Assembly: GCA_902583645.1 (NCBI GenBank)
Contig: CACHWQ010000003.1
Coordinates: 1 to 64,000 of the forward strand
Origin: an uncultured Pelagibacteraceae bacterium
GTDB lineage: Bacteria > Pseudomonadota > Alphaproteobacteria > Pelagibacterales > Pelagibacteraceae
Reading direction: 5' to 3'
DNA: 64,000 nt
Position numbers and translations under genes: made by a program. The notes under the pieces are model-generated. The model saw nothing but the letters and a program-made list of their open reading frames with translations. It had not been told where the DNA came from and made no database searches. Every line of letters begins with the position of its first letter. Position 1 is the stretch's first letter. Below, piece after piece: positions 1 through 64,000 of the stretch.

Positions 1-41
1 ATTACTGCTGTAGTTTATATAAACTATAAAAACTAACTAAT

Positions 42-48
42 GAGGGAG
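42..48 (+). promoter_or_regulatory. ribosome binding site of proteorhodopsin
   Basis: A GAGGGAG purine run lies six bases before the ATG at 55. It also follows immediately after an earlier in-frame ATG at 40. The Shine-Dalgarno position and the signal peptide that begins at the second ATG both favour 55 as the start. Confidence 0.7.
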
Positions 49-54
49 TTTTTT

Positions 55-825
55 ATGAAAAAACTTAAAACGCTAGCTTTAGCTTTATTTGCTCTTTTTG
101 GAGCAACTACAGCGGCTAACGCAGCAACAGCCTTTTTAGCTACGGATGATTTCGTTGGTATTTCATTCTGGTTAATTTCAATGGGTATGTTGGCAGCTAC
201 AGCGTTTTTCTTTATGGAGCAAGCTAATGTTAGCACTCAGTGGAGAAAATCAGTAAACGTAGCTGGATTAGTAACTGGTATAGCATTTATTCACTATATG
301 TATATGAGAGCAGTATGGGTTGAAACAGGTGATACTCCAACTGTTTACAGATATATTGACTGGTTAATAACTGTACCGCTACAGTTAATAGAATTTTATT
401 TAATTCTAGCTGCAGTTAAGAAAGTTCCAACTGGAATATTCTGGAGAATCTTAATTGGTTCTTTAGTGATGTTAGTAGGTGGATATTTAGGAGAAGCTGG
501 ATTCATCAACCCTATGCTTGGTTTCATTATCGGTATGGCTGGATGGATTTACATCCTTTATGAAATATTTTCAGGAGAAGCAGGAAAAGTTGTTTCTAAA
601 TCTGGAAATAAATCACTTGCAACAGCATTTGGTGCTTTAAGAATGATCGTTACAGTAGGTTGGGCTATTTACCCACTAGGTTATGTATTTGGTTACCTAA
701 CAGGTGGTATAGATGCTAACTCACTTAACGTGATTTATAACTTAGCAGACTTTGTTAATAAGATCGCTTTCGGTGTTATTATTTGGTCTTGTGCAGTTGC
801 GAACTCTGGAAGAAGCAGAGCATAA
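55..825 (+). CDS. proteorhodopsin, blue-absorbing type, light-driven proton pump
   Basis: This is a seven-helix retinal protein of the inner membrane that exports protons on illumination and so supports ATP synthesis and transport. From the ATG at 55 it has 256 residues, with a cleavable-looking signal peptide ending near ANA (residues 21-23). The pump residues are visible: H80, proton acceptor D102, proton donor E113 and the retinal Schiff-base lysine K236 in the last helix (DFVNKIAFG). They match H75, D97, E108 and K231 of green proteorhodopsin with a constant offset of five. The spectral tuning site (105 in that protein) is Q110 here, and Gln is the blue-tuned state. The gene is followed by a strong terminator, so it is probably transcribed alone. 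Identification is certain; the wavelength is inferred from one residue. Confidence 0.97.
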   Translation: MKKLKTLALALFALFGATTAANAATAFLATDDFVGISFWLISMGMLAATAFFFMEQANVSTQWRKSVNVAGLVTGIAFIHYMYMRAVWVETGDTPTVYRYIDWLITVPLQLIEFYLILAAVKKVPTGIFWRILIGSLVMLVGGYLGEAGFINPMLGFIIGMAGWIYILYEIFSGEAGKVVSKSGNKSLATAFGALRMIVTVGWAIYPLGYVFGYLTGGIDANSLNVIYNLADFVNKIAFGVIIWSCAVANSGRSRA

Positions 826-839
826 TTCTTTAAGAGTAA

Positions 840-1222
<383 letters not shown>

Positions 1223-1223
<1 letters not shown>

Positions 1224-2242
1224 TGATTAAAACTGATGCGTTGATTATTGGAGCTGGTCCAACAGGATTATTTACTGCACATCAATTAAAATTGATTGGT
1301 CTTGATTGTGAGATTGTTGACAATCTTGATAAGATAGGTGGTCAATGCATTGAATTATATCCTGATAAACCTATTTATGATATTCCAGCAATTCCAGAAT
1401 GCACAGGAGAAGAATTAACTAATAATCTTTTAGAACAGTTAAAACCTTTTAATATAAAATTTCATTTAGGTGAAAGAGTAGATGAATTAAAAAAAGATAA
1501 TGAAAAATGGAAAGTAAAAACAAGCAAAGGAACAGTGTTTGAAACTCCAAATGTAATTATTGCAGGAGGGGTTGGATCCTTTGAACCCAGAAAATTTCCA
1601 ACTAAAGAATGTGAACAATTTGAAAATAAAACCATTCTATATTCAATTAAAGATAAAAAAATATTTGATGGTAAAACAGTATCTATTTTTGGTGGCGGAG
1701 ATAGTGCGCTAGATTGGGCTTTAGAATTATCAAAAACATCAAAAATTAATTTAATACACAGAAGGGATGAATTTAGAGCCGCTCAAGCTACAGTTGACAA
1801 AATAAAAGAGCTTTCTAATGCTGGTAAGATTAATTTAATTACGAATTCTCAGCTTAAGACAGTATTTGGTAATGGCAAGCTTGAAGAAATAGAGATCGAA
1901 AATGATAATAAAGAAACAAAAAAACTTAAAACAGATTTCGCACTTGGTTTTTTTGGTCTTATTATGCAGCTAGGTCCTATTGCTAATTGGGGGCTTAATT
2001 TAAATAAAAAAACTGTGGAAGTAGATACCGAAAAGTTTGAGACCAATCAAAAAGGTATATATGCAGTTGGTGATATTTGTAATTATCCAGGCAAACTAAA
2101 GTTAATTTTATCTGGATTTCATGAAGGTGCTCTTGCAGCTAGAGCATGCTTTAAATTAGCAAGACCTAATGAAAAATATAGATTTGAATTCACCACATCA
2201 TCAAAAACAATTAAAAATAGACTTGGCGTAAAAAGTGATTGA
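1223..2242 (+). CDS. ferredoxin--NADP(+) reductase, thioredoxin-reductase-like type
   Basis: This FAD- and NAD(P)H-binding flavoprotein of 339 residues has the thioredoxin reductase fold. The N-terminal FAD site is IIGAGPTGLF (residues 8-17), the NADPH site is FGGGDSALDWA near residues 155-165, and a C-terminal FAD motif GIYAVGDI follows. The CxxC redox pair of true thioredoxin reductases is absent from the NADPH domain. This is the signature of the TrxR-like ferredoxin reductases (Bacillus YumC / Rhodopseudomonas type). Co-translation with the 2Fe-2S ferredoxin supports electron transfer between NADPH and that ferredoxin. Its 3' end overlaps the following GST gene by eight bases. Confidence 0.88.
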
Positions 2243-2858
2243 GCTATTCGCGTTTGATACTCCAAATGGAAAAAAAATTAGTATTATGCTTGAGGAAATC
2301 AAGCTTCCTTACAAAGTTACCAAAGTTAATCTTTCAGAAGGAGAACAATTTAAAGAAGAGTTTGTAAAGATAAGTCCATTCAGCAAAATTCCAGTTATAA
2401 AAGATAGTGATAACGATAAAAGCGTTTTTGGATCAGGTGCAATTTTAATTTATTTGGCCGATAAAACTCAAAAGTTTTATCATAAAGAAAATAAAGTAAA
2501 TATTGACCAATGGTTAATGGCTCAGATGGGATTAATTGGTCCACTAATTGGAGCTTACCATCACTTTTATCATTTTAATAAAGGTAAGAGTAAATATAGC
2601 GAAGAGAGATATTTCAAAATAACAAAAGATCTATATCAAAGATTAAATGATAGATTGTCAGCGTCTAAATATCTTGCAGGAGATTATTACACAATAGCAG
2701 ATATAGCTACATGGCCTTGGATAGCAAGACATCGGTGGCACGATATTGGTTTAAGTAATTATTCAAGTCTATGCAAATGGTATGAAGAGATTTCTAAGAG
2801 AGAAGCAGTTAAAAAAGGATATAATTTTATGGGGGGTGGAGAAATACCTAAACCTTAG
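2235..2858 (+). CDS. glutathione S-transferase family protein
   Basis: This protein of 207 residues has an N-terminal thioredoxin-fold domain (about 1-80), including the cis-proline glutathione-binding segment FSKIPVI (residues 49-55), and an all-helical C-terminal domain. Within the second domain the YTIADIATWPW stretch (about 156-166) is the GST helix-6 capping motif typical of bacterial YfcG/YghU-like enzymes. The GTG start at 2235 overlaps the reductase gene, so it sits in the same transcript. The substrate is not known; members of this group act as disulfide reductases or detoxifying transferases, which would suit the redox neighbourhood. Its end overlaps the tail of the opposing dksA-like gene by four bases. 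Confidence 0.88.
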   Translation: MIELFAFDTPNGKKISIMLEEIKLPYKVTKVNLSEGEQFKEEFVKISPFSKIPVIKDSDNDKSVFGSGAILIYLADKTQKFYHKENKVNIDQWLMAQMGLIGPLIGAYHHFYHFNKGKSKYSEERYFKITKDLYQRLNDRLSASKYLAGDYYTIADIATWPWIARHRWHDIGLSNYSSLCKWYEEISKREAVKKGYNFMGGGEIPKP

Positions 2859-3271
2859 TCGTCTGCGTATACCTTTTCGTCTTTCTCATGCTTTTCTTGA
2901 GCAGCAATACAAAGTGTAGCGATCGGTCTGGCCATCAATCTTTTTAAACCTATTGGTTCTGCAGTTTCTTCACAGAATCCATATGTTCCATCCATAATTT
3001 TTTTAAGCGCAGATTCAATTTTTGAAATTAATTTTATCTGTCGATTGATAGCTCTCATTTCTACATTTTTTTCAGTATAGGAACTTGCTTGGTCGACTAT
3101 ATCTGCAGATGTACTGTTGTCATCTAATGAGCTATTATACAAAGCTTCATTATTTGTTCGTACCAAATCTTTTTTCCATTCAGTAAGTTTATTCTTAAAG
3201 TACAGCTTATGCTTCTCACACATATACTTTTCCGATTCTTTTGGAATATAGTTTTTTGATATTTTGACCAT
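2855..3271 (-). CDS. dksA: DksA/TraR family transcription factor with a reduced zinc site
   Basis: At 138 residues, this has the length and layout of DksA: a long coiled-coil hairpin (about 25-90, with the tip near residues 55-62) and a C-terminal zinc-finger-like globular part. DksA binds RNA polymerase through the secondary channel and, with ppGpp, adjusts rRNA and amino-acid promoters. The motif GTYGFCEETAEPIGLKRL and the following ARPIATLC stretch are very characteristic of alphaproteobacterial DksA. Of the four canonical zinc cysteines only C100 and C121 remain; the other two positions are Thr and Ala. A second, overlapping ORF in another frame here is a shadow. The gene is divergent from the GT39 gene with a 78-base spacer. 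Confidence 0.9.
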   Translation of the reverse strand: MVKISKNYIPKESEKYMCEKHKLYFKNKLTEWKKDLVRTNNEALYNSSLDDNSTSADIVDQASSYTEKNVEMRAINRQIKLISKIESALKKIMDGTYGFCEETAEPIGLKRLMARPIATLCIAAQEKHEKDEKVYADD

Positions 3272-3349
3272 GTTAACGTTTTAAGCGCAGGCAGTATATT
3301 CAGCAAATAGGTAGTGTCAAGCAAGGTTTAATTGTGTAAATTCATACAA

Positions 3350-4673
3350 ATGGCGATTTATAAAAAAAAAATTAAAAATATTTTTTATATTTTTTTAGCA
3401 AGTCATTTAATTTTATGGACGTTGATTCCATCGTTTACCAATAATAACCTCCCACTTGATACAATCGAAGCTCTTGCATGGGGAAGTAATTTAGATTGGG
3501 GATTTAACAAACATCCTCCCATGAGTGCTTTTATGGTCGAGATTTTTTATAATATTTTTGGATCAAATGATTGGGCTTATTATCTTCTTAGTCAAATATT
3601 TATAATTTTTTCTTTTTTTATTATATTTAAATTTAGTAAAGAAATTCTAAAGAATGATATTTTAGCATTATTTTCTGTATTTTTATTAGAGGGCATATAT
3701 TTTTATAATTTTACAACACCAGAATTTAACGTAAATGTTTGTCAAATTCCTTTTTGGACGTTAACTGTTTATTTTTCATGGAAAGTTTTTAATCAAAAAG
3801 TACCGACTTTTAAAGATTGCGCACTCGTTGGATTATTTGCTGCTGGAGGATTTTTATCCAAGTATTTATTTGTTTATTTGCTAATTTCAATTGATCTACT
3901 TTTTTTATATTTGATTTTCATAAAAAGGGAGAGAAAGTTTAACTTCAATTATATTTTATCAATCGAAGTTTTTTTAGTTTTATTAATTCCACATTTAATT
4001 TGGTTGTTTAAAAACGATTTTATTACGATCACGTATGGGTTAGCAAGGTCTGGGTTGGAGAATTCAAATTTTATTGATCATTTGAGATATCCAATAATAT
4101 TTCTATTAAAGCAAATTGGAATTATTTTACCATTTATTGTTATGGTTGTGCTACTAATTAAAAAATTAAGATATAAATTAAACTTTAAAGATAAAAATTT
4201 ATTGTTTTTTAATTTCGATTAATATTCTTCCTATTTTTTTAATGCTTTTAACTTCAATGATTACAGGCTCAAAGATAAGAACTATGTGGATGACACCGTT
4301 TTATTTATTTTTTGGGACATTGGTAATTTATGTTTTTCAAAAAGAAATATCTAAAGGCAATTTCAAAAAGTTTTTTGTTGCTTTTGTTTTCCTATTTTTA
4401 TTGTCCCCAGTTGCTTACGGATATATTTCAATTGCAAAAATAGATAAAAGAACTGACTATCCTGGAAAAGAAATTGCTAACAAAGTCCAAGCAAAATGGA
4501 ATAATGAATTTGAAGATCCAATTAATTTTGTTTTAGGTAATGAATGGAATGCTGGAAATTTATCTTATCATTTAAAATCAAGACCAGTTTGGGATGGCAA
4601 CGTAGATAAAAATAAGTTAGAAACCTATAATAAGTTTATTTGTATAGATGAAATTTGTGTAGGTAATAAATGA
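3350..4673 (+). pseudogene. GT39/ArnT-like membrane glycosyltransferase, interrupted by a +1 frameshift
   Basis: This encodes a polytopic inner-membrane protein of the dolichyl/undecaprenyl-phosphate-sugar-dependent transferase family (PMT/ArnT type). The first luminal loop carries the diagnostic D-x2-EALAWG...KHPP pattern, with the acidic catalytic residue ahead of the Lys-His-Pro-Pro. Reading stops at 4220-4222, but removing one T from the T6 run at 4205-4210 restores one frame (LLFLISINILPIFLM) through to the stop at 4671-4673. The result is about 440 residues, normal for the family, with many membrane helices and a soluble tail. ATG 3350 is preferred to a TTG at 3332. Either the consensus carries an extra T or the gene is broken. 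Its partner is the GT2 gene downstream. Confidence 0.78.
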
Positions 4674-4795
4674 ATGAATTTTTAAATACAAAATTTAAAA
4701 AAGCTGTTTTCATTATTGCAATTATTGCAATGATTGAGCTCTCTGGTCATGGAATATTTGCTTCATTATTTAGATTTCTAAATTCTCTAAACTAA
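4670..4795 (+). CDS. 41-residue single-pass membrane peptide between two glycosyltransferase genes
   Basis: An ATG at 4670 overlaps the TGA of the GT39 frame in an ATGA junction. It opens a 41-codon frame that ends at 4795, two bases before the GT2 start. The peptide has a short basic head (FKKAV, residues 9-13), one hydrophobic segment (about 12-22), and an SGHGIFASLF motif before the tail. Tight coupling on both sides argues for a genuine gene rather than spacer. I do not recognise a family. By position it could be a small subunit or stabiliser of the glycosyltransferase pair; that is inference only. Confidence 0.6.
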   Translation: MNEFLNTKFKKAVFIIAIIAMIELSGHGIFASLFRFLNSLN

Positions 4796-4797
4796 AA

Positions 4798-5667
4798 ATG
4801 AAAATAATAATATTGATACCGATTTATAACGATTGGCAATCTGCAACCAAACTTTTAGAAAATATTAATAATGAAGTAAGTGGAATAGATCATACTTTTT
4901 CAATAATTTTAGTAAACGACGCATCTACTGAGCAAATCACAGAAAACCTCTCAAATTTTTCAAATTTAAATTCAGTTCAAATTTTAAATCTTAAACAAAA
5001 TATAGGCCACGCAAGATGTATTGCGACAGGTCTAAATCATATTATTAAAAATGAGGAATTTGATTATGTAATTCCAATGGATGGAGATGGCGAGGATAGA
5101 CCTGAAGAAATAAAATTATTTATAGAAAATTTTAATTATCATCCAAACAAAACAATAGTAGGAGAAAGAGTTAAAAGATCAGAAAGTATTTTATTTAAAC
5201 TGTGCTATTCATTTCATAAAATTTTAACTTATACCTTTACGGGCCAATCTATTAAATTTGGAAATTATACATGCTTAACAAAATCAACTATTGAAAAAAT
5301 GTTGAGTGATAAAGCAACATGGAGTAGTTTTTCGGGATCATTAGCAAAGAATTGTAATGACAAAGCAGCAATTTCTTCAGAAAGAGGAAAAAGATATTTC
5401 GGTCCCTCAAAAATGAGCTTTTTAAATCTTATAAAACATTCTCTAGCAATAATTGGAGTGTTTAAATTTAGTGCGTTAGTTAGATCAATACTTTTTGTTT
5501 TAGTTTATATGTTTCTAATATACCAAAAAATATCATTCATAATGATACTACCTGTAATATTTATTGCTATATTCCTAATCTCTACTTTTATAATTTCACA
5601 AAGAGGAAGTTTGGACGAAATGAATAATTCACTATCCAATATTTTAATAATTGATAAGATTATATAA
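4798..5667 (+). CDS. family 2 glycosyltransferase (polyprenyl-phosphate sugar synthase-like)
   Basis: This protein of 289 residues has an N-terminal GT-A domain beginning with IILIPIYNDW (residues 3-12) and a nucleotide-sugar/metal motif MDGDGEDRPEEI near 98-109. Two hydrophobic C-terminal segments (about 215-265) anchor it in the inner membrane. This is the layout of DPM1/GtrB-like enzymes, which load a sugar onto undecaprenyl phosphate for later use by a GT39/GT83-type transferase. The upstream gene is such a transferase, so the pair likely decorates an envelope glycan or lipid. The sugar and acceptor cannot be read from sequence. The stop codon overlaps the start of the dioxygenase gene by one base. 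Confidence 0.88.
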   Translation: MKIIILIPIYNDWQSATKLLENINNEVSGIDHTFSIILVNDASTEQITENLSNFSNLNSVQILNLKQNIGHARCIATGLNHIIKNEEFDYVIPMDGDGEDRPEEIKLFIENFNYHPNKTIVGERVKRSESILFKLCYSFHKILTYTFTGQSIKFGNYTCLTKSTIEKMLSDKATWSSFSGSLAKNCNDKAAISSERGKRYFGPSKMSFLNLIKHSLAIIGVFKFSALVRSILFVLVYMFLIYQKISFIMILPVIFIAIFLISTFIISQRGSLDEMNNSLSNILIIDKII

Positions 5668-6494
5668 TGAAAATTAACTTAATTTCTGGTGCACTAGGAG
5701 CTGAAATATCTGGTTTAGATTTAAAAGACTCTTCAGAAGAAAATTGGAAAGTAATTAACCAACTTCTTTTGGAACATAAAGTTCTTTTTTTTAGAAATCA
5801 AAATATTTCACCAGAGGAGCAAATTAATTTTGCAAAGCGATTTGGACCTTTGGAAAAACATGTATATGTTAAAGGGAGAGATCAATACCCAGAAATAATT
5901 AGAATAATTAAAAAACCAGATGAAAAACAGCAGTGGGGAGAAACTTGGCATACAGATGTAAGTTATAATCCAAAACCTACAAAAGTAATTATTTTGCGAT
6001 CAATTAAAATTCCTCCTGTTGGAGGAGACACGATGTTTTCCAATATGGAGTTAGCTTATGAAACTTTAGATAATGATCTTAAAGAAAAAATTAAAGATAA
6101 GAAAGCTGTACATAGTTCCCTTGGCGCTGCAGCATTTGTCGATGCTTACAAAGGTATGGAAGGTAATGGTAATTTAGATGAATATTCAAATATTCACCCA
6201 ATTGTTAGAACTCATCCAGAAACAGGCAAAAAAATCCTATATGTTAATTCTATGTATACAAAAAGAATTGAAGGTTTAGACGAAAGTGAAAGTAACAATT
6301 TATTAAAAGAATTATTTGCTCAACAAGAAAGATTAGATCTAACTTGTAGATTTAAATGGACTGAAAATGCTGTTGCTATTTGGGATAACAGAAGCACACA
6401 ACATCAGGGCTTAACTGATTTCTTCCCGGGCCGAGGATTGGGACACGAAAGAGTTATGGATAGAATTGCTATAGAAGGCGATCAACCAATATAA
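5667..6494 (+). CDS. TauD/TfdA family 2-oxoglutarate-dependent dioxygenase
   Basis: This non-heme iron enzyme has 275 residues, the usual length of the family. The Fe(II) ligands are H95 and D97 in WHTDVSY, with the distal His H246 in STQHQG. The 2-oxoglutarate-binding arginines are R262 and R266 near the C terminus, with the same spacing as in E. coli TauD. The family oxidises taurine, other sulfonates, 2,4-D-like aryloxy acids, quaternary amines or phosphonates. The precise substrate is not visible; taurine is plausible because SAR11 cells use organic sulfur. Translation is coupled to the upstream GT2 gene by a TAATG overlap, although a functional link to the glycosyltransferases is not evident. 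Confidence 0.9.
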   Translation: MKINLISGALGAEISGLDLKDSSEENWKVINQLLLEHKVLFFRNQNISPEEQINFAKRFGPLEKHVYVKGRDQYPEIIRIIKKPDEKQQWGETWHTDVSYNPKPTKVIILRSIKIPPVGGDTMFSNMELAYETLDNDLKEKIKDKKAVHSSLGAAAFVDAYKGMEGNGNLDEYSNIHPIVRTHPETGKKILYVNSMYTKRIEGLDESESNNLLKELFAQQERLDLTCRFKWTENAVAIWDNRSTQHQGLTDFFPGRGLGHERVMDRIAIEGDQPI

Positions 6495-6505
6495 ATAATC
6501 AAATA

Positions 6506-7342
6506 ATGAAAAAATTTTTTTTCTTTATATTTTCAATCTTTATATTTTTTTCAAATTTATGTTTTGCAGATCAACATAAAACTAAATTTAAAGATATAAA
6601 AGGTTATAAGGAGCAATTTTTATCTTTAGCATATAAAAAAACTAACAGAATTAAGGAAGTAAAAAAAAGTGATGGCTTCCCTGTATATGAAGGAAAGACA
6701 AGTATTCAAGTTACAGTAAATAGAGAAGATGCCGGATGTGGAAAAGGAAAATCTGCAAAATTACAAATTGGATGTGATGGCAAAGGAAATAGGAGCAGGC
6801 AAGAAGTTCACCTTGGTGATCTTAGATTAAAAAATAAAGAACATATTTATGAATATGCAGTTTATTTTGATGAAGATTATAAAAGTTTAGAAAAGGGTGC
6901 AGTTGTTGTGATTGGACAAATGCATACGGATAACAAAGCCAAAGGGTGTCATAACTGCTGTCATTTTTGGGCTCAAGATACAAAGTATAAGGGTGAAAAT
7001 TATTATACTTGGGTAAGTAAATCTGCATACTCTTCTGACCCAGTAATAATTGGCAAGATTAATGATTTAAAAGGTAAATGGACTCATTTGAAATTTCATG
7101 TTCTTTGGAAGATAGATGAGACTGGGCGATTTAAAATATATAAAAATAATGAAGTTATTGCTGACTTAAAAAATATTAAAACACTGGCTGATACCTGCAC
7201 AGGTGGTTATATGAAATTTGGAATTTATAGACATAGGACAATTGGTTATTGGAATTCAGACTGGGAAAGTCTTCAAGACCAAACAATCTATTTAGACAGT
7301 ATAGTTCTTAGAAAACCCAAAAAGGAAGAGAAATTTAAATAG
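6506..7342 (+). CDS. secreted polysaccharide-lyase-like protein (heparin lyase I / PL20 type)
   Basis: This protein of 278 residues has a clear Sec signal peptide (basic start, Phe-rich core, LCFA at about 18-21). The mature part looks like a beta-jelly-roll lyase of the heparin lyase I / glucuronan lyase superfamily. Features supporting this are the early RQEVHLGD strand (about 92-99), a central VVVIGQMH stretch, the LKFHVLWKIDETGRFKIYKNNE strand pair, and the late GGYMKFGIYRH motif. Several cysteines, including CHNCCHF near 149-155, could form disulfides or a metal site. If the assignment is right, it cleaves an acidic glycan in the periplasm or outside the cell. The gene follows the dioxygenase by 11 bases and may share its operon. 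The fold call is from pattern memory, so confidence is moderate. Confidence 0.6.
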   Translation: MKKFFFFIFSIFIFFSNLCFADQHKTKFKDIKGYKEQFLSLAYKKTNRIKEVKKSDGFPVYEGKTSIQVTVNREDAGCGKGKSAKLQIGCDGKGNRSRQEVHLGDLRLKNKEHIYEYAVYFDEDYKSLEKGAVVVIGQMHTDNKAKGCHNCCHFWAQDTKYKGENYYTWVSKSAYSSDPVIIGKINDLKGKWTHLKFHVLWKIDETGRFKIYKNNEVIADLKNIKTLADTCTGGYMKFGIYRHRTIGYWNSDWESLQDQTIYLDSIVLRKPKKEEKFK

Positions 7343-7348
7343 CGATAC

Positions 7349-8626
7349 TCAAGCTTTTATCTTAGGTAAAGAATAAAAGTCAGCTGTATCAATTTTAGAT
7401 GAATGTTCTCTTCTCATATTCCATTTTTTGTAAACACCTGCGCTTGCAAGACTTAATGTAGATCTTCCATAACGGTAATTTGTATTATCCATTGATCTCA
7501 TCAATCTATTTATTTTTTTATCTTTTTCAGATGAGAACAAATTTTCTTTTTGATTTTCATTTGATAGCCCCGTTAACATTACTCCAGCTTTTTGGTATCG
7601 ACAACCATGTCTAAAAATATCTTCTAATATTGAAACTGCAGCTGTAACAGTTTCAATACTATTATTTGTTGCTATTGGAAAATCAATTGTTTTTGAATTT
7701 GAATAGTAACCAAAGTTTCTTTGGAAGGGACTTGTTCTAACAAAAACTGTTATTGCTTTTGCAACTAAATTTTCTGATCTGATTTTTTCAGATGCATTTA
7801 AGCAGTAATTTGCAACTGCTTCTTTTAACTCTTGAAAATGTTCAACTCTTTTTCCAAACGAACGAGATACAACACAACTTTTTCTTTTTGATTGTGTTGT
7901 TTCTAAATCAATACAAGGAATACCCCTAAGCTCCATAGCAGTTCTTGAACTTAAAACATTTGAACATTTTTTGATCCAGGTATTTGATTTATTTTTTAAT
8001 TGCTTTGCATTATAAACTCCATTTTTTTGATAAAATTTAGTTAACTGTCTTCCAACTCCCCAAACATCATTTATTTCAATTTTTTCTAATATTGGATCAA
8101 GATTTTCAATACCAATTAAACTTGTAACACCAGATAGTTTTTTCTTTGCAATATGATTTGCAATTTTACTTAAAGTTTTTGTTTTTGCTATACCAATACT
8201 TGTTGGTATCCCCGTCCACTGTAAAACAGTATTTCTAATTTCTTTTCCAACTTTTTCGACCTCTTGATCAGAAAAGTTTGACAAATCCATAAATGCTTCA
8301 TCAATTGAATAAACCTCTATATCGGAATTAAATCTTTTTAGAGTTCTCATTACTCTTCTTGATAAATCACCATATAAAGAGTAATTCGACGAAAATACAT
8401 TTACTTTATTTTTAATAATTATATCTTTTGCTTTAAAGTAAGGTTCACCCATTTTAATACCTAAAGCTTTTGCCTCATTAGATCTTGAAATTATACAACC
8501 ATCATTATTAGACAAAACTACAACAGGTTTTTTTCTTATTTTTGGATTAAACAATCTTTCACAAGAAACGTAGAAAGAATTACAATCTATTAATGCAATT
8601 TTTTTAGTATACTGAGTGGATGACAT
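7349..8626 (-). CDS. umuC: Y-family DNA polymerase V catalytic subunit UmuC
   Basis: This translesion DNA polymerase has 425 residues, like E. coli UmuC (422). The metal-binding carboxylates are D14 in [12 protein letters not shown] and D109-E110 in [10 protein letters not shown]. The helix-hairpin-helix region around 185-205 ([10 protein letters not shown]) and a little-finger domain follow. The C-terminal end carries the [14 protein letters not shown] pattern characteristic of UmuC. It lies directly downstream of umuD with a 23-base overlap, so polymerase and activating subunit are co-expressed from the SOS-type promoter upstream of umuD. Confidence 0.96.
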
Positions 8627-8999
8627 AAGTTACAACTCCCCAAATAAAAATATCTTCTTCTTCGTTGATTAAAATTCTATCTTTAAAATCTTTAGATCCT
8701 GAGGTTAAAAATTTTTTATCTCTTTCTTGCACAAAGCTTTTAACCACTAATTCGTCATGAACATTTGCAATTACAGTTGAGAAATTTCTAGGTGTTAAAC
8801 TTTTATCAACAACTAATATATCCCCATCATTGATTCCAACATCGATCATTGACTTTCCTTGAACCCTGATCACAAAGGTTGCTGGAACATTCTTAATCAA
8901 GTGAACGTTCAGATCTATATCTTCTTCTATGTAATCAGTAGCTGGAGATGGAAAACCAGCTCCTGCTTTGTGTAAATAATAAGGTATAGTAAGCTTCAT
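8604..8999 (-). CDS. umuD: UmuD, self-cleaving subunit of DNA polymerase V (S24 peptidase)
   Basis: From the ATG at 8999 the protein has 131 residues. It carries the A14-G15 processing site followed by FPSPATDY, the catalytic S50 in GKSMID and K87 in ELVVKSF. The 37-residue Ser-Lys spacing equals that of E. coli UmuD. RecA filaments stimulate self-cleavage at the processing site, giving the form that activates UmuC. The frame is open upstream to 9086, but that extension covers the promoter and SOS operator and lacks similarity, so the shorter start is chosen. The gene lies upstream of umuC and overlaps it. Confidence 0.95.
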
Positions 9000-9006
9000 A
9001 ATAAAT

Positions 9007-9021
9007 GTTCCTATTTTGTTC
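9007..9021 (-). promoter_or_regulatory. LexA (SOS) operator before umuDC
   Basis: The sequence GTTC-N7-GTTC (reading GAAC-N7-GAAC toward umuD) is a perfect match to the direct-repeat SOS box known from alphaproteobacterial LexA. It lies seven bases upstream of the umuD ATG and just downstream of the candidate -10 element, so bound repressor would cover the transcription start. No lexA gene is in this window. Confidence 0.8.
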
Positions 9022-9023
9022 TT

Positions 9024-9053
9024 ATTAGTACAACACTTATTCAATGGTGTCAA
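9024..9053 (-). promoter_or_regulatory. sigma70-type promoter of umuDC
   Basis: On the minus strand a perfect TTGACA -35 hexamer occupies 9053-9048, and ACTAAT (4 of 6 to consensus) lies 18 bases later at 9029-9024. The SOS operator starts three bases further downstream. The -35 is convincing and the -10 is approximate. Confidence 0.55.
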
Positions 9054-9172
9054 ATAGGTTGTATTTTGAGTCTGGAACTGAATCAAAAGTGAATCAAAAC
9101 GTGAACATCCAAACTACATTTTGTTGGATTGTGGATAACTTAGACAAGGGATAGATTGCTTGGATATAAATT

Positions 9173-9544
9173 ATGGAAAAATTGAATTGTCATTGTGGTC
9201 AGATTGAAATTGAAGTGAACTTAACCAAAGGCTTAGAAGATCTTTATAGATGCAATTGTTCAATGTGTAAAAGGAAGGGAGCAATAAGCACTGTGATTGA
9301 TAAAAAAGATTTGAAGGTGACAAAAGGAGAAGAGTTATTAAAATTTTATCAATTCAATACAAACGTTGCTAAACATTATTTTTGTACTAATTGTGGAATA
9401 TATACTCACAATCAAAGAAGAGCAGATCCTAATACATATGGTATAAATGTAGGATGTTTAAATGGAATAACAGAAGATGAGTTATTTAAATTTAAAGTAG
9501 GAATAAATGATGGACATAATCATATATTAGACAGGAAAAAATAA
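9173..9544 (+). CDS. GFA family zinc-binding protein (Gfa/CENP-V fold), first copy
   Basis: This protein of 123 residues has the cysteine pattern of the glutathione-dependent formaldehyde-activating (GFA) / CENP-V family: CHCG at 6-9, CNCSMC near 28-33, and FCTNCGIYTH near 70-80. These bind structural and catalytic zinc. Characterised relatives link glutathione with formaldehyde or act on other small aldehydes, but many members lack that activity. A second copy follows, overlapping by one base (TAATG), so this is a tandem duplication with diverged products. Formaldehyde handling would suit the C1 metabolism seen elsewhere in the window, but it is not demonstrated. Confidence 0.85.
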   Translation: MEKLNCHCGQIEIEVNLTKGLEDLYRCNCSMCKRKGAISTVIDKKDLKVTKGEELLKFYQFNTNVAKHYFCTNCGIYTHNQRRADPNTYGINVGCLNGITEDELFKFKVGINDGHNHILDRKK

Positions 9545-9912
9545 TGATAAAAAAATTAAAATGCCACTGTGGAAATGTAGAAGCTGAAGTAAATATTCCA
9601 GACAATGGAATTGAAAAAATAATGAGATGCAATTGTTCTATCTGTAAAAAAAAGGGATATGTAATTGGAGTATTAGGTGAAAATGATTTCAAATTAACAA
9701 AAGGAGAAGATTCTTTAAAACTTTACCAATTTTATACAAATACTGCTAAACATTATTTTTGTATGAACTGTGGAATTCACACACATAATAGACCAAGAAT
9801 AAATCCAAAAATTTATGGAATAAATGTTGCTTGTATAGATGATATTGATGTTTTTAAATTTAAAGATGTAGTTGTAAATGATGGTCGTAATCATCCTTTA
9901 GACAAAAAATAA
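9544..9912 (+). CDS. GFA family zinc-binding protein (Gfa/CENP-V fold), second copy
   Basis: This protein of 122 residues is clearly paralogous to the preceding gene. It shares the CHCG start motif (residues 7-10), CNCSICKKKG near 30-39, the KLYQFYTNTAKHYFC segment and the closing NDGRNH motif, with many substitutions in between. All the zinc-ligand cysteines are retained, so both copies look functional. Translation is coupled to the first copy. The glycerate kinase gene begins one base after its stop, making one transcription unit through tolC. Confidence 0.85.
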   Translation: MIKKLKCHCGNVEAEVNIPDNGIEKIMRCNCSICKKKGYVIGVLGENDFKLTKGEDSLKLYQFYTNTAKHYFCMNCGIHTHNRPRINPKIYGINVACIDDIDVFKFKDVVVNDGRNHPLDKK

Positions 9913-9913
9913 A

Positions 9914-10840
9914 ATGTCCCAAATTTCTGCATGTTTAAATAAAGTCAAAAGGCCTTGTTATAGGTTTATATCAACCCAAGAAATTTCTAGCGAAAAATTT
10001 AAAAATAAAGATAAAATGTTGAGATCTTTCCTTATACCAGTTTGTTTTTGGATGGCTAAAAAAGTGGAAAAAAACAAAACTATGATTGTGGGTTTATCGG
10101 GTGGTCAAGGAACTGGTAAAACAACAATCTCTTCAATAATTAAAATAATTCTGGAAAAATATTTCAAATTAAATGTATTTACAATTTCAATTGATGATTT
10201 TTACAAAACAAGAAAAGAAAGAATTATTTTGTCTAAAAAAGTTCATCCATTATTAAAAACTAGAGGAGTCCCAGGAACTCATGATATTGATATGATGCTG
10301 AATTTATTTAGGAAAGTTAAAGCAAAAAAATTAAAAAGCTTATCTCTTCCAAAATTTGATAAATCTATAGATGACAGGCTTTCAAAAAATAAATGGTATA
10401 AAATCAAATCAAAACCAGATATTGTAATTTTCGAAGGCTGGTGTGTTGGTGCAAAATCTCAAAGCACAAAACAACTTATAAAACCCATAAACTCTTTAGA
10501 GAGGTTTAATGATAAATCTATGAAATGGAGAAAATATGTTAATTTAAATCTCAAAAATAAATATAAAAAATTTCACCGCATGATGGATTGTTTATTATAT
10601 TTGAAAGCAGAAAATTTTGCCTTATTAAGAAAGTGGAGATTGATTCAAGAAAAGAAATTAAAAATTAAAAATAAAAATAAGAAAAACTCTAAGGTAATGA
10701 ACAAACAAGAAGTGTTAAATTTTATGATGACATACCAAAGAATTACCGAACATATGTTTAAAACTGCAACAAAATACTCATCAATTGTGATGTCATTAAA
10801 TGGACATCATCAAATTACAAAACTAAAATATAACAAATGA
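9914..10840 (+). CDS. D-glycerate 3-kinase (GLYK type P-loop kinase)
   Basis: This protein of 308 residues has a Walker A motif GLSGGQGTGKTT (about 59-70), an SIDDFYKTR segment (about 96-104), and the catalytic-loop sequence HPLLKTRGVPGTHD near 112-126. A Walker-B-like IVIFEGWCVGA (about 172-182) follows. This set is diagnostic of the uridine-kinase-related glycerate kinases of plants, fungi and some bacteria (YggC-like). They convert D-glycerate to 3-phosphoglycerate, joining glyoxylate/glycine-derived carbon to central metabolism. The gene lies between the GFA pair and tolC and overlaps tolC by four bases. Another small-molecule kinase of this fold cannot be wholly excluded. Confidence 0.82.
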   Translation: MSQISACLNKVKRPCYRFISTQEISSEKFKNKDKMLRSFLIPVCFWMAKKVEKNKTMIVGLSGGQGTGKTTISSIIKIILEKYFKLNVFTISIDDFYKTRKERIILSKKVHPLLKTRGVPGTHDIDMMLNLFRKVKAKKLKSLSLPKFDKSIDDRLSKNKWYKIKSKPDIVIFEGWCVGAKSQSTKQLIKPINSLERFNDKSMKWRKYVNLNLKNKYKKFHRMMDCLLYLKAENFALLRKWRLIQEKKLKIKNKNKKNSKVMNKQEVLNFMMTYQRITEHMFKTATKYSSIVMSLNGHHQITKLKYNK

Positions 10841-12135
10841 AAAAAATATTAATAATTTTAGCTTTTTATTTTTTAACTTCTAATGCTTTTGCAATTAATT
10901 TGTCTCAAGCATTAAAAGAGGCATATCAAAATAATCCAGAATTGAATGCTGAAAGAGAAAATATCAAAGTATCAAAATCAGATCTTAATATTTCAAGAAG
11001 TGATTTTTTACCTTCGATAACATTATCTGGTTCTAAAAGTTCAGAGGATACTTCAAGATTAACAAATCGGGATGGCACTAATGCTACAATTACCGACGTT
11101 AATCCAGAGTCAAAATCAGTTAAAATAGAACAAAAGATATTCCAGGGTTTTGGTGGTATTGCTGATTTCAAAAAGAGTAAATTAGGCTTAAATCTAGCTG
11201 ATGCAAAATTATTAAAATCTGAGCAAGAAATACTACTTAAAGCAGTCGAAGCTTTTTCTGGAATGATTGTGGCAAATGAAAAATTTTCAATTAATGAAAG
11301 AAATGTTGGTTTACTTGAAAGACAAGTTGAAACCGACAGAATTAGATTAGATAGAGGAGAAGTTAGTGTGGCTGATCTTGCACAATCAGAATCCTCACTA
11401 GCAGAGGCACAAGCAAAATTTATTCAAGCTAAAAATGAAGTTATTACAGCAAGATTAAATTATGAAAATGTTATTGGCCCAATTCAAGATACTTTTGCAT
11501 TAAATAAAAATTCTGATTTAAGTTTAAAAATTCCTATGACTTTAGAAAATGCAATTAATTTATCAAAAACCAATAACCCTGAACTTATTATTGCAAAACT
11601 AGAGTATGAGCAATCAGAACAAGACGTAAAGATTTCACAATCTGATTTGTCGCCATCAGCAACATTGTCTTTTGAAACTAAAGAAACTGATGACTTAAGT
11701 TCTACAATTGATCAACAAGATAAAGAGACTGTTCAAGCAACAGTATCATGGCCACTTTTTTCTGGAGGAAAAAATTATGCTGGTTTAAGTAAATCTAAAA
11801 ACTTAAGAAATAGAAAAAAATTATTATTAGATAATGCATTAAGAATTAACGATACTAATGTAACAACTGCTTGGTCAAACATGAAGTCAAATGCAAGTAT
11901 GTTAGAATCTGTTAAGTTACAAGTAAGAGCAGCCCAAATAGCAAATGAAGGAATTACAGCAGAATACGAAAGTGGCAAAGGCAGATCCACATTGGACGTT
12001 ATTCAATCAAATTCTATTTTACTTAATTCTCAAATAAGTCTTGCAAATTCAGAGAGAGAATTTTTATTATCAAAATTTAAACTTCTTCAATCAGTTGGTA
12101 TTTTAAGCGCCGATCATTTGGGTTTCAATAATTAG
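10837..12135 (+). CDS. tolC: TolC family outer membrane efflux channel
   Basis: This protein of 432 residues has a signal peptide ending at AFA (about 17-19) and two internally repeated outer membrane efflux domains. The first begins with INLSQALKEAYQNNPEL (residues 20-36), the second with IPMTLENAINLSKTNNPEL near 232-250. Such channels trimerise to form the outer-membrane exit for type I secretion or RND/MFS efflux pumps. No inner-membrane partner pump adjoins it. An ATGA overlap couples it to the glycerate kinase gene. It is the last gene before the recA promoter region. Confidence 0.92.
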   Translation: MKKILIILAFYFLTSNAFAINLSQALKEAYQNNPELNAERENIKVSKSDLNISRSDFLPSITLSGSKSSEDTSRLTNRDGTNATITDVNPESKSVKIEQKIFQGFGGIADFKKSKLGLNLADAKLLKSEQEILLKAVEAFSGMIVANEKFSINERNVGLLERQVETDRIRLDRGEVSVADLAQSESSLAEAQAKFIQAKNEVITARLNYENVIGPIQDTFALNKNSDLSLKIPMTLENAINLSKTNNPELIIAKLEYEQSEQDVKISQSDLSPSATLSFETKETDDLSSTIDQQDKETVQATVSWPLFSGGKNYAGLSKSKNLRNRKKLLLDNALRINDTNVTTAWSNMKSNASMLESVKLQVRAAQIANEGITAEYESGKGRSTLDVIQSNSILLNSQISLANSEREFLLSKFKLLQSVGILSADHLGFNN

Positions 12136-12183
12136 GTCATTTTTGGCTTATTTTAGCTAAATAAATTAAGTTCTTGCCAATGA

Positions 12184-12198
12184 GAACAAAATGTGTAC
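12184..12198 (+). promoter_or_regulatory. probable LexA (SOS) operator of recA
   Basis: GAAC-AAAATGT-GTAC differs from the alphaproteobacterial GAAC-N7-GAAC consensus at one base. It lies 52 bases before the recA ATG. A TTGCCA -35-like hexamer (12174-12179) precedes it, and TACATT (12196-12201) could be the -10, so the site would sit between and over the promoter elements. The perfect site before umuD supports it. Confidence 0.6.
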
Positions 12199-12249
12199 AT
12201 TTAATATCATGATTCGAGTGACAAAAAACGCAAAAAAAAGAGGCATTAA

Positions 12250-13371
12250 ATGACAAAAAATAACTTAAAAGTGGTTAAAACCGCAAAAGATAAAGATTTG
12301 GAAAACAAAGAGAAAAACAAGGCGCTAGATGCAGCTATAGATCAAATTACGGATACTTTTGGTAAAGGTTCTGTAATGAAGCTTGGTCAACAGAAAGCTA
12401 TGGATGTTGAGTCAGTTTCAACAGGATCTTTAAGCTTAGACTTGGCTCTTGGAATTGGTGGTCTTCCTAAAGGAAGAATTATCGAAATTTATGGACCAGA
12501 GTCTTCTGGAAAAACAACACTCGCACTTCAGGTAGTTGCAGAAGCACAAAAGGCAGGTGGTATTTGTGGATTTGTCGATGCAGAGCATGCATTAGATCCA
12601 GTTTATGCAAAAAAATTAGGTGTTAATACTGAAGAACTACTAATTTCGCAGCCAGATACTGGTGAACAAGCCTTAGAAATTACTGATACTTTAATAAAAT
12701 CAGGTTCAATGTCAGTTCTAGTTGTTGACTCTGTTGCAGCATTAACTCCTAGAGCAGAAATTGAAGGAGATATGGGAGATCATCATGTTGGTTTACAAGC
12801 AAGATTGATGTCTCAAGCGCTAAGAAAATTAACAGGTTCAATTTCTAGAACAAACACAATGGTTATTTTCATTAACCAAATTAGAATGAAAATTGGTGTT
12901 ATGTTTGGAAGCCCGGAAACCACATCAGGTGGTAACTCATTAAAGTTTTATTCATCAGTTAGAATGGATATTAGAAGAATAGGTGCAATTAAAGATAAAG
13001 AGCAAATTATTGGAAATGCTACAAGAGTTAAAGTGGTTAAAAATAAAGTTGCGCCACCATTTAAAGTTGTTGAATTTGACTTAATGTATGGAAAAGGAAT
13101 TAGCAAAACGGGGGAATTAATAGACCTTGGAGCAAAAGCAGATATAGTTGAAAAATCTGGTGCTTGGTATGCTTACAAAGGTGAGAAAATTGGTCAAGGA
13201 AAGGAAAATGCAAAACTTTACCTTGAACAAAATCCTAAAGCTGCTGCTGAAATTGAAATGGCTATTAGAGAGAAAGCTGGCTTGATTTCAAAAAAGATCG
13301 AGGGCAATCCTATCGATCAAGAAAAAGTAAAAGCAGAAGAAAAAGAAGAGACACCATCTAAAAAGAATTAA
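12250..13371 (+). CDS. recA: RecA recombinase
   Basis: This is the DNA strand-exchange protein that forms ATP-dependent filaments on single-stranded DNA and stimulates self-cleavage of LexA and UmuD. At 373 residues it is slightly long because of an N-terminal charged extension of about 20 residues. Walker A is GPESSGKTT (82-90), Walker B is SVLVVDS (about 157-163), and the L2 loop with [16 protein letters not shown] lies near 224-239. A Lys/Glu-rich acidic tail follows. The ATG at 12250 is preceded by AGAGG. The gene has its own SOS-like operator upstream and a strong terminator downstream, so it is probably monocistronic. Confidence 0.98.
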
Positions 13372-13385
13372 CTTTTAGTTATCTA

Positions 13386-13414
13386 AAAAGGCGCTTATTT
13401 TAAGCGCCTTTTTT
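13386..13414 (+). terminator. intrinsic terminator after recA
   Basis: The inverted repeat AAAAGGCGCTTA / TAAGCGCCTTTT with a three-base loop runs into T residues. It begins 15 bases after the recA stop and separates recA from alaS. Confidence 0.9.
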
Positions 13415-13461
13415 CCCTATAGTTATCTAGACATCAATTAAAAAAGCTGTATTTTAAAAAT

Positions 13462-16128
13462 ATGGCTGACAAATCACTAAACGAGATAAGAAAAACTTTC
13501 TTAAAATATTTTGAGAAAAACGGTCATACAATCGTTGACTCGAGTAATTTAGTTCCAAATAACGACCCAACGTTGATGTTTGCAAACTCAGGGATGGTTC
13601 AGTTCAAAAATGTTTTTACAGGCCTTGAAAAAAGAGACTATAAAAGAGCTACAACTTCTCAAAAATGTGTACGAGCTGGTGGAAAACACAATGATTTAGA
13701 AAATGTTGGATATACCCCAAGACATCACACATTTTTTGAAATGCTGGGCAACTTTTCATTTGGAGATTATTTTAAAGAAAGAGCAATTGAGCTTGCTTGG
13801 AATTTAATTACAAAAGATTTTGGATTAGACAAAAATAAACTTTATTTTACTGTTTTTAATGAAGATGATGAGGCCTTCAATTTGTGGAAGAAAATAACAG
13901 GTTTTGGTGAGGACAGAATAATTAGAATACCAACATCAGACAATTTTTGGTCAATGGGTGAAACAGGTCCTTGTGGACCATGTTCTGAGATATTTTATGA
14001 TCACGGAGATCATTTACAAGGAGGTCTTCCGGGAACAAAAGATCAAGATGGTGATAGATATATTGAAATTTGGAATTTGGTTTTTATGCAATATGAGCAA
14101 GTAACTAAAGATAAAAGAATTGATTTACCCAAACCATCCGTTGATACTGGAATGGGACTAGAGAGAATTGCTGCGTTACTGCAAGGTACACATGATAACT
14201 ATAAAACAGATCACTTTTTAAAATTAATAAATTCAATTTCTGATACTGTTAAAGTAAAACCTACAGATAAAAACCTATCTAGTTTTAGAGTAATTGCAGA
14301 CCATTTAAGAGCAAGTTCATTTTTATTAGCAGAAGGGGTTTTGCCTTCAAATGAGGGGCGAGGTTATGTTCTTAGAAGAATTATGAGACGGGGAATGAGG
14401 CATTCACATCTGCTAGGGGCTAAAGAACCAATTTTTTATAATATATTTAAAACTTTAGAAAATGAAATGTCTGGCAATTATCCTGAATTGGAAAGAGCAC
14501 AATCTTTAATTAAAGAAACATTAAAAATGGAGGAGGAAAAATTCTTAGTTCTTTTAGAAAGAGGCATGAAGATATTAGATGATGAAATTGAAAAGATAGA
14601 TAAAGTTTTACCTGGTGAAATAGCTTTCAAACTTTATGACACTTATGGTTTCCCTTTAGACTTAACAGAGGACATTCTTAAAAATAAATCACTAAGCGTA
14701 GACCACGAAAAATTTAACAAACTAATGAAAGAAAGCAAGGAACTTGCAAAGAAGAATTGGAAAGGATCAGGTGATAGTTCAGTAGACGAAATATGGTTTG
14801 GAATTAAAGACAAAATAGGCTCAACAGAATTTTTAGGTTATGAATCAAATCAGGCAGAAGGAGTAATTTTAGGTTTAATTAAAAATAACAAACAATCCGA
14901 TAGTTTAAAAGAAGGTGATGAAGGTATGGTAATTTTAAACCAGACCCCATTTTATGGCGAGTCTGGAGGTCAAGTTGGTGATAATGGAACAATATCTAAT
15001 GGTAATAATATTTTTAAAGTTTCAGATGTTCAAAAAAAATTAGGTAACCTATTTGTTCATTACGGAAAAGTCGAAAAAGGAAACTTGAATTTAAAGGATA
15101 ACGTAGAACTTAAAATTGATATTGAAAGAAGAGAAAATGTTAAGGCATATCATTCAGCAACCCATTTATTGCATGAGTCTTTAAGGAGAATACTGGGAAC
15201 ACACGTGACGCAAAAAGGATCATTAGTTGCTCCGGATAGATTGCGTTTTGACTTTAGTCATATGAAGTCAATTTCTAATGATGAAATGGTCAAAATAGAT
15301 GAGTATGTAAACCAAATCGTGAATAAAAAATCAGAGGTGATTACAAGAATTATGACACCAAAAGAAGGAATTGCTCATGGTGCATTAGCATTGTTTGGAG
15401 AAAAGTATGGAGATGAAGTTAGAGTAGTTTTTATGGGTGATGAAGGGAATAAATATTTTTCAACCGAATTATGTGGTGGTACACATGTAAAAAATACTAG
15501 TGATATTGGGAATTTTAAAGTTGTTAGTCAATCAGCAATAGCAGCGGGTGTTAGAAGAGTTGAAGCTCTTAGAGACAAACAATTAGATGAATTTTTAAAA
15601 AACAAAGAAAAACAATCTAGTCTTTCTGAACAAAAGGATGATGAAACAATAAAAATTTTATCTGAAGAGATTAAAAAACTTGGTGGAAAATTAAATATTA
15701 ATAAAGAAAATAAAAAAGATTTAATTAAAGAATTAAATAAAGAATTAGAAAAATTATCTATAAATGAAATTATAAACAACAAATCAAAAAATATTATTAA
15801 TGATGAAAAAATTAATGGTGTTAATGTAAGAATGCAAAAAATTGATGGGCTTCCTCCAAAAGAATTAAGAAGATTAATTGATGATGGGAAAAAAGAAATT
15901 GGAGATGGAATAGTAATTATTTTTGCAAGTAAAGATGACAAGGTGGGTTTAGCAGTAGGTGTAACAGATAAGCTTAAAAGCAAATATGATGCGGTCAAAT
16001 TTGTTAAAAACGGATCAGAAATTATTGGCGGAAAAGGTGGCGGGGGAAGACCTGATTTCGCTCAGGCTGGAGGAGTGAACAAAGATAAAATTGAGGATGC
16101 TTTTAAAAGCTTAAAAGCTTTAGTTTAA
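13462..16128 (+). CDS. alaS: alanyl-tRNA synthetase
   Basis: This enzyme charges tRNA(Ala) with alanine and edits mischarged Ser or Gly. The 888 residues comprise the class II catalytic core with motif 2 around [17 protein letters not shown] (residues 93-109), the tRNA recognition domain, and the editing domain with zinc ligands H564 and H568 (HSATH) plus C671 and H675 (CGGTH). A C-terminal C-Ala domain with a coiled coil (about 700-770) ends in the glycine-rich [16 protein letters not shown] segment. Length and domains are standard. Its end overlaps the opposing icd gene by nine bases. Confidence 0.98.
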
Positions 16129-17334
16129 TCTTTTTTTCAGGTTCGCATCAATTACATCTAAGAATTGGTTTGTGGTCAAATGTTTAGTTGATGGACCTAC
16201 TAAAATTGCTAAGTCTTTGGTCATAGATCCTGACTCTACAGTTTGGATGCAAGTTTTTTCTAAGTTTTTTACAAATTTTTTTAAATCCTCATTATTATCT
16301 AATTTTGCTCTATGGTATAAACCTCTTGCCCATGCAAATATTGATGCAATAGGATTTGTTGAAGTTTCTTTACCTTGTTGGTGTAATCTATAATGCCTTG
16401 TTACAGTTCCATGTGCAGCTTCTGCTTCAATTGTATTTCCATCCGGACTCATTAGAACACTAGACATTAAACCTAGTGATCCAAAACCTTGTGCAACTGT
16501 ATCTGACTGAACATCACCATCATAATTTTTGCAAGCCCATATATAATTTCCATTCCACTTCATTGCACATGCAACCATATCATCAATTAATCGATGTTCG
16601 TAAGTAATTCCTCTTTCTTTGAATTTTTCTTTAAATTCATTTTCATATACCTCTTGAAATAAATCTTTGAATCGTCCATCATATTTTTTTAGTATTGTAT
16701 TTTTAGTTGATAAGAATACTGGCCATTTCCTATTTAGACCATAGTTCATGCATGATCTTGCAAAATCAATGATGGATTGATCCAGGTTATACATTGAAAG
16801 AGCTACACCTGGACCAGGAAAATTAAAAACTTCAAATTCTTTTTTGTCTTTTCCATTTTCGGAAGTCCATTTTATTTCCAATTTACCTTTTCCCGGAACC
16901 TGAAAATCTGTTGCCCTATATTGATCCCCAAAGGCATGCCTACCAATACAAATTGGATTTTCCCAACTAGGAACTAATTTTGGAATATTTTTACATAATA
17001 TAGGTTCTCTAAAAACAGTTCCTCCCAAGATATTTCTTATTGTTCCATTTGGCGATCGCCACATTTTTTTTAAATTAAACTCTTTAACTCTAGCCTCATC
17101 AGGAGTTATAGTTGCACACTTTATTCCAACGCCATATTTTTTAATTGCATGCGCACAGTCAACTGTGATTTTATCTGAAGTGTTGTCTCTACTCTTAATT
17201 CCTAAGTCGTAATATTTTATATCTAGCTCTAGATATGGAAGGATAAGCTTGTTTTTTATAAAATCCCAAATCACTCTTGTCATTTCATCACCATCTAGCT
17301 CAACAATAGGGTTTTTAACCTTAATTTTGCTCAT
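16120..17334 (-). CDS. icd: isocitrate dehydrogenase, NADP-dependent, eukaryote-like type
   Basis: This TCA-cycle enzyme oxidises isocitrate to 2-oxoglutarate, CO2 and NADPH. At 404 residues it belongs to the homodimeric type II group shared by alphaproteobacteria and mitochondria, not the E. coli Icd type. Visible features are the N-terminal [17 protein letters not shown] (residues 11-27), the substrate-binding arginines in [13 protein letters not shown] (about 93-105), the metal-binding DGDVQSD region (about 274-280) and the NADP-binding HGTVTRHYR segment (about 309-317). It is divergent from psd across a 76-base spacer and convergent with alaS. Confidence 0.97.
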
Positions 17335-17410
17335 ATTAGAGTATATATCTTAATAATTGAATTTTGGAGTTTAATATACATATTAGGACCATATTACCAA
17401 ATATATAATT

Positions 17411-18058
17411 ATGATAGACAAAGTATTTCCACCAGTACATAGCGAAGGCTATAAATTTTTAGTAATTTTTGCCATTGCTACAATTATTTTATACTTAATA
17501 AGTAGCCTCCTAGGATTAATTGGATTGGTTCTGACAATTTGGTGTTACTATTTTTTCAGAGATCCAGAAAGATATTCAATAAACGATGATGATTATTTAG
17601 TAAGCCCAGCCGATGGTTTAGTTTTACAAGTTCAAGAAAATTATGGACCAAAAGAACTTAATTTAGAAAATAAAAAATTTACTAAAGTAAGTATTTTTAT
17701 GAACGTTTTCGATTGCCACGTAAATAGATCACCTTGTGCAGGAAGAGTATCTGAAATTTTGTATAAACCTGGTAAATTTTTAAATGCATCCCTTGATAAG
17801 GCTAGTGAAGATAATGAAAGAAATTATTATAAAATTACTAATTCAAAAGACGAGGATATAATTGTAGTTCAAATCGCAGGTTTAATAGCAAGAAGAATTG
17901 TTACAGAAACTTCAGAAAACTCAGAGCTTTCCCAAGGAGAGAGAATCGGCATGATAAGATTTGGAAGTAGAGCAGACTTATATTTTGAAAATTATAAACC
18001 ATTAGTAAAAGTCAATCAAAAAACTATAGCTGGAGAATCGCTTATCGCTAAAAGATAA
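17411..18058 (+). CDS. psd: phosphatidylserine decarboxylase
   Basis: This pyruvoyl-dependent membrane enzyme converts phosphatidylserine to phosphatidylethanolamine. At 215 residues it is of the short bacterial type. A hydrophobic hairpin occupies about residues 15-50, the FRDPER motif is at about 49-54, and the NVFDCHVNRSP region near 98-108 contains conserved His. The autocatalytic cleavage site is G185-S186 in RFGSRADLY, where Ser becomes the pyruvoyl group. pssA starts one base after its stop, giving a two-step PE pathway in one operon. Confidence 0.96.
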   Translation: MIDKVFPPVHSEGYKFLVIFAIATIILYLISSLLGLIGLVLTIWCYYFFRDPERYSINDDDYLVSPADGLVLQVQENYGPKELNLENKKFTKVSIFMNVFDCHVNRSPCAGRVSEILYKPGKFLNASLDKASEDNERNYYKITNSKDEDIIVVQIAGLIARRIVTETSENSELSQGERIGMIRFGSRADLYFENYKPLVKVNQKTIAGESLIAKR

Positions 18059-18059
18059 A

Positions 18060-18860
18060 ATGAACGAACCAAGGAAAAAATTTAAAATTGTAACGGATAA
18101 AAGTGCTAGAGTTATATTACCTAATACATTAACACTTATTGGTGTATGCATAGGTTTGACCTCTATTAATTTTGCTCTTAATCAAAACTTTAAACTTGCG
18201 ATAGTAGCTATTGTATGTGCCGCGATCATAGATGGGTTAGACGGAAGAATTGCAAGATTAATAAAAGGAACTTCTAAAGTTGGTAAAGAACTAGATTCAC
18301 TAACAGATATTATAAGTTTTGGTGTGGCGCCAGCATTTATAATGTATTTTTGGACTTTAAATGCTCTAGGAAAAATTGGCTGGTTGATTTCTTTAATCTA
18401 TGTAGTTTGTGTTGCTTTAAGATTAGCTAGATTTAATATTAATACAGGTGGAGAACCATCTTGGAGAGATAATTTTTTTGAAGGTGTTCCATCACCTGCA
18501 GGTGGAATACTGGTATTAAGCCCTCTTGTTTATGAACAGAGTGGTTTAAATATATATAATTTTGATCTAAAGTTAATTACACCAATTATTTTCATAATTG
18601 TATCAATTTTACTTATAAGTAAAATACCGACTTATTCATTTAAAAAGATTGTTGTACCTAGAAGTACAACAATATTTTTACTTTTAGGAATAGTTTTACT
18701 TTTTGGGCTTTTATTAATATTTCCTTTTAATGTAATTGCTTTAGGTTCTTCAATTTATCTTTTGGCAATTCCTTTAAGTATTTTTCATTACCAAAAATTG
18801 AGAAAAGGTTCACTATCAAACAAACTGTCTAATGAAGATGAGCCTGAAGATATGTTATAG
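18060..18860 (+). CDS. pssA: CDP-diacylglycerol--serine O-phosphatidyltransferase
   Basis: This integral membrane enzyme makes phosphatidylserine from CDP-diacylglycerol and serine, the substrate for the upstream psd product. The 266 residues include the complete CDP-alcohol phosphatidyltransferase motif D61-G62-x2-A65-R66-x8-G75-x3-D79-x3-D83. There are about seven to eight membrane segments, the type II PssA layout. The ordering psd-pssA with a one-base gap is common in alphaproteobacteria. The next gene begins directly after the stop codon. Confidence 0.95.
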   Translation: MNEPRKKFKIVTDKSARVILPNTLTLIGVCIGLTSINFALNQNFKLAIVAIVCAAIIDGLDGRIARLIKGTSKVGKELDSLTDIISFGVAPAFIMYFWTLNALGKIGWLISLIYVVCVALRLARFNINTGGEPSWRDNFFEGVPSPAGGILVLSPLVYEQSGLNIYNFDLKLITPIIFIIVSILLISKIPTYSFKKIVVPRSTTIFLLLGIVLLFGLLLIFPFNVIALGSSIYLLAIPLSIFHYQKLRKGSLSNKLSNEDEPEDML

Positions 18861-19772
18861 ATGAAAAAAAATGTTATAGTTTCTTTAGCTGACTCAAATT
18901 ATTTTAATTTATTAAATGAACTTATAGACTCTATTAAACAATTCGATCAAAGCAATTCTGTAGCAATATGTATTTTAGATGCTGGCTTAGAGAAAGAACA
19001 ATTAAATAAACTCTCAGATAAAGTAGACGAAATAAAAAGTGCAGAATGGGATATTCAAGTTTCATCAATTAAAGTTAAAGGAAAAGAGTGGCTAAAGAGT
19101 CAAGTTTCTAGGGCTTTTTTACCAAAATATTTTCCTAATTATGATAAGTACCTTTGGATTGATTGTGATGCATGGGTAAATGATTGGAATACAATAGACT
19201 TATATTTTAAAGCTTGTGAAAACGGTAAGCTAGGAATTACACAAACATTAGGACCAGGTTACAGGATTACTTCTAAAGTAAATTGGTTATTTGGTAAAAT
19301 AGCAGTAATAAAATCACAAAATTTTAAACACGCTGTCAGCTCTAAAATAGGAATGAACAAAGCAAGAAAACTCGCTTTTGCGCCTCATGTTAACATAGGA
19401 GTTTTTTCACTTGAGAAAAATTCAAGTTGCTGGGATACATGGCAAAAAAACCTAGAAACAACTTTAAAATCAGGAAAAATATTTGGTTCAGAGGGTTTAG
19501 CAATTAATATGAGTATTTATATAGATGAAGTTGATACTGAGTTTCTCCCATTAAACTGTAATTGGATTGCAAGTAATCTTTTACCTAAATTTGATGAGAA
19601 TAATAATACATTCGTAGAACCTTTTTTGCCAAATAGTAAAATTGGAATAATGCATCTTGCAGCAGGTATTTGGGATAATAAAAAAGACATGAGGATTGAT
19701 AGCTCTGTAAAAATTCAAATTCAAACTTTAGAAAATAAAAGAATTTTAAAAAGTTTAAGGTTTAGTCATTAA
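18861..19772 (+). CDS. GT8-like putative glycosyltransferase
   Basis: This soluble protein of 303 residues has a GT-A-like start (NVIVSLADSNYF) and a DxD-type metal motif in LWIDCDAWVND (D101, D103). Later come PHVNIGVFSLEK (about 174-185) and GSEGLAINMSIY (about 214-225), which resemble the family 8 acceptor region, and a C-terminal IMHLAAGIWDNK (about 271-282) with the conserved His of a GT8 metal site. I recognise the fold class but not the donor or acceptor. It abuts pssA and rlmE with no spacer, so it belongs to the phospholipid operon. A lipid- or envelope-linked role is inferred from position only. Confidence 0.6.
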   Translation: MKKNVIVSLADSNYFNLLNELIDSIKQFDQSNSVAICILDAGLEKEQLNKLSDKVDEIKSAEWDIQVSSIKVKGKEWLKSQVSRAFLPKYFPNYDKYLWIDCDAWVNDWNTIDLYFKACENGKLGITQTLGPGYRITSKVNWLFGKIAVIKSQNFKHAVSSKIGMNKARKLAFAPHVNIGVFSLEKNSSCWDTWQKNLETTLKSGKIFGSEGLAINMSIYIDEVDTEFLPLNCNWIASNLLPKFDENNNTFVEPFLPNSKIGIMHLAAGIWDNKKDMRIDSSVKIQIQTLENKRILKSLRFSH

Positions 19773-20384
19773 TTGAAAAAAAATAAAATTTCAAAAAATT
19801 GGATAAATAATCAGCGTAGAGATATCTACGTCCGTAAATCCAAAATAGAAGGTTATCGTTCTAGAGCAATTTATAAATTAAAAGAAATTGACGAAAAATT
19901 TAAAATACTTAAAGAAGTTTTTACAGCTATAGATTTAGGGGCAGCACCAGGCAGCTGGTCCCAATATCTTTCACAAAACATTCAAAATGGAAAAATATTA
20001 GCAATTGATTTATTAGAATTTCGAAAAATTGATAAAGTTCATCAAATAATTGGTGATTTTACTGAAGAAATTGCTAAGCAAAATATAAGAGAATATTTTA
20101 ACAAAAAAGTAGATCTAGTAGTTTCTGATATGGCAGTAAACACTACAGGAAATAAGAATCTAGATTCTATAGTAACAGGAGAGCTTTGTGTGGATGCAAT
20201 GAGTTTTGCAAAAAATCAATTAAATCATAAGGGGAAATTTATTTCAAAGTTATTTATGGGCACGAGTTTTAACGAAATCGTTTCTGAGGCTAAAAATATA
20301 TTTAAAGAAGTGAGAGTTTTTAAACCACCATCTAGTAGGAAAGGTTCCAAAGAAAATTTTATAATTTGTAAAATTTTACGTTAA
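19773..20384 (+). CDS. rlmE: 23S rRNA (uridine-2'-O)-methyltransferase RlmE (FtsJ/RrmJ)
   Basis: This enzyme methylates the 2'-OH of U2552 (E. coli numbering) in the ribosomal A loop late in 50S assembly. The 203 residues show the FtsJ tetrad: K35 in RAIYKL, an Asp in VVSDMAVN (about 118), a Lys in KFISKLFMG (about 158) and a final Glu in SKENFI. The SAM motif is AIDLGAAPGSWSQ (residues 52-64). The likely start is the TTG at 19773 immediately after the preceding stop; the first ATG-type alternatives would remove conserved sequence. Confidence 0.95.
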   Translation: MKKNKISKNWINNQRRDIYVRKSKIEGYRSRAIYKLKEIDEKFKILKEVFTAIDLGAAPGSWSQYLSQNIQNGKILAIDLLEFRKIDKVHQIIGDFTEEIAKQNIREYFNKKVDLVVSDMAVNTTGNKNLDSIVTGELCVDAMSFAKNQLNHKGKFISKLFMGTSFNEIVSEAKNIFKEVRVFKPPSSRKGSKENFIICKILR

Positions 20385-20423
20385 GTCCTCTTTTATTTTT
20401 CTAAGAATCGTATATATAGGATT

Positions 20424-21500
20424 ATGGATCCTATTAAAGAAGCACTCACTTTCGATGATGTCACTCTAGCACCAAGATACTCGGAAATTTTACCATCGCA
20501 AGTTGATACATCTACTTACTTGAGTAATGATTATAAAATTAATATACCTTTGTTGTCTTCAGCAATGGATACCGTAACAGAGTCTAAAATGGCAATTGCG
20601 ATAGCTAGAGCAGGAGGTATTGGAGTTATACATAGAAATTTTACAATCGATAGGCAAATTAAAGAAATAAGAAAAGTTAAATCTAAAAATCTTAAAGTTG
20701 GAGCGGCAGTTGGTGCTGGAGAACTAGAGTCAAAAAGAGCTTTAGCAATAATTAAAGAAAAAATTGATTTAATCGTTGTAGATACCGCACATGGACATAC
20801 AAAAAAAGTAAAGGAAATAATTAAAACAATTAAAAAATATAAAAATAAAAAAACATTATTATGTGCAGGAAACATTGCCACTGCTGAGGCTGCAAATTTT
20901 TTGGCAAAACTTGGTGTTGATTTAGTAAAAGTTGGTATCGGTCCAGGCTCAATTTGCACAACACGACTCGTTGCAGGAATAGGCGTACCTCAACTAAGTG
21001 CAATTATCAATGTAAAAAAAGGTTTAAAAAATAAAAAAGTTAAAATAATTGCTGATGGAGGTATAAAATTTTCAGGCGATATAGCAAAAGCTCTTGCAGC
21101 TGGTGCTGATGCGGTAATGATTGGTTCACTTTTTGCCGGTACAAATGAGTCACCAGGGAAAATTCTAAAGAAAAATGGAAAAATGTTCAAAGTTTTTAGA
21201 GGCATGGGATCAATTGGAGCAATGAACAAAGGATCTGCCGATAGATATTTCCAAACAAAACAAAAAGATAAATCTAAATATGTACCAGAGGGAGTTGAGG
21301 GTTTCGTAAAATATAAAGGTCCAGTAGATAAAATAATTTTTAAATTAATTGGAGGTTTAAAATCTTCTATGGGATACCTTGGATCTAAAAAAGTTTTAAA
21401 ATTAAGAAATAAACCAAAATTTGTTAAAATTACAAAAGCAGGTTTTTATGAAAGTATGGTACATAATATAGATGAAATTAAAAAAGATGAAAAATATTAG
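20424..21500 (+). CDS. guaB: IMP dehydrogenase lacking the CBS (Bateman) domains
   Basis: This enzyme catalyses NAD-dependent oxidation of IMP to XMP, the committed step to GMP. It has only 358 residues against about 490 for usual GuaB. The chain runs from the first barrel strands ([13 protein letters not shown], 73-85) straight into [10 protein letters not shown] (91-100), with no CBS pair between. The catalytic Cys is C178 in [11 protein letters not shown]. The flap carries DRYFQ and VPEGVEGFV, and [11 protein letters not shown] is intact, which identifies IMPDH rather than GMP reductase. Without CBS domains, the usual ATP/GTP allosteric control should be absent. guaA follows after one small gene. 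Confidence 0.93.
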
Positions 21501-21933
21501 TTCTAAAGTATTTAATTTATTATTTATAATTGTTGCAGTTTTTTTTATAAGCAACAACTCTTCATCTGAAAATTTCTTTAATGAGGCTAAACAAAAGTTT
21601 GATCAAAAAAATTATGAAGATTCTAAGTTTTTGTTTCAAAGAAATATTGTTTTTAATCCAAAAGACGCAGAATCTTATTTATATTTAGCGAAAATTTATA
21701 AAAATGAAGAAAATGAAAAAGAGGAAATAAAAAATTTAAATACTACTTTATTATTAGATCCAAAAAATGAGGAAGCGATGCATTTACTAATTAATTATGA
21801 GTTAAAAAAATCGAATTATTCTAAAGTTAAAGAACTTAAAGAAAATTTCTCTTTTATTTGTAAAAATCTTTGTAAAAAATTAGAAAATATTGAAAAATCA
21901 TTAGCAGACATTGAACCGAAAAATGGATCTTAA
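21487..21933 (+). CDS. exported TPR protein between guaB and guaA
   Basis: This protein of 148 residues has an N-terminal hydrophobic segment (signal peptide or anchor, about 5-22), followed by tetratricopeptide-like repeats (about 27-100). [16 protein letters not shown] and [14 protein letters not shown] are typical helices. It ends with a Cys-containing stretch CKNLCKK near 122-128. TPR repeats bind other proteins, and the envelope is the likely location. The start could also be the ATG at 21472. It overlaps the ends of both guaB (14 bases) and guaA (11 bases from the ATG chosen), so it shares the guanine operon. I see no metabolic link to GMP synthesis. Confidence 0.72.
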
Positions 21934-23485
21934 CAATAATTTAAATAAGATTCTAATTATTGATTTTGGCTCACAATTTACCCAACTCATAGCTAGAAGA
22001 ATAAGAGAACTTGGCGTTTATTCAGAAATAATTAGTCATAAAAAATTAAATTCGAAACTAAATAAATCAAGAATACGAGGAATAATTTTATCTGGAGGTC
22101 CATTAAATGTTTACCAATCTAAAAAAGTAAAGTTCAAAAGAGAATTACTTAAATGGAATATTCCAATATTAGGAATTTGTTTTGGTCACCAAGTAATATC
22201 TAAAGAATTGGGAGGTAAAGTTAAAAAAGCGAAACATAGAGAATTTGGTTTAGCAAAATTAAACAGAGTAAATAAAAGTAGATTAACTCAAAATTTTTTC
22301 AATAAAAATGGATCAAATAATGTTTGGATGAGCCATGCGGATGAAGTAACAAAGTTAGCAAAGGGATTTAAAGTAGTAGCAAAAACTGAAACATCAAAAT
22401 TTTCGGTCATTGAAAATTCTTCTAAAAAACTTTACGGAATACAATTTCATCCTGAAGTAACCCATACAGAAAAGGGTAAGATAATTTTAAAAAACTTTAT
22501 TTTTGTAATTTGTATGATTAAAAAAAATTGGTCATCTAAAAATCAAAAAAAAATTTTAATAGATGATGTAAAAAAAATTGTAGGAAATTCCAGAGTTATA
22601 TGCGCTCTATCTGGAGGGGTTGATAGCAGTGTTGTTGCTAAATTAATTCATAACGCAATAGGTAAAAAACTAACGTGTATTTTTGTAAATACAGGTTTAT
22701 TAAGAAAAAATGAAGAAACTCAAGTTGTAAAAACTTTTAAAAAAAAATTTAAGATCAATCTTATTTATGTAGATGCTAAAAATCTTTTTTTAAACAAGCT
22801 AAGAAAAGTTGCTGACCCTGAAAAGAAACGAAAGATAATTGGGAATTTATTTATTAAAATATTTGAGAATTACGCAAAAAAAATTAAAAACATAAGATAT
22901 TTAGCGCAAGGCACGTTATATCCAGATTTAATAGAAAGTAAGTCAGTAACAGGAAGTCAAACCTCTAAAATAAAATCTCACCACAATGTTGGTGGCTTAC
23001 CAAAAAAAATGAAATTAAAATTAGTTGAGCCATTGAGATTATTATTCAAGGATGAAGTTAGAAAATTAGGCCTAGAATTAAAATTATCTAAAGAAATAGT
23101 ATTGAGACATCCTTTTCCAGGCCCGGGTCTAGCAATTCGAATGCCTGGAGAAATAACAAAAGATAAAATTAAAATTTTGAAAGATGCTGATGATATTTTT
23201 ATTAATTCATTAAAAGATTTCAATTTATATGGAAAGATATGGCAGGCTTATGCTGCACTGCTACCTGTTAAAACTGTGGGGGTTATGGGGGATAACAGAA
23301 CTTATGAATATATGTGTTTGTTAAGAGCAATTACTTCGGAAGATGGCATGACTGCTGATACCTTTGATTTTAATAAAGAATTTATGCAGGTTGTTTCAAA
23401 TAAAATAATAAATAATATTAAAGGTATAAATAGAGTTGTTTATGACATAACATCCAAACCACCAAGCACCATAGAATTAGAGTGA
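21923..23485 (+). CDS. guaA: GMP synthase (glutamine-hydrolysing)
   Basis: This enzyme amidates XMP to GMP using glutamine and ATP. From the ATG at 21923 there are 520 residues (a TTG at 21911 is less likely). The class I amidotransferase domain contains the nucleophile Cys in LGICFGHQV (about 82-90) and a His-Glu pair in FHPEVTHT. The ATP pyrophosphatase domain starts with the P-loop [10 protein letters not shown] (about 226-235). The C-terminal dimerisation domain ends in [11 protein letters not shown], the standard GuaA ending. It follows guaB and the TPR gene and is coupled to panB by a TGATG overlap. Confidence 0.97.
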
Positions 23486-24261
23486 TGAATAATAAAATAA
23501 AAAAAATTATTAACAAAAAAAATAAATCCAAAATCGTCTGTCTTACCGCTTACTCAAAAAATATTGCTGAAATAGTAGATAATCATGCAGACATTCTTTT
23601 GGTTGGTGATTCTTTAGGATCAGTGCTTTACAATTACAATACTACAAGGAAAGTTAATCTTAAAATGATGATAGAGCATACAAAGAGTGTAAGGATGGGT
23701 GTTAAAAAAAGTCTTTTAGTGATTGATATGCCTTACAACACATATAGAAATAAATCTGAAGCTCTCAAAAATTCAAAGCTTGCGATTAAAGAAACAAAGT
23801 GTGATGCTGTTAAAGTAGAAGGTGGTGTTAGAGTGAAGCATATAGTTCGCCATTTAGTTAAAAATAAAGTTCCAGTAATGGGCCACATAGGTTTAACACC
23901 TCAAACTATTAAAGGAAAATTCAAATCAGTTGGTAAAACTGATAAAGAAAAAAAAATGCTCATTAATGATGCTAGAGCTCTAGAGGAGAGTGGTGCGTTT
24001 GGAATAGTTTTAGAATGTATCTATAGCGATATTTCAAAAAAAATTTCTCAATTAGTTAAAGTTCCAACCATAGGTATCGGTGCCTCGGTTCATTGTGATG
24101 GCCAGGTTTTAGTAACAGATGATATTTTAGGTTTAACTGATGCGAAGATTAAGTTTGTTAAAAAATACATAAATATTAAGAAAATAATTAATTCTGCATT
24201 ATCTAAATTTAAAAATGAAGTAAAATCAAAAAAGTATCCTACAAAAAAATACTCTTATTAA
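23485..24261 (+). CDS. panB: 3-methyl-2-oxobutanoate hydroxymethyltransferase (ketopantoate synthase)
   Basis: This is the first step of pantothenate (vitamin B5) synthesis. It transfers a hydroxymethyl group from 5,10-methylene-tetrahydrofolate to 2-oxoisovalerate. The 258-residue protein shows the Mg-binding Asp in ILLVGDSLG (about 36-44), the VIDMPY segment (about 81-86), VKVEGG (about 111-116) and GHIGLTPQ (about 136-143), plus the catalytic Glu in VLECI (about 177-181). ATG 23485 is chosen over an adjacent GTG. It uses C1-folate, as supplied by the glycine cleavage system. panC is not adjacent. Confidence 0.95.
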   Translation: MNNKIKKIINKKNKSKIVCLTAYSKNIAEIVDNHADILLVGDSLGSVLYNYNTTRKVNLKMMIEHTKSVRMGVKKSLLVIDMPYNTYRNKSEALKNSKLAIKETKCDAVKVEGGVRVKHIVRHLVKNKVPVMGHIGLTPQTIKGKFKSVGKTDKEKKMLINDARALEESGAFGIVLECIYSDISKKISQLVKVPTIGIGASVHCDGQVLVTDDILGLTDAKIKFVKKYINIKKIINSALSKFKNEVKSKKYPTKKYSY

Positions 24262-24869
24262 AAATATTTTTTAAAGTTGTCATTTATTGATAGAATTTCT
24301 AGATCTACTAGTCCACCAATAACCAATTGTAGCGCAACTAATAAAATAAAACCTAATCCAACATAAGCAATCCATAAGTGTTTTTGAATATAATTAGCCA
24401 AGACTGTTGCAAGTGCACCAGTTAAAACTACGGACAAAATTAAACCAAATATCATAAAGCCAAAATGTCCTTTTGATGCCCCCACAACTCCAATAACATT
24501 ATCAAAGCTAATAGTTATATCGGCAAATAGAACCTTATATACACTTTGTATATAGGAAGGTTCTTTTGATTTTTTCGTTGGTGATTTTATTTTTTTAATT
24601 TCAAATAAATCTTTTTTAAGATCATATACAATCCATATTAACAATAAACCACCAAGAATTTTTATAAAATAAAATTTAAATAAATAAGTTGCAAATAGAG
24701 CAAATATTATTTTAAATACTAAAGCACCAGCAACTCCCCAAAGTATTATTTGCCTTCTATTTTTAGGTACAAAATTAGATGCAATTAACCCTATTATAAT
24801 TGCATTATCGGCTGCTAAAATTATATCAATAAATATAATTTGAGTTAATATAACTAGTTCTTCAATCAA
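24258..24869 (-). CDS. TerC family integral membrane protein
   Basis: This polytopic inner-membrane protein has 203 residues and about six to seven helices. The two paired motifs of the TerC/YjbE group are present: IDIILAADNAIIIG (about 14-27) and ADITISFDNVIGVVGA (about 115-130). Their acidic residues lie inside membrane segments. TerC proteins are implicated in tellurite resistance and, in Bacillus, in manganese export during exoenzyme metalation. An Mn-related role is possible but unproven here. It lies 46 bases downstream of a TPR gene on the same strand and overlaps the tail of panB by four bases. Confidence 0.9.
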   Translation of the reverse strand: MIEELVILTQIIFIDIILAADNAIIIGLIASNFVPKNRRQIILWGVAGALVFKIIFALFATYLFKFYFIKILGGLLLIWIVYDLKKDLFEIKKIKSPTKKSKEPSYIQSVYKVLFADITISFDNVIGVVGASKGHFGFMIFGLILSVVLTGALATVLANYIQKHLWIAYVGLGFILLVALQLVIGGLVDLEILSINDNFKKYF

Positions 24870-24915
24870 GATAAATATATTATTAGATTATTAAAATTTT
24901 TCAATAAAATCTAAA

Positions 24916-25455
24916 TTAATACTTAGATACACTTTTTCCATCTATTAAATCTTTAAGCTGGTCGTACTCTTTACAATTACATGACTGAAGAAGCTGAAGA
25001 CGTTCAACTGCTTGGTCTTTTCTATTTGTATTAAGATATAATTCACCTAAATACTGATTAATTCTTTTATGATTTGGCTTTATTTTTAGTCCTGCTAAAT
25101 AGTATTCTTCAGCGGTTTCAAAATTTCCCAGTTTTCTGCTTGTGAAACCTAGATAATTTAAAGTGTCTGGATTATTAGGTTTTTCCTTATTTGCTTCCAA
25201 TAAAATTTTAAAAGCTTTTTCATATTTTACTTTTGCTTTAGCTATACTCTTCTCAGCTTTTTCAGTTTTGCCTTTTTTAAGAGATTTAGCTGCCTTCTTT
25301 TCTAAATATTTACCCGAGATTACTAATTCATGGCCCTTTTCATATTTAGAAGCCTTACCTTCGTTTCCGGTGTCTGGTTGAGCACCTGCCGCACAATACG
25401 CCGATGTACATGTTAGCACTATGAAAGTAATTAGTAGGCTTAATTTTCTGAACAT
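24916..25455 (-). CDS. exported TPR protein with C-terminal CxC motif (paralogue A)
   Basis: This protein of 179 residues has a signal peptide ending near SAYCA (about 18-22), then a lysine-rich helical region (about 35-80). Two or three TPR units follow (NPDTLNYLGFTSRKLGNFETAEEYYLAGLKI region, about 98-130, in which Gly-Asn and Ala positions fit the TPR consensus). The tail carries CNCKEYDQL (about 162-170). It clearly resembles the gene at 25529-26017 in order and wording of motifs, so the two arose by duplication. A periplasmic protein-binding role is likely; the partner is unknown. A shadow frame on the opposite strand is ignored. Confidence 0.8.
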   Translation of the reverse strand: MFRKLSLLITFIVLTCTSAYCAAGAQPDTGNEGKASKYEKGHELVISGKYLEKKAAKSLKKGKTEKAEKSIAKAKVKYEKAFKILLEANKEKPNNPDTLNYLGFTSRKLGNFETAEEYYLAGLKIKPNHKRINQYLGELYLNTNRKDQAVERLQLLQSCNCKEYDQLKDLIDGKSVSKY

Positions 25456-25528
25456 GAGTCATATATAGAAGTTAAAAAAAAGGTTAACAACTAAATTATT
25501 TAATAAGAGACAATTTATCACTTTAATT

Positions 25529-26017
25529 TCATTTATTTAAAATGTTTCTTAAATTATCATATTCCTTGCATTGACAATTTTCTAAAGAAACAAGAACTTT
25601 TTGAGCCTCATTAAATCTATTTTCATAAAAGTAAAAAGTACCAAGATTGAATTTTAAACTTTTATGTTCATTATTTAATTCCAAACCCAAAAGATAGTAA
25701 ATTTCAGCATTTTCTTTAAATCCTAGTTTAGCGCTGCACAAACCCAAATAATTTAAGATATCTGGATTTGCTGGATCCTCTACATTTGCCTCTAAAAAAT
25801 AATCTAAAGCTTTCTCAAACTTAATTTTAGCTTTTTTAGTTTTACCTTTTTTTTCTGTTTTAATTGCCCTTTTTAACTCTTTAAAACCAAGTTTGTACGG
25901 TCCTGCTGGGGGCGGACCATCTCTTCCCAAATTTTCCTCATGACCTTCGTATGAAAAAGTTTTTGAAGATATTGAGACTATAAAAAGTAATAAAATTATA
26001 AATTTTATATTCCTCAT
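25529..26017 (-). CDS. exported TPR protein with C-terminal CxC motif (paralogue B)
   Basis: This protein of 162 residues has a signal peptide (hydrophobic core about 6-18), a Pro/Gly-rich linker with GPPPAGPYKLGF (about 34-45), a Lys-rich helical segment, and then TPR units. NPDILNYLGLCSAKLGF (about 83-99) aligns with the same region of the downstream paralogue, and the tail has CQCKEYDNL (about 147-155). It overlaps the end of pxpA by an ATGA junction, so it is translated with the 5-oxoprolinase subunit, with paralogue A and terC further down. Function is not recognised. Confidence 0.8.
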   Translation of the reverse strand: MRNIKFIILLLFIVSISSKTFSYEGHEENLGRDGPPPAGPYKLGFKELKRAIKTEKKGKTKKAKIKFEKALDYFLEANVEDPANPDILNYLGLCSAKLGFKENAEIYYLLGLELNNEHKSLKFNLGTFYFYENRFNEAQKVLVSLENCQCKEYDNLRNILNK

Positions 26018-26790
26018 TTTACAAATTTATTCATTTGATCAAGAGCTTTTAGATTTAAATTATTTTTTAAAAGATCCTCTTTAATTACTTTTGCTGTATT
26101 TAAAGAACTTTCATTATCACCATGAATGCAAACAGAGTCTATTTCACATGGAATTTGTTTACCTGAATAACAATTTAAGGCTTGATTTTTTACCATAGAA
26201 AAAACATGTTTTTTAGCTATATTTGGATCTGTTATTAATGCGTGTGGTTTTGATCTAGAGACTAGATTCCCATCGTCTTCATAATTTCTGTCAGCGAAAA
26301 TTTCACAAGCAATTTTCATATTTAGTTTTTTTGCAGCTAATTCCATTTTTGATCCTGTTGGCACAAGGTAAATTAACTCTTTGTTCATTCTATAAATTAT
26401 ATTTGCAAGTGTTGTTGCTAAATCAATATCCTCGCAAGCCATATTGTTTAAAGCTCCGTGTGGCTTCATATGAGTCACATTTTCATTGTGTTTTTCAGCA
26501 ATCCTTTGAAGAATTTCGTATTGGTCTATAATAAGTTTTTCAATTTCTTTCCCAGAAAGATTAATTCTTTTTCTTCCAAAATTTTCAGGATCATTAAAAG
26601 ATGGATGGGCACCAATACTCACTCCATATTTTTTAGAAATTAAAATAGTACTATCCATAGTTTCATGATCACCAGCATGATAGCCACATGCTATATTTGC
26701 TGAATTAACAATTTCTAATAGTTTTGGATCATTTATGTTTGAGTGATGTTTGGATTTTTCTCCTAAATCACAATTAATATTAATTTCCAT
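26014..26790 (-). CDS. pxpA: 5-oxoprolinase subunit A (LamB/YcsF family)
   Basis: PxpA works with PxpB and PxpC to open 5-oxoproline (pyroglutamate) to glutamate using ATP. From the ATG at 26790 it has 258 residues and starts with the family signature MEININCDLGE. IVNSANIACGYHAGDH (about 30-45), IGAHPSFNDPENFGR (about 62-76), VTHMKPHGALNN (about 105-116) and the closing CIHGDN (about 228-233) follow. The frame continues upstream to 26955, but that part runs through the divergent pxpB gene and is unlike the family. pxpB starts only 28 bases away on the other strand. Confidence 0.93.
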   Translation of the reverse strand: MEININCDLGEKSKHHSNINDPKLLEIVNSANIACGYHAGDHETMDSTILISKKYGVSIGAHPSFNDPENFGRKRINLSGKEIEKLIIDQYEILQRIAEKHNENVTHMKPHGALNNMACEDIDLATTLANIIYRMNKELIYLVPTGSKMELAAKKLNMKIACEIFADRNYEDDGNLVSRSKPHALITDPNIAKKHVFSMVKNQALNCYSGKQIPCEIDSVCIHGDNESSLNTAKVIKEDLLKNNLNLKALDQMNKFVK

Positions 26791-26818
26791 AGTATTCATT
26801 GATAAAGTATAACATGTC

Positions 26819-27502
26819 ATGATTAAAAATATATCAAATCTTGGCGACGCAGCATTATATTGTGATTTTGGAAATGATGTCGATAAGAAAACAAACTTTA
26901 AAGTAATAAAATATTTTGAAAATATTAAGAAACAAAATATAGAAGGAATAACCAATTTAACTCCCTCTTATAATAAACTTATAATCTCATTCGACTTAAA
27001 TGTAGTAAATTTCACAGAACTTAAAAAAAAAATTGAAGACATCAAAATTTCTGAAAACAACATCTGGCAGAAACAAAAAATTATCAAAATACCAATCTGT
27101 TGTGATGATGAATTTACCCTTGATATAGAAAGGCTTTCATCAAAATTAAATTTAACAAAGAAAGAAATTTTAGAAAAATATTTTAATAAGGAATATTTTT
27201 GCTATATGACAGGATTTATTGCTGGAATGCCCTTTTTGGGTGATATTGACAAGAAAATTAGACTTGAAAGACTTGAAACACCAAGAGTTAAAGTTCCAAA
27301 AGGTGCTGTGGGTATTACAGAACAATTTGCAAATATTTATACTTTTGAAAGTCCTGGTGGATGGAATATTTTAGGAAGTACTCCAACAAAAATCTTTGAT
27401 CAATCAAACGAGAAACAGCCAACTTTAATTTGTCCTGGTGATAAAGTTTTATTTTACGAAATTAACAAAAAAGAATACTTCAAAATTAATGCAAATAAAT
27501 AA
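26819..27502 (+). CDS. pxpB: 5-oxoprolinase subunit B (KipI-like)
   Basis: This protein of 227 residues belongs to the carboxyltransferase C/D (allophanate hydrolase subunit 1, KipI) family. The N-terminal half begins ISNLGDAALYCDFG (residues 4-17), and the CD-type barrel contains YFCYMTGFIAGMPFLGDID (about 126-144). A stretch near 155-190 reads VPKGAVGITEQFANIY then ESPGGWNILGSTP, the strongest family signature. It forms the PxpBC complex that phosphorylates 5-oxoproline. Its 3' end overlaps pxpC by 14 bases. Confidence 0.93.
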   Translation: MIKNISNLGDAALYCDFGNDVDKKTNFKVIKYFENIKKQNIEGITNLTPSYNKLIISFDLNVVNFTELKKKIEDIKISENNIWQKQKIIKIPICCDDEFTLDIERLSSKLNLTKKEILEKYFNKEYFCYMTGFIAGMPFLGDIDKKIRLERLETPRVKVPKGAVGITEQFANIYTFESPGGWNILGSTPTKIFDQSNEKQPTLICPGDKVLFYEINKKEYFKINANK

Positions 27503-28433
27503 AATTATAGTTTTAAGAGAAGGGGTAAATTCAACCTTTCAGGATTTAGGAAGGGATAACCTTTACCATATTGGCTTACCATTTAGTGGTGCGATGGATA
27601 AAAGAAACTATTTGATTGCAAATAAACTAGTTGGAAATAAATATAACGAAGCAGTAATAGAATTTGCATATCAAGGACCACTTATAAAAATTGAAAATGG
27701 TAATATAAATTTTGCCATTACAGGTAACATTAAATTTAGTATTAAAAAAAATGGTAAATTAATAAATGGTGATTGCTACAAAACTTATTATTTGTCAAAA
27801 AATGACGAAATAGATATTATATCAACCAATAATTCTGTTTATGGATATTTTGCTGTAAGTGGTGGTTTCGAGTTAAAAAAAAATTTTGGAAGCTTTTCTA
27901 CTACTGTAAGAGCAAATGTTGGAGCAAACGATGGAAATAAAATCTCAAAAAATGAAAATTTTTTTATTAAAGATTTTGAAAACAAATATATCAATAAAAG
28001 TCTAAAATATATTAATTCAAAAATTGAATATATCAGAATATTGAAAGGAACTAATTTCGATTATTTTTTGGAAAAATCAATAAAAGAACTTACTTCCAAA
28101 GAATTTTTAGTCTCCAAGCTCTCTGACCGTATGGGGATGAGGCTTCAAGGTCCTAAAATTCAAAACTTGAAAGAGACAAATATTAGGTCTGAAGGTCTTA
28201 TTAAAGGAGCAATCCAAATCCCAGCAGACGGCAATCCAATCATCATGTTGTCTGACCATGGAACTATTGGAGGATACCCAAAAATTGGTGTAGTTATAAG
28301 TACTGATTATGATAGATTGGTACAAACACCTTCAGGAAAAAAAATTAAATTTAAACTAATTGAATTAAAAGAAGCAGAAAAACTCTATAAATTATATCAA
28401 ATGGAAACTGAAAATCTTTTAAGTCAAATATAA
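27489..28433 (+). CDS. pxpC: 5-oxoprolinase subunit C (KipA-like)
   Basis: This is the allophanate hydrolase subunit 2 / KipA type partner of PxpB. The ATG at 27489 gives 314 residues starting close to the canonical VLREGVNSTFQDLGR motif; a longer frame from 27438 merely overlaps pxpB. Later signatures are GLPFSGAMDKRNYLIANKLV (about 28-47), YFAVSGGF (about 119-126), SDRMGMRLQGP (about 211-221) and the glycine-rich GTIGGYPKIGVV region (about 258-269). The last base of the TAA stop is the first base of the next ATG. Confidence 0.93.
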   Translation: MQINKIIVLREGVNSTFQDLGRDNLYHIGLPFSGAMDKRNYLIANKLVGNKYNEAVIEFAYQGPLIKIENGNINFAITGNIKFSIKKNGKLINGDCYKTYYLSKNDEIDIISTNNSVYGYFAVSGGFELKKNFGSFSTTVRANVGANDGNKISKNENFFIKDFENKYINKSLKYINSKIEYIRILKGTNFDYFLEKSIKELTSKEFLVSKLSDRMGMRLQGPKIQNLKETNIRSEGLIKGAIQIPADGNPIIMLSDHGTIGGYPKIGVVISTDYDRLVQTPSGKKIKFKLIELKEAEKLYKLYQMETENLLSQI

Positions 28434-29311
28434 TGAATTTTATATCTAAATTACCCGGCCCGCTTTTGATTTTTTTTGGAGCTTTAAGTCTCAGTTTTGG
28501 AGGACTTATTGTAAAATCCTTTCAAGGTGCAAATTTATGGCAAATTTTATTTTGGCGATCAATTTTCTTTATATTAGTTGTGTGCATTTTTTTAATACTG
28601 ACATATAGAAAAAAAGTTTTTACCGCTTTTGTTAGTTCTGGAATACCCGGATTGATAGGTGGATTAATATTATCCACTGGTTTTTGTGGATATGTTTTTG
28701 CGATGTATAATACTACTGTTGCAAACACAAATTTTATAATTCAAACCCAAACAATATTTTTAGCAATATTTGGATACTTATTTTTAAAAGAAAAAATTTC
28801 AAAATTAACTTTAGTTTCAATTATTTTGGCGATTTCAGGGGTAATTTTAATGGTTGGTACTTCTTTATCCCCAGGCCAAATGTCAGGTAATATTGCAGCT
28901 TTCATAATGCCTATATCATTTGCAATTTTAATTTTAATCGTTAGAAAATATCCGACTGTTGATATGGTGCCATTACAATTAATTGCAGGAATAATTGCAA
29001 TGATGATTGGTTATTTAGTTGCTGGAAAAATTATGATTTCTTTTTATGATATTTTTCTAGGATTTCTAGCAGGATTTTTTCAATTAGGTTTTGGTTTTAT
29101 TTTAATTACTATTGGAGCAAGACGAACTCCATCAGCATTAGTGGGAATCATAATGTTAACAGAAGCCGTTTTAGGGCCCATGTGGGCATGGATTTTTATT
29201 AATGAGCAACCTCCTTTAATGGTCCTTATTGGAGGATGTGTTGTAATTATCTCTGTTCTGCTTCAATTTTTACCACTTTTAAAAAAAAATAAGGCTTCAT
29301 TACAATCTTAA
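28433..29311 (+). CDS. DMT superfamily (EamA) permease downstream of pxpBC
   Basis: This inner-membrane protein of 292 residues has two EamA repeats and about ten helices. The first repeat starts PGPLLIFFGALSLSFGGLIVK (from about residue 8) with FWRSIFF after it. The second starts at about 150 and ends with the LTEAVLGPMWAWIFINEQPP motif (about 241-260), which is strongly conserved in DMT carriers. Co-translation with pxpC (TAATG) suggests it moves 5-oxoproline or a related amino-acid metabolite, but the direction and substrate are inference. It ends just before the glycine riboswitch. Confidence 0.88.
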   Translation: MNFISKLPGPLLIFFGALSLSFGGLIVKSFQGANLWQILFWRSIFFILVVCIFLILTYRKKVFTAFVSSGIPGLIGGLILSTGFCGYVFAMYNTTVANTNFIIQTQTIFLAIFGYLFLKEKISKLTLVSIILAISGVILMVGTSLSPGQMSGNIAAFIMPISFAILILIVRKYPTVDMVPLQLIAGIIAMMIGYLVAGKIMISFYDIFLGFLAGFFQLGFGFILITIGARRTPSALVGIIMLTEAVLGPMWAWIFINEQPPLMVLIGGCVVIISVLLQFLPLLKKNKASLQS

Positions 29312-29344
29312 AAGGCTATTATTTTACTAAATTTATGCTATAAG

Positions 29345-29506
29345 AACCTTACGGGAGAGACCACATTAGTGTGGCGCCGAAGGAGCAACCACCCCGGAAA
29401 CTCTCAGGCAAAAGGACCGTAAATATTAACTCTGGAAAGAGAAAAATTCTCGCCGAAGGAGCAAATCTCTCAGGCACATAGACAGAGGGGGCAAAGAGTT
29501 AATATT
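29345..29506 (+). promoter_or_regulatory. tandem glycine riboswitch of the gcv operon
   Basis: Two glycine aptamers lie in series. The first (about 29350-29420) has GGGAGAGACC, the core GCGCCGAAGGAGCAACC and the closing CTCTCAGGCAAAAGGACCGT. The second (about 29431-29490) repeats CTCGCCGAAGGAGCAAAT, CTCTCAGGCACATAGACAGAGG. These are the conserved core strings of the gcvT class. AATATTAACTCT (29422-29433) and AGAGTTAATATT (29495-29506) are perfectly complementary and would close the second aptamer two bases before the gcvT ATG. Glycine presumably turns gcv expression up, as usual for this class. Confidence 0.95.
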
Positions 29507-29508
29507 TT

Positions 29509-30618
29509 ATGAAAAAAACACCTCTGTACAGTCTTCATCAAAAACATGGTGCAAAATTTGTACAATTTGCTGGTTATGAAATGCCTATTCAATATGAAAC
29601 TGGCATTGTAAAAGAACATATAACAACCAGAAATAATTCAGGAATATTTGATGTATCCCACATGGGTCAGTTATTTTTAAAAGGTGGAGATGAATTAACA
29701 AATGATTTACAAAAAATATTCCCAATTGATTTAGAAAAAATTTCAATAAATCAAAGTAAATATTCTTTTTTAATGAAAGAAAACGGTGGAATATATGATG
29801 ATCTTATAATTACGAAATTAAAAGATGGGTACATGATAATATTAAATGCAGCATGCAAAGATTCAGATCTTAATATTTTAAAAAAGAAGATTGGTGAAAA
29901 ATATCAAATTGATTTATCAGATAATTTATCTTTAATAGCAATACAGGGGCCTAAAGCAAAAGATGTTTTAGAGTCAATTGTACCCGGCGTTATTAAACTT
30001 AAATTTATGAATGGTAACCAATTTAAGTACAAAGAATTAGACATCTATATAACTAGATCTGGATATACTGGTGAAGATGGTTTCGAAATTTCGATTAATA
30101 ATAAAATTGTAGAAAGTTTTGTGGAAAAACTTATTAAAAAAGGTTCTACAATGATTGGCTTAGGAGCTAGAGACACTTTAAGGCTAGAGGCTGGACTTTG
30201 TTTATATGGTCATGATTTAGATGAGAATACTAGTCCAATTGAGGCAAATCTAAAATGGGCAATTTCAAAAAGCAAAATCAATGGAAAGTTTCCAGGTTCA
30301 GAATTTATTAAGAAACAATATAACGAAGGTGTCTCAAAACTTAGAGTTGGAATAAAACCTGAAACAAAAGTGATAGCAAGAGAGTCTACGAAAATATTTG
30401 ATGAAAAAGATAATGAGATTGGAAAAGTAACGAGTGGAACTTTTGGACCAAGCGTTAACGGTCCTATTGCTATGGGATATATAAGTAACGATTTTTCAAA
30501 AACAAATACAAAAATCTTTTTAGAAGTAAGAGGAAAAAGGGTGCCAGCAAGTATTTGTGAAATGCCATTTTATAAAAAAAACTATGTAAGAGGAGGGGAA
30601 GATAATGTCAGAAATTAA
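29509..30618 (+). CDS. gcvT: glycine cleavage system T protein (aminomethyltransferase)
   Basis: GcvT releases ammonia from the aminomethyl group held on lipoyl-GcvH and passes the carbon to tetrahydrofolate, giving 5,10-methylene-THF. The 369 residues begin with [20 protein letters not shown] and contain the [11 protein letters not shown] motif (about 44-54) and the folate-binding [13 protein letters not shown] region (about 184-196). [20 protein letters not shown] (about 222-241) and the closing [17 protein letters not shown] follow. It is the first gene after the glycine riboswitch and overlaps gcvH by 14 bases. Confidence 0.98.
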
Positions 30619-30985
30619 ATTTTCAAAAGAACATGAATGGATAACAGTTGATGGAGATGTAGCAACTATTGGTATAACTAAACATGCAACAGAGCTATTA
30701 GGAGATATTGTTTTTGCTGAATTGCCAGAAAAAGGCTCTAGTGTAAATAAGGATGCTACTGCAGGGGTAGTCGAGTCGACTAAAGCTGCTAGTGATGTTT
30801 ATACACCTATTTCTGGTGAAGTTGTCGATACAAATCAATCAATCGTAGATGATCCATCTAAAATTAATTCTGATCCTGAAGGGGATGGATGGTTTTTTAA
30901 ACTTAAAATCAAAGATCAAGCAGAAATGAATACTTTAATGAATAGAGATGAATATGATAAATTTGCAAAGGAGAATGCTAGCTAA
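30605..30985 (+). CDS. gcvH: glycine cleavage system H protein
   Basis: This is the lipoyl-bearing shuttle of the glycine cleavage system. It has 126 residues, and the lipoylated lysine is K60 in [31 protein letters not shown] lies at the start and [14 protein letters not shown] at about 99-112, as in other GcvH proteins. The ATG at 30605 is preceded by GGAGGGG within the gcvT coding end. It shares one base with the start of gcvP (TAATG), keeping the three subunits in fixed order. Confidence 0.97.
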
Positions 30986-33849
30986 TGTTACATAATTCTG
31001 AAAAAGATTTTATTAAAAGACATATTGGACCTTCCAGAAAAGATGAAAAAGATATGTTAGGACAACTTGGTTATCAAAATATTAACGAATTAATTACTCA
31101 AACTGTCCCAGAAAAAATATTATTTAAAGGAGAATTAAATATTGGTGAACCTAATTCTGAATATGAAGCACTTAGAAAATTAAAAGCCATATCTAGAAAA
31201 AATCAAATTTACTCAAATTTTATTGGTATGGGTTATTATGGAACATATACTCCAAATGTTATCATAAGAAACATATTAGAAAATCCTGGTTGGTACACCT
31301 CTTACACTCCTTATCAACCTGAGGTCGCTCAAGGAAGATTGGAAATGTTGCTAAACTTTCAACAAATGATAATTGACTTTACTGGAATGGATATTGCAAA
31401 TGCATCTTTGTTAGATGAAGGGACAGCTGCCGCAGAAGCTATGGGCCTCAGCCATAGACTTAATAAAAAAGATAGTGATCTTGTTTTTATTTCTAAAGAT
31501 TGTCACCCTCAAACCATAGAGGTAGTAAAAACAAGAGCAGAACCTTTGGGTCTTAAAGTTTTAATTGGAGATGATGAAAAACTAAATAATATAAAGAATG
31601 ATATTGTATGTGGAATTCTTCAATATCCTGGAACTTTGGGAGATATAAAAGATCCAAGTGAAAATATTAGTAAAATTAGAAAAAAAAACGGAAAAGCTAT
31701 ACTTGCTTGTGATTTATTATCCTTGGCAAAATTAAAGACACCAGCAGAATTAGGCGCAGATATTGCTATAGGAAGTTCACAAAGATTTGGAATTCCTTTA
31801 GGTTATGGAGGTCCACATGCAGCATTTTTTGCGACTAAAGATGAATTTAAGAGATCCATGCCTGGAAGAATTATTGGAGTTTCTGTAGATAGACATGGAA
31901 ATAAAGCTTATAGACTTGCATTACAAACTAGAGAGCAGCATATAAGAAGAGATAAGGCTACTAGTAATATTTGTACTGCTCAAGCTCTACTTGCAATTGT
32001 TTCAGCAGCATATGCAATTTATCATGGGCCCAAGGGGATTAGGACGATATCGGAAAGAGTTTCTCAACTTGCCAAAAATTTTGCCGATAAACTGAAACAG
32101 TCAGGTTATGAACTTTATTCCGATTATTTCTTTGATACTGTAACAGTGTTAACAAAAGATAAAACTGAACAAATATTTCAAAATGCATTATCTCAAAAAG
32201 TGAATATCAGAAAAGTAAATTCTGAAATGTTAGCAGTATCTTTTGACGAAAAGAAAAATGTATACAGAGCAAATCAACTTTTAAAAATATTTAATTGTGC
32301 CGAAGCTATAAAAGAAAATCCTACGGAAAGTTTACCTAATCTTCCAAAAAATTTACTTAGAAATTCTAATTATTTAGAACACAAAGTATTCAATAGTTAT
32401 CACTCAGAAACAGAAATGATCAGGTATTTAAAAAGACTTGAGGATAAGGATATAGCCCTTAATCGAACAATGATTGCGTTGGGTTCTTGTACAATGAAAC
32501 TAAATGCTGTAGCAGAAATGATACCTATTAGTTGGAGAGAATTTTCAGAACCGCATCCTTTCGCTCCAATAGAGCAAATGGAAGGTTTTAGAACTTTATT
32601 CACTGATTTGAAAAATTGGTTGAGATCAGTAACTGGATTTTCTGGAGTTTCTTTGCAACCAAATGCAGGTGCCCAAGGAGAATATGCCGGTCTTATGGTG
32701 ATTAGAAAATATCATATGGAGAGAGGTGAAAAAAATAGAAATGTATGCTTAATTCCTAGTTCAGCACATGGTACAAATCCTGCAAGTGCTCAAATGGCAG
32801 GAATGAAAGTTGTTGTCGTTAATTGTGATAAAGATGGAAATGTCGACTATGAAGATCTTAAAAAGAAAGCTGAACAGAATTCAGAAAATCTTGGTGCTTT
32901 AATGGTCACTTATCCGTCAACTCATGGAGTTTTTGAGGAAAGAATATCTGACATATGTGAATTAATCCATAAGCATGGAGGACAAGTTTATATGGACGGC
33001 GCAAATCTTAACGCTTTAGTTGGTATTGCTAAACCTGGTAACTTTGGACCTGATGTTTGTCACATAAATTTACATAAAACATTCTGTATTCCGCATGGTG
33101 GCGGTGGTCCAGGCATGGGACCAATAGCTTGTAAAAGACATTTGGAAATATATTTGCCAACACATCCAGTAATAAAAGACTGTGGTCCAGCTACAGGTAT
33201 TGGAGCGATATCTGCAGCCCCATGGGGAAGTTCAAGTATTTTATCAATTTCATGGATGTATATAAAAATGATGGGTTCAGAAGGTCTTAAACTCGCAACA
33301 CAAATAGCAATTTTAAACGCTAATTATATAGCCTACAAATTAAAGGGCCACTATCCAATATTATATAAAGGTGCCAATGGAAATGTAGCTCACGAGTGTA
33401 TTATTGATATCAGATCTATAAAAAATGACACAGGAATAACTGAGGAAGATATAGCAAAGAGATTAATAGATTTTGGTTTTCATGCCCCAACAATGTCATG
33501 GCCAGTACCAGGAACAATGATGATAGAACCAACTGAAAGTGAAAGTTTAAATGAAATTAATAGATTTTGTGACACCCTAATTAAAATAAAAAAAGAAATT
33601 GATAAAATAAAAAATGGGGAGTTTGATAAGATTGATAACCCCATTAAAAATGCTCCACATACCGATCTAGAATTAGCATCGAATGAATGGAAACATAAGT
33701 ATTCTAGAGAAGATGCAGCATATCCATCACAATTTTTAAAATCTAATAAGTTTTGGCCACCAGTTTCCAGAGTCGATAATGTATATGGTGACAAAAATCT
33801 TTTTTGTACTTGTCCAAGTATGGATGAATTCAAAGAAGATGCAGCTTAA
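30985..33849 (+). CDS. gcvP: glycine dehydrogenase (decarboxylating), full-length P protein
   Basis: This PLP enzyme decarboxylates glycine and loads the aminomethyl group on lipoyl-GcvH. It has 954 residues with both halves (P1-like 1-430, P2-like 450-954) on one chain, the common proteobacterial form. The PLP lysine is K698 in INLHKTFCIPHGGGGPG. The N-terminal GMGYYGTYTPNVI (about 79-91) and SLLDEGTAAAEAM (about 139-151) are present. It is the last gene of the riboswitch-controlled operon. There is no adjacent lpd or serine hydroxymethyltransferase gene. Confidence 0.98.
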   Translation: MLHNSEKDFIKRHIGPSRKDEKDMLGQLGYQNINELITQTVPEKILFKGELNIGEPNSEYEALRKLKAISRKNQIYSNFIGMGYYGTYTPNVIIRNILENPGWYTSYTPYQPEVAQGRLEMLLNFQQMIIDFTGMDIANASLLDEGTAAAEAMGLSHRLNKKDSDLVFISKDCHPQTIEVVKTRAEPLGLKVLIGDDEKLNNIKNDIVCGILQYPGTLGDIKDPSENISKIRKKNGKAILACDLLSLAKLKTPAELGADIAIGSSQRFGIPLGYGGPHAAFFATKDEFKRSMPGRIIGVSVDRHGNKAYRLALQTREQHIRRDKATSNICTAQALLAIVSAAYAIYHGPKGIRTISERVSQLAKNFADKLKQSGYELYSDYFFDTVTVLTKDKTEQIFQNALSQKVNIRKVNSEMLAVSFDEKKNVYRANQLLKIFNCAEAIKENPTESLPNLPKNLLRNSNYLEHKVFNSYHSETEMIRYLKRLEDKDIALNRTMIALGSCTMKLNAVAEMIPISWREFSEPHPFAPIEQMEGFRTLFTDLKNWLRSVTGFSGVSLQPNAGAQGEYAGLMVIRKYHMERGEKNRNVCLIPSSAHGTNPASAQMAGMKVVVVNCDKDGNVDYEDLKKKAEQNSENLGALMVTYPSTHGVFEERISDICELIHKHGGQVYMDGANLNALVGIAKPGNFGPDVCHINLHKTFCIPHGGGGPGMGPIACKRHLEIYLPTHPVIKDCGPATGIGAISAAPWGSSSILSISWMYIKMMGSEGLKLATQIAILNANYIAYKLKGHYPILYKGANGNVAHECIIDIRSIKNDTGITEEDIAKRLIDFGFHAPTMSWPVPGTMMIEPTESESLNEINRFCDTLIKIKKEIDKIKNGEFDKIDNPIKNAPHTDLELASNEWKHKYSREDAAYPSQFLKSNKFWPPVSRVDNVYGDKNLFCTCPSMDEFKEDAA

Positions 33850-33855
33850 AGATTA

Positions 33856-35103
33856 ATGAAAATTGCAGTAATTGGTTCAGGTATTTCTGGCCTTAGCTCT
33901 GCATATTACTTATCAAAAAAACACAAAGTAGATTTGTTTGAAAAAGAAGACCACTTTGGTGGACATGCACATACTATTGATATTGATTATGATAGAGATA
34001 GCAAAAAAAAATTGGCAATTGATATTGGATTTATTGTTTTTAATTATAAAACGTACCCAAATCTCATAAATTTCTTCAGTGAAAATAATATTGAAATAGA
34101 AAAAAGTGACATGAGTTTTTCTGTTTCAGTAAAAGGTAAAAATATTGAATATTGCGGAAAAGGATTAAATGGTATTTTTATAGATCGAAAAAACATTTTT
34201 AATCTTAAATTTTTAAAAATGTTTTTTGAAATAATAAAATTTTATAATCAATGTAGTAAGTTAAATGACTTAAATGATGAACTAACATTAAACAATTTTC
34301 TCAAAAATAAAAATTTATCTCAATATTTTATAAACTATCATATTTTACCTATGGTTTCAGCTATTTGGTCTATGCCACCTTATGAGGCAGGTCAAATGCC
34401 TTTAAAATTTTTTATAAAATTTTTCCAAAACCATGGACTATTTAAATTTAAAGAAAGACCACAGTGGTACACAGTTAAAAATAGAAGCAGAACTTATGTG
34501 AATAAAATTTTAAAAAAAATCAGTGGTGAGTATTTTAAAAATTATAATATTAATAAAGTTGAGAGAAAAATAAATGGTGTGAGAGTATTTTATGGAGACG
34601 ACAATGAATTTTTTGATTATGATAAAGTAATCTTTGCAACACATGCGGATCAAACAATCTCTATAATTAAAAATCCGACTGAAGAAGAAAAAAATTTACT
34701 AACTAAATTTAATTATAAAAAAAATATCGCATTGATTCATACCGATGAAAAAGCGATGCCACTAAATAAAAAAGCATGGTCATCTTGGAACTCTTCAATT
34801 AATTCAAACAATTTGGAAGAAAGCTCTATTACCTACTGGTTGAATTTATTACAAAATTTAAATGTAAATAAAAATATATTTTTAACGCTTAATCCTTTTT
34901 TTCCGGTTGATAAAGATAAAATAATTAAAAAAATTGAATTTACTCATCCTTATTATAATCAAGAAGCTTTGAGTTTTCAAAAAAATTTAAGTAAAATTCA
35001 AAATAAAAACAATATTTTATTTTGTGGAAGTTATTTTGGCTATGGTTTTCATGAAGATGGAATAAAATCATCAATTGATATGATAAATTTTTTAGATGAT
35101 TAA
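33856..35103 (+). CDS. FAD/NAD(P)-dependent oxidoreductase, amine-oxidase-like
   Basis: This flavoprotein of 415 residues has an N-terminal FAD site IAVIGSGISGLSSAYYLSKK (residues 3-22) and the GGHAHTIDID motif that follows in this subgroup. IDIGFIVFN (about 56-64), SAIWSMPPYEAGQMP (about 170-184) and a late FCGSYFGYGFHEDG (about 390-403) are typical of the amine oxidase/protoporphyrinogen-oxidase-like proteins that accompany DUF1365 and cyclopropane-fatty-acid-synthase-like genes. It overlaps the DUF1365 gene by eight bases. The role is presumably a redox step on a modified fatty acid, by context only. Confidence 0.83.
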   Translation: MKIAVIGSGISGLSSAYYLSKKHKVDLFEKEDHFGGHAHTIDIDYDRDSKKKLAIDIGFIVFNYKTYPNLINFFSENNIEIEKSDMSFSVSVKGKNIEYCGKGLNGIFIDRKNIFNLKFLKMFFEIIKFYNQCSKLNDLNDELTLNNFLKNKNLSQYFINYHILPMVSAIWSMPPYEAGQMPLKFFIKFFQNHGLFKFKERPQWYTVKNRSRTYVNKILKKISGEYFKNYNINKVERKINGVRVFYGDDNEFFDYDKVIFATHADQTISIIKNPTEEEKNLLTKFNYKKNIALIHTDEKAMPLNKKAWSSWNSSINSNNLEESSITYWLNLLQNLNVNKNIFLTLNPFFPVDKDKIIKKIEFTHPYYNQEALSFQKNLSKIQNKNNILFCGSYFGYGFHEDGIKSSIDMINFLDD

Positions 35104-35866
35104 AGAGTCTTATATATATAATGGCAGGGTAATTCATAAAAGATTTAAACCAAAAGAACATTCTTTTAGCTATAAAGTATTTTCTTTATTTTTGGATTTA
35201 GATGAGATCAACAAAGTTGAAAAGGAAATACCTTTTTTCTCATATAACAAGTTTAATTTAATAAGTTTTCATGAAAAAGATCACGGCGATAGGAGCAATA
35301 ACTCTTTAAAGGAATGGGTAATAAGAAATTTAAAAAAGATAAATATTAATGATAAAAATATCAAAATTAAAATTTTATGCTACCCAAGAATTTTTGGATA
35401 TGTTTTCAATCCATTAAGTATTTTTTTTGTTTATAATTTACATTCATCACTTATAGCAATACTTTATGAAGTGAAAAATACATTTGGAGAGCAACACACT
35501 TACGTATTTAAAACAAATCAAGAAACTAAAAATATCAAAAACGTTTGTGTTAAAAAGTTTTATGTTTCTCCATTCATGGATTTAGACTCAAAATATTTAT
35601 TTAGAATTACGAATCCCGGTGAAAATTTATCAGTACTAATTGATCAAATGGATAAAGATGGAAAATTGTTATTTGCATCACAAGACGGCAGAAGAGCAAA
35701 CCTTAATACTAAAAACCTTATATTTTCTTATTTAAAACACCCTTTAATGACATTTAAAATAATATCAGCGATACATTTTGAGGCATTAAGATTGTGGTTA
35801 AAAGGAATTAAACTGGTACCTAAAAAGTTAAAAATTAAAAACAATATAAGTATCGAAAAAAAATGA
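35096..35866 (+). CDS. DUF1365 family protein
   Basis: This protein of 256 residues is recognised by HKRFKPKEHSFSYKVFSLFLDLDE (about 14-37), FGYVFNPLSIFFVYN (about 99-113), EVKNTFGEQHTYVF (about 125-138) and KKFYVSPFMDLDSKYLFR (about 153-170), all conserved in DUF1365. The family has no established biochemical activity. It nearly always stands between an FAD oxidoreductase and a CFA-like methyltransferase, as here. It overlaps both neighbours (8 and 4 bases), which points to a shared pathway in lipid modification. Confidence 0.88.
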   Translation: MIKESYIYNGRVIHKRFKPKEHSFSYKVFSLFLDLDEINKVEKEIPFFSYNKFNLISFHEKDHGDRSNNSLKEWVIRNLKKININDKNIKIKILCYPRIFGYVFNPLSIFFVYNLHSSLIAILYEVKNTFGEQHTYVFKTNQETKNIKNVCVKKFYVSPFMDLDSKYLFRITNPGENLSVLIDQMDKDGKLLFASQDGRRANLNTKNLIFSYLKHPLMTFKIISAIHFEALRLWLKGIKLVPKKLKIKNNISIEKK

Positions 35867-37042
35867 AATTAACAAACGTTGCAGATAGAATTGTATTTTC
35901 TTCTATTAAAAATTTTGAATATGGTCAAATAAATTTAAAAAATTACGATGGCAAAGAATATAAATTAGGAAACGAAAGCTCACCATTAAAAGCAAATTTA
36001 ATAATTAAAAAGCCTGGACTAACACTAAATATTCTAAACAAAGGAAGTATTGGTTTAGCCGAGTCTTATATGCGAGGAGAATTTGAGACAGATAATTTGA
36101 CAAATCTAATAGAAATTACTGCTCAAAACATAAAAAAAGTACATAAATTTTCTGGAGTTTTAGATTTACCATTAATAAATTTTTTTAAATATTTCATTAT
36201 TAAGAATACAAAAAAAAGAAGTAAAGAAAATATCTCTAAACATTATGATCTTGGAAACGAATTTTTTTCATTATGGCTGGATAAAACTTTAACTTACTCA
36301 AGTGCAATATTCGATAAAGATAAAACCAATCTAGAGGCGGCACAAATCAATAAATATAAAAAACTGTCATTTTTAGTTAAACCAAAAGCTGGTGATAGAA
36401 TGCTAGAGATCGGATGTGGCTGGGGAGGTTTTGCAGAGTATGTTGGAAAAAATTACGATATTAAATTAGATTGTATAACAATATCTCAAAAACAATACGA
36501 ATATGCAAAGGAAAGAATATTCAAAAGTGGATTAAATGAAAAAGTAGATATAAAGATGCAAGATTATCGTGATGTAAATAACAAATATAATTCAATAGCA
36601 TCTATAGAAATGATAGAGGCGGTTGGTCAAAATTATTTAAAAAGTTTTTTTAATAAAATAAAACAAAATCTGGTTCCAAACGGTAGCGCAGCTATACAAG
36701 CTATTACAATAAATGACAGCCTATATAGTAGATATAAAACTAAACAAGATTTTATTCAAAAATATATTTTTCCAGGAGGATTTTTGCCCTGTAAAAAAAA
36801 GTTTAATAAAATACGCAAATGAAACAAATTTAGATTTTAATCAGTGTAATTCATACGGATTGCATTACTCTAATACTTTAATGATGTGGAGGGATGAATT
36901 TTTAAAAAAATGGGACAATATTTCAAAACAGGGTTTTGATGTAACTTTTAAAAGAATGTGGAATTTCTATTTATCTTATTGTGAAGCAGGTTTTAAATCA
37001 AAAAATATCGACTTAATACAATTTTCATTACAAAATAAATAA
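35863..37042 (+). pseudogene. cyclopropane-fatty-acyl-phospholipid synthase-like methyltransferase, frameshifted
   Basis: This SAM-dependent methyltransferase acts on unsaturated acyl chains of membrane lipids. The first frame covers SKHYDLGNEFFSLWLDKTLTYSSAIF (about 125-150), the SAM motif MLEIGCGWGGFAEY (about 178-191) and EMIEAVGQNYL, then ends at 36822. A second frame continues with HYSNTLMMWRDEF and MWNFYLSYCEAGF, the normal family C terminus, to 37042. Removing one A from the A8 run at 36783-36790 joins them (LPCKKSLIKYANET), giving 392 residues, which is the usual length. The nearby homopolymer makes a consensus error as likely as a real lesion. The gene belongs to the FAD-DUF1365-CFA set and may make cyclopropane or methylated acyl chains. 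Confidence 0.8.
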
Positions 37043-37045
37043 TTC

Positions 37046-37594
37046 ATGAAAAAAATTAATTTTTATAATAATTTTTTATTGCTAATCTTTTTTGTATTTA
37101 TTACAAGTTGTTCTGGAAATAGTGCAATGAAACCTGAAGACTTTAAAGATAAAAAACCTAGACTGATAATCGAAGATTACTTAACTGGAAATGTTAAAGC
37201 ATGGGGTATTCTTCAAAATAGATCAGGTAAAGTAACTCGTCAATTTTCTGCTGATTTAAATGGTAAATGGGATGGTAATCAACTTATTTTAGATGAAAAA
37301 TTCAATTGGACCGATGGAGAAATTCAAACACGACAGTGGAAAATAAATAAAATTGACGATCATAATTATGAAGGAACAGCAAGTGACGTTGTTGGAAAAG
37401 CAAAGGGATATTCCTATGGTCCAGCATTTAAATTTGAATATGTTCTTTTAGTTCCTGTTAAAGGAAGAGAAATTAAAATTACTTTTGACGATTGGATATT
37501 TAAACAAGATGACAGAGTTGCGATTAATAGAGCTACAATGACAAAGTTTGGGATAAAAGTTGCTGAACTAACTGTTATGTTCGTTAAAGACTAA
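37046..37594 (+). CDS. DUF3833 family lipoprotein
   Basis: This protein of 182 residues has a lipoprotein signal peptide whose lipobox is FITSC (about 18-22), so the mature protein would be anchored by a diacylated Cys. The body matches DUF3833: KPEDF near the start, FSADLNGKWDGNQLILDEKFNW (about 72-93), EGTASDVVGKAKG (about 111-123), FDDWIFKQDD and the closing FGIKVAELTVMF. The family typically sits beside CFA-like and SDR genes in Gram-negatives. It starts three bases after the CFA frame and overlaps the opposing SDR gene by four bases. Confidence 0.85.
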   Translation: MKKINFYNNFLLLIFFVFITSCSGNSAMKPEDFKDKKPRLIIEDYLTGNVKAWGILQNRSGKVTRQFSADLNGKWDGNQLILDEKFNWTDGEIQTRQWKINKIDDHNYEGTASDVVGKAKGYSYGPAFKFEYVLLVPVKGREIKITFDDWIFKQDDRVAINRATMTKFGIKVAELTVMFVKD

Positions 37595-38349
37595 CGTTTT
37601 TGGTATTTTGTAAGCTTGCTCAGTAATTTTAGATATAACCAGTTAGGTAATATTTTAAGAAATTTTAAAACTAAAGTTAATTGTTTTGGGAAATGAATTT
37701 CAAATACATTTGAATTTACCAGACCATCGTAAATTTTATCTGCAGCATATTCAGTTGTTTTTAGAAAAGGCATTTTAAAATCATTTTTATCAGTCATGGG
37801 TGTTTTTATAAAGCCTGGAGATATCAATGAAATCCTTACTCCATATCTTTTAAAATCAAAATACAAACTTTCAGCAAGATTATTTAATGCAGACTTAGAC
37901 GGACCGTAGCCTGTAGAATTTGGCAAACCTCTATAACCCGCTATTGATGAGACAATTGAGATATGACCATTTCCTGAGTCTTTAAAATATTTTTCAACAG
38001 ATTTGATAGAGTTTAATGTACCAAAAAAATTTACCTTCATAACATTTTCAATTTGTTCAACATCAATTTCTTTTTCTTTTTTCGGATCCCATGTTCCGGT
38101 GGAAAAAATACATAAATCAATATTACCAAATTTATTTTTAATTTCAGAGAATGTCTTATGGCAATCATCTTTATTTGTAACGTCTAAAGGAAATGAAAAA
38201 ATATTTTGATTTTGCTTTGATATTTCTTCAAGTAATTCAAGTCGTCTAGCCGAAATTGCGACATTCCAACCATTTTTAGAAAATTTTATTGCTATTGCTT
38301 TTCCAATTCCTGTACTAGCACCTGTAATCCAAATTACTTTATTGCTCAT
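37591..38349 (-). CDS. short-chain dehydrogenase/reductase
   Basis: This protein of 252 residues starts at the ATG at 38349; the open frame continues upstream to 38493 but only across the divergent tspO gene. The Rossmann motif is TGASTGIGKA (about 8-17), the catalytic triad is in SIVSSIAGYRG with YGPSKSALNN (Y-x3-K), and NFFGT with a central Asn completes the classical SDR set. The best guess is an NAD(P)-dependent step on a lipid substrate, because SDRs accompany the FAD-DUF1365-CFA-DUF3833 cluster in other bacteria. It is convergent with DUF3833 and divergent from tspO with 25 bases between starts. Confidence 0.86.
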   Translation of the reverse strand: MSNKVIWITGASTGIGKAIAIKFSKNGWNVAISARRLELLEEISKQNQNIFSFPLDVTNKDDCHKTFSEIKNKFGNIDLCIFSTGTWDPKKEKEIDVEQIENVMKVNFFGTLNSIKSVEKYFKDSGNGHISIVSSIAGYRGLPNSTGYGPSKSALNNLAESLYFDFKRYGVRISLISPGFIKTPMTDKNDFKMPFLKTTEYAADKIYDGLVNSNVFEIHFPKQLTLVLKFLKILPNWLYLKLLSKLTKYQKR

Positions 38350-38374
38350 GATGAAATGATATATATATATCATA

Positions 38375-38842
38375 ATGCTTAAAAATAAATTTTTATCTTT
38401 TTTAATTTTTATATTTGTCACATTTTCTGCATCATTTATAGGTAGTATAGCGACAATTACATCGAAAGAACCCTGGTACTCTAACTTGAACAAATCTAGT
38501 TTTAATCCACCTGATTGGGTATTTGCTCCTGTTTGGACAACGTTATATTTATTTATGACAGCAGCTCTCTGGTTAGCATGGCATAAAAATTATAAGGATT
38601 TAAATTTAATTTATATCTATTTGATGCATTTATTTTTTAATACAACTTGGAGTATTGTATTTTTTGTATTTCATAATATTTTTGCCGCACTAATTAACCT
38701 TATAATAGTAATAAGTTTTATTATCATTTTGATGATTAAGTATAAAAAAATAAGTAATTTAAGTTTTATATTAATGATTCCATATTTACTTTGGTGTATT
38801 TATGCACTAACTCTAAATACTAGCTTATATATATTAAATTAA
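38375..38842 (+). CDS. tspO: TspO/MBR family tryptophan-rich sensory protein
   Basis: This five-helix membrane protein of 155 residues has the family core WYSNLNKSSFNPPDWVFAPV (about 33-52) and Trp-rich helices (ALWLAWHK, TTWSIVFF). The C-terminal part reads LMIPYLLWCIYALTLN (about 130-145), containing the conserved W...A..LN pattern. TspO binds tetrapyrroles and sterol-like ligands. In Rhodobacter it represses photosynthesis genes in response to oxygen, and elsewhere it is tied to stress. In a proteorhodopsin-bearing cell a light/oxidative-stress role is possible but unproven. The next gene begins one base after its stop. Confidence 0.93.
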   Translation: MLKNKFLSFLIFIFVTFSASFIGSIATITSKEPWYSNLNKSSFNPPDWVFAPVWTTLYLFMTAALWLAWHKNYKDLNLIYIYLMHLFFNTTWSIVFFVFHNIFAALINLIIVISFIIILMIKYKKISNLSFILMIPYLLWCIYALTLNTSLYILN

Positions 38843-38843
38843 T

Positions 38844-39947
38844 ATGGATGATGTTGTAATAGTTGGTGGCGGTATAATTGGTGCTGCTACAGCTTATTTT
38901 TTATCTAAAGAAGGAAGAAAAGTTAAAGTAATTGAAAGAGATCCAACATATAAAAAAGCATCTTTTCCTCTGTCCCTAGGAGGTTTTAGAAGACAATTTT
39001 TTCAAAAAGAGAATATATTACTAGGAAAGTTTGCCAGAGAATTTATAAGTCAAATTCCAGAATTACTTAAAACAGAAAAAAATCCAAATCCTACTGCTAG
39101 TATGGTTACAAATGGCTACTTATTGATGTTTGGACCTGAGCATGCAGAGGAACAATATAGAGCACTTGAAAACCATAAAGCGTGCGAGGCTGGAACTAAA
39201 AATATCAAAGGATCTGAGTTAAATAAGGTATTTTCTTTCATAAATTCTGAAGGCATAGAAACCGCAACTTACACCGACAATAGAACAGAAGGATGGATTG
39301 ACCCTTTCATGTTTCATGGAGCATTAAAAGGAAAAGCAATGGAACTTGGGGCTGAATTTATTAAAGGGGATATTAAAAATTTAGGAGAAATAAATGCTAA
39401 AACAATTATATCAGCTGCAGGATGTTGGACAAAAGAACTATTAGATGACATTCCTGTCGTTCCACAAAAGCATACAGTTTTTAGAGTTAAGTGTCCCAAA
39501 CATATTCCCGAAATGCCATTAACAGGTGATTTGACTACAGGCGTTTATTGGAGACCAGAGGGTAAAGAATATTTAGCTGGTTCACCCATTTCAACTTTTG
39601 ATTCGAAAGATTTAGAGCCTGCTTGGAATGATTTCGAAGAACTTGTTTGGCCAGCTCTTGCAAAAAGGGTTCCAATTTTTGAAGAGTTAAAACTAACAGG
39701 AGGCTGGGCAGGTTTTTATGATTGCAATAAATTAGACAATAACGCTGTAGTAGGCAAACATCCTAAATACGACAATGTTTATATGGCTAGTGGTTTTACT
39801 GGCAGAGGTTTAATGCAAGCCCCAGGAATTGGTAGAGCATTGACGGAATTAATTACAACAGGATCTTACCAAACAATCGATATAAGCGTTTTTGGTGTTG
39901 AGCGAATTTTTAAAGAAAACGCAAGACCTGAACCGTACGTTTTATAA
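38844..39947 (+). CDS. DAO family FAD-dependent oxidoreductase
   Basis: This protein of 367 residues has a D-amino-acid-oxidase-like fold. The N-terminal FAD site is VVIVGGGIIGAATAYFLSKEG (residues 4-24), followed by VIERD (about 30-34). A central ISAAGCWTKELL (about 189-200) and the C-terminal MASGFTGRGLMQAPGIGRAL (about 312-331) close the FAD site. Relatives oxidise the C-N bond of secondary or tertiary amines (sarcosine, dimethylglycine) or D-amino acids. The short chain lacks the folate-binding half of large dimethylglycine dehydrogenases. The substrate is unknown, but N-methyl amino acids fit SAR11 C1 metabolism. It starts one base after tspO. Confidence 0.82.
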   Translation: MDDVVIVGGGIIGAATAYFLSKEGRKVKVIERDPTYKKASFPLSLGGFRRQFFQKENILLGKFAREFISQIPELLKTEKNPNPTASMVTNGYLLMFGPEHAEEQYRALENHKACEAGTKNIKGSELNKVFSFINSEGIETATYTDNRTEGWIDPFMFHGALKGKAMELGAEFIKGDIKNLGEINAKTIISAAGCWTKELLDDIPVVPQKHTVFRVKCPKHIPEMPLTGDLTTGVYWRPEGKEYLAGSPISTFDSKDLEPAWNDFEELVWPALAKRVPIFEELKLTGGWAGFYDCNKLDNNAVVGKHPKYDNVYMASGFTGRGLMQAPGIGRALTELITTGSYQTIDISVFGVERIFKENARPEPYVL

Positions 39948-40148
39948 TTTTTTAACTATAGCACCCAAGTATCCATTAAAACAAGATACACCAACTATAA
40001 GCAGCTGTCCTTTTAAAGAATAAAAATCAAAAGAAGGATAAAAACTTATCGCAACGCTAAAAAATATATAAGTTACAATAAATGGTTTTATAAACTTCTT
40101 TAAAAAAATATTATTTCTTTTTATATTTTGCAGCCTCCTCAGAACCAC
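39942..40148 (-). CDS. possible small membrane protein downstream of formate dehydrogenase
   Basis: This 68-codon frame starts inside the last 38 bases of the formate dehydrogenase gene and fills the otherwise empty stretch to 39947. The product has a basic head and two hydrophobic segments (about 24-36 and 48-62, the latter LLIVGVSCFNGYLGAIV). No good Shine-Dalgarno precedes the ATG; an AGGAGG lies just after it, so the true start might be a rare codon further in. I do not recognise a family. Hydrophobic composition and position make it plausible, not certain. Confidence 0.4.
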   Translation of the reverse strand: MVLRRLQNIKRNNIFLKKFIKPFIVTYIFFSVAISFYPSFDFYSLKGQLLIVGVSCFNGYLGAIVKKL

Positions 40149-41310
40149 TAGTAGCAGACCCTTTACTGTAAGAGTGAGCTCCCATTCCGGCTAATTGACC
40201 ATCTTTAACAATTAAATATTGGTTTCTGATTTCTCTTTTTTCAAAGAAACATTCTAGGATTTCTCTTACACCATCTGCATATCTAGCTTGTGCAGTTAAC
40301 GAGGTACCAGATGTATGTGGTGTCATCCCATGATTTGGCATAGTTCTCCAAACATGATCATTTGGAGCAGGTTGAGGAAACCAGACATCACCTGCATAAC
40401 CACTTAGTTGACCACTTTTAAGTGCTTTTGCAATTGCATCTTTATTGCAAATTTTTCCTCTTGCAGTATTAACTATGTAAGCGCCTTTTTTCATTTTACT
40501 TATCATAGTGTCATCAAACAAATTTTCTGTTTCTGGATGAAGGGGGCAATTTATTGTAACTACATCACAAACCTTTATCATCGACTCAACTGATTCATGA
40601 AATGTTAAGTTAAGTTCTTTTTCAACACTATCTGGTAATTTGTGTCTATCAAAATAATGTAAATGAACATCAAATGGTTTCATTTTTCTCAACGCATCTA
40701 ATCCAATTCTACCAGCCGCCACAGTGCCAATGTGCATACCTTCAACGTCGTATGATCTTTGGACTGCATCAGCAATATTCCAACCACCTTCATTAACAAT
40801 TCTATGTTGATTATGGTAATCTCTAACCATTGATACAATCATCATCACTATGTGTTCCGCAACTGATCTTGAATTACAGAAAGTTACCTCAACAACATCA
40901 ATCTTATTGTCCATTGCAGCTTGAAGATCTACGTGATCCGATCCTATTCCAGCAGTTATAGCCATTTTAAGATTTTTTGCTTTAGCGATTCTTTCTTTGG
41001 TCAAATAGTATGGGAAAAATGGTTGAGAAATAACGATATCTGCATCAACAATGTGTTTATCAGCTTCACAACCATCGCCGTCTTTACTGTTTGTAACAAT
41101 CAATTCATGACCATTACTTTCTAAAAATTTTCTTAATCCAAGTTCACCTGATACACATCCTAATAGTTGACCTGGTTGATAATCCCTACCTTTTGGAGAA
41201 GGCAAAGTCATACCATCTGGATATTTTTCTAATTTTGGAAGCTTTGAAAGAGGATATGATTTTGGCATACCTCCTTTTGGATCGTCATATAATATACACA
41301 ATACTTTCAT
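40111..41310 (-). CDS. NAD-dependent formate dehydrogenase
   Basis: This enzyme oxidises formate to CO2 with NADH formation. At 399 residues it matches the metal-free, D-2-hydroxyacid-dehydrogenase-type enzyme of Pseudomonas sp. 101 and methylotrophs along its length. Visible landmarks are SQPFFPYYLTKERIAKAKNL (about 95-114), TAGIGSDHVDLQ, FCNSRSVAEH with the formate-binding Asn, and the NAD loop GTVAAGRIGL. NTARGK carries the conserved Arg, WFPQPAPNDH the Gln, and MTPHTSGTSLT the catalytic His. It closes the C1 oxidation route fed by glycine and methylated compounds. AGGAG lies before the ATG. An ORF read on the opposite strand is a shadow. Confidence 0.96.
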   Translation of the reverse strand: MKVLCILYDDPKGGMPKSYPLSKLPKLEKYPDGMTLPSPKGRDYQPGQLLGCVSGELGLRKFLESNGHELIVTNSKDGDGCEADKHIVDADIVISQPFFPYYLTKERIAKAKNLKMAITAGIGSDHVDLQAAMDNKIDVVEVTFCNSRSVAEHIVMMIVSMVRDYHNQHRIVNEGGWNIADAVQRSYDVEGMHIGTVAAGRIGLDALRKMKPFDVHLHYFDRHKLPDSVEKELNLTFHESVESMIKVCDVVTINCPLHPETENLFDDTMISKMKKGAYIVNTARGKICNKDAIAKALKSGQLSGYAGDVWFPQPAPNDHVWRTMPNHGMTPHTSGTSLTAQARYADGVREILECFFEKREIRNQYLIVKDGQLAGMGAHSYSKGSATSGSEEAAKYKKK

Positions 41311-41400
41311 TTTATCTCCTAATCTAATTTTAAATCAATAATGATTATTTATATTCAAAAGCCTACCATAAAAATAGATGAGCAAGCAATCAAATTATGT

Positions 41401-41868
41401 CTACTTTGGGTATTCCTTTTTAAATAAAAATTTATTAATTATAACACCAAACATAACCACAATGATTGATCCGACAAGAACTGGTGTTAATAAATAGTCA
41501 AATGAAACAGATCCTATAATTACTATTATTGGATTACCACCTGCTGGAGGGTGCGTAATTTTAAATAAAATCATAAACATGACTCCAAAACCAACAGATA
41601 ATGGGATAGTAAGAAAAATTGGCAAAGGAACAAAATTTAAAAAAATTATTCCTATAAGAGCAGTTAAGAAATGTCCAAAGATTATATTTTTTGGTTGCGC
41701 AAAGGGACTTTCTGGATAACCAAAAAGAAGAACCATGGTGGAACCAAAAGAGGCTATTAAAAAAATTCCATAAGACGTCTTATATGTCAAAATAGTTAGA
41801 ACCCCTATTGTGACAATTGAAAAAATCCCAGCTAAAATTGATTGTATTATTAATTTTTTGTCAATCAT
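41401..41868 (-). CDS. HPP family integral membrane protein
   Basis: This protein of 155 residues has four or five membrane helices and the defining HPPAGGNP motif near 105-112. FGSTMVLLFGYPESPFAQPKNIIFGH (about 41-66) is also conserved in the family. HPP proteins without CBS domains have been linked to nitrite transport in cyanobacteria and chloroplasts. That role is not established for this one. It overlaps the IscU-like gene by eight bases, so the two are co-translated, an unusual partnership. Confidence 0.88.
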   Translation of the reverse strand: MIDKKLIIQSILAGIFSIVTIGVLTILTYKTSYGIFLIASFGSTMVLLFGYPESPFAQPKNIIFGHFLTALIGIIFLNFVPLPIFLTIPLSVGFGVMFMILFKITHPPAGGNPIIVIIGSVSFDYLLTPVLVGSIIVVMFGVIINKFLFKKEYPK

Positions 41869-42265
41869 TACTATTTATAATTTTCTTTAAAGCATTTAGT
41901 GGCAGCAATAAACAATCTTTTCTTTGAAGGTTTTCTTTTTTAAAAATTGAGTTAAACGATTTCCAATATTTTGGAGTTGATTTATGTTTATCTTGAAATA
42001 AAATACTTGCAATCTTCAAAAACTTATTTACTTCATTAACTTTTTTATTTTTTGATATTCGTGATAGAAGACTAGCCGATGCTTGACAATATATACAGGA
42101 CTTAGTTTGATATCCAAAATCAATAATTTTTCTATCTCGTATTTTAAGTGTAATTTCTATTTCGTCACCACAAATTGAGTTTTTATGCTTATATTTATGA
42201 GAGTGATTTTTTACATATTTGTAGTTTGTAGTATTTCCAGCGATCTTTATAACTTGTAAATCCAT
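41861..42265 (-). CDS. IscU/SufU-like iron-sulfur scaffold-type protein
   Basis: This protein of 134 residues has the NifU N-terminal (IscU/SufU) fold. The three metal-ligand cysteines align as C32 in SICGDEIEITL (with D34), C57 in SCIYCQASASLL, and C118 in KDCLLLPLNALKK. An extra C60 stands where SufU proteins have Ser. The ASAS signature and spacing fit SufU better than IscU. No isc or suf genes adjoin it. Translation is coupled to the HPP membrane protein downstream. It could be a stand-alone assembly factor or a repurposed zinc/sulfur carrier; the sequence does not decide. Confidence 0.75.
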   Translation of the reverse strand: MDLQVIKIAGNTTNYKYVKNHSHKYKHKNSICGDEIEITLKIRDRKIIDFGYQTKSCIYCQASASLLSRISKNKKVNEVNKFLKIASILFQDKHKSTPKYWKSFNSIFKKENLQRKDCLLLPLNALKKIINSND

Positions 42266-42341
42266 AGTTAAATTTTTTTGATATTTTTAATAAGTTAAAA
42301 ATTATATTGTAGTATCCTTAAATTACTATTAAAAATTCACA

Positions 42342-43247
42342 ATGTTTAAATTAAAAAATGAAAGTATTGCAATACCAGTTGTATTATTTGCGGGAATTCT
42401 TTGGTCTTTTGGCCCACTCGTAGTTCGTTATATGGACCAACCTAACTTGGTGCCTTGGCAGTATCTTTTTACAAGGGGAATTACAATTTTTGTTTTATTA
42501 AATTTATATTTATTTTTTGAGGAAGGTTTCAGTTTTTACAAAAACTATTTTAAAATTGGTATTTCAGGTGTAATCGGAGGTGTGGGTCTTGGTACTGCAA
42601 TGATCACTTTTATTTGGTCAATAACTCACACTACAGCAGCAATTACATTACTCTGTCTGTCATCTATGCCATTTATCACTGCTTTATTAGGTTTTTTATT
42701 TTTAAAGGAGAGAATTTCGACCAATGTTTGGATATCAATAGCAATAGCTACTATTGGTATTTTTATCATGGCAATTGGTGATTTTGAAAAAGGTTCATTA
42801 TTTGGTTTAGTGTTTGGATTAATTTCAGCATTAGGTTTTTCAGTATTTTCAGTGACTTTAAGATGGAGAAAAGAAACGCCAAAATTTACCACAGTTGCTT
42901 TTGCTGGAATGTTTTGTGCAGTATTTTCATCCTTTATAATAATAGAGACTCAGTCATCTTTTTTGTCATCAAGCCTTAACCAAGGTTTATTTGCAGTTCA
43001 TGGAACACTAGTTTGTTTAGGTTTAATTCTTTACTCAATTGGATCTAAAGTTATACCAGCGGCAGAGCTTACCTTATTATCTTTGACAGAAGTTATAGGG
43101 GGAATATTTTGGGTATGGCTTCCTATTCTTGGAATAAATGAGGTTCCATCAAACACAACTGTGATTGGTGGTTTTTTAATTTTTTTAGCAATTATTTATT
43201 ATAGTTTGATAATAAAACACAATAGAAGATTTATAGCTTTAAATTAA
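42342..43247 (+). CDS. DMT superfamily (EamA) permease upstream of the amidinotransferase
   Basis: This inner-membrane carrier of 301 residues has two EamA repeats and ten predicted helices. LFAGILWSFGPLVVRYMDQP (about 9-28) opens repeat one and ALLGFLFLKERISTNVW (about 113-129) closes it. LTLLSLTEVIGGIFWVWLPILGINEVP (about 243-269) closes repeat two with the usual E...P motif. The amidinotransferase gene begins three bases after its stop. It may therefore carry a substrate or product such as a guanidino compound, which is inference from position only. Confidence 0.87.
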   Translation: MFKLKNESIAIPVVLFAGILWSFGPLVVRYMDQPNLVPWQYLFTRGITIFVLLNLYLFFEEGFSFYKNYFKIGISGVIGGVGLGTAMITFIWSITHTTAAITLLCLSSMPFITALLGFLFLKERISTNVWISIAIATIGIFIMAIGDFEKGSLFGLVFGLISALGFSVFSVTLRWRKETPKFTTVAFAGMFCAVFSSFIIIETQSSFLSSSLNQGLFAVHGTLVCLGLILYSIGSKVIPAAELTLLSLTEVIGGIFWVWLPILGINEVPSNTTVIGGFLIFLAIIYYSLIIKHNRRFIALN

Positions 43248-43250
43248 TAT

Positions 43251-44366
43251 ATGAGTTCCACAAAAACAATTGTTAATAGTTGGAATGAATGGGATCCTCT
43301 AAAACATGTAATTGTTGGAAGAGCTGATGGTTGTTGCATTCCTGCGCCAGAGCCAGCTCTTGACGCTAAAGTTCCTGAAGACTCTGATATGAAAGGTCAA
43401 TATGGACCTAGAACAAAAGATACAATAGATAAAGCAAATGAGCTTTTAGATAACTTCGTATCTATATTAAAAAAAAGAGGAATTAAAGTTGATAGACCCA
43501 CTCCACTAAATCATAACCAAAAAATTTCAACACCAGATTGGGAGGCCGAAAGTATGTTTGGCTGCATGCCAGCTAGAGATATAATTTTAACAGTTGGAAA
43601 TGAAATGTTGGAAGCAACCATGAGCTACAGATGCAGGTGGTTTGAATATTTAAATTATAGACCCTTGTTACAAAAATATTTTAATGAGGATCCAAATATG
43701 AGACATGAGATTGCGCCAAAACCAAGATTGACTGAGGCAGATTATAGAAAAGATTATTTGTCAGATAAAATTGATGTTCAAAAAAGATTAAAATGGACTG
43801 AGGATAAATTTTTTGTAACTACCGAAGAGGAGCCATTATTTGATGCTGCAGATATTTTAAGATTTGGGAAAGATCTAGTTGTACAGCATGGGTTTACAAC
43901 AAATTTAAAAGGTATTGATTGGTTAAAAAGACATTTTAAAGATCATAGAGTGCATGCAGTAAACTTTCCAGGCGATCCTTACCCAATACATATTGATGCA
44001 ACCTTCACTCCAATTAAAGAAGGGTTGATAATAAATAACCCACAAAGAAAAATCCCTAAAGACCAAAAAAAATTATTTGAAAATAATGGTTGGCAAATTA
44101 TAGATTCAGCACAACCTGCTCACAATTCCCCCCCACCTTTATGTTATTCATCTGTATGGTTATCAATGAATGTATTAGTACTAGATCCAAAAACAGTATG
44201 TGTTGAAAAAAGTGAAATTTATCAAGCAGAACAATTAGATAAGCTTGGCATGGAAGTTGTTACTGTGGATCTTAGAGACGCCTACGCTTTCGGTGGTGGA
44301 TTACATTGTTGTACTGCAGATGTTTATAGAGAGGGTAAGCTAAAAGATTATTTTCCTAAACAATAA
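43251..44366 (+). CDS. glycine amidinotransferase-like enzyme (arginine:glycine amidinotransferase family)
   Basis: This protein of 371 residues has the pentein fold of L-arginine:glycine amidinotransferase. The catalytic Cys is C353 in GGGLHCCTADVYREG. The Asp is in PLFDAADILRFGKDLVVQ (about 196-213) and the His in PIHIDATF (about 246-253), the same triad as human AGAT. The start NSWNEWDPLKHVIVGRADG (about 8-26) is also typical. AGAT moves the amidino group from arginine to glycine, making guanidinoacetate and ornithine; bacterial relatives act on other amines. It is paired with a DMT permease. The acceptor is unproven. Confidence 0.9.
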   Translation: MSSTKTIVNSWNEWDPLKHVIVGRADGCCIPAPEPALDAKVPEDSDMKGQYGPRTKDTIDKANELLDNFVSILKKRGIKVDRPTPLNHNQKISTPDWEAESMFGCMPARDIILTVGNEMLEATMSYRCRWFEYLNYRPLLQKYFNEDPNMRHEIAPKPRLTEADYRKDYLSDKIDVQKRLKWTEDKFFVTTEEEPLFDAADILRFGKDLVVQHGFTTNLKGIDWLKRHFKDHRVHAVNFPGDPYPIHIDATFTPIKEGLIINNPQRKIPKDQKKLFENNGWQIIDSAQPAHNSPPPLCYSSVWLSMNVLVLDPKTVCVEKSEIYQAEQLDKLGMEVVTVDLRDAYAFGGGLHCCTADVYREGKLKDYFPKQ

Positions 44367-44594
44367 TCATTCAGGATTTTGTTTTAAGTATTCGATATAT
44401 TCAACTACTTCATTAAATTTTTCGTCTTCTATATCTTTGTAGCTTTTATTAAATTTGGATTTTATACAAATGGCTATATGTGCATAAGGGTTTCTGCCTT
44501 TGGGATGATTTGGGTGGTCTGGTAATTTATATTTTAAATAGTCTCCTGCTTCTTGGATTATTTTCCAAAGTCTAGCAGAATTTTCTTTTTGCAA
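44367..44594 (-). CDS. conserved small hypothetical protein
   Basis: This 75-residue soluble protein starts with SARLWKIIQEAGDYLKYKLPDHPNHPKGRNPYAHIA (residues 6-41 region). It has a conserved-looking Pro/His segment DHPNHPKGR and an acidic helical tail. I cannot name a family. It is four bases downstream of the coiled-coil gene on the same strand, so the two form an operon, and it ends where the amidinotransferase gene ends on the opposite strand. Confidence 0.65.
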   Translation of the reverse strand: MQKENSARLWKIIQEAGDYLKYKLPDHPNHPKGRNPYAHIAICIKSKFNKSYKDIEDEKFNEVVEYIEYLKQNPE

Positions 44595-44598
44595 ATAC

Positions 44599-45330
44599 TT
44601 AATTTTTTGTTGTTTTATCGATACTAAAGGTTTTTAAACGATTTGTTAATTCCTCTTTAACCTCTTTTTCCTCTAACTCTAGTTTTCGCAAATTTTCTAA
44701 TTCTCTTCTTCTTAACTTTTCCTCTCGTGATCTTTCTTCTTCTTCTCTCATTTTTTGCTCTTTATCAAACTTTTCTTCCCATTCTTTAATTTTGATATAC
44801 TCAACTTTCTTTTTTCGTTCCTCTTCCTCTTTCATAGCTTTTATAGCTTTATATTTTCTTCTTTGATCTCTTAATTCTTTATTTTTTTGCTCTTCTTCTC
44901 TAACTTTTAAGTCTATATCTTTCCTATTTTGTTCTTCTTCTCTTAATTTAAGTTCTTTTTCTTTTGATCTTAGCTCTTTATTAAATAGAGTTTGATCTTC
45001 CTCTCTTTTAATAAGTCTTTCGTTTTCAGATTTTAACTTTTCCTCTTTTAATTTGAGTTCTCTCTCTTTGTTTTTAAAATCTTCTTCTTTAGATTTCAAT
45101 TTATCTAAATCTTTTTTTAATTGATCTTCTCTTGATCTTAATTCTTTTTTTTCTTTTACCAGTTTATTGTTTTCTTCAAGTTTACGTAATTTTATTTCCT
45201 CAATTTTTTTTTGCTCCTGATTTTTTTTGTAGCTTGAATAAGCACTACTTATAGATTGAGCAGTGAAGGATGCAATCCTAGATAGATTGCCTTTACTTTT
45301 GGCTTTAGTTTTTTTTTTTTTTCTAACCAT
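44599..45330 (-). CDS. long charged coiled-coil protein
   Basis: This protein of 243 residues is almost wholly one alpha-helical coiled coil of Lys, Glu, Arg and Leu (about 35-235). Loosely repeated units such as RSREDQLKKDLDKLKSKEEDFKNKERELKLKEEKLK recur with a period near 16-20 residues, and there is a basic head with KKKKTKAKSK. No signal peptide or membrane helix is visible, so it is cytoplasmic. Such composition attracts false similarity to many proteins, and I assign no function. A scaffold or nucleoid/cell-shape role is possible. It heads a two-gene unit with the 75-residue protein. Confidence 0.75.
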   Translation of the reverse strand: MVRKKKKTKAKSKGNLSRIASFTAQSISSAYSSYKKNQEQKKIEEIKLRKLEENNKLVKEKKELRSREDQLKKDLDKLKSKEEDFKNKERELKLKEEKLKSENERLIKREEDQTLFNKELRSKEKELKLREEEQNRKDIDLKVREEEQKNKELRDQRRKYKAIKAMKEEEERKKKVEYIKIKEWEEKFDKEQKMREEEERSREEKLRRRELENLRKLELEEKEVKEELTNRLKTFSIDKTTKN

Positions 45331-45437
45331 TTTTTTAATTTCCTATTTCAACAAATAAATCTTAAATAAACAAGAGTAAGATTAATTTTTTTTAAATTTT
45401 GATGAGGATTTACACAACTTGAAGTAGATAATTTTAT

Positions 45438-46790
45438 TTATAAATTTTCTTTTTCGATTACCTTTTCTTCCTTTTTTTTTATTACAACTCCCTTTCTTTT
45501 TAACATTTTTTGGACTTTTTCTGAATAAGGCTCATCAATATGTTCTGTAATTGGGTTTAATTCCATACCCAATGGCGTAATAGTTTGTGGCATTGGCGTA
45601 AATTGAGAGTCTGGATTGCCAACAACAGTTCTTATTTTCATTCTATATATTCCAAAAACCCCTATAGATGTATGAAAAAGAATTAAATATATAAAAAATC
45701 CATTTGGACCCACAAAATCCATGAAGAAAGAACATAAAAATGGGCCCATCATTGCACCCATGCCAAATACAAATTGCAAACCAGCTCCAGCAGCAACAAA
45801 TTTTTCCTTTGGAATAAAATCGTTTGTATGCGCAAATATCAAAGCAAACATTGGAAGACTGCAAAATGAAAATAACATTACAAAAAAGTAAAACCAATTT
45901 TTTGGTGTTGCTAATCCTTCAGGCATATATATTTGAGATGACGCAAATATTGCACAAAAAGCAAAGAAAGACGATGCAAACGTACAATAAATTATGACCA
46001 ATCTTCTATCTAATGCATCAGATAATTTACCTATAGGCCATTGTGAGATTGCACCAGATATTGCAACTAAAAAGGTTACAACTGATATTTCAAAAATACT
46101 AAAATTCATTGATGCAGCATAAACAGCTAGCATAGAAAATAGCGCTGAATGTGTTGATCCACATAGTAATGAGCTAACCATACCAAAAGGTGAGGTGTCA
46201 TAGAGTTCCTTAAGCTTCATACCTAAAATTTTTTTGAAAGTTGGAGGTTTTCTTTTTGTGAGCAATATAGGTATTAGAGAAAGTGACATTATCAAAGATA
46301 CCAATATAAATGGTTGAAAGTTTTCAGGTCTGCTGAAATTAATAAAAAACATTCCTAGTGCCATCGATCCATATAAAACAATCATATAAATAGAAAGAAC
46401 ACTCCCTCTATTTTTATTACTAGATCTATCGTTTAACCAACTTTCAGCCACTGTATACAAAGAGACCATGCTAAAACCAGTTACTATTCTTAAAATAAAC
46501 CAAGTAAAAGGGTTTATAATTATTGAATGAAGAAGGATTACAATTGAGGCAACAGATGCAAATGCTGCAAATACTCTTATATGACCTACTCTAGAAACTA
46601 AATTAGATATATTTTTTGCACCAATAAAATAACCAATAAAATATCCTGAAAGCATAAATCCAGTTGATATTAAGCTAAAATCTTCTTTTACTGCCCTTAT
46701 ACCTAATAATGAACCTTGATAACCATGGGCTAGCATGATCAACCCCATACCAAGAAATAGTGCCCAAGAATTATTTATAATTTTGTTCAT
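45438..46790 (-). CDS. MFS transporter (YcaD-like group)
   Basis: This inner-membrane protein of 450 residues has twelve hydrophobic segments and a cytoplasmic C-terminal tail of about 55 residues rich in charged residues. The loop 2-3 motif is degenerate (NISNLVSRVGHIRVF, about 60-74); a second GKLSDALDRRLVII motif occurs at about 253-266, the equivalent position in the second half. TVAESWLNDRSSNKNRGSVLSIYM (about 113-136) resembles the YcaD/UMF2 subgroup. The substrate is not recognisable. It stands alone between the coiled-coil and the DMT permease genes on the same strand. Confidence 0.85.
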   Translation of the reverse strand: MNKIINNSWALFLGMGLIMLAHGYQGSLLGIRAVKEDFSLISTGFMLSGYFIGYFIGAKNISNLVSRVGHIRVFAAFASVASIVILLHSIIINPFTWFILRIVTGFSMVSLYTVAESWLNDRSSNKNRGSVLSIYMIVLYGSMALGMFFINFSRPENFQPFILVSLIMSLSLIPILLTKRKPPTFKKILGMKLKELYDTSPFGMVSSLLCGSTHSALFSMLAVYAASMNFSIFEISVVTFLVAISGAISQWPIGKLSDALDRRLVIIYCTFASSFFAFCAIFASSQIYMPEGLATPKNWFYFFVMLFSFCSLPMFALIFAHTNDFIPKEKFVAAGAGLQFVFGMGAMMGPFLCSFFMDFVGPNGFFIYLILFHTSIGVFGIYRMKIRTVVGNPDSQFTPMPQTITPLGMELNPITEHIDEPYSEKVQKMLKRKGVVIKKKEEKVIEKENL

Positions 46791-46840
46791 TAAAGCGTGA
46801 GTATTCTTTTTAATTTAAAAAGCAAGTAGTTAATTTTAGT

Positions 46841-47701
46841 TTATGTTTTTTTTATGGCTAGAAATGAGTGTATTGCGATCGTGATAATTATTATTATACC
46901 ACCAATTATAGTTTCTGTACTCGGTCTTTCATTTATAATCATCCAAACCCATATTGGACCAATTATTACCTCTAATAAAAAAAATAAATTTACTTCAGCA
47001 GCCGTAATATATCTTGGAGCTATTGTTACTAGAACAAATGGTATAGCAACACATAAAACACACATTAATGGAACTATAATAATATCAGTATTAACTAAGT
47101 TGAAATTTTTTACAAAAATAAAAGCAAAGGCTGCCGTACCAAGTTTACCAATTACAGCTGCAGGTACTAGGTCTCTGTCTTTAGCAAATCTTGCAAGATT
47201 TGCATTTATTGCTAATCCAAGTGCTGTAATAAAACCGAATACATCACCTAAAATATTTCCTAATTTGACTGAGTCATAAAAGATAAATGTTACAGACAAA
47301 AAAGTTATTATAATAGCAAACCATGTCTCTTTATTTGGAGATTCTTTTAAAAAGAAAGCTCCAAGAAAAGCTGATAACATAGGTGCCATAGCTACCATTA
47401 TTAGAGTATTAGCTACGCTAGTATTTTGAATAGAAATAATAAAAGTAACGTTGCATACGGAAAAACTTATTGCATAAAATATTCCTGTATATCCAATATT
47501 TACTAAGGCTTTAAAAAAATTTGTTTTATAAAATAAAATTAAACCAAAGAGGACCATAATAAATGGAATAAAGCCTCTGTAAAACAATAATCCCCACGTT
47601 TCTATATTACTTAATCTTATTAAGAGAGAGTCAGGTGTAATAAATAAAACGCCAATAAAAGCCAATAATGAACCCTTTTTTTGATCAGATAGATGTTGCA
47701 T
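46841..47701 (-). CDS. DMT superfamily (EamA) permease downstream of the DUF255 gene
   Basis: This inner-membrane protein of 286 residues has two EamA repeats. GSLLAFIGVLFITPDSLLIRLSN (about 10-32) is the first helix region. Repeat one ends with FLGAFFLKESPNKETW (about 112-127) and repeat two with LFFLLEVIIGPIWVWMIINERP (about 239-260), which has the E...P...W motif shared with the other two DMT genes in the window. Its start overlaps the DUF255 thioredoxin-fold gene by 17 bases. The substrate is unknown. A 141-codon antisense frame over it is a shadow. Confidence 0.87.
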   Translation of the reverse strand: MQHLSDQKKGSLLAFIGVLFITPDSLLIRLSNIETWGLLFYRGFIPFIMVLFGLILFYKTNFFKALVNIGYTGIFYAISFSVCNVTFIISIQNTSVANTLIMVAMAPMLSAFLGAFFLKESPNKETWFAIIITFLSVTFIFYDSVKLGNILGDVFGFITALGLAINANLARFAKDRDLVPAAVIGKLGTAAFAFIFVKNFNLVNTDIIIVPLMCVLCVAIPFVLVTIAPRYITAAEVNLFFLLEVIIGPIWVWMIINERPSTETIIGGIIIIITIAIHSFLAIKKT

Positions 47702-49634
47702 TTATGTACTTTTCCACTTGTTCTGATGATTTAAGTTTTTCTGAACAAGTTTGATTTTTACAAATTAAAATAAAACTTTCATTACTTTCTTTGTGAATGA
47801 AGGTTGCCTTCTCGAAATATTTTTTAAGTAATTTATTTTTTATTAATTCAAAATTCTTGTCTTTTCCAAAAAAAGTAAATGTTATGTTATCATTACAAAT
47901 ATCTAAAATTTTAATATAACTAAACATTTGTGAGTAAGCATTGTTAATTGAAGAGTGATATGATTTTTTAAGAATATCAATTTTATCTTTCCATGATGTT
48001 TCCTCTGTAATATTAAATAGTTTATTACAAATTAATAAAAATATACTATTTCCGTTTTGAATGTTGTTATCTACAAGATCAATTGGCTCAACAAATAAAT
48101 CATTTGATTTTTTTATATTTTTTTGTAAGACCTGATTTTCCTCGTTATAAAAAAGCTCCCAAGCTTTTTCTAATAACACACAACATTGATCTAATGATTT
48201 TTTATCATTTGTAATTTCGTAAACACTTACTAATAGTTGGCAGAAATAAACATAATCCTCTAAGAATACGTCTATTTCTTCTCTTTTTTTGTCATAACAG
48301 TGAAACAAGTTATCTTTCAAAAGATTTTTAAGTTTACTGAAGTAACTCATACCTTTTTTAAAAATCTCTTTATCTTCCAAGATGATTGAGGATTGTAAAA
48401 TAGTGTATATCCAATAACTGTTCAAATCTGTTTGAGTTTTGTTATCAAAAAGCGGTTTTACTCTTTTAGATCTCTCTTCTAAAAGTTTATTCTTGATCTT
48501 ATTAATAGCATCTAATTCATTGTCATTGAGTTTGTTTACTGATCTTTCAACCAGAATATTATACCCCTCGAAATTGCCAGTTTCAGATATTTCATATTTC
48601 TTATTAAATAACTCAAATTTTTCTTTTAAAATATTTTTCAAGTCTTGGTACTTCCATGTATAATATTTGCCTTCAACACCCTCACTGTCAGCATCGTATG
48701 CTGACCCTAATAAATTGTCTTTGTTATTGAATTCTTGATGGATGAAATTAATACTTTGGACTAATTTAGATTTAAAATATTTATTTTTAGTATTTTCAAC
48801 ATAAAAATTCAAAAGCCTTATAAATAAAATATTATCATAAAGCATCTTTTCAAAGTGGGGAATTACCCATTTATCATCAACAGTATATCTCGATATACCA
48901 CCTCCCAATTGATCGTAAATTCCTTTAGAACATATATTTTTTAGAAGTTTCTGAGTTACTTCTTTAAATTTTTCATTTTTATTTTTTAAATAAAAATAAA
49001 ATATTGTATCGAAGACGTAAAACTGAGGAAATTTAGGCGCACCTTGAAATCCACCATTATCATTATCCATATATTGTAAAATTTTTTCTGCATAGGGTTC
49101 TAGATCTTGATTAAGAACAGCATTTTTAGAATTAATTTCATTAAAAACCATCCTCATTTGTTCGACTTGAGAAATAATTTTTTCTCTATTTTCCTCGTAA
49201 ACTTTCGAAACATTTTCTAAAACTTTGGTAAAACTTGGTCTACCGTGCATATCTTTTGGAGGGAAATAAGTGCCTCCAGTGAAAGGTACCGCGTTCTCAT
49301 CTAAAAACATAGATAAAGGCCAACCGCCTTGAGTGCCCGTAAGTATACCTAAACTTCTTTGAAATATATAATCTAAGTCAGGTCTTTCTTCTCTATCAAC
49401 TTTAATATTTATAAATTTATCATTTAGTATTTTGGCTGTGACTTCATTCTCAAAACTTTCATGTGCCATTACATGGCACCAGTGGCAACTTGCATACCCA
49501 ACACTTAGAAATATTGGTTTCTTTTTATCTTTGGCTAACTTAAGTGTTTCCTTATTCCACGGCTTCCAATTGACTGGATTATTTTCGTGTTGCTTTAGGT
49601 AAGGACTTTTTTCGTTTTTAAGTTGATTAACCAA
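47685..49634 (-). CDS. DUF255 thioredoxin-fold protein (YyaL/SPATA20 family)
   Basis: This protein of 649 residues starts with an N-terminal thioredoxin-like domain. NEKSPYLKQHENNPVNWKPW (residues 7-26) and the redox motif C50-H-W-C53 in SVGYASCHWCHVMAHESFE are characteristic, followed by KVDREERPDLD (about 77-87) and GTQGGWPLSMFLDENAVPFTGGTYFP (about 98-123). A six-hairpin-like alpha/alpha barrel follows with GGGISRYTVDDKWVIPHFEKMLYDN (about 242-266) and AYDADSEGVEGKYYTW. The family is widespread and of uncertain activity, thought to be a thioredoxin-linked epimerase- or glycosidase-like protein. It is the first gene of a unit with the DMT permease. Confidence 0.9.
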   Translation of the reverse strand: MVNQLKNEKSPYLKQHENNPVNWKPWNKETLKLAKDKKKPIFLSVGYASCHWCHVMAHESFENEVTAKILNDKFINIKVDREERPDLDYIFQRSLGILTGTQGGWPLSMFLDENAVPFTGGTYFPPKDMHGRPSFTKVLENVSKVYEENREKIISQVEQMRMVFNEINSKNAVLNQDLEPYAEKILQYMDNDNGGFQGAPKFPQFYVFDTIFYFYLKNKNEKFKEVTQKLLKNICSKGIYDQLGGGISRYTVDDKWVIPHFEKMLYDNILFIRLLNFYVENTKNKYFKSKLVQSINFIHQEFNNKDNLLGSAYDADSEGVEGKYYTWKYQDLKNILKEKFELFNKKYEISETGNFEGYNILVERSVNKLNDNELDAINKIKNKLLEERSKRVKPLFDNKTQTDLNSYWIYTILQSSIILEDKEIFKKGMSYFSKLKNLLKDNLFHCYDKKREEIDVFLEDYVYFCQLLVSVYEITNDKKSLDQCCVLLEKAWELFYNEENQVLQKNIKKSNDLFVEPIDLVDNNIQNGNSIFLLICNKLFNITEETSWKDKIDILKKSYHSSINNAYSQMFSYIKILDICNDNITFTFFGKDKNFELIKNKLLKKYFEKATFIHKESNESFILICKNQTCSEKLKSSEQVEKYINATSI

Positions 49635-49643
49635 TGCTTAATC

Positions 49644-50201
49644 CTAAGAATGACTATAAGGCTTTCTAGAAAAAATTCTTTTTACCATTGGTTCAAATTC
49701 ACTTAGTGGTAAAGATTTATAATTTGGATCAAATGATGCTTGGTCATATCTCTCACAAAAATCAATACAAGCTTGATAATATTTATGATCTTTATATTTA
49801 TCTCTTTTATTTTTATCTCCTCCAAAGTGATGAGCGTAATAGTAAGTTTGAAATTCACCATGCTTTTCGATAATCCAATGAGTTTTTTCAGACACATAAG
49901 GTTTAAGCACTGAAGCGGCATATTCCGAATGGTTCATAGGAGCAAACTCATCTCCTATATCATGAAGCAAAGTGGCAACAATCATCTCTTCGCTTTCACC
50001 TGCTTTTAGAGCTCTTGTAGCACTTTGCAATGAGTGTTCTAGCCTTGAGATTTTATAACCATCTAAAGTACCAGTTAATCTCGACATAAATTTTAAAATT
50101 CTTTCAGCAGTTTTGCTAGCGTAATCTTTTTCATGTTTATCTAATAAAAGATAATCATCTTTCGTTCCTTTTTTCATCTCAGTGAAACTAACTTTTTTCA
50201 T
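49644..50201 (-). CDS. HD-domain protein of the PhnZ/MIOX-like type (putative diiron enzyme)
   Basis: This protein of 185 residues has an HD fold. H56 lies in RLEHSLQSATRA, the H80-D81 pair in ATLLHDIGDEFAP, further His at 91, 108 and 114 (EKHGEFQTYYY), and D153 in CERYDQASFD. The H-x23-HD spacing and the following EFxP/H pattern recall mixed-valence diiron oxygenases (myo-inositol oxygenase, PhnZ, TmpB) rather than nucleotide phosphohydrolases. PhnZ-type enzymes cleave C-P bonds of organophosphonates. I cannot prove the activity from sequence. The ATG shares one base with the purF stop, so it is cotranscribed with purF. Confidence 0.72.
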   Translation of the reverse strand: MKKVSFTEMKKGTKDDYLLLDKHEKDYASKTAERILKFMSRLTGTLDGYKISRLEHSLQSATRALKAGESEEMIVATLLHDIGDEFAPMNHSEYAASVLKPYVSEKTHWIIEKHGEFQTYYYAHHFGGDKNKRDKYKDHKYYQACIDFCERYDQASFDPNYKSLPLSEFEPMVKRIFSRKPYSHS

Positions 50202-51670
50202 TAATTATTAGATCCTGTACTCAGTAAAGATAATTGAGTAACTTTATCTTCACCCAATTCGTCAATTATTTTTATAGGATAATCACCTGTAAAATAATGA
50301 TCAGTTAATTGGGGGTAGTTATTATTTCTTTCGTTAAATCCCATCGCTTTATACAGTCCGTTTATACTTAAGAATTTTAATGATTTTGCAGAAATTATGT
50401 CTCTTATTTCATCAACTGTTTTATTTGCTGCCAGCAGCTCTTTTTTGGTTGGCATATCAACTCCATAAAAATCTGGGAACTTTATTTCTGGACTTGCTAT
50501 TCTTAGATGAACTTCTTTTGCTCCTGCATCATATAACATTTTTACAATTTTTGATGATGTTGTACCCCTTACAAGAGAGTCATCTACTAGTATGATTTTT
50601 TTATTTTTAATTACAGATTGATTTGCATTAAGTTTAAGTTTAACTCCAAGACTTCGAATCTTTTGGGATGGTTCTATAAAAGTTCTTCCAACATAGTGAT
50701 TTCTAATTAGACCTAAATCAAAACTTATTTTTTTTTGTTGTGCATAACCAAGTGCTGCTGCATTTCCAGAATCTGGAACAGGTACAACTAAATCTGCTTC
50801 AATTTTTTCCTCTTTTGATAATTCTGCTCCAAAATTTTTTCTATATTCATAAGCGGTCTTTCCATTTAAAATACTATCTGGTCTAGAAAAATATATATAT
50901 TCGAAAACACAAGGTCTTATTTTTTTTTCAGGAAAAGGATTAATACTTTCCAACTTACCGTTTTCTATACACACAATCTCACCATTTTTTACATCTCTTA
51001 AGTATTTTGCTCCTATAATATCTAAAGCACACGTTTCAGAAGCCAATACATAGGAATTTTTTAATTTACCAATTACCAAGGGTCTTATGCCAAAAGGATC
51101 TCTTGCTCCTATTAAAATATTTTGTGTTAATACAACCAATGCATAACCTCCTTGTATTTGAAACAAGGCATCAATTACTCTATCAACTGTCTTTGATCTT
51201 TTTGATCTGGCGATAAGTTTAACAATAGTCTCAGTGTCAGAAGTAGTATAAAAGATTGAACCTTCTTCCACCATTTTTGTTCTTAATTTAATTGCATTTG
51301 TAAGATTGCCATTGTGTGAGACGCCTATGCCACCTGCGTTGGTGTCCGCAAAAAAAGGTTGTATATTTCTTAATGTTGTTCCTCCTGTAGTAGAATATCT
51401 ATTATGACCAATTGCGAACTTTCCTGGCAATGTTCTTATAACTTTTTCCTTACTGAAGTTATCCCCAACCAAACCAAATCTTTTTTCTGAATGGTATTTA
51501 TTTCCATCAAAGGACACTATTCCACATCCTTCTTGACCTCTGTGTTGTAGTGCATGCAATCCTAAAGCAGTAAGTGTTGATGCGTCTGAATTATCACTAA
51601 TTCCAAAAACAGCACATTCTTCTTTTAATTTGGGATTATATATCCGAAACTTTCTCTTTTGCATCTTCAT
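50201..51670 (-). CDS. purF: amidophosphoribosyltransferase
   Basis: This enzyme makes 5-phosphoribosylamine from PRPP and glutamine, the first step of purine synthesis. From the ATG at 51670 there are 489 residues, with a short leader whose removal would expose the nucleophile C19 in KEECAVFGI. ALQHRGQEGCGIVSF (about 37-51) and the glutamine-domain SHNGNLTN follow. The PRPP motif is IILVDDSLVRGTTSSK (about 360-375). An upstream start at 51724 exists, but it lies deeper in cvpA. The overlap with cvpA (35 bases) reproduces the common cvpA-purF pairing. It is coupled to the HD gene. Confidence 0.95.
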   Translation of the reverse strand: MKMQKRKFRIYNPKLKEECAVFGISDNSDASTLTALGLHALQHRGQEGCGIVSFDGNKYHSEKRFGLVGDNFSKEKVIRTLPGKFAIGHNRYSTTGGTTLRNIQPFFADTNAGGIGVSHNGNLTNAIKLRTKMVEEGSIFYTTSDTETIVKLIARSKRSKTVDRVIDALFQIQGGYALVVLTQNILIGARDPFGIRPLVIGKLKNSYVLASETCALDIIGAKYLRDVKNGEIVCIENGKLESINPFPEKKIRPCVFEYIYFSRPDSILNGKTAYEYRKNFGAELSKEEKIEADLVVPVPDSGNAAALGYAQQKKISFDLGLIRNHYVGRTFIEPSQKIRSLGVKLKLNANQSVIKNKKIILVDDSLVRGTTSSKIVKMLYDAGAKEVHLRIASPEIKFPDFYGVDMPTKKELLAANKTVDEIRDIISAKSLKFLSINGLYKAMGFNERNNNYPQLTDHYFTGDYPIKIIDELGEDKVTQLSLLSTGSNN

Positions 51671-52178
51671 ATTCTTTTTTGCTTGGAAATTCTTTAATAA
51701 GATAATTACTACCTTTTTCAACATAAGAAAAGGTAAATGATTTCCTTTTATCTATGGGCCATTTGTCATAATTATACACGATATGAACCGCAGCAAATAT
51801 ACAAACTGACACAACATACGCTTTCACGAATCCGAATAGAAAACCAAAAAAAACATCTATTTTTCCCATACCTGTATACTTAACAGTTCTTTTAATACCT
51901 TTGTTAACTAAAAGAATTGTAAACATAATTATAACAAATATTGATACACCCAAAAGAATGTCTAATACATACTCATTATCAATAATATCTTTTACAAAAG
52001 GTTTTATCTTTGGAAATGCTATTAATGTTAAAATATAGGCCAAAAGCCATCTTAAGGCTGATAGTAAACTTAATACAAAACCTTTAATAGAACATCGAAT
52101 TAAATAAAGAATTGTGATGGTGATATAAATTAAATCAAAAAATGATATTTGATTGAAAATATTTTTAATAACATCCAT
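51636..52178 (-). CDS. cvpA: CvpA family membrane protein
   Basis: This inner-membrane protein of 180 residues has four helices: FFDLIYITITILYLIR (about 13-28), a second around 40-55, VLDILLGVSIFVIIMFTILLV (about 69-89), and a fourth around 108-130. GMGKIDVFFGFLFGFVKAY (about 98-116) is the conserved CvpA stretch between helices 3 and 4. The family is needed for colicin V production and peptidoglycan/biofilm traits in other species; its molecular role is unsettled. It stands directly upstream of purF, as in many proteobacteria, overlapping it. Confidence 0.92.
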   Translation of the reverse strand: MDVIKNIFNQISFFDLIYITITILYLIRCSIKGFVLSLLSALRWLLAYILTLIAFPKIKPFVKDIIDNEYVLDILLGVSIFVIIMFTILLVNKGIKRTVKYTGMGKIDVFFGFLFGFVKAYVVSVCIFAAVHIVYNYDKWPIDKRKSFTFSYVEKGSNYLIKEFPSKKEYEDAKEKVSDI

Positions 52179-52186
52179 TAAATAAA

Positions 52187-54571
52187 TTATTTATTTTCAA
52201 ATGGTTTTGTAACTAAAATAAGCGATGGTAATAGCGTAAGAACTGAAATCATGGCTAAAAGCATTGCTATTCCAGTAAATATACCAAAATAGATTGTTGG
52301 AATAAAATTTGAAAATACTAATATTGAAAAACCAAAAACAATAGTTATTGAAGTATTCAAAATTGCTACACCCACTGTAGAATGACACAACTTTATTGTT
52401 TTTTTATAATCTTTTAATTCACTATATTCTTCTTTAAACCTGTATATATAGTGAATACTATTATCTACAGCTATACCAATAGTTATGGCTGCAATTGTAA
52501 TAGTCATCATATCTAGTGGTATCCCCATAATTCCAATAATACCTAAAATAAAAAAAGCAGCTATAAAGTTTGGAACAACACCTAGAATAGAAATTTTTAA
52601 ATTTCTAAATAAAATTAGAAACATTGCAAAAATTCCAATCATGACAAAACCTAGTGTTAAAATTTGCGATTTAAATAAACTTTGAAGTAAATTATTAAAA
52701 AGTATTAATACACCAGCTAATTTAAATTCTTCCTCTTTTAAATTTAGCTTATTTTGTAAGTCAAAATTTATCTTTTTTATTAAGTCATTTCGTCTTAAAT
52801 CTGGTAGCGAGTCCTTAACTCTTAAGCTTATTCTTGCTTCATTGTCTTTAATAGAAATGTAGGGATCGATAATCTCTTTTTTAATAGTTTCAGGAATTTT
52901 GGTATATAAAACACCCATTTCGAGTGTTCCCAAAGGTTGATTATTATTTAATTGTGTAGCAACTTCTATAATAGATGCAAATGATAAAACTTTACCTACA
53001 GCAGGAAGGCTATTCAGATAATCATGAATTTTATCGATTTTATCAATTTTATCCTTTGTGAACCAATACTTCTCCGTTTCTTGATCTTCTTCTTCACCCC
53101 AATCTTCAAAATCATCTTCTTCATCATTAATTAATTTTTCTGTTTCACCAAATTTCACTATTACATCTAAAGGAGTTGTGCCACCCAGCTTATCGTCAAT
53201 TAATTTCATTCCTTTGTAAATTTCAGTTTTTTTATTAAAGTAATTAATAAAACTATTTTCAACTTCTAATCTTGATATACCAAAAAGACTTAAAAAGATT
53301 ATTACAATTGTTGTTGAAAAAATTAATGTTTTTTTATTTATTGCCATGTCTCCTAAGATTGAGGTTAACTTTGAGTCTTTAGGATCTTTAATTTCAATAT
53401 TTTTGATAGATACAAAAGATAATAGCGTTGGTAAAAGAGTAAATGTAATTAAAAATGAAGTAACAAGGCCTAGAGTCATCATCCAACCAAAGTCAATAAT
53501 TGGCTTTATTTCACTGAAGACTAAAGAAAGAAAAGCGCAAATGGTAGTTAATACTGTATAAAGTATTGGCCAAAACATTTTATTAGTAGTTTTTTTTAGA
53601 ATTTCAAAATTATTAGAACTAGGAAATTTTTTTCTAAGTTGAAGAAATCTTGTGCTCATATGAATATTCATAGCCATAGTTAAAATTAACATAAGAGCAA
53701 TAAAGTTTGATGAGATTACTGTTACTTTCCAATTCAGCAAACCGAGTAAGCCTGTCATTATAACAACCGAGAAAAAACAACTGCTTATTGGCACAATTAT
53801 CCAAATAAGTTTTCTAAACACGAACCATAATGTTGCAACTATGAACAAGAGTACACCGACACCAAATACCACAATATCATTTTTAATAAATGTCATCATG
53901 TCATCAGCAATCATTGGTATGCCACCTAAAAAAATATTTGCATCTTGTTTATAATTTTTAATTATCTCTCTAATTTCAATAATATTTTGGTGATTTTGTT
54001 TTTTGAGTTTTTCTTTATAATCCTCTATAGCTTTTTTATCTTTTAATTTACTTAATGTTCCATCTTTCTTTATATTAACAATGATCCCAGTTGTTTTTCC
54101 ATCTTCACTAATTACAAAGTTTCTAAAAACAGGACTATTTAAAATTTCTTTAAAACCTCTATCTTTATCAACTTCATCATCTTTTAATGTAACGAAATTA
54201 TTTAACCTATCTTTTAATGGTTTATCTGAGTTATTTAACAAAGGGACATCTAGAACAGTAATTACGCTATGAACCCAATCTAAACTTTGTAACTTAAATT
54301 TTAAACTAAGTAGATTATTTATAGAACTATTATTTGTAAGAGGTTCTTTTGGAGTATAAGTTAAAACCAAAAAATCTTTAGCTCCATATCTTTCAGTTAC
54401 TTCTTTTAAATATTCTAAATCTGGATCTCCTTCAATTAACAATGTGTCTGACGAGGCATCTAATTTGAATTCTTTTGAAAAATATCCAAAACTAATTAGT
54501 GTTATTATAAGTAATAAAAATATAGATTTTGGATTACTTAAAATATTTTTTTCATATAACTTTGATAACAT
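52187..54571 (-). CDS. RND superfamily (MMPL-type) exporter
   Basis: This protein of 794 residues has the RND layout: one N-terminal helix, a large periplasmic loop (about 35-225), a block of five or six helices (about 230-400), a second loop (about 440-630) and a final helix block (about 640-785). The helix-4-like segment NFIALMLILTMAMNIHM (about 288-304) and its repeat MTITIAAITIGIAVDNSIHY (about 693-712) carry the polar residues of proton-coupled RND/MMPL carriers. An acidic insertion (about 472-490) is notable. It is smaller than AcrB and fits hydrophobe/hopanoid-like lipid exporters; no membrane-fusion partner lies beside it. Confidence 0.87.
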   Translation of the reverse strand: MLSKLYEKNILSNPKSIFLLLIITLISFGYFSKEFKLDASSDTLLIEGDPDLEYLKEVTERYGAKDFLVLTYTPKEPLTNNSSINNLLSLKFKLQSLDWVHSVITVLDVPLLNNSDKPLKDRLNNFVTLKDDEVDKDRGFKEILNSPVFRNFVISEDGKTTGIIVNIKKDGTLSKLKDKKAIEDYKEKLKKQNHQNIIEIREIIKNYKQDANIFLGGIPMIADDMMTFIKNDIVVFGVGVLLFIVATLWFVFRKLIWIIVPISSCFFSVVIMTGLLGLLNWKVTVISSNFIALMLILTMAMNIHMSTRFLQLRKKFPSSNNFEILKKTTNKMFWPILYTVLTTICAFLSLVFSEIKPIIDFGWMMTLGLVTSFLITFTLLPTLLSFVSIKNIEIKDPKDSKLTSILGDMAINKKTLIFSTTIVIIFLSLFGISRLEVENSFINYFNKKTEIYKGMKLIDDKLGGTTPLDVIVKFGETEKLINDEEDDFEDWGEEEDQETEKYWFTKDKIDKIDKIHDYLNSLPAVGKVLSFASIIEVATQLNNNQPLGTLEMGVLYTKIPETIKKEIIDPYISIKDNEARISLRVKDSLPDLRRNDLIKKINFDLQNKLNLKEEEFKLAGVLILFNNLLQSLFKSQILTLGFVMIGIFAMFLILFRNLKISILGVVPNFIAAFFILGIIGIMGIPLDMMTITIAAITIGIAVDNSIHYIYRFKEEYSELKDYKKTIKLCHSTVGVAILNTSITIVFGFSILVFSNFIPTIYFGIFTGIAMLLAMISVLTLLPSLILVTKPFENK

Positions 54572-54594
54572 CTATAAGTTATATATATTTTAAT

Positions 54595-56010
54595 TTAACT
54601 AATTTGAGTATCTCTAAATTTGGTAAACATTGCCTCAAATTCTAAGGATACACTGCCTGTAGGGCCGTGTCTCTGTTTACTAATCATAACTTCAGCCAGA
54701 TTTGTTACCTCATTCATTTTTGCTTGCCATTCCGCATGTTCTACAGTCGCTGGCCTAGGTTCTTTTCTTTCTAAATAATACGCCTCTCTGTAAACAAACA
54801 TGACAACATCAGCATCCTGCTCGATTGATCCAGACTCTCTTAAATCTGAGAGTAAAGGTTTTTTATCATCACGTTGTTCTACAGCCCTTGACAACTGTGA
54901 TAATGCTAAAACAGGCACTGCAAGTTCTTTAGCTAGGGCTTTTAATCCTTGGGTAATTTCTGATATTTCTTGAACACGTCCATCCTTTGTATTCACTGCT
55001 CTCATTAACTGGATATAATCAACAACAATCAAATCTAATCCATATATTCTTTTAATCCGTCTTGCTCTGTTACTTAGTGCAGCAATAGTTATTGCTGGTG
55101 TTTCATCAATATACAAAGGAAGCTCAGAGACATTTTTAGATGTCTCTATAAATTTATCAAATTGATCTTCGGATATTCTTCCTCTTCGAATATCATTAGA
55201 TGGGATTCTAGATTGTTCTGCTAAAATTCTTGTTGATAATTGCTCAGATGACATTTCTAATGAAAAAAAAGCTACTGACGATTTTTTTTGTTTTTCTTGC
55301 AACTTGCTAGCTGCATTAAATGCAATATTTGTTGCTAAAGCAGTTTTACCCATTGATGGACGACCTGCAATTATGATTAAGTCCGATTGATGAAGTCCAC
55401 CAAGTCTATCATCTATATCTCTCAGACCTGTTGGAACACCAACAATCCCTTCTTCATTTTTATAAGCATTTGATGCCATCTCAATTGTAAGCTTCATTGC
55501 TTCGTCAAATTTTACCAATGAAGAATTGAAAGATCCTTTTTCTGCTAAATCAAATAACAACTTTTCAGAATTTTCAATTATACTTTGTCCATTCATATTT
55601 AAATCATTTAATTTTGCAATATCAATCGTATTTTCAGATATTTTAATTAATTCACGTCTAACAAAATTATCATAAATAATTTTTGAATATTCTATAGCTT
55701 GTCTTGTTGATGTTGAAAATTTTGTTATTTTAACCAAATATTCAGGCACATTAATTTCATCTTTTTCATTTTCAAAATAATTTTTTAGAGTTATTGGATT
55801 TGCTAACATACCCTTATAAATTAAACTTTCTATAGCTGAAAAAATTTTTTGATGCATGGGATCGTAAAAGTTTTTATTTGAAATAATTGTGCTTATTTCA
55901 TCAAAAATTTCGTTTGTAAGCAGTATAGATCCAATTACAGATTGTTCTGCCTCAATATTATTTGGTAATTCTTTAAAATTATTTTTTATTATTGAAAAAT
56001 TATTCTCCAC
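54595..56010 (-). CDS. dnaB: replicative DNA helicase DnaB
   Basis: This hexameric 5'-3' helicase drives the replication fork. The 471 residues comprise an N-terminal primase-binding domain (about 15-125, starting LPNNIEAEQSVIGSIL), a linker helix, and a RecA-like domain with Walker A GRPSMGKTAL (about 214-223). VAFFSLEMSSEQLSTRILAEQ (about 246-266), Walker B LIVVDYIQLM (about 325-334) and the arginine-finger region QRHGPTGSVSLEFE (about 446-459) follow. Standard length, no intein. It is downstream of rplI across 67 bases, the usual neighbour in proteobacteria. Confidence 0.97.
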   Translation of the reverse strand: MENNFSIIKNNFKELPNNIEAEQSVIGSILLTNEIFDEISTIISNKNFYDPMHQKIFSAIESLIYKGMLANPITLKNYFENEKDEINVPEYLVKITKFSTSTRQAIEYSKIIYDNFVRRELIKISENTIDIAKLNDLNMNGQSIIENSEKLLFDLAEKGSFNSSLVKFDEAMKLTIEMASNAYKNEEGIVGVPTGLRDIDDRLGGLHQSDLIIIAGRPSMGKTALATNIAFNAASKLQEKQKKSSVAFFSLEMSSEQLSTRILAEQSRIPSNDIRRGRISEDQFDKFIETSKNVSELPLYIDETPAITIAALSNRARRIKRIYGLDLIVVDYIQLMRAVNTKDGRVQEISEITQGLKALAKELAVPVLALSQLSRAVEQRDDKKPLLSDLRESGSIEQDADVVMFVYREAYYLERKEPRPATVEHAEWQAKMNEVTNLAEVMISKQRHGPTGSVSLEFEAMFTKFRDTQIS

Positions 56011-56077
56011 ATGATCAATATATTTATTTTGTTGGTTGAATAAATAAAAAAAAAATTGTGGGGATAATTATGTATAA

Positions 56078-56536
56078 TTATTGGATATTTTCTTCAGCAA
56101 CAACGTCTATTTTAATTTGAACTTGCACCTCTGGGTGCAAATTGATTTGTGCTTTAAAATTCCCAAGCATCTTTATATCATCTTTAAGTTGTATCAAAGC
56201 TGGTTTTATATCAATTTTATCTTCGTTAAATATAATTTTAGAAATCTCAGTTGGTTTTACTGATCCATAAAGTTCTTTATTCTCAGTGCTTAACTTCTTT
56301 ATAATATATTGTTTATTCTTGATTTTTTCAAAAATATCTTTTGCCTGTTTTTTCTTTTCTATATTTTTTTTATTCAGTTCTGATTTAATCTTTTCAACTT
56401 CCTGTATATTTTGTTTTGACGCAAATAATGCCTTTTTTTTTGCAATTAAAAAGTTTCGAGCAAAACCTCTTTTTACATCAATGATTTCACCTATAGAGCC
56501 AAGCTTCTGAATTTGTTCTAATAAAATCACTTTCAT
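56078..56536 (-). CDS. rplI: 50S ribosomal protein L9
   Basis: L9 is the long bipartite protein that binds 23S rRNA domain V near the L1 stalk. The 152 residues open with the canonical MKVILLEQIQKLGSIGEIID, then GFARNFLIAKKKA (about 25-37), a connecting helix rich in Lys and Glu (about 40-75), and the C-terminal domain with ELYGSV (about 87-92). It forms an operon with rpsR (one base apart) and rpsF, in the common order S6-S18-L9. dnaB follows. Confidence 0.97.
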   Translation of the reverse strand: MKVILLEQIQKLGSIGEIIDVKRGFARNFLIAKKKALFASKQNIQEVEKIKSELNKKNIEKKKQAKDIFEKIKNKQYIIKKLSTENKELYGSVKPTEISKIIFNEDKIDIKPALIQLKDDIKMLGNFKAQINLHPEVQVQIKIDVVAEENIQ

Positions 56537-56809
56537 TTAAATTAGTCCTAAATTTCTAGCTCTTTTAATTGACAGAGACAATTCTCTTTGTTTTTTTTGA
56601 CTTACGTTTGTAATTCTTGAAGGTAATATTTTTCCATTCTCGGAAACATATCTTTTTAAAAGTTTTATATTTTTATAATCTACAACAGGAGCACCTTTAA
56701 TTGATAATGGACATTTTTTTTTAAATTTATATTTGTTTGGTTGAAAAATACTTAATTTTGCAAAATTACTTTGTGATTTTTTTTTAGTGTTTGATCTTTT
56801 TTTATGCAT
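56537..56809 (-). CDS. rpsR: 30S ribosomal protein S18
   Basis: This protein of 90 residues has the S18 core: [35 protein letters not shown] runs from about 34 to 68, and the ending [17 protein letters not shown] completes the rRNA-binding helix. An N-terminal basic extension ([13 protein letters not shown]) precedes it. S18 pairs with S6 on the small-subunit platform, and the two genes share the A of the ATG with the previous stop. Confidence 0.97.
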
Positions 56810-57171
56810 TAATTTAGATCCTTATTTTTACTCATTATCTTCTCTTCATCTTCTTTTTTTGAGAAATAATTAGTTTCTAAGTCAAATTTTTTCACTTTTA
56901 CTGTCATATGTCTTAGTAGCTTTTTATCTAAGCTTTCATTTTTTTCTAAATTTAATATGACCTCTGTTGGCCCCTTTATTTTAAAGTGGATATAATTTCC
57001 CTTTTTGTTTTTCTTAATCATATAGGCTAGATTTAATAGTCCCCAATTTTGGGTTTGGACAATTTCACCGTTATTTTTAGTGATTATATTCGAGTATTTC
57101 TCAGTAATTTGTTTTATCTCTGCAGCACTTACATCTTGTCTTGCTACTATAGTATGTTCGTATAAGTTCAT
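56809..57171 (-). CDS. rpsF: 30S ribosomal protein S6
   Basis: This protein of 120 residues starts [15 protein letters not shown], the usual S6 opening, and contains [24 protein letters not shown] (about 43-66) and the closing beta strand with LRHMTVKV (about 86-93). A short C-terminal acidic/lysine tail follows. S6 binds S18 and 16S rRNA at the platform. It is the first gene of the S6-S18-L9 operon and is divergent from fabD across a 77-base spacer. Confidence 0.97.
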
Positions 57172-57204
57172 ATTTGTTTATTTTGTAAAAGCTGAGGATA
57201 TACT

Positions 57205-57210
57205 ATTATA
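57205..57210 (-). promoter_or_regulatory. candidate -10 element of the rpsF operon
   Basis: A perfect TATAAT occurs on the minus strand, 34 bases upstream of the rpsF ATG, in the divergent spacer shared with fabD. No convincing TTGACA lies at the right distance, so this is a weak call. Confidence 0.3.
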
Positions 57211-57248
57211 ACTCTTTAATTACAATATAAAAAAAATAAAATAAATAG

Positions 57249-58193
57249 ATGTTTTCTTTAATATTTCCAGGTCAGGGATCCCAAACTATTGGAATGTGTA
57301 AGGATCTGTATTTAAAATTTGATTTAATTAAAAAAATTTTTAAAGAAGCTGATGAGATACTGAATTTTCCGATTACAAATCTTATTTTTGATGGACCCAA
57401 AGAAAAACTTGATTTAACAGAAAATACGCAGCCTTCTATTTTTTTAGTTGGATATTCAATTTTTTCATTATTAAAAAAAGAACACAATATTAATTTTGAT
57501 AAAATAAATTACTTTGCTGGACATTCACTTGGAGAATATACTGCTCTTGCAGCAGCAGAATATATTAATTTTTCTGACGCTATCAAGATTTTAAAGGCTA
57601 GAGGAAAGGCTATGCAATCTTCTGTAAAAAAAGGTAAAGGTGGCATGATAGCAATATTAGGATCAACAATAGAAAATATTGAAAAATTATTACTTGAAAA
57701 CAGTGACAGCTACAAATGCTATATAGCAAATGATAACTCCAGTGGTCAAATTGTAGTAAGCGGAATGAAAGAGAATCTCGATAAATTTTCAATAGATTTA
57801 AAAAAAAAGTCAATAAAAAACATTCCATTAGCAGTTAGCGCACCTTTCCATTGTGAATTAATGAATGAAGCAACAGAAATAATGAAAAATGAAATTAACA
57901 ATTTAAAATTTAATAATTCAAACAAATTTATAGTTTCAAATGTAACAGCTAAAGAAACTAATAATACTAAAGAAATCAAAGAATTATTGATTAAACAAAT
58001 AGAAAGCAGAGTTAGATGGAGAGAGAGTATAAAATTTATGGCTTCTAAGGAGACAAAAAATTTTATAGAAATTGGACCTGGAAAAGTTTTATCAGGATTA
58101 ATTAAAAGAATCGATAGAGATTTAAAAGTTAGTGCAATAAATTCTGAAGAAGATATAAGTATACTTAAAAAAAATAATGAATTTCAAAGATAA
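57249..58193 (+). CDS. fabD: malonyl-CoA:ACP transacylase
   Basis: FabD loads malonyl groups from CoA onto acyl carrier protein for fatty acid synthesis. The 314 residues include the oxyanion-hole motif FPGQGSQ (residues 5-11) and the nucleophilic Ser in FAGHSLGEYTALAAA (about 88-102). An Arg in ILKARGKAMQ (about 114-123) and a His in VSAPFHCELM (about 196-205) complete the set, and IEIGPGKVLSGLIKRI (about 275-290) closes the domain. It overlaps fabG by 17 bases, giving the operon fabD-fabG-acpP-gmk. Confidence 0.96.
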   Translation: MFSLIFPGQGSQTIGMCKDLYLKFDLIKKIFKEADEILNFPITNLIFDGPKEKLDLTENTQPSIFLVGYSIFSLLKKEHNINFDKINYFAGHSLGEYTALAAAEYINFSDAIKILKARGKAMQSSVKKGKGGMIAILGSTIENIEKLLLENSDSYKCYIANDNSSGQIVVSGMKENLDKFSIDLKKKSIKNIPLAVSAPFHCELMNEATEIMKNEINNLKFNNSNKFIVSNVTAKETNNTKEIKELLIKQIESRVRWRESIKFMASKETKNFIEIGPGKVLSGLIKRIDRDLKVSAINSEEDISILKKNNEFQR

Positions 58194-58908
58194 AAAAGTT
58201 TTGATAACAGGTGCTACTGGAGGAATTGGAAAAGCTATCTTACAAAAATTCTTATCATTAGATGCAACAATTTTAGGCACAGGAACTAATGAAGAAAAAT
58301 TAAATAACTTAAAAAAAGATTTCCCAAAAATTTATATCTCTAAATTTGATATTTCTGAACATTCAAAAATTGATGAGTTTATCGATAATGCTTGCTCTAT
58401 GCTAGGCGGAATAGATATTTTAGTTAATAATGCAGGTGTTACTCTAGACAATCTTTCATTACGAATGAAGGAAAGTGAATGGCAAAGGGTTATAGATGTA
58501 AATTTATCATCTACTTTTTATTTATGTAAAAGTACTATAAAAAAAATGCTAAAAAATAAATTTGGAAGAGTAATAAATATAACTTCGATAGTTGGACATA
58601 CTGGAAATATTGGCCAAGCTAATTATTCTGCATCAAAAGCGGGTATTGTAGCCATGTCAAAATCTTTAGCTTCAGAATATGCTAAGAAAAATATCACGAT
58701 TAATTGTGTTTCACCTGGTTTTATAAAATCTAATATGACAGAAAAAATATCTGATGAAATGAAAAATACGCTTTTATCCAGAATACCCATGAATAGATTA
58801 GGAACAGGTGAAGATGTGTCAAATACTGTAGTTTTTTTGTCTTCCGAAGAGTCTTCTTATATTACAGGTGAAACTATACATGTTAACGGAGGGATGTATA
58901 TGGCTTGA
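58177..58908 (+). CDS. fabG: 3-oxoacyl-ACP reductase
   Basis: FabG reduces 3-oxoacyl-ACP with NADPH. The 243 residues carry the cofactor motif TGATGGIGKAI (about 11-21), NNAGVT (about 84-89), the catalytic Ser in NITSIVGHTGN (about 130-140), Tyr and Lys in YSASKAGI (about 150-157), and the C-terminal ETIHVNGGMYMA. Length and motifs are typical. Its stop overlaps the candidate -35 box of the acpP promoter. Confidence 0.96.
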   Translation: MNFKDKKVLITGATGGIGKAILQKFLSLDATILGTGTNEEKLNNLKKDFPKIYISKFDISEHSKIDEFIDNACSMLGGIDILVNNAGVTLDNLSLRMKESEWQRVIDVNLSSTFYLCKSTIKKMLKNKFGRVINITSIVGHTGNIGQANYSASKAGIVAMSKSLASEYAKKNITINCVSPGFIKSNMTEKISDEMKNTLLSRIPMNRLGTGEDVSNTVVFLSSEESSYITGETIHVNGGMYMA

Positions 58909-58932
58909 CAAAGCCACGTAATAATTTATAGA
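58905..58932 (+). promoter_or_regulatory. sigma70-type promoter of acpP
   Basis: A perfect TTGACA overlaps the fabG stop codon, and TATAGA (4 of 6) lies 16 bases further on, about 25 bases before the acpP ATG. An AAAGGA Shine-Dalgarno precedes that ATG. A dedicated promoter would explain the high ACP supply a cell needs relative to FabD and FabG. Confidence 0.5.
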
Positions 58933-58957
58933 CAAAAAATATAACCAAAGGATTAAA

Positions 58958-59197
58958 ATGTCTGAAGAAGTTTCAAGCAAAGTTAAGAAGATAGTCGCTG
59001 ATCATTTAGGGATCGAAGAAGCAAAAGTAACTGAGGAGTCAAGTTTTATAGATGATTTAGGAGCTGACAGCTTAGATACTGTTGAACTAGTTATGGCTTT
59101 TGAGGAAGAGTTCGGTTCTGAAATATCTGATAGTGAAGCAGAAAAAATACTGACTGTAGGTGATGCGATTAAATTCATTGAAAGCAAAAGTAATTAA
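58958..59197 (+). CDS. acpP: acyl carrier protein
   Basis: This acidic four-helix protein of 79 residues carries growing acyl chains on phosphopantetheine attached to S38 in the [12 protein letters not shown] motif. Glu and Asp dominate, as usual for ACP. It lies 49 bases after fabG with its own likely promoter, and gmk starts 15 bases after its stop. fabF, the more usual follower, is not here. Confidence 0.98.
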
Positions 59198-59212
59198 TTA
59201 AAATAATTAATA

Positions 59213-59848
59213 ATGTCAGACACAGCTGATGGACAAATAATTATTTTTTCATCACCATCTGGGGCTGGCAAAACAACGTTAGTCAAACTACTAGAAAAAA
59301 AGGAAAATTTCTTTGTTTCTGTGTCACACACAACAAGAAAACCCAGAAGTAATGAAGTAGAGGGTAAAGATTATTATTTTGTTGATAGTAATCAGTTTAA
59401 TGAATTGATTCAAAAAAATGAATTTTTAGAGTACGCAAAAGTATTTAATAATCTTTATGGAACTTTAAAAAAACCTGTATTTGAAAAACTTAAGAAGGGT
59501 GAAAATATTCTTTTCGATATTGATTGGCAAGGAGCGAAAATAATAAAGTCACAAAATATTAAATATCAAATATTTTCTTTTTTTGTATTGCCGCCAAGTA
59601 AAGAAATACTGTTTGAAAGATTATCCAATAGAGATATGAAAGATAAACTAATTGTATCAGAAAGAATGAAAGATTTTTATAATGATGTCAAACATTGGGT
59701 TGATTATGATTATGTAGTGATAAATGATGACTTAAATAAATGCTTCAGAGAAATAATGGAAGCAATCACTAATTTCATAAAATCAAAATCAATAATTAAA
59801 CAGGACATTAACAAGATTAAAAAACACGTTGATAAATTACTTTCTTAA
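59213..59848 (+). CDS. gmk: guanylate kinase
   Basis: This enzyme phosphorylates GMP to GDP with ATP. The 211 residues contain the P-loop [13 protein letters not shown] (about 13-25), the GMP-binding [21 protein letters not shown] (about 37-57), a FDIDWQGA segment (about 102-109), and the lid region RLSNRDMKD (about 137-145). Guanine-nucleotide supply complements guaB and guaA elsewhere in the window. It ends 12 bases into the opposing rsmA gene. Confidence 0.96.
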
Positions 59849-60625
59849 TTTTTCATATTCCTTGGCTAGGCTGAAATATTCTTCTGGATATAAATTTTGT
59901 GGTCTAAGATTTAAATTTATATTAATTTTTTCCAAAATTTTATTGTCGTAATTAAACATCCTATTAATTCTATTTCTTATTTTTTTTCTTCTTTCATTAA
60001 AAATTATTCTTGTTACTTTTTCTAGAGAATTTGGGTTTTTAAATATTACATAATCCTTCTTTGGATTGAAAACCAGCAATGAGCTTTCAACTTTTGGTTT
60101 AGGGTAAAATGAACCTGAGCTAATATCCATTACTTTTTGAACATTAAGTCTCCAATTACTCAATATAGTCAACCTACCATAATCAGATTTATTTATTTTA
60201 GCAATTATCCTATTTGCAAGTTCTTTTTGAAACATGAAGATTAATAATTTAAATTTATAAGTATCATGATTTAAAATAAATCTTGTTAAAATTTTAGAGG
60301 AAATATTATATGGAAGATTTCCAAATATAATTGTTCTGTTATTTAAAATTTTCTCAAGTGGAAAAGTTAAAATATCATCGTTGAAAATCTTAATTTTATT
60401 TTGAAATTTTTGCTTTAAATTTTCAGATAAATTTTTATCTTTTTCAATTACATAAAAATTTTTTGGTTTTTTATTTAGCAACTCATCGGTTAAGTTACCA
60501 GTTCCGGGTCCAATTTCCAATATATCACTATTTTTATCTATATAAGTAAAATTACAAATTTTTTTTATTACATTTTTATCTGTTAAAAAATTTTGACCAA
60601 GTTTTTTATTAGGTTTAAATTTCAC
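59837..60625 (-). CDS. rsmA: 16S rRNA dimethyladenosine transferase RsmA (KsgA)
   Basis: This enzyme dimethylates two adjacent adenosines near the 3' end of 16S rRNA. The 262 residues begin with the [17 protein letters not shown] motif (residues 7-23), then the SAM site [15 protein letters not shown] (about 36-50), the catalytic [10 protein letters not shown] (about 97-106), and [11 protein letters not shown] (about 131-141). Length and motifs are standard. It sits downstream of pdxA with a four-base ATGA overlap, as in the conserved lptD-surA-pdxA-rsmA order. Confidence 0.97.
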
Positions 60626-61602
60626 TTAATTTTTTGTGCAAACTCAAATGCTTTTATTAAACTATTTGGATTAGATTTATTTTTACCCAACATGAAATTA
60701 TTTGGCCCATGATCCGGAGTTATTCTTATAAATGGAAGTCCCAAGGTTATATTTATCGCTTCAAACTCATAAATTGTCTTTATTGGAGCAAGAACTTGAT
60801 CATGATACATTCCAATAAAAATATCAAATTTCTTTAAATTTTTTTTTAAAAAAATTGTATCTGCTGGATAAGGTCCTGAAATATTAATTTTTTTTCTTTT
60901 TAAACTTTTAATTGCTGGCAATATTATTTTATTTTCTTCTGAAAATTTATCTGTAGTTTCACAATGAGGATTAATACCAGTTACTGCAAAACTAGGTATT
61001 TTTTTTATGTATTTTTTATAAAATTTATTAATTGTAATAATATTTTTAATAATATTTTTTTTAGATATAAATCTCATAACTTTTTTAAGCGGTATATGCG
61101 TAGTAATTGGGCTTACCGAGTTTTGTCTATTGTAAATCAACATTACCTCTTTATTTTCACAACCAGTTTTAGCTGCGAAATATTCAGTCATGCCTGGGAA
61201 TTTATTGTTTAAAAAATATTTTTTAGATACAGGTCCATTAATTAAAACTTTAGCTTTTGTTTTCCTTAATAATTTTAATGCTATCTCACAACAATTTTTT
61301 ATATAAATATTTGAATTTTTACTAATTTTATCAAAAGTTTTTTTTTCATTAAAGTTTACGTTTATAATGTTAATTTTTGAATTTTTTAATTTTGATATTT
61401 TAATATTTTTAAGACTGATTTCATTAATAGAAAGATTATACTTTAATGATTTCATTTGGTTGTATAATAATGTTTTTGATCCTATTAAAAGTATAGGTGA
61501 CTTTATTTTTTTAATATTTTTATTTTTAAGGGATTTAAAAAATATTTCAAAAAAAATACTATAAGGCTCTCCAGCAACTACTATTATTGGTCTATTTCTC
61601 AT
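60622..61602 (-). CDS. pdxA: 4-hydroxythreonine-4-phosphate dehydrogenase
   Basis: PdxA acts in the DXP-dependent route to pyridoxal phosphate, oxidising 4-phosphohydroxy-L-threonine. The 326 residues include VAGEPYSIFFEIF (about 9-21), NGPVSKKYF (about 121-129) and the metal-ligand histidines in THIPLKKV (about 170-177) and GMYHDQVLAPIK (about 264-275). GINPHCET (about 209-216) and the closing ITPDHGPN are also present. The product supports PLP enzymes such as GcvP. It overlaps surA by 11 bases. Confidence 0.93.
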   Translation of the reverse strand: MRNRPIIVVAGEPYSIFFEIFFKSLKNKNIKKIKSPILLIGSKTLLYNQMKSLKYNLSINEISLKNIKISKLKNSKINIINVNFNEKKTFDKISKNSNIYIKNCCEIALKLLRKTKAKVLINGPVSKKYFLNNKFPGMTEYFAAKTGCENKEVMLIYNRQNSVSPITTHIPLKKVMRFISKKNIIKNIITINKFYKKYIKKIPSFAVTGINPHCETTDKFSEENKIILPAIKSLKRKKINISGPYPADTIFLKKNLKKFDIFIGMYHDQVLAPIKTIYEFEAINITLGLPFIRITPDHGPNNFMLGKNKSNPNSLIKAFEFAQKIK

Positions 61603-62527
61603 TTATTTCAGAATTTAATTCAATTTTTTTAAAGTATATTATGGAATATTGATTGAGTTGTTTATTCATTTCATTATTAACTGCTTTTTTTAATTCATCA
61701 TCAATTGAAGTTTTTTTTTCAACAAATCTCCTTTCTTTAATTAGTAAAATAAGTTTCCCAGTCTGGGCATCAATTATATCGCTTACTTCATTATTATTTA
61801 AGTTTTGTATTTTTTCTAAAATTTGATTTGATAATTGACTTTTTTTTATCCAACCAATTTCTCCTCCTGCACTTGCAGAATTCGATACACTGAATATTCT
61901 CGCAGTATTTTCAAAACCAATTTCCACTATACTTTTTTTTATTTTCTTTATTTCGTTCTCAAGTTCAATATCTGAATTTGCAGAAAATAAAATTTCATAT
62001 AATTTAATTTCCTCCATTTTGCTATCTTGATTATCAATCTTGATTTTTAGTTCTTTTTTAATTTTTTCCTTATTTACGTTTAATTTATCATTATATTTAT
62101 TATAAATTAATCTATTCCATAATAACTCTATCTCAATTTTATTTCTAATAAAATCATTTGTAAGTTTTAATTCTTTTAATAAATCGAAATATTCATTTTC
62201 ATTTTTAAGTCCTAATTTAATAATAAATTGTTTTATGTTTTGATTAACAATTTCTTCGTTCATCCCTAATTTAAAATTTTTTGAAACTTCGATTTTCTTT
62301 ATTTTTTCACGAATAACAGACTTAGTTGCATAAATAACAAGCGCCTTATCTTCCATCTCTCTGATTTTTTTATTAAATAATTTTAAATATATAATTTCAT
62401 TTTTAATTTCCAAATTTGTTATTGGGTCATTATCAATAGTATAAACTATAGAAATTTCTTCCGACAACGATGTTTTAGAAAAACATAAAAAAAAAAATAT
62501 TAATACTATTAAATTAGTATTTCTCAT
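61592..62527 (-). CDS. surA: SurA-like periplasmic peptidyl-prolyl isomerase/chaperone
   Basis: This protein of 311 residues has a signal peptide (hydrophobic core about 7-18), a long N-terminal chaperone region, and one parvulin domain (about 174-275) with IKLYEILFSANSD and SNSASAGGEIGWIKKSQLS. E. coli SurA has two parvulin domains; this one keeps a single copy, as in many alphaproteobacteria. It escorts outer-membrane proteins, including the LptD encoded next to it. The gene shares one base with the lptD stop. Confidence 0.85.
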   Translation of the reverse strand: MRNTNLIVLIFFFLCFSKTSLSEEISIVYTIDNDPITNLEIKNEIIYLKLFNKKIREMEDKALVIYATKSVIREKIKKIEVSKNFKLGMNEEIVNQNIKQFIIKLGLKNENEYFDLLKELKLTNDFIRNKIEIELLWNRLIYNKYNDKLNVNKEKIKKELKIKIDNQDSKMEEIKLYEILFSANSDIELENEIKKIKKSIVEIGFENTARIFSVSNSASAGGEIGWIKKSQLSNQILEKIQNLNNNEVSDIIDAQTGKLILLIKERRFVEKKTSIDDELKKAVNNEMNKQLNQYSIIYFKKIELNSEINEK

Positions 62528-64000
62528 TACTCACTAATATTAGTTGTGCTTAATTTGGTAAAAGGTACAATTGTTAATGTTAAAAGTAACTCTTCCTCAG
62601 GTGAAATATCGGTGTCATTGTAAAATGTTTTGTTATATTCTATTGCAGCTTTTAGACAATCATTTTCATATTGATAAATTAAATTATAGAACTCGGTGAT
62701 ATCTAATTCTCGGTTCCTTCTTGTAGCAAAACTGACGCTATTATTTTCATCAAATGAATATTTGGTTTGATTTTTTAAATAGCTTCTACTCCCAACCTCT
62801 CCATCCTCTTCTAAATATTGAAAACTGGTTATAAGATTATTAACTGTCAAATTTGTTTCAATATAATTATAATTTGTTTTATCTAAATTATTATCAAGCA
62901 TAAAATCATATTCAAAATTTAAATTATCAAACAAATTAAACTTAACTTTACCTATAATATCTGAATATTTGTTATTTAATGTACTACTTGTAGGTAAATC
63001 TGGATTTGCCTTATCTCTTATAACCTGATTCAAATCAAAAGATATTTTTTCTTCCCCAATTTTATTTTTTAATTGATAATTAAGTCCAGCAGTTAAAGAC
63101 TGACCTCCTTCCACGCCGTTTATCATAGATAGTCTATTAAAAGAGTTAATACTGTTCGTTTCTAACCTTCTATCTTCGTTTGAAATATTCCTTGTATTAT
63201 TTGGACTAAATCTTAATGAGAGATTGGGTTTTAAAAAACCGTCGTAAATTTGACCCTGTTTCTTTAATGGATAACTTAAAGAATACATGAGTTTTGTTAG
63301 CAACTTATTCTCGTTATTAGATTGATTGTTTGAGCCAGTTTTATTTCTTATGTTTGGATTTTTAAATAATAGATGAAAATCTCTAGTAACTCCATTTAAA
63401 TTAAATTTTGTATCGGTAGAATATAATAAATCAGTGATTAAACTTTGTTCATATTTATTAGTTTCATACTGTCTTTGATATAGGCTTGTTTTTAAACTTA
63501 AAGAACTTGACATTTCAGGAGGAAATAAATCTTTTGTAAATTGGATATTTGGGTAAATAAATTCATATCTGTCACTTGAAACTTTTGTTAAATCCTCGTA
63601 ACTTTCAAGCGTAATATCCAACGCAGATGTATCGTTATTACCTTCAAATGATAGAAATGAATGCATTAGGTTATCACTTTTAATTAGTTCAGATCTAGGT
63701 TTAAACTTTTTTAAATAAGTATCATTTGAAACTTGTTCTAAATTTATTTCTAAATTAGTATTTTCAAAATATTTATTTTCATATTTAATTATCGAATTAG
63801 AAAAAAAATGAGATTTAGAAGCTTCTTCATTATTATTAAAACTAGATGTAAAAAAAGCAAAATCCATAATATGATTTAGATTTTTTTCTACTTGTCTATA
63901 TTCATTTTGAAGTAGTAAATTACTGTTTGCAAAAAAACGCGGTTTAAAAGTTAAATCTTTATTGACATCTATGACTTTGAAGTATGGAGTCAATAAAGAC
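62527..64000 (-). CDS. lptD: LPS-assembly protein LptD, 5' end outside the window
   Basis: This is the C-terminal 490 residues or so of the outer-membrane LPS translocon barrel; the frame stays open through the right edge, so the N-terminal OstA/LptA-like domain is cut off. A TTG at 63993 could look like a start but is inside the gene. The opening PYFKVIDVNKDLTFKPRFFAN matches the barrel start of LptD. Alternating Tyr-, Asn- and Asp-rich strands follow, and a near-terminal LTIVPFTKLSTTN ends it. The context lptD-surA-pdxA-rsmA confirms the call. Confidence 0.87.
   Translation of the reverse strand, partial: SLLTPYFKVIDVNKDLTFKPRFFANSNLLLQNEYRQVEKNLNHIMDFAFFTSSFNNNEEASKSHFFSNSIIKYENKYFENTNLEINLEQVSNDTYLKKFKPRSELIKSDNLMHSFLSFEGNNDTSALDITLESYEDLTKVSSDRYEFIYPNIQFTKDLFPPEMSSSLSLKTSLYQRQYETNKYEQSLITDLLYSTDTKFNLNGVTRDFHLLFKNPNIRNKTGSNNQSNNENKLLTKLMYSLSYPLKKQGQIYDGFLKPNLSLRFSPNNTRNISNEDRRLETNSINSFNRLSMINGVEGGQSLTAGLNYQLKNKIGEEKISFDLNQVIRDKANPDLPTSSTLNNKYSDIIGKVKFNLFDNLNFEYDFMLDNNLDKTNYNYIETNLTVNNLITSFQYLEEDGEVGSRSYLKNQTKYSFDENNSVSFATRRNRELDITEFYNLIYQYENDCLKAAIEYNKTFYNDTDISPEEELLLTLTIVPFTKLSTTNISE

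Follow-up and report, generated by a model that had tools for sequence, protein, structure and literature searches.

The window, that is the whole stretch of 64,000 nucleotides analysed here from an uncultured Pelagibacteraceae bacterium, carries on its forward strand gcvT (29509-30618), which encodes the 369-residue aminomethyltransferase of the glycine cleavage system (NCBIfam NF010093, 478.6 bits for a cut-off of 459). It is followed by gcvH (30605-30985), which overlaps both its neighbours, and by gcvP (30985-33849), both assigned from NCBIfam models and open reading frames. The nearest relatives of this GcvT belong to Pelagibacteraceae and share at most 96% identity with it, which places the window in SAR11. 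Two matches to the glycine riboswitch model RF00504 precede gcvT on the same strand, aptamer 1 at 29342-29429 (71.7 bits) and aptamer 2 at 29422-29495 (52.4 bits), the second overlapping the last 8 bases of the first. A scan of the whole window at gathering level gave aptamer 1 alone, and aptamer 2 came from a separate RF00504 search, where it lies above the cut-off of 32 bits and bears out the second aptamer that the original prediction had read from the letters. By aptamer model and by gcvT/gcvH/gcvP context the locus is thus a glycine riboswitch of RF00504, predicted to bind glycine. Membership in the glycine-GGAnGA family RF03166 was rejected, the score of 73.5 bits being below the curated cut-off of 110. 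Just 5' of aptamer 1, positions 29336-29343 (TGCTATAA) resemble an extended -10 element, which reads TATGYTATAA in several close relatives; this type of pattern occurs 5 times in the window for 12.6 expected and is therefore not enriched.

The P1 stem of aptamer 1 pairs UUACGG (29349-29354) with CCGUAA (29417-29422). The seven-base linker AUAUUAA (29423-29429) leads to aptamer 2, whose canonical P1, placed by the family alignment, pairs CUCUG (29430-29434) with CAGAG (29483-29487) and ends 21 bases before the gcvT ATG. Across this region runs a second, longer pairing. Read from the sequence, AATATTAACTCT (29422-29433) and AGAGTTAATATT (29495-29506) are perfect complements over 12 pairs, exactly as first described, and only TT (29507-29508) separates the 3' arm from the ATG at 29509. 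An additional pair between A29421 and T29507 even brings this long helix to 13 perfect pairs. Its 5' arm (29421-29433) is made of the last two bases of aptamer-1 P1, the whole linker and the CUCU of aptamer-2 P1, whereas its 3' arm (29495-29507) contains AGAG (29495-29498), a candidate Shine-Dalgarno sequence by resemblance; the 16S 3' end, sought for comparison with its anti-Shine-Dalgarno, was not found in this genome or in five relatives. Since the window is AT-rich and, counting imperfect matches, holds 76 inverted pairs that are 12 bases or longer and lie at most 110 bases apart, the case for the long helix is made by its position and conservation and not by its length. A helix of at least 13 pairs whose end lies no more than 5 bases from the ATG arose in 0 of 5000 dinucleotide-preserving shuffles of the 169-base leader (maximum 10), which rules out a chance origin.

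Glycine riboswitches are known in SAR11, as the original prediction had stated. They have been listed upstream of gcvT, where they are tandem, and of glcB in 'Candidatus Pelagibacter ubique' (Meyer et al. 2009, PMC2704228), and in marine metagenomes, mostly from Pelagibacter, glycine riboswitches precede the same two genes (PMC2211319). The title of Tripp 2009 calls the SAR11 switch glycine-activated. The P. ubique gcvT riboswitch agrees with the present one in gene, tandem aptamers and bacterial group, but the available part of PMC2704228 gives no expression platform, where we draw the long helix. Nor is a SAR11 platform described in the parts available of PMC6944388, PMC9481103, PMC12060979, PMC7357161, PMC3160333 and PMC2258182, and no description of the SAR11 long helix was found in the literature covered, to which Tripp et al. 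2009 and Torgerson et al. 2020 do not belong.

To compare relatives, leaders were collected from the window and 163 further loci (L003-L196 without L052-L082) by motif patterns including TCTGG and ACAG. This gave 156 leaders, eight loci yielding none (L045, L050, L102, L131, L132, L133, L135 and L136). Three of these (L133, L135, L136) were brought back by a relaxed rule, L130 was removed for an N and duplicates were merged, leaving 107 distinct leaders, 95 of gcvT (alignment A1) and 12 of glcB (alignment A2); for L113-L172 the downstream gene was assigned from its first residues alone.

The long helix is not peculiar to this genome: at least 9 of the 12 pairs compared are present in each of the 95 distinct SAR11 gcvT leaders, and all 12 in 75 of them. 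Standard pairs fill 97.7% of 1139 cells, against 88.5% after shuffling and 37-47% in slid versions. The arms vary together, as in CATATTAACTCT/AGAGTTAATATG (25 leaders), TGTAATAACTCT/AGGGTTATTACA (18) and CATAATAACTCT/AGAGTTATTATG (8). Cells changed on both sides number 102, where letter shuffles average 35.6 and slides by 1-3 columns give 5-30, and the covariation score reaches 0.296 (0.130 in shuffles, 0.036-0.071 slid). The covariation of the helix in relatives, proposed with the original prediction as its check, is thus observed. Two-sided changes affect six of the 12 pairs, located without exception in the outer half of the helix, towards the linker. This count is a less clear-cut measure, since 9 of 500 shuffles and one of the slid versions (+3) equal it. 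Because shuffles ignore relatedness, such changes were also counted by branch on one FastTree tree built without the helix columns, giving 9 for the long helix and 0-2 for slid versions; pair-breaking changes (21 for the real helix, 12-23 slid) were counted differently and are not comparable. A consensus fold by RNAalifold, supplied with no structure, recovered 10 of the 12 pairs.

In 67 of the 95 gcvT leaders the 3' arm terminates in ATG itself, and each of these 67 ATGs opens a frame that is 100 codons or longer or else runs to the end of the available stretch (the shortest 37 codons). The group of the window (5 of the 95 leaders) differs in that the arm ends in ATT in place of ATG, the gcvT start being shifted two bases downstream (29504-29511). 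As for aptamer-2 P1, 4 or 5 of its 5 pairs are kept in 94 of the 95 leaders, its outermost pair being standard in just 43. It hardly varies, so that pair counts speak neither for nor against it, and its near-invariance is partly due to selection, since leaders were found by motif.

The two pairings meet at one place. The long helix takes the CUCU (29430-29433) that aptamer 2 needs for its own P1, and both cannot form there. Computed without ligand, tertiary docking or P5, the fold of the window favours the long helix, with pair probabilities of 0.91-0.93 at its centre and about 0.001 for P1. Ensemble energies are -47.66 kcal/mol when folding is free, -47.12 with the long helix forced and -42.88 with P1 forced. 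The long helix is likewise preferred over P1 in 92 of the 95 A1 leaders, by 5.8 kcal/mol on average; the exceptions, favouring forced P1, are L118, L129 and L135, the energy of L118 being probably an artefact of an insertion that shifts the register of the helix. Once P1 is forced in the gcvT leaders, the mean probability that the AUG is unpaired increases from 0.16 to 0.35, with a rise in 84 of 94 leaders, and the corresponding means for positions -15 to +3 are 0.22 before and 0.44 after, with a rise in 90 of 94. The AUG used was the earliest one lying 10 or more bases past P1, an assignment that could be mistaken for some leaders. Sequence, covariation and computed folding agree in placing the start region in one of two mutually exclusive folds that hides it, the exclusion lying at the CUCU alone. 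The predicted opening fits the expected direction but may be partial, since the AUG opens just to 0.35 and P1 can coexist in the window with the outer eight pairs of the long helix at -41.58 kcal/mol, about 1.3 above P1 alone.

A further contact could favour closure of P1. The P3 loop of aptamer 1 contains a C-run (29392-29395) able to pair with a G-run that directly follows aptamer-2 P1 (29488-29491). This pairing is not a new contact, having been published as the P5 pseudoknot, which PMC13104608, crediting Torgerson et al., reports in the part available as frequent in ON and absent in OFF tandem glycine riboswitches. Among 79 distinct loop/tail combinations from gcvT and glcB, the longest Watson-Crick helix averages 4.59, compared with 4.06 on reshuffling of loops and tails, and none of 1000 reshuffles was as high. 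Partners include CTACCCTAG with ATAGGGT and, in changed form, CTGCTCAGG with ATGAGCA. By the reshuffling test the contact, taken as 29391-29396 with 29487-29492, covaries in SAR11. Column counts on A1 are weaker (77.9% paired compared with 74.9%), and a shift of one column even yields more two-sided cells (36 against 20). Comparison of the leaders thus supports the presence in SAR11 of the P5 of tandem ON switches, which, given its reported absence from OFF versions, favours an ON switch here.

We consider it likely that this tandem riboswitch turns on translation of gcvT, and with it gcvHP, in response to glycine by exchanging the long helix for P1. Without glycine, the linker and the P1 5' strand (29421-29433) would pair with 29495-29507, and this OFF helix would bury the Shine-Dalgarno-like AGAG together with what follows it as far as the AUG (the AUG itself in 67 of the 95 leaders), preventing ribosome loading. 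With glycine bound, aptamer 2 would close its own P1 (29430-29434 with 29483-29487), aided by docking onto aptamer 1 and by P5. P1 would then withdraw the CUCU from the long helix, leaving at most the outer A-U pairs, and expose the start region. We infer all three of glycine as the driver of this exchange, translation as its readout and ON as its direction. Induction of the gcv operon by glycine is metabolically sensible. One limit of the exchange reading is that the covarying pairs of the long helix all lie outside P1. The original prediction had seen little room for a separate expression platform; on the exchange reading the long helix would itself be that platform.

The same exchange could act mainly on the transcript, through Rho-dependent termination, decay of untranslated mRNA or a role of the long helix itself in transcription. 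In the window the stretch TTTT (29505-29508) does follow the arm, but a search for terminator-like hairpins with a T-run between 29250 and 29600 returned none, and in 67 of the 95 leaders the arm ends in ATG without any T-run. We therefore regard a mainly transcriptional action as unlikely and reject an intrinsic terminator as the platform; an internal terminator, singled out at the start as the observation that would speak against translational control, is not seen in that interval.

The layout first proposed, in which the long helix closes aptamer 2, implies the opposite switch: glycine would stabilise it as an extended closing stem, hide the start and turn gcvT off. The helix does enclose aptamer 2 and is the dominant pairing in the fold computed without ligand, but this very dominance leaves little for glycine to add. 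Moreover, it clashes with the canonical CUCUG/CAGAG P1, whose CUCU it reuses, and in the computed fold it stretches the junction between P3 and P1 from 7 bases (29476-29482) to 19 unpaired ones (29476-29494), which rules out the helix as the P1 of aptamer 2. With the shared CUCU and the stretched junction, glycine should oppose the long helix and not tighten it, and the reported absence of P5 from OFF versions also argues against this arrangement, which we hold to be improbable. A long helix serving as a conserved constitutive brake or stability element, uncoupled from glycine, would suit the position of its covarying pairs and the small cost at which P1 and the outer eight pairs coexist, but is very improbable given that the inner end of the arm is the CUCU of P1 and that its partner stays complementary (columns 108-112 standard in 89 to 95 of the 95 leaders).

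Translational exchange on glycine binding has a close parallel. The gcvT leader of Neisseria gonorrhoeae is described in PMC13104608, as far as available, as a translational tandem ON switch in which bases of aptamer 2 are paired to the start region when the switch is OFF. As in SAR11, P5 is possible and the pairing lies just before the gcvT start; P0 and the kink-turn are apparently absent there, and may be so in SAR11. The aptamer-2 bases engaged are however those of P3a, P3 and P1 in N. gonorrhoeae, whereas in SAR11 they are the P1 5' strand, together with the inter-aptamer linker. In most SAR11 leaders, unlike in N. gonorrhoeae, the ATG itself lies inside the helix, and the platform is supported by covariation where that of N. 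gonorrhoeae is supported by mutations.

A more distant comparison is offered by 28 gcvT leaders from alphaproteobacteria of Sphingomonadales type (L055-L082). All 28 carry the tandem-type CUCUG, ACAGA and GGGGG motifs, as in SAR11, with GGGGG directly after ACAGA as P1 and P5 would want. Their spacing from P1 to the GcvT match is 84-145 bases and the longest complement to the linker/P1 arm 4-7 bases, which points to another kind of platform. Within the set of leaders compared, then, P1 occurs in both SAR11 and the Sphingomonadales type, whereas the long helix is confined to SAR11.

As to the upstream side, SAR11 glycine-riboswitch transcripts are reported in PMC5069720, as far as available, to start at the first base of P1 or at most 15 bases before it, so that a P0 helix would have little leader to form in. 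The long helix moreover takes up the seven-base linker, and A1 shows no conservation in its leader columns 1-13, which bears on P0 and the kink-turn only indirectly. We tentatively suggest, as a possibility with less than even chances, that in SAR11 the linker has merged with the expression platform, the strand that helps to form P0 and the kink-turn in other tandems having become an anti-start strand that covers the Shine-Dalgarno-like region and mostly the AUG too. If so, aptamer folding and release of the start codon would compete for the same few bases, in a very compact switch with the start codon inside the switching helix.

The riboswitch class upstream of SAR11 gcvT was already reported, and the present one is otherwise of a known kind. 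The analysis here corrects the reading of the helix, from a closing stem to the OFF arm of the platform, and offers a testable mechanism, backed by covariation, for the control of SAR11 glycine cleavage genes by glycine. It could serve as a minimal model for translational control by a tandem aptamer.

The proposed mechanism is confined to gcvT and is not extended to glcB. In A2, with its 12 distinct leaders from relatives, L106 precedes a gene for malate synthase G, and the other genes were identified as glcB from their first residues. Inspection by eye, with no pair count, reveals a similar but shorter arrangement over the ATG in ten leaders from the genus of the window (commonest form GCATAACAC with GTGCTATGC, one mismatch), and it is not clearly visible in L142 and L172. 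Forcing P1 in the 12 glcB leaders did not open the AUG (0.22 to 0.21). In contrast to P. ubique, no glycine riboswitch is seen before glcB in the bases read from this genome, which is 82% complete and whose RF00504 matches are the two gcvT aptamers only. Its glcB (L197, G000:C1:5070-6485) is 59% identical to that of L106. At the level of the order, RF00504 matches in 80 of 147 genomes and in 6 of 10 genera; among the genomes listed, six from a second family have none. Elsewhere in the window, the SAR11_0636 sRNA is found at 9057-9146 (RF01827, 96.9 bits for a cut-off of 67).
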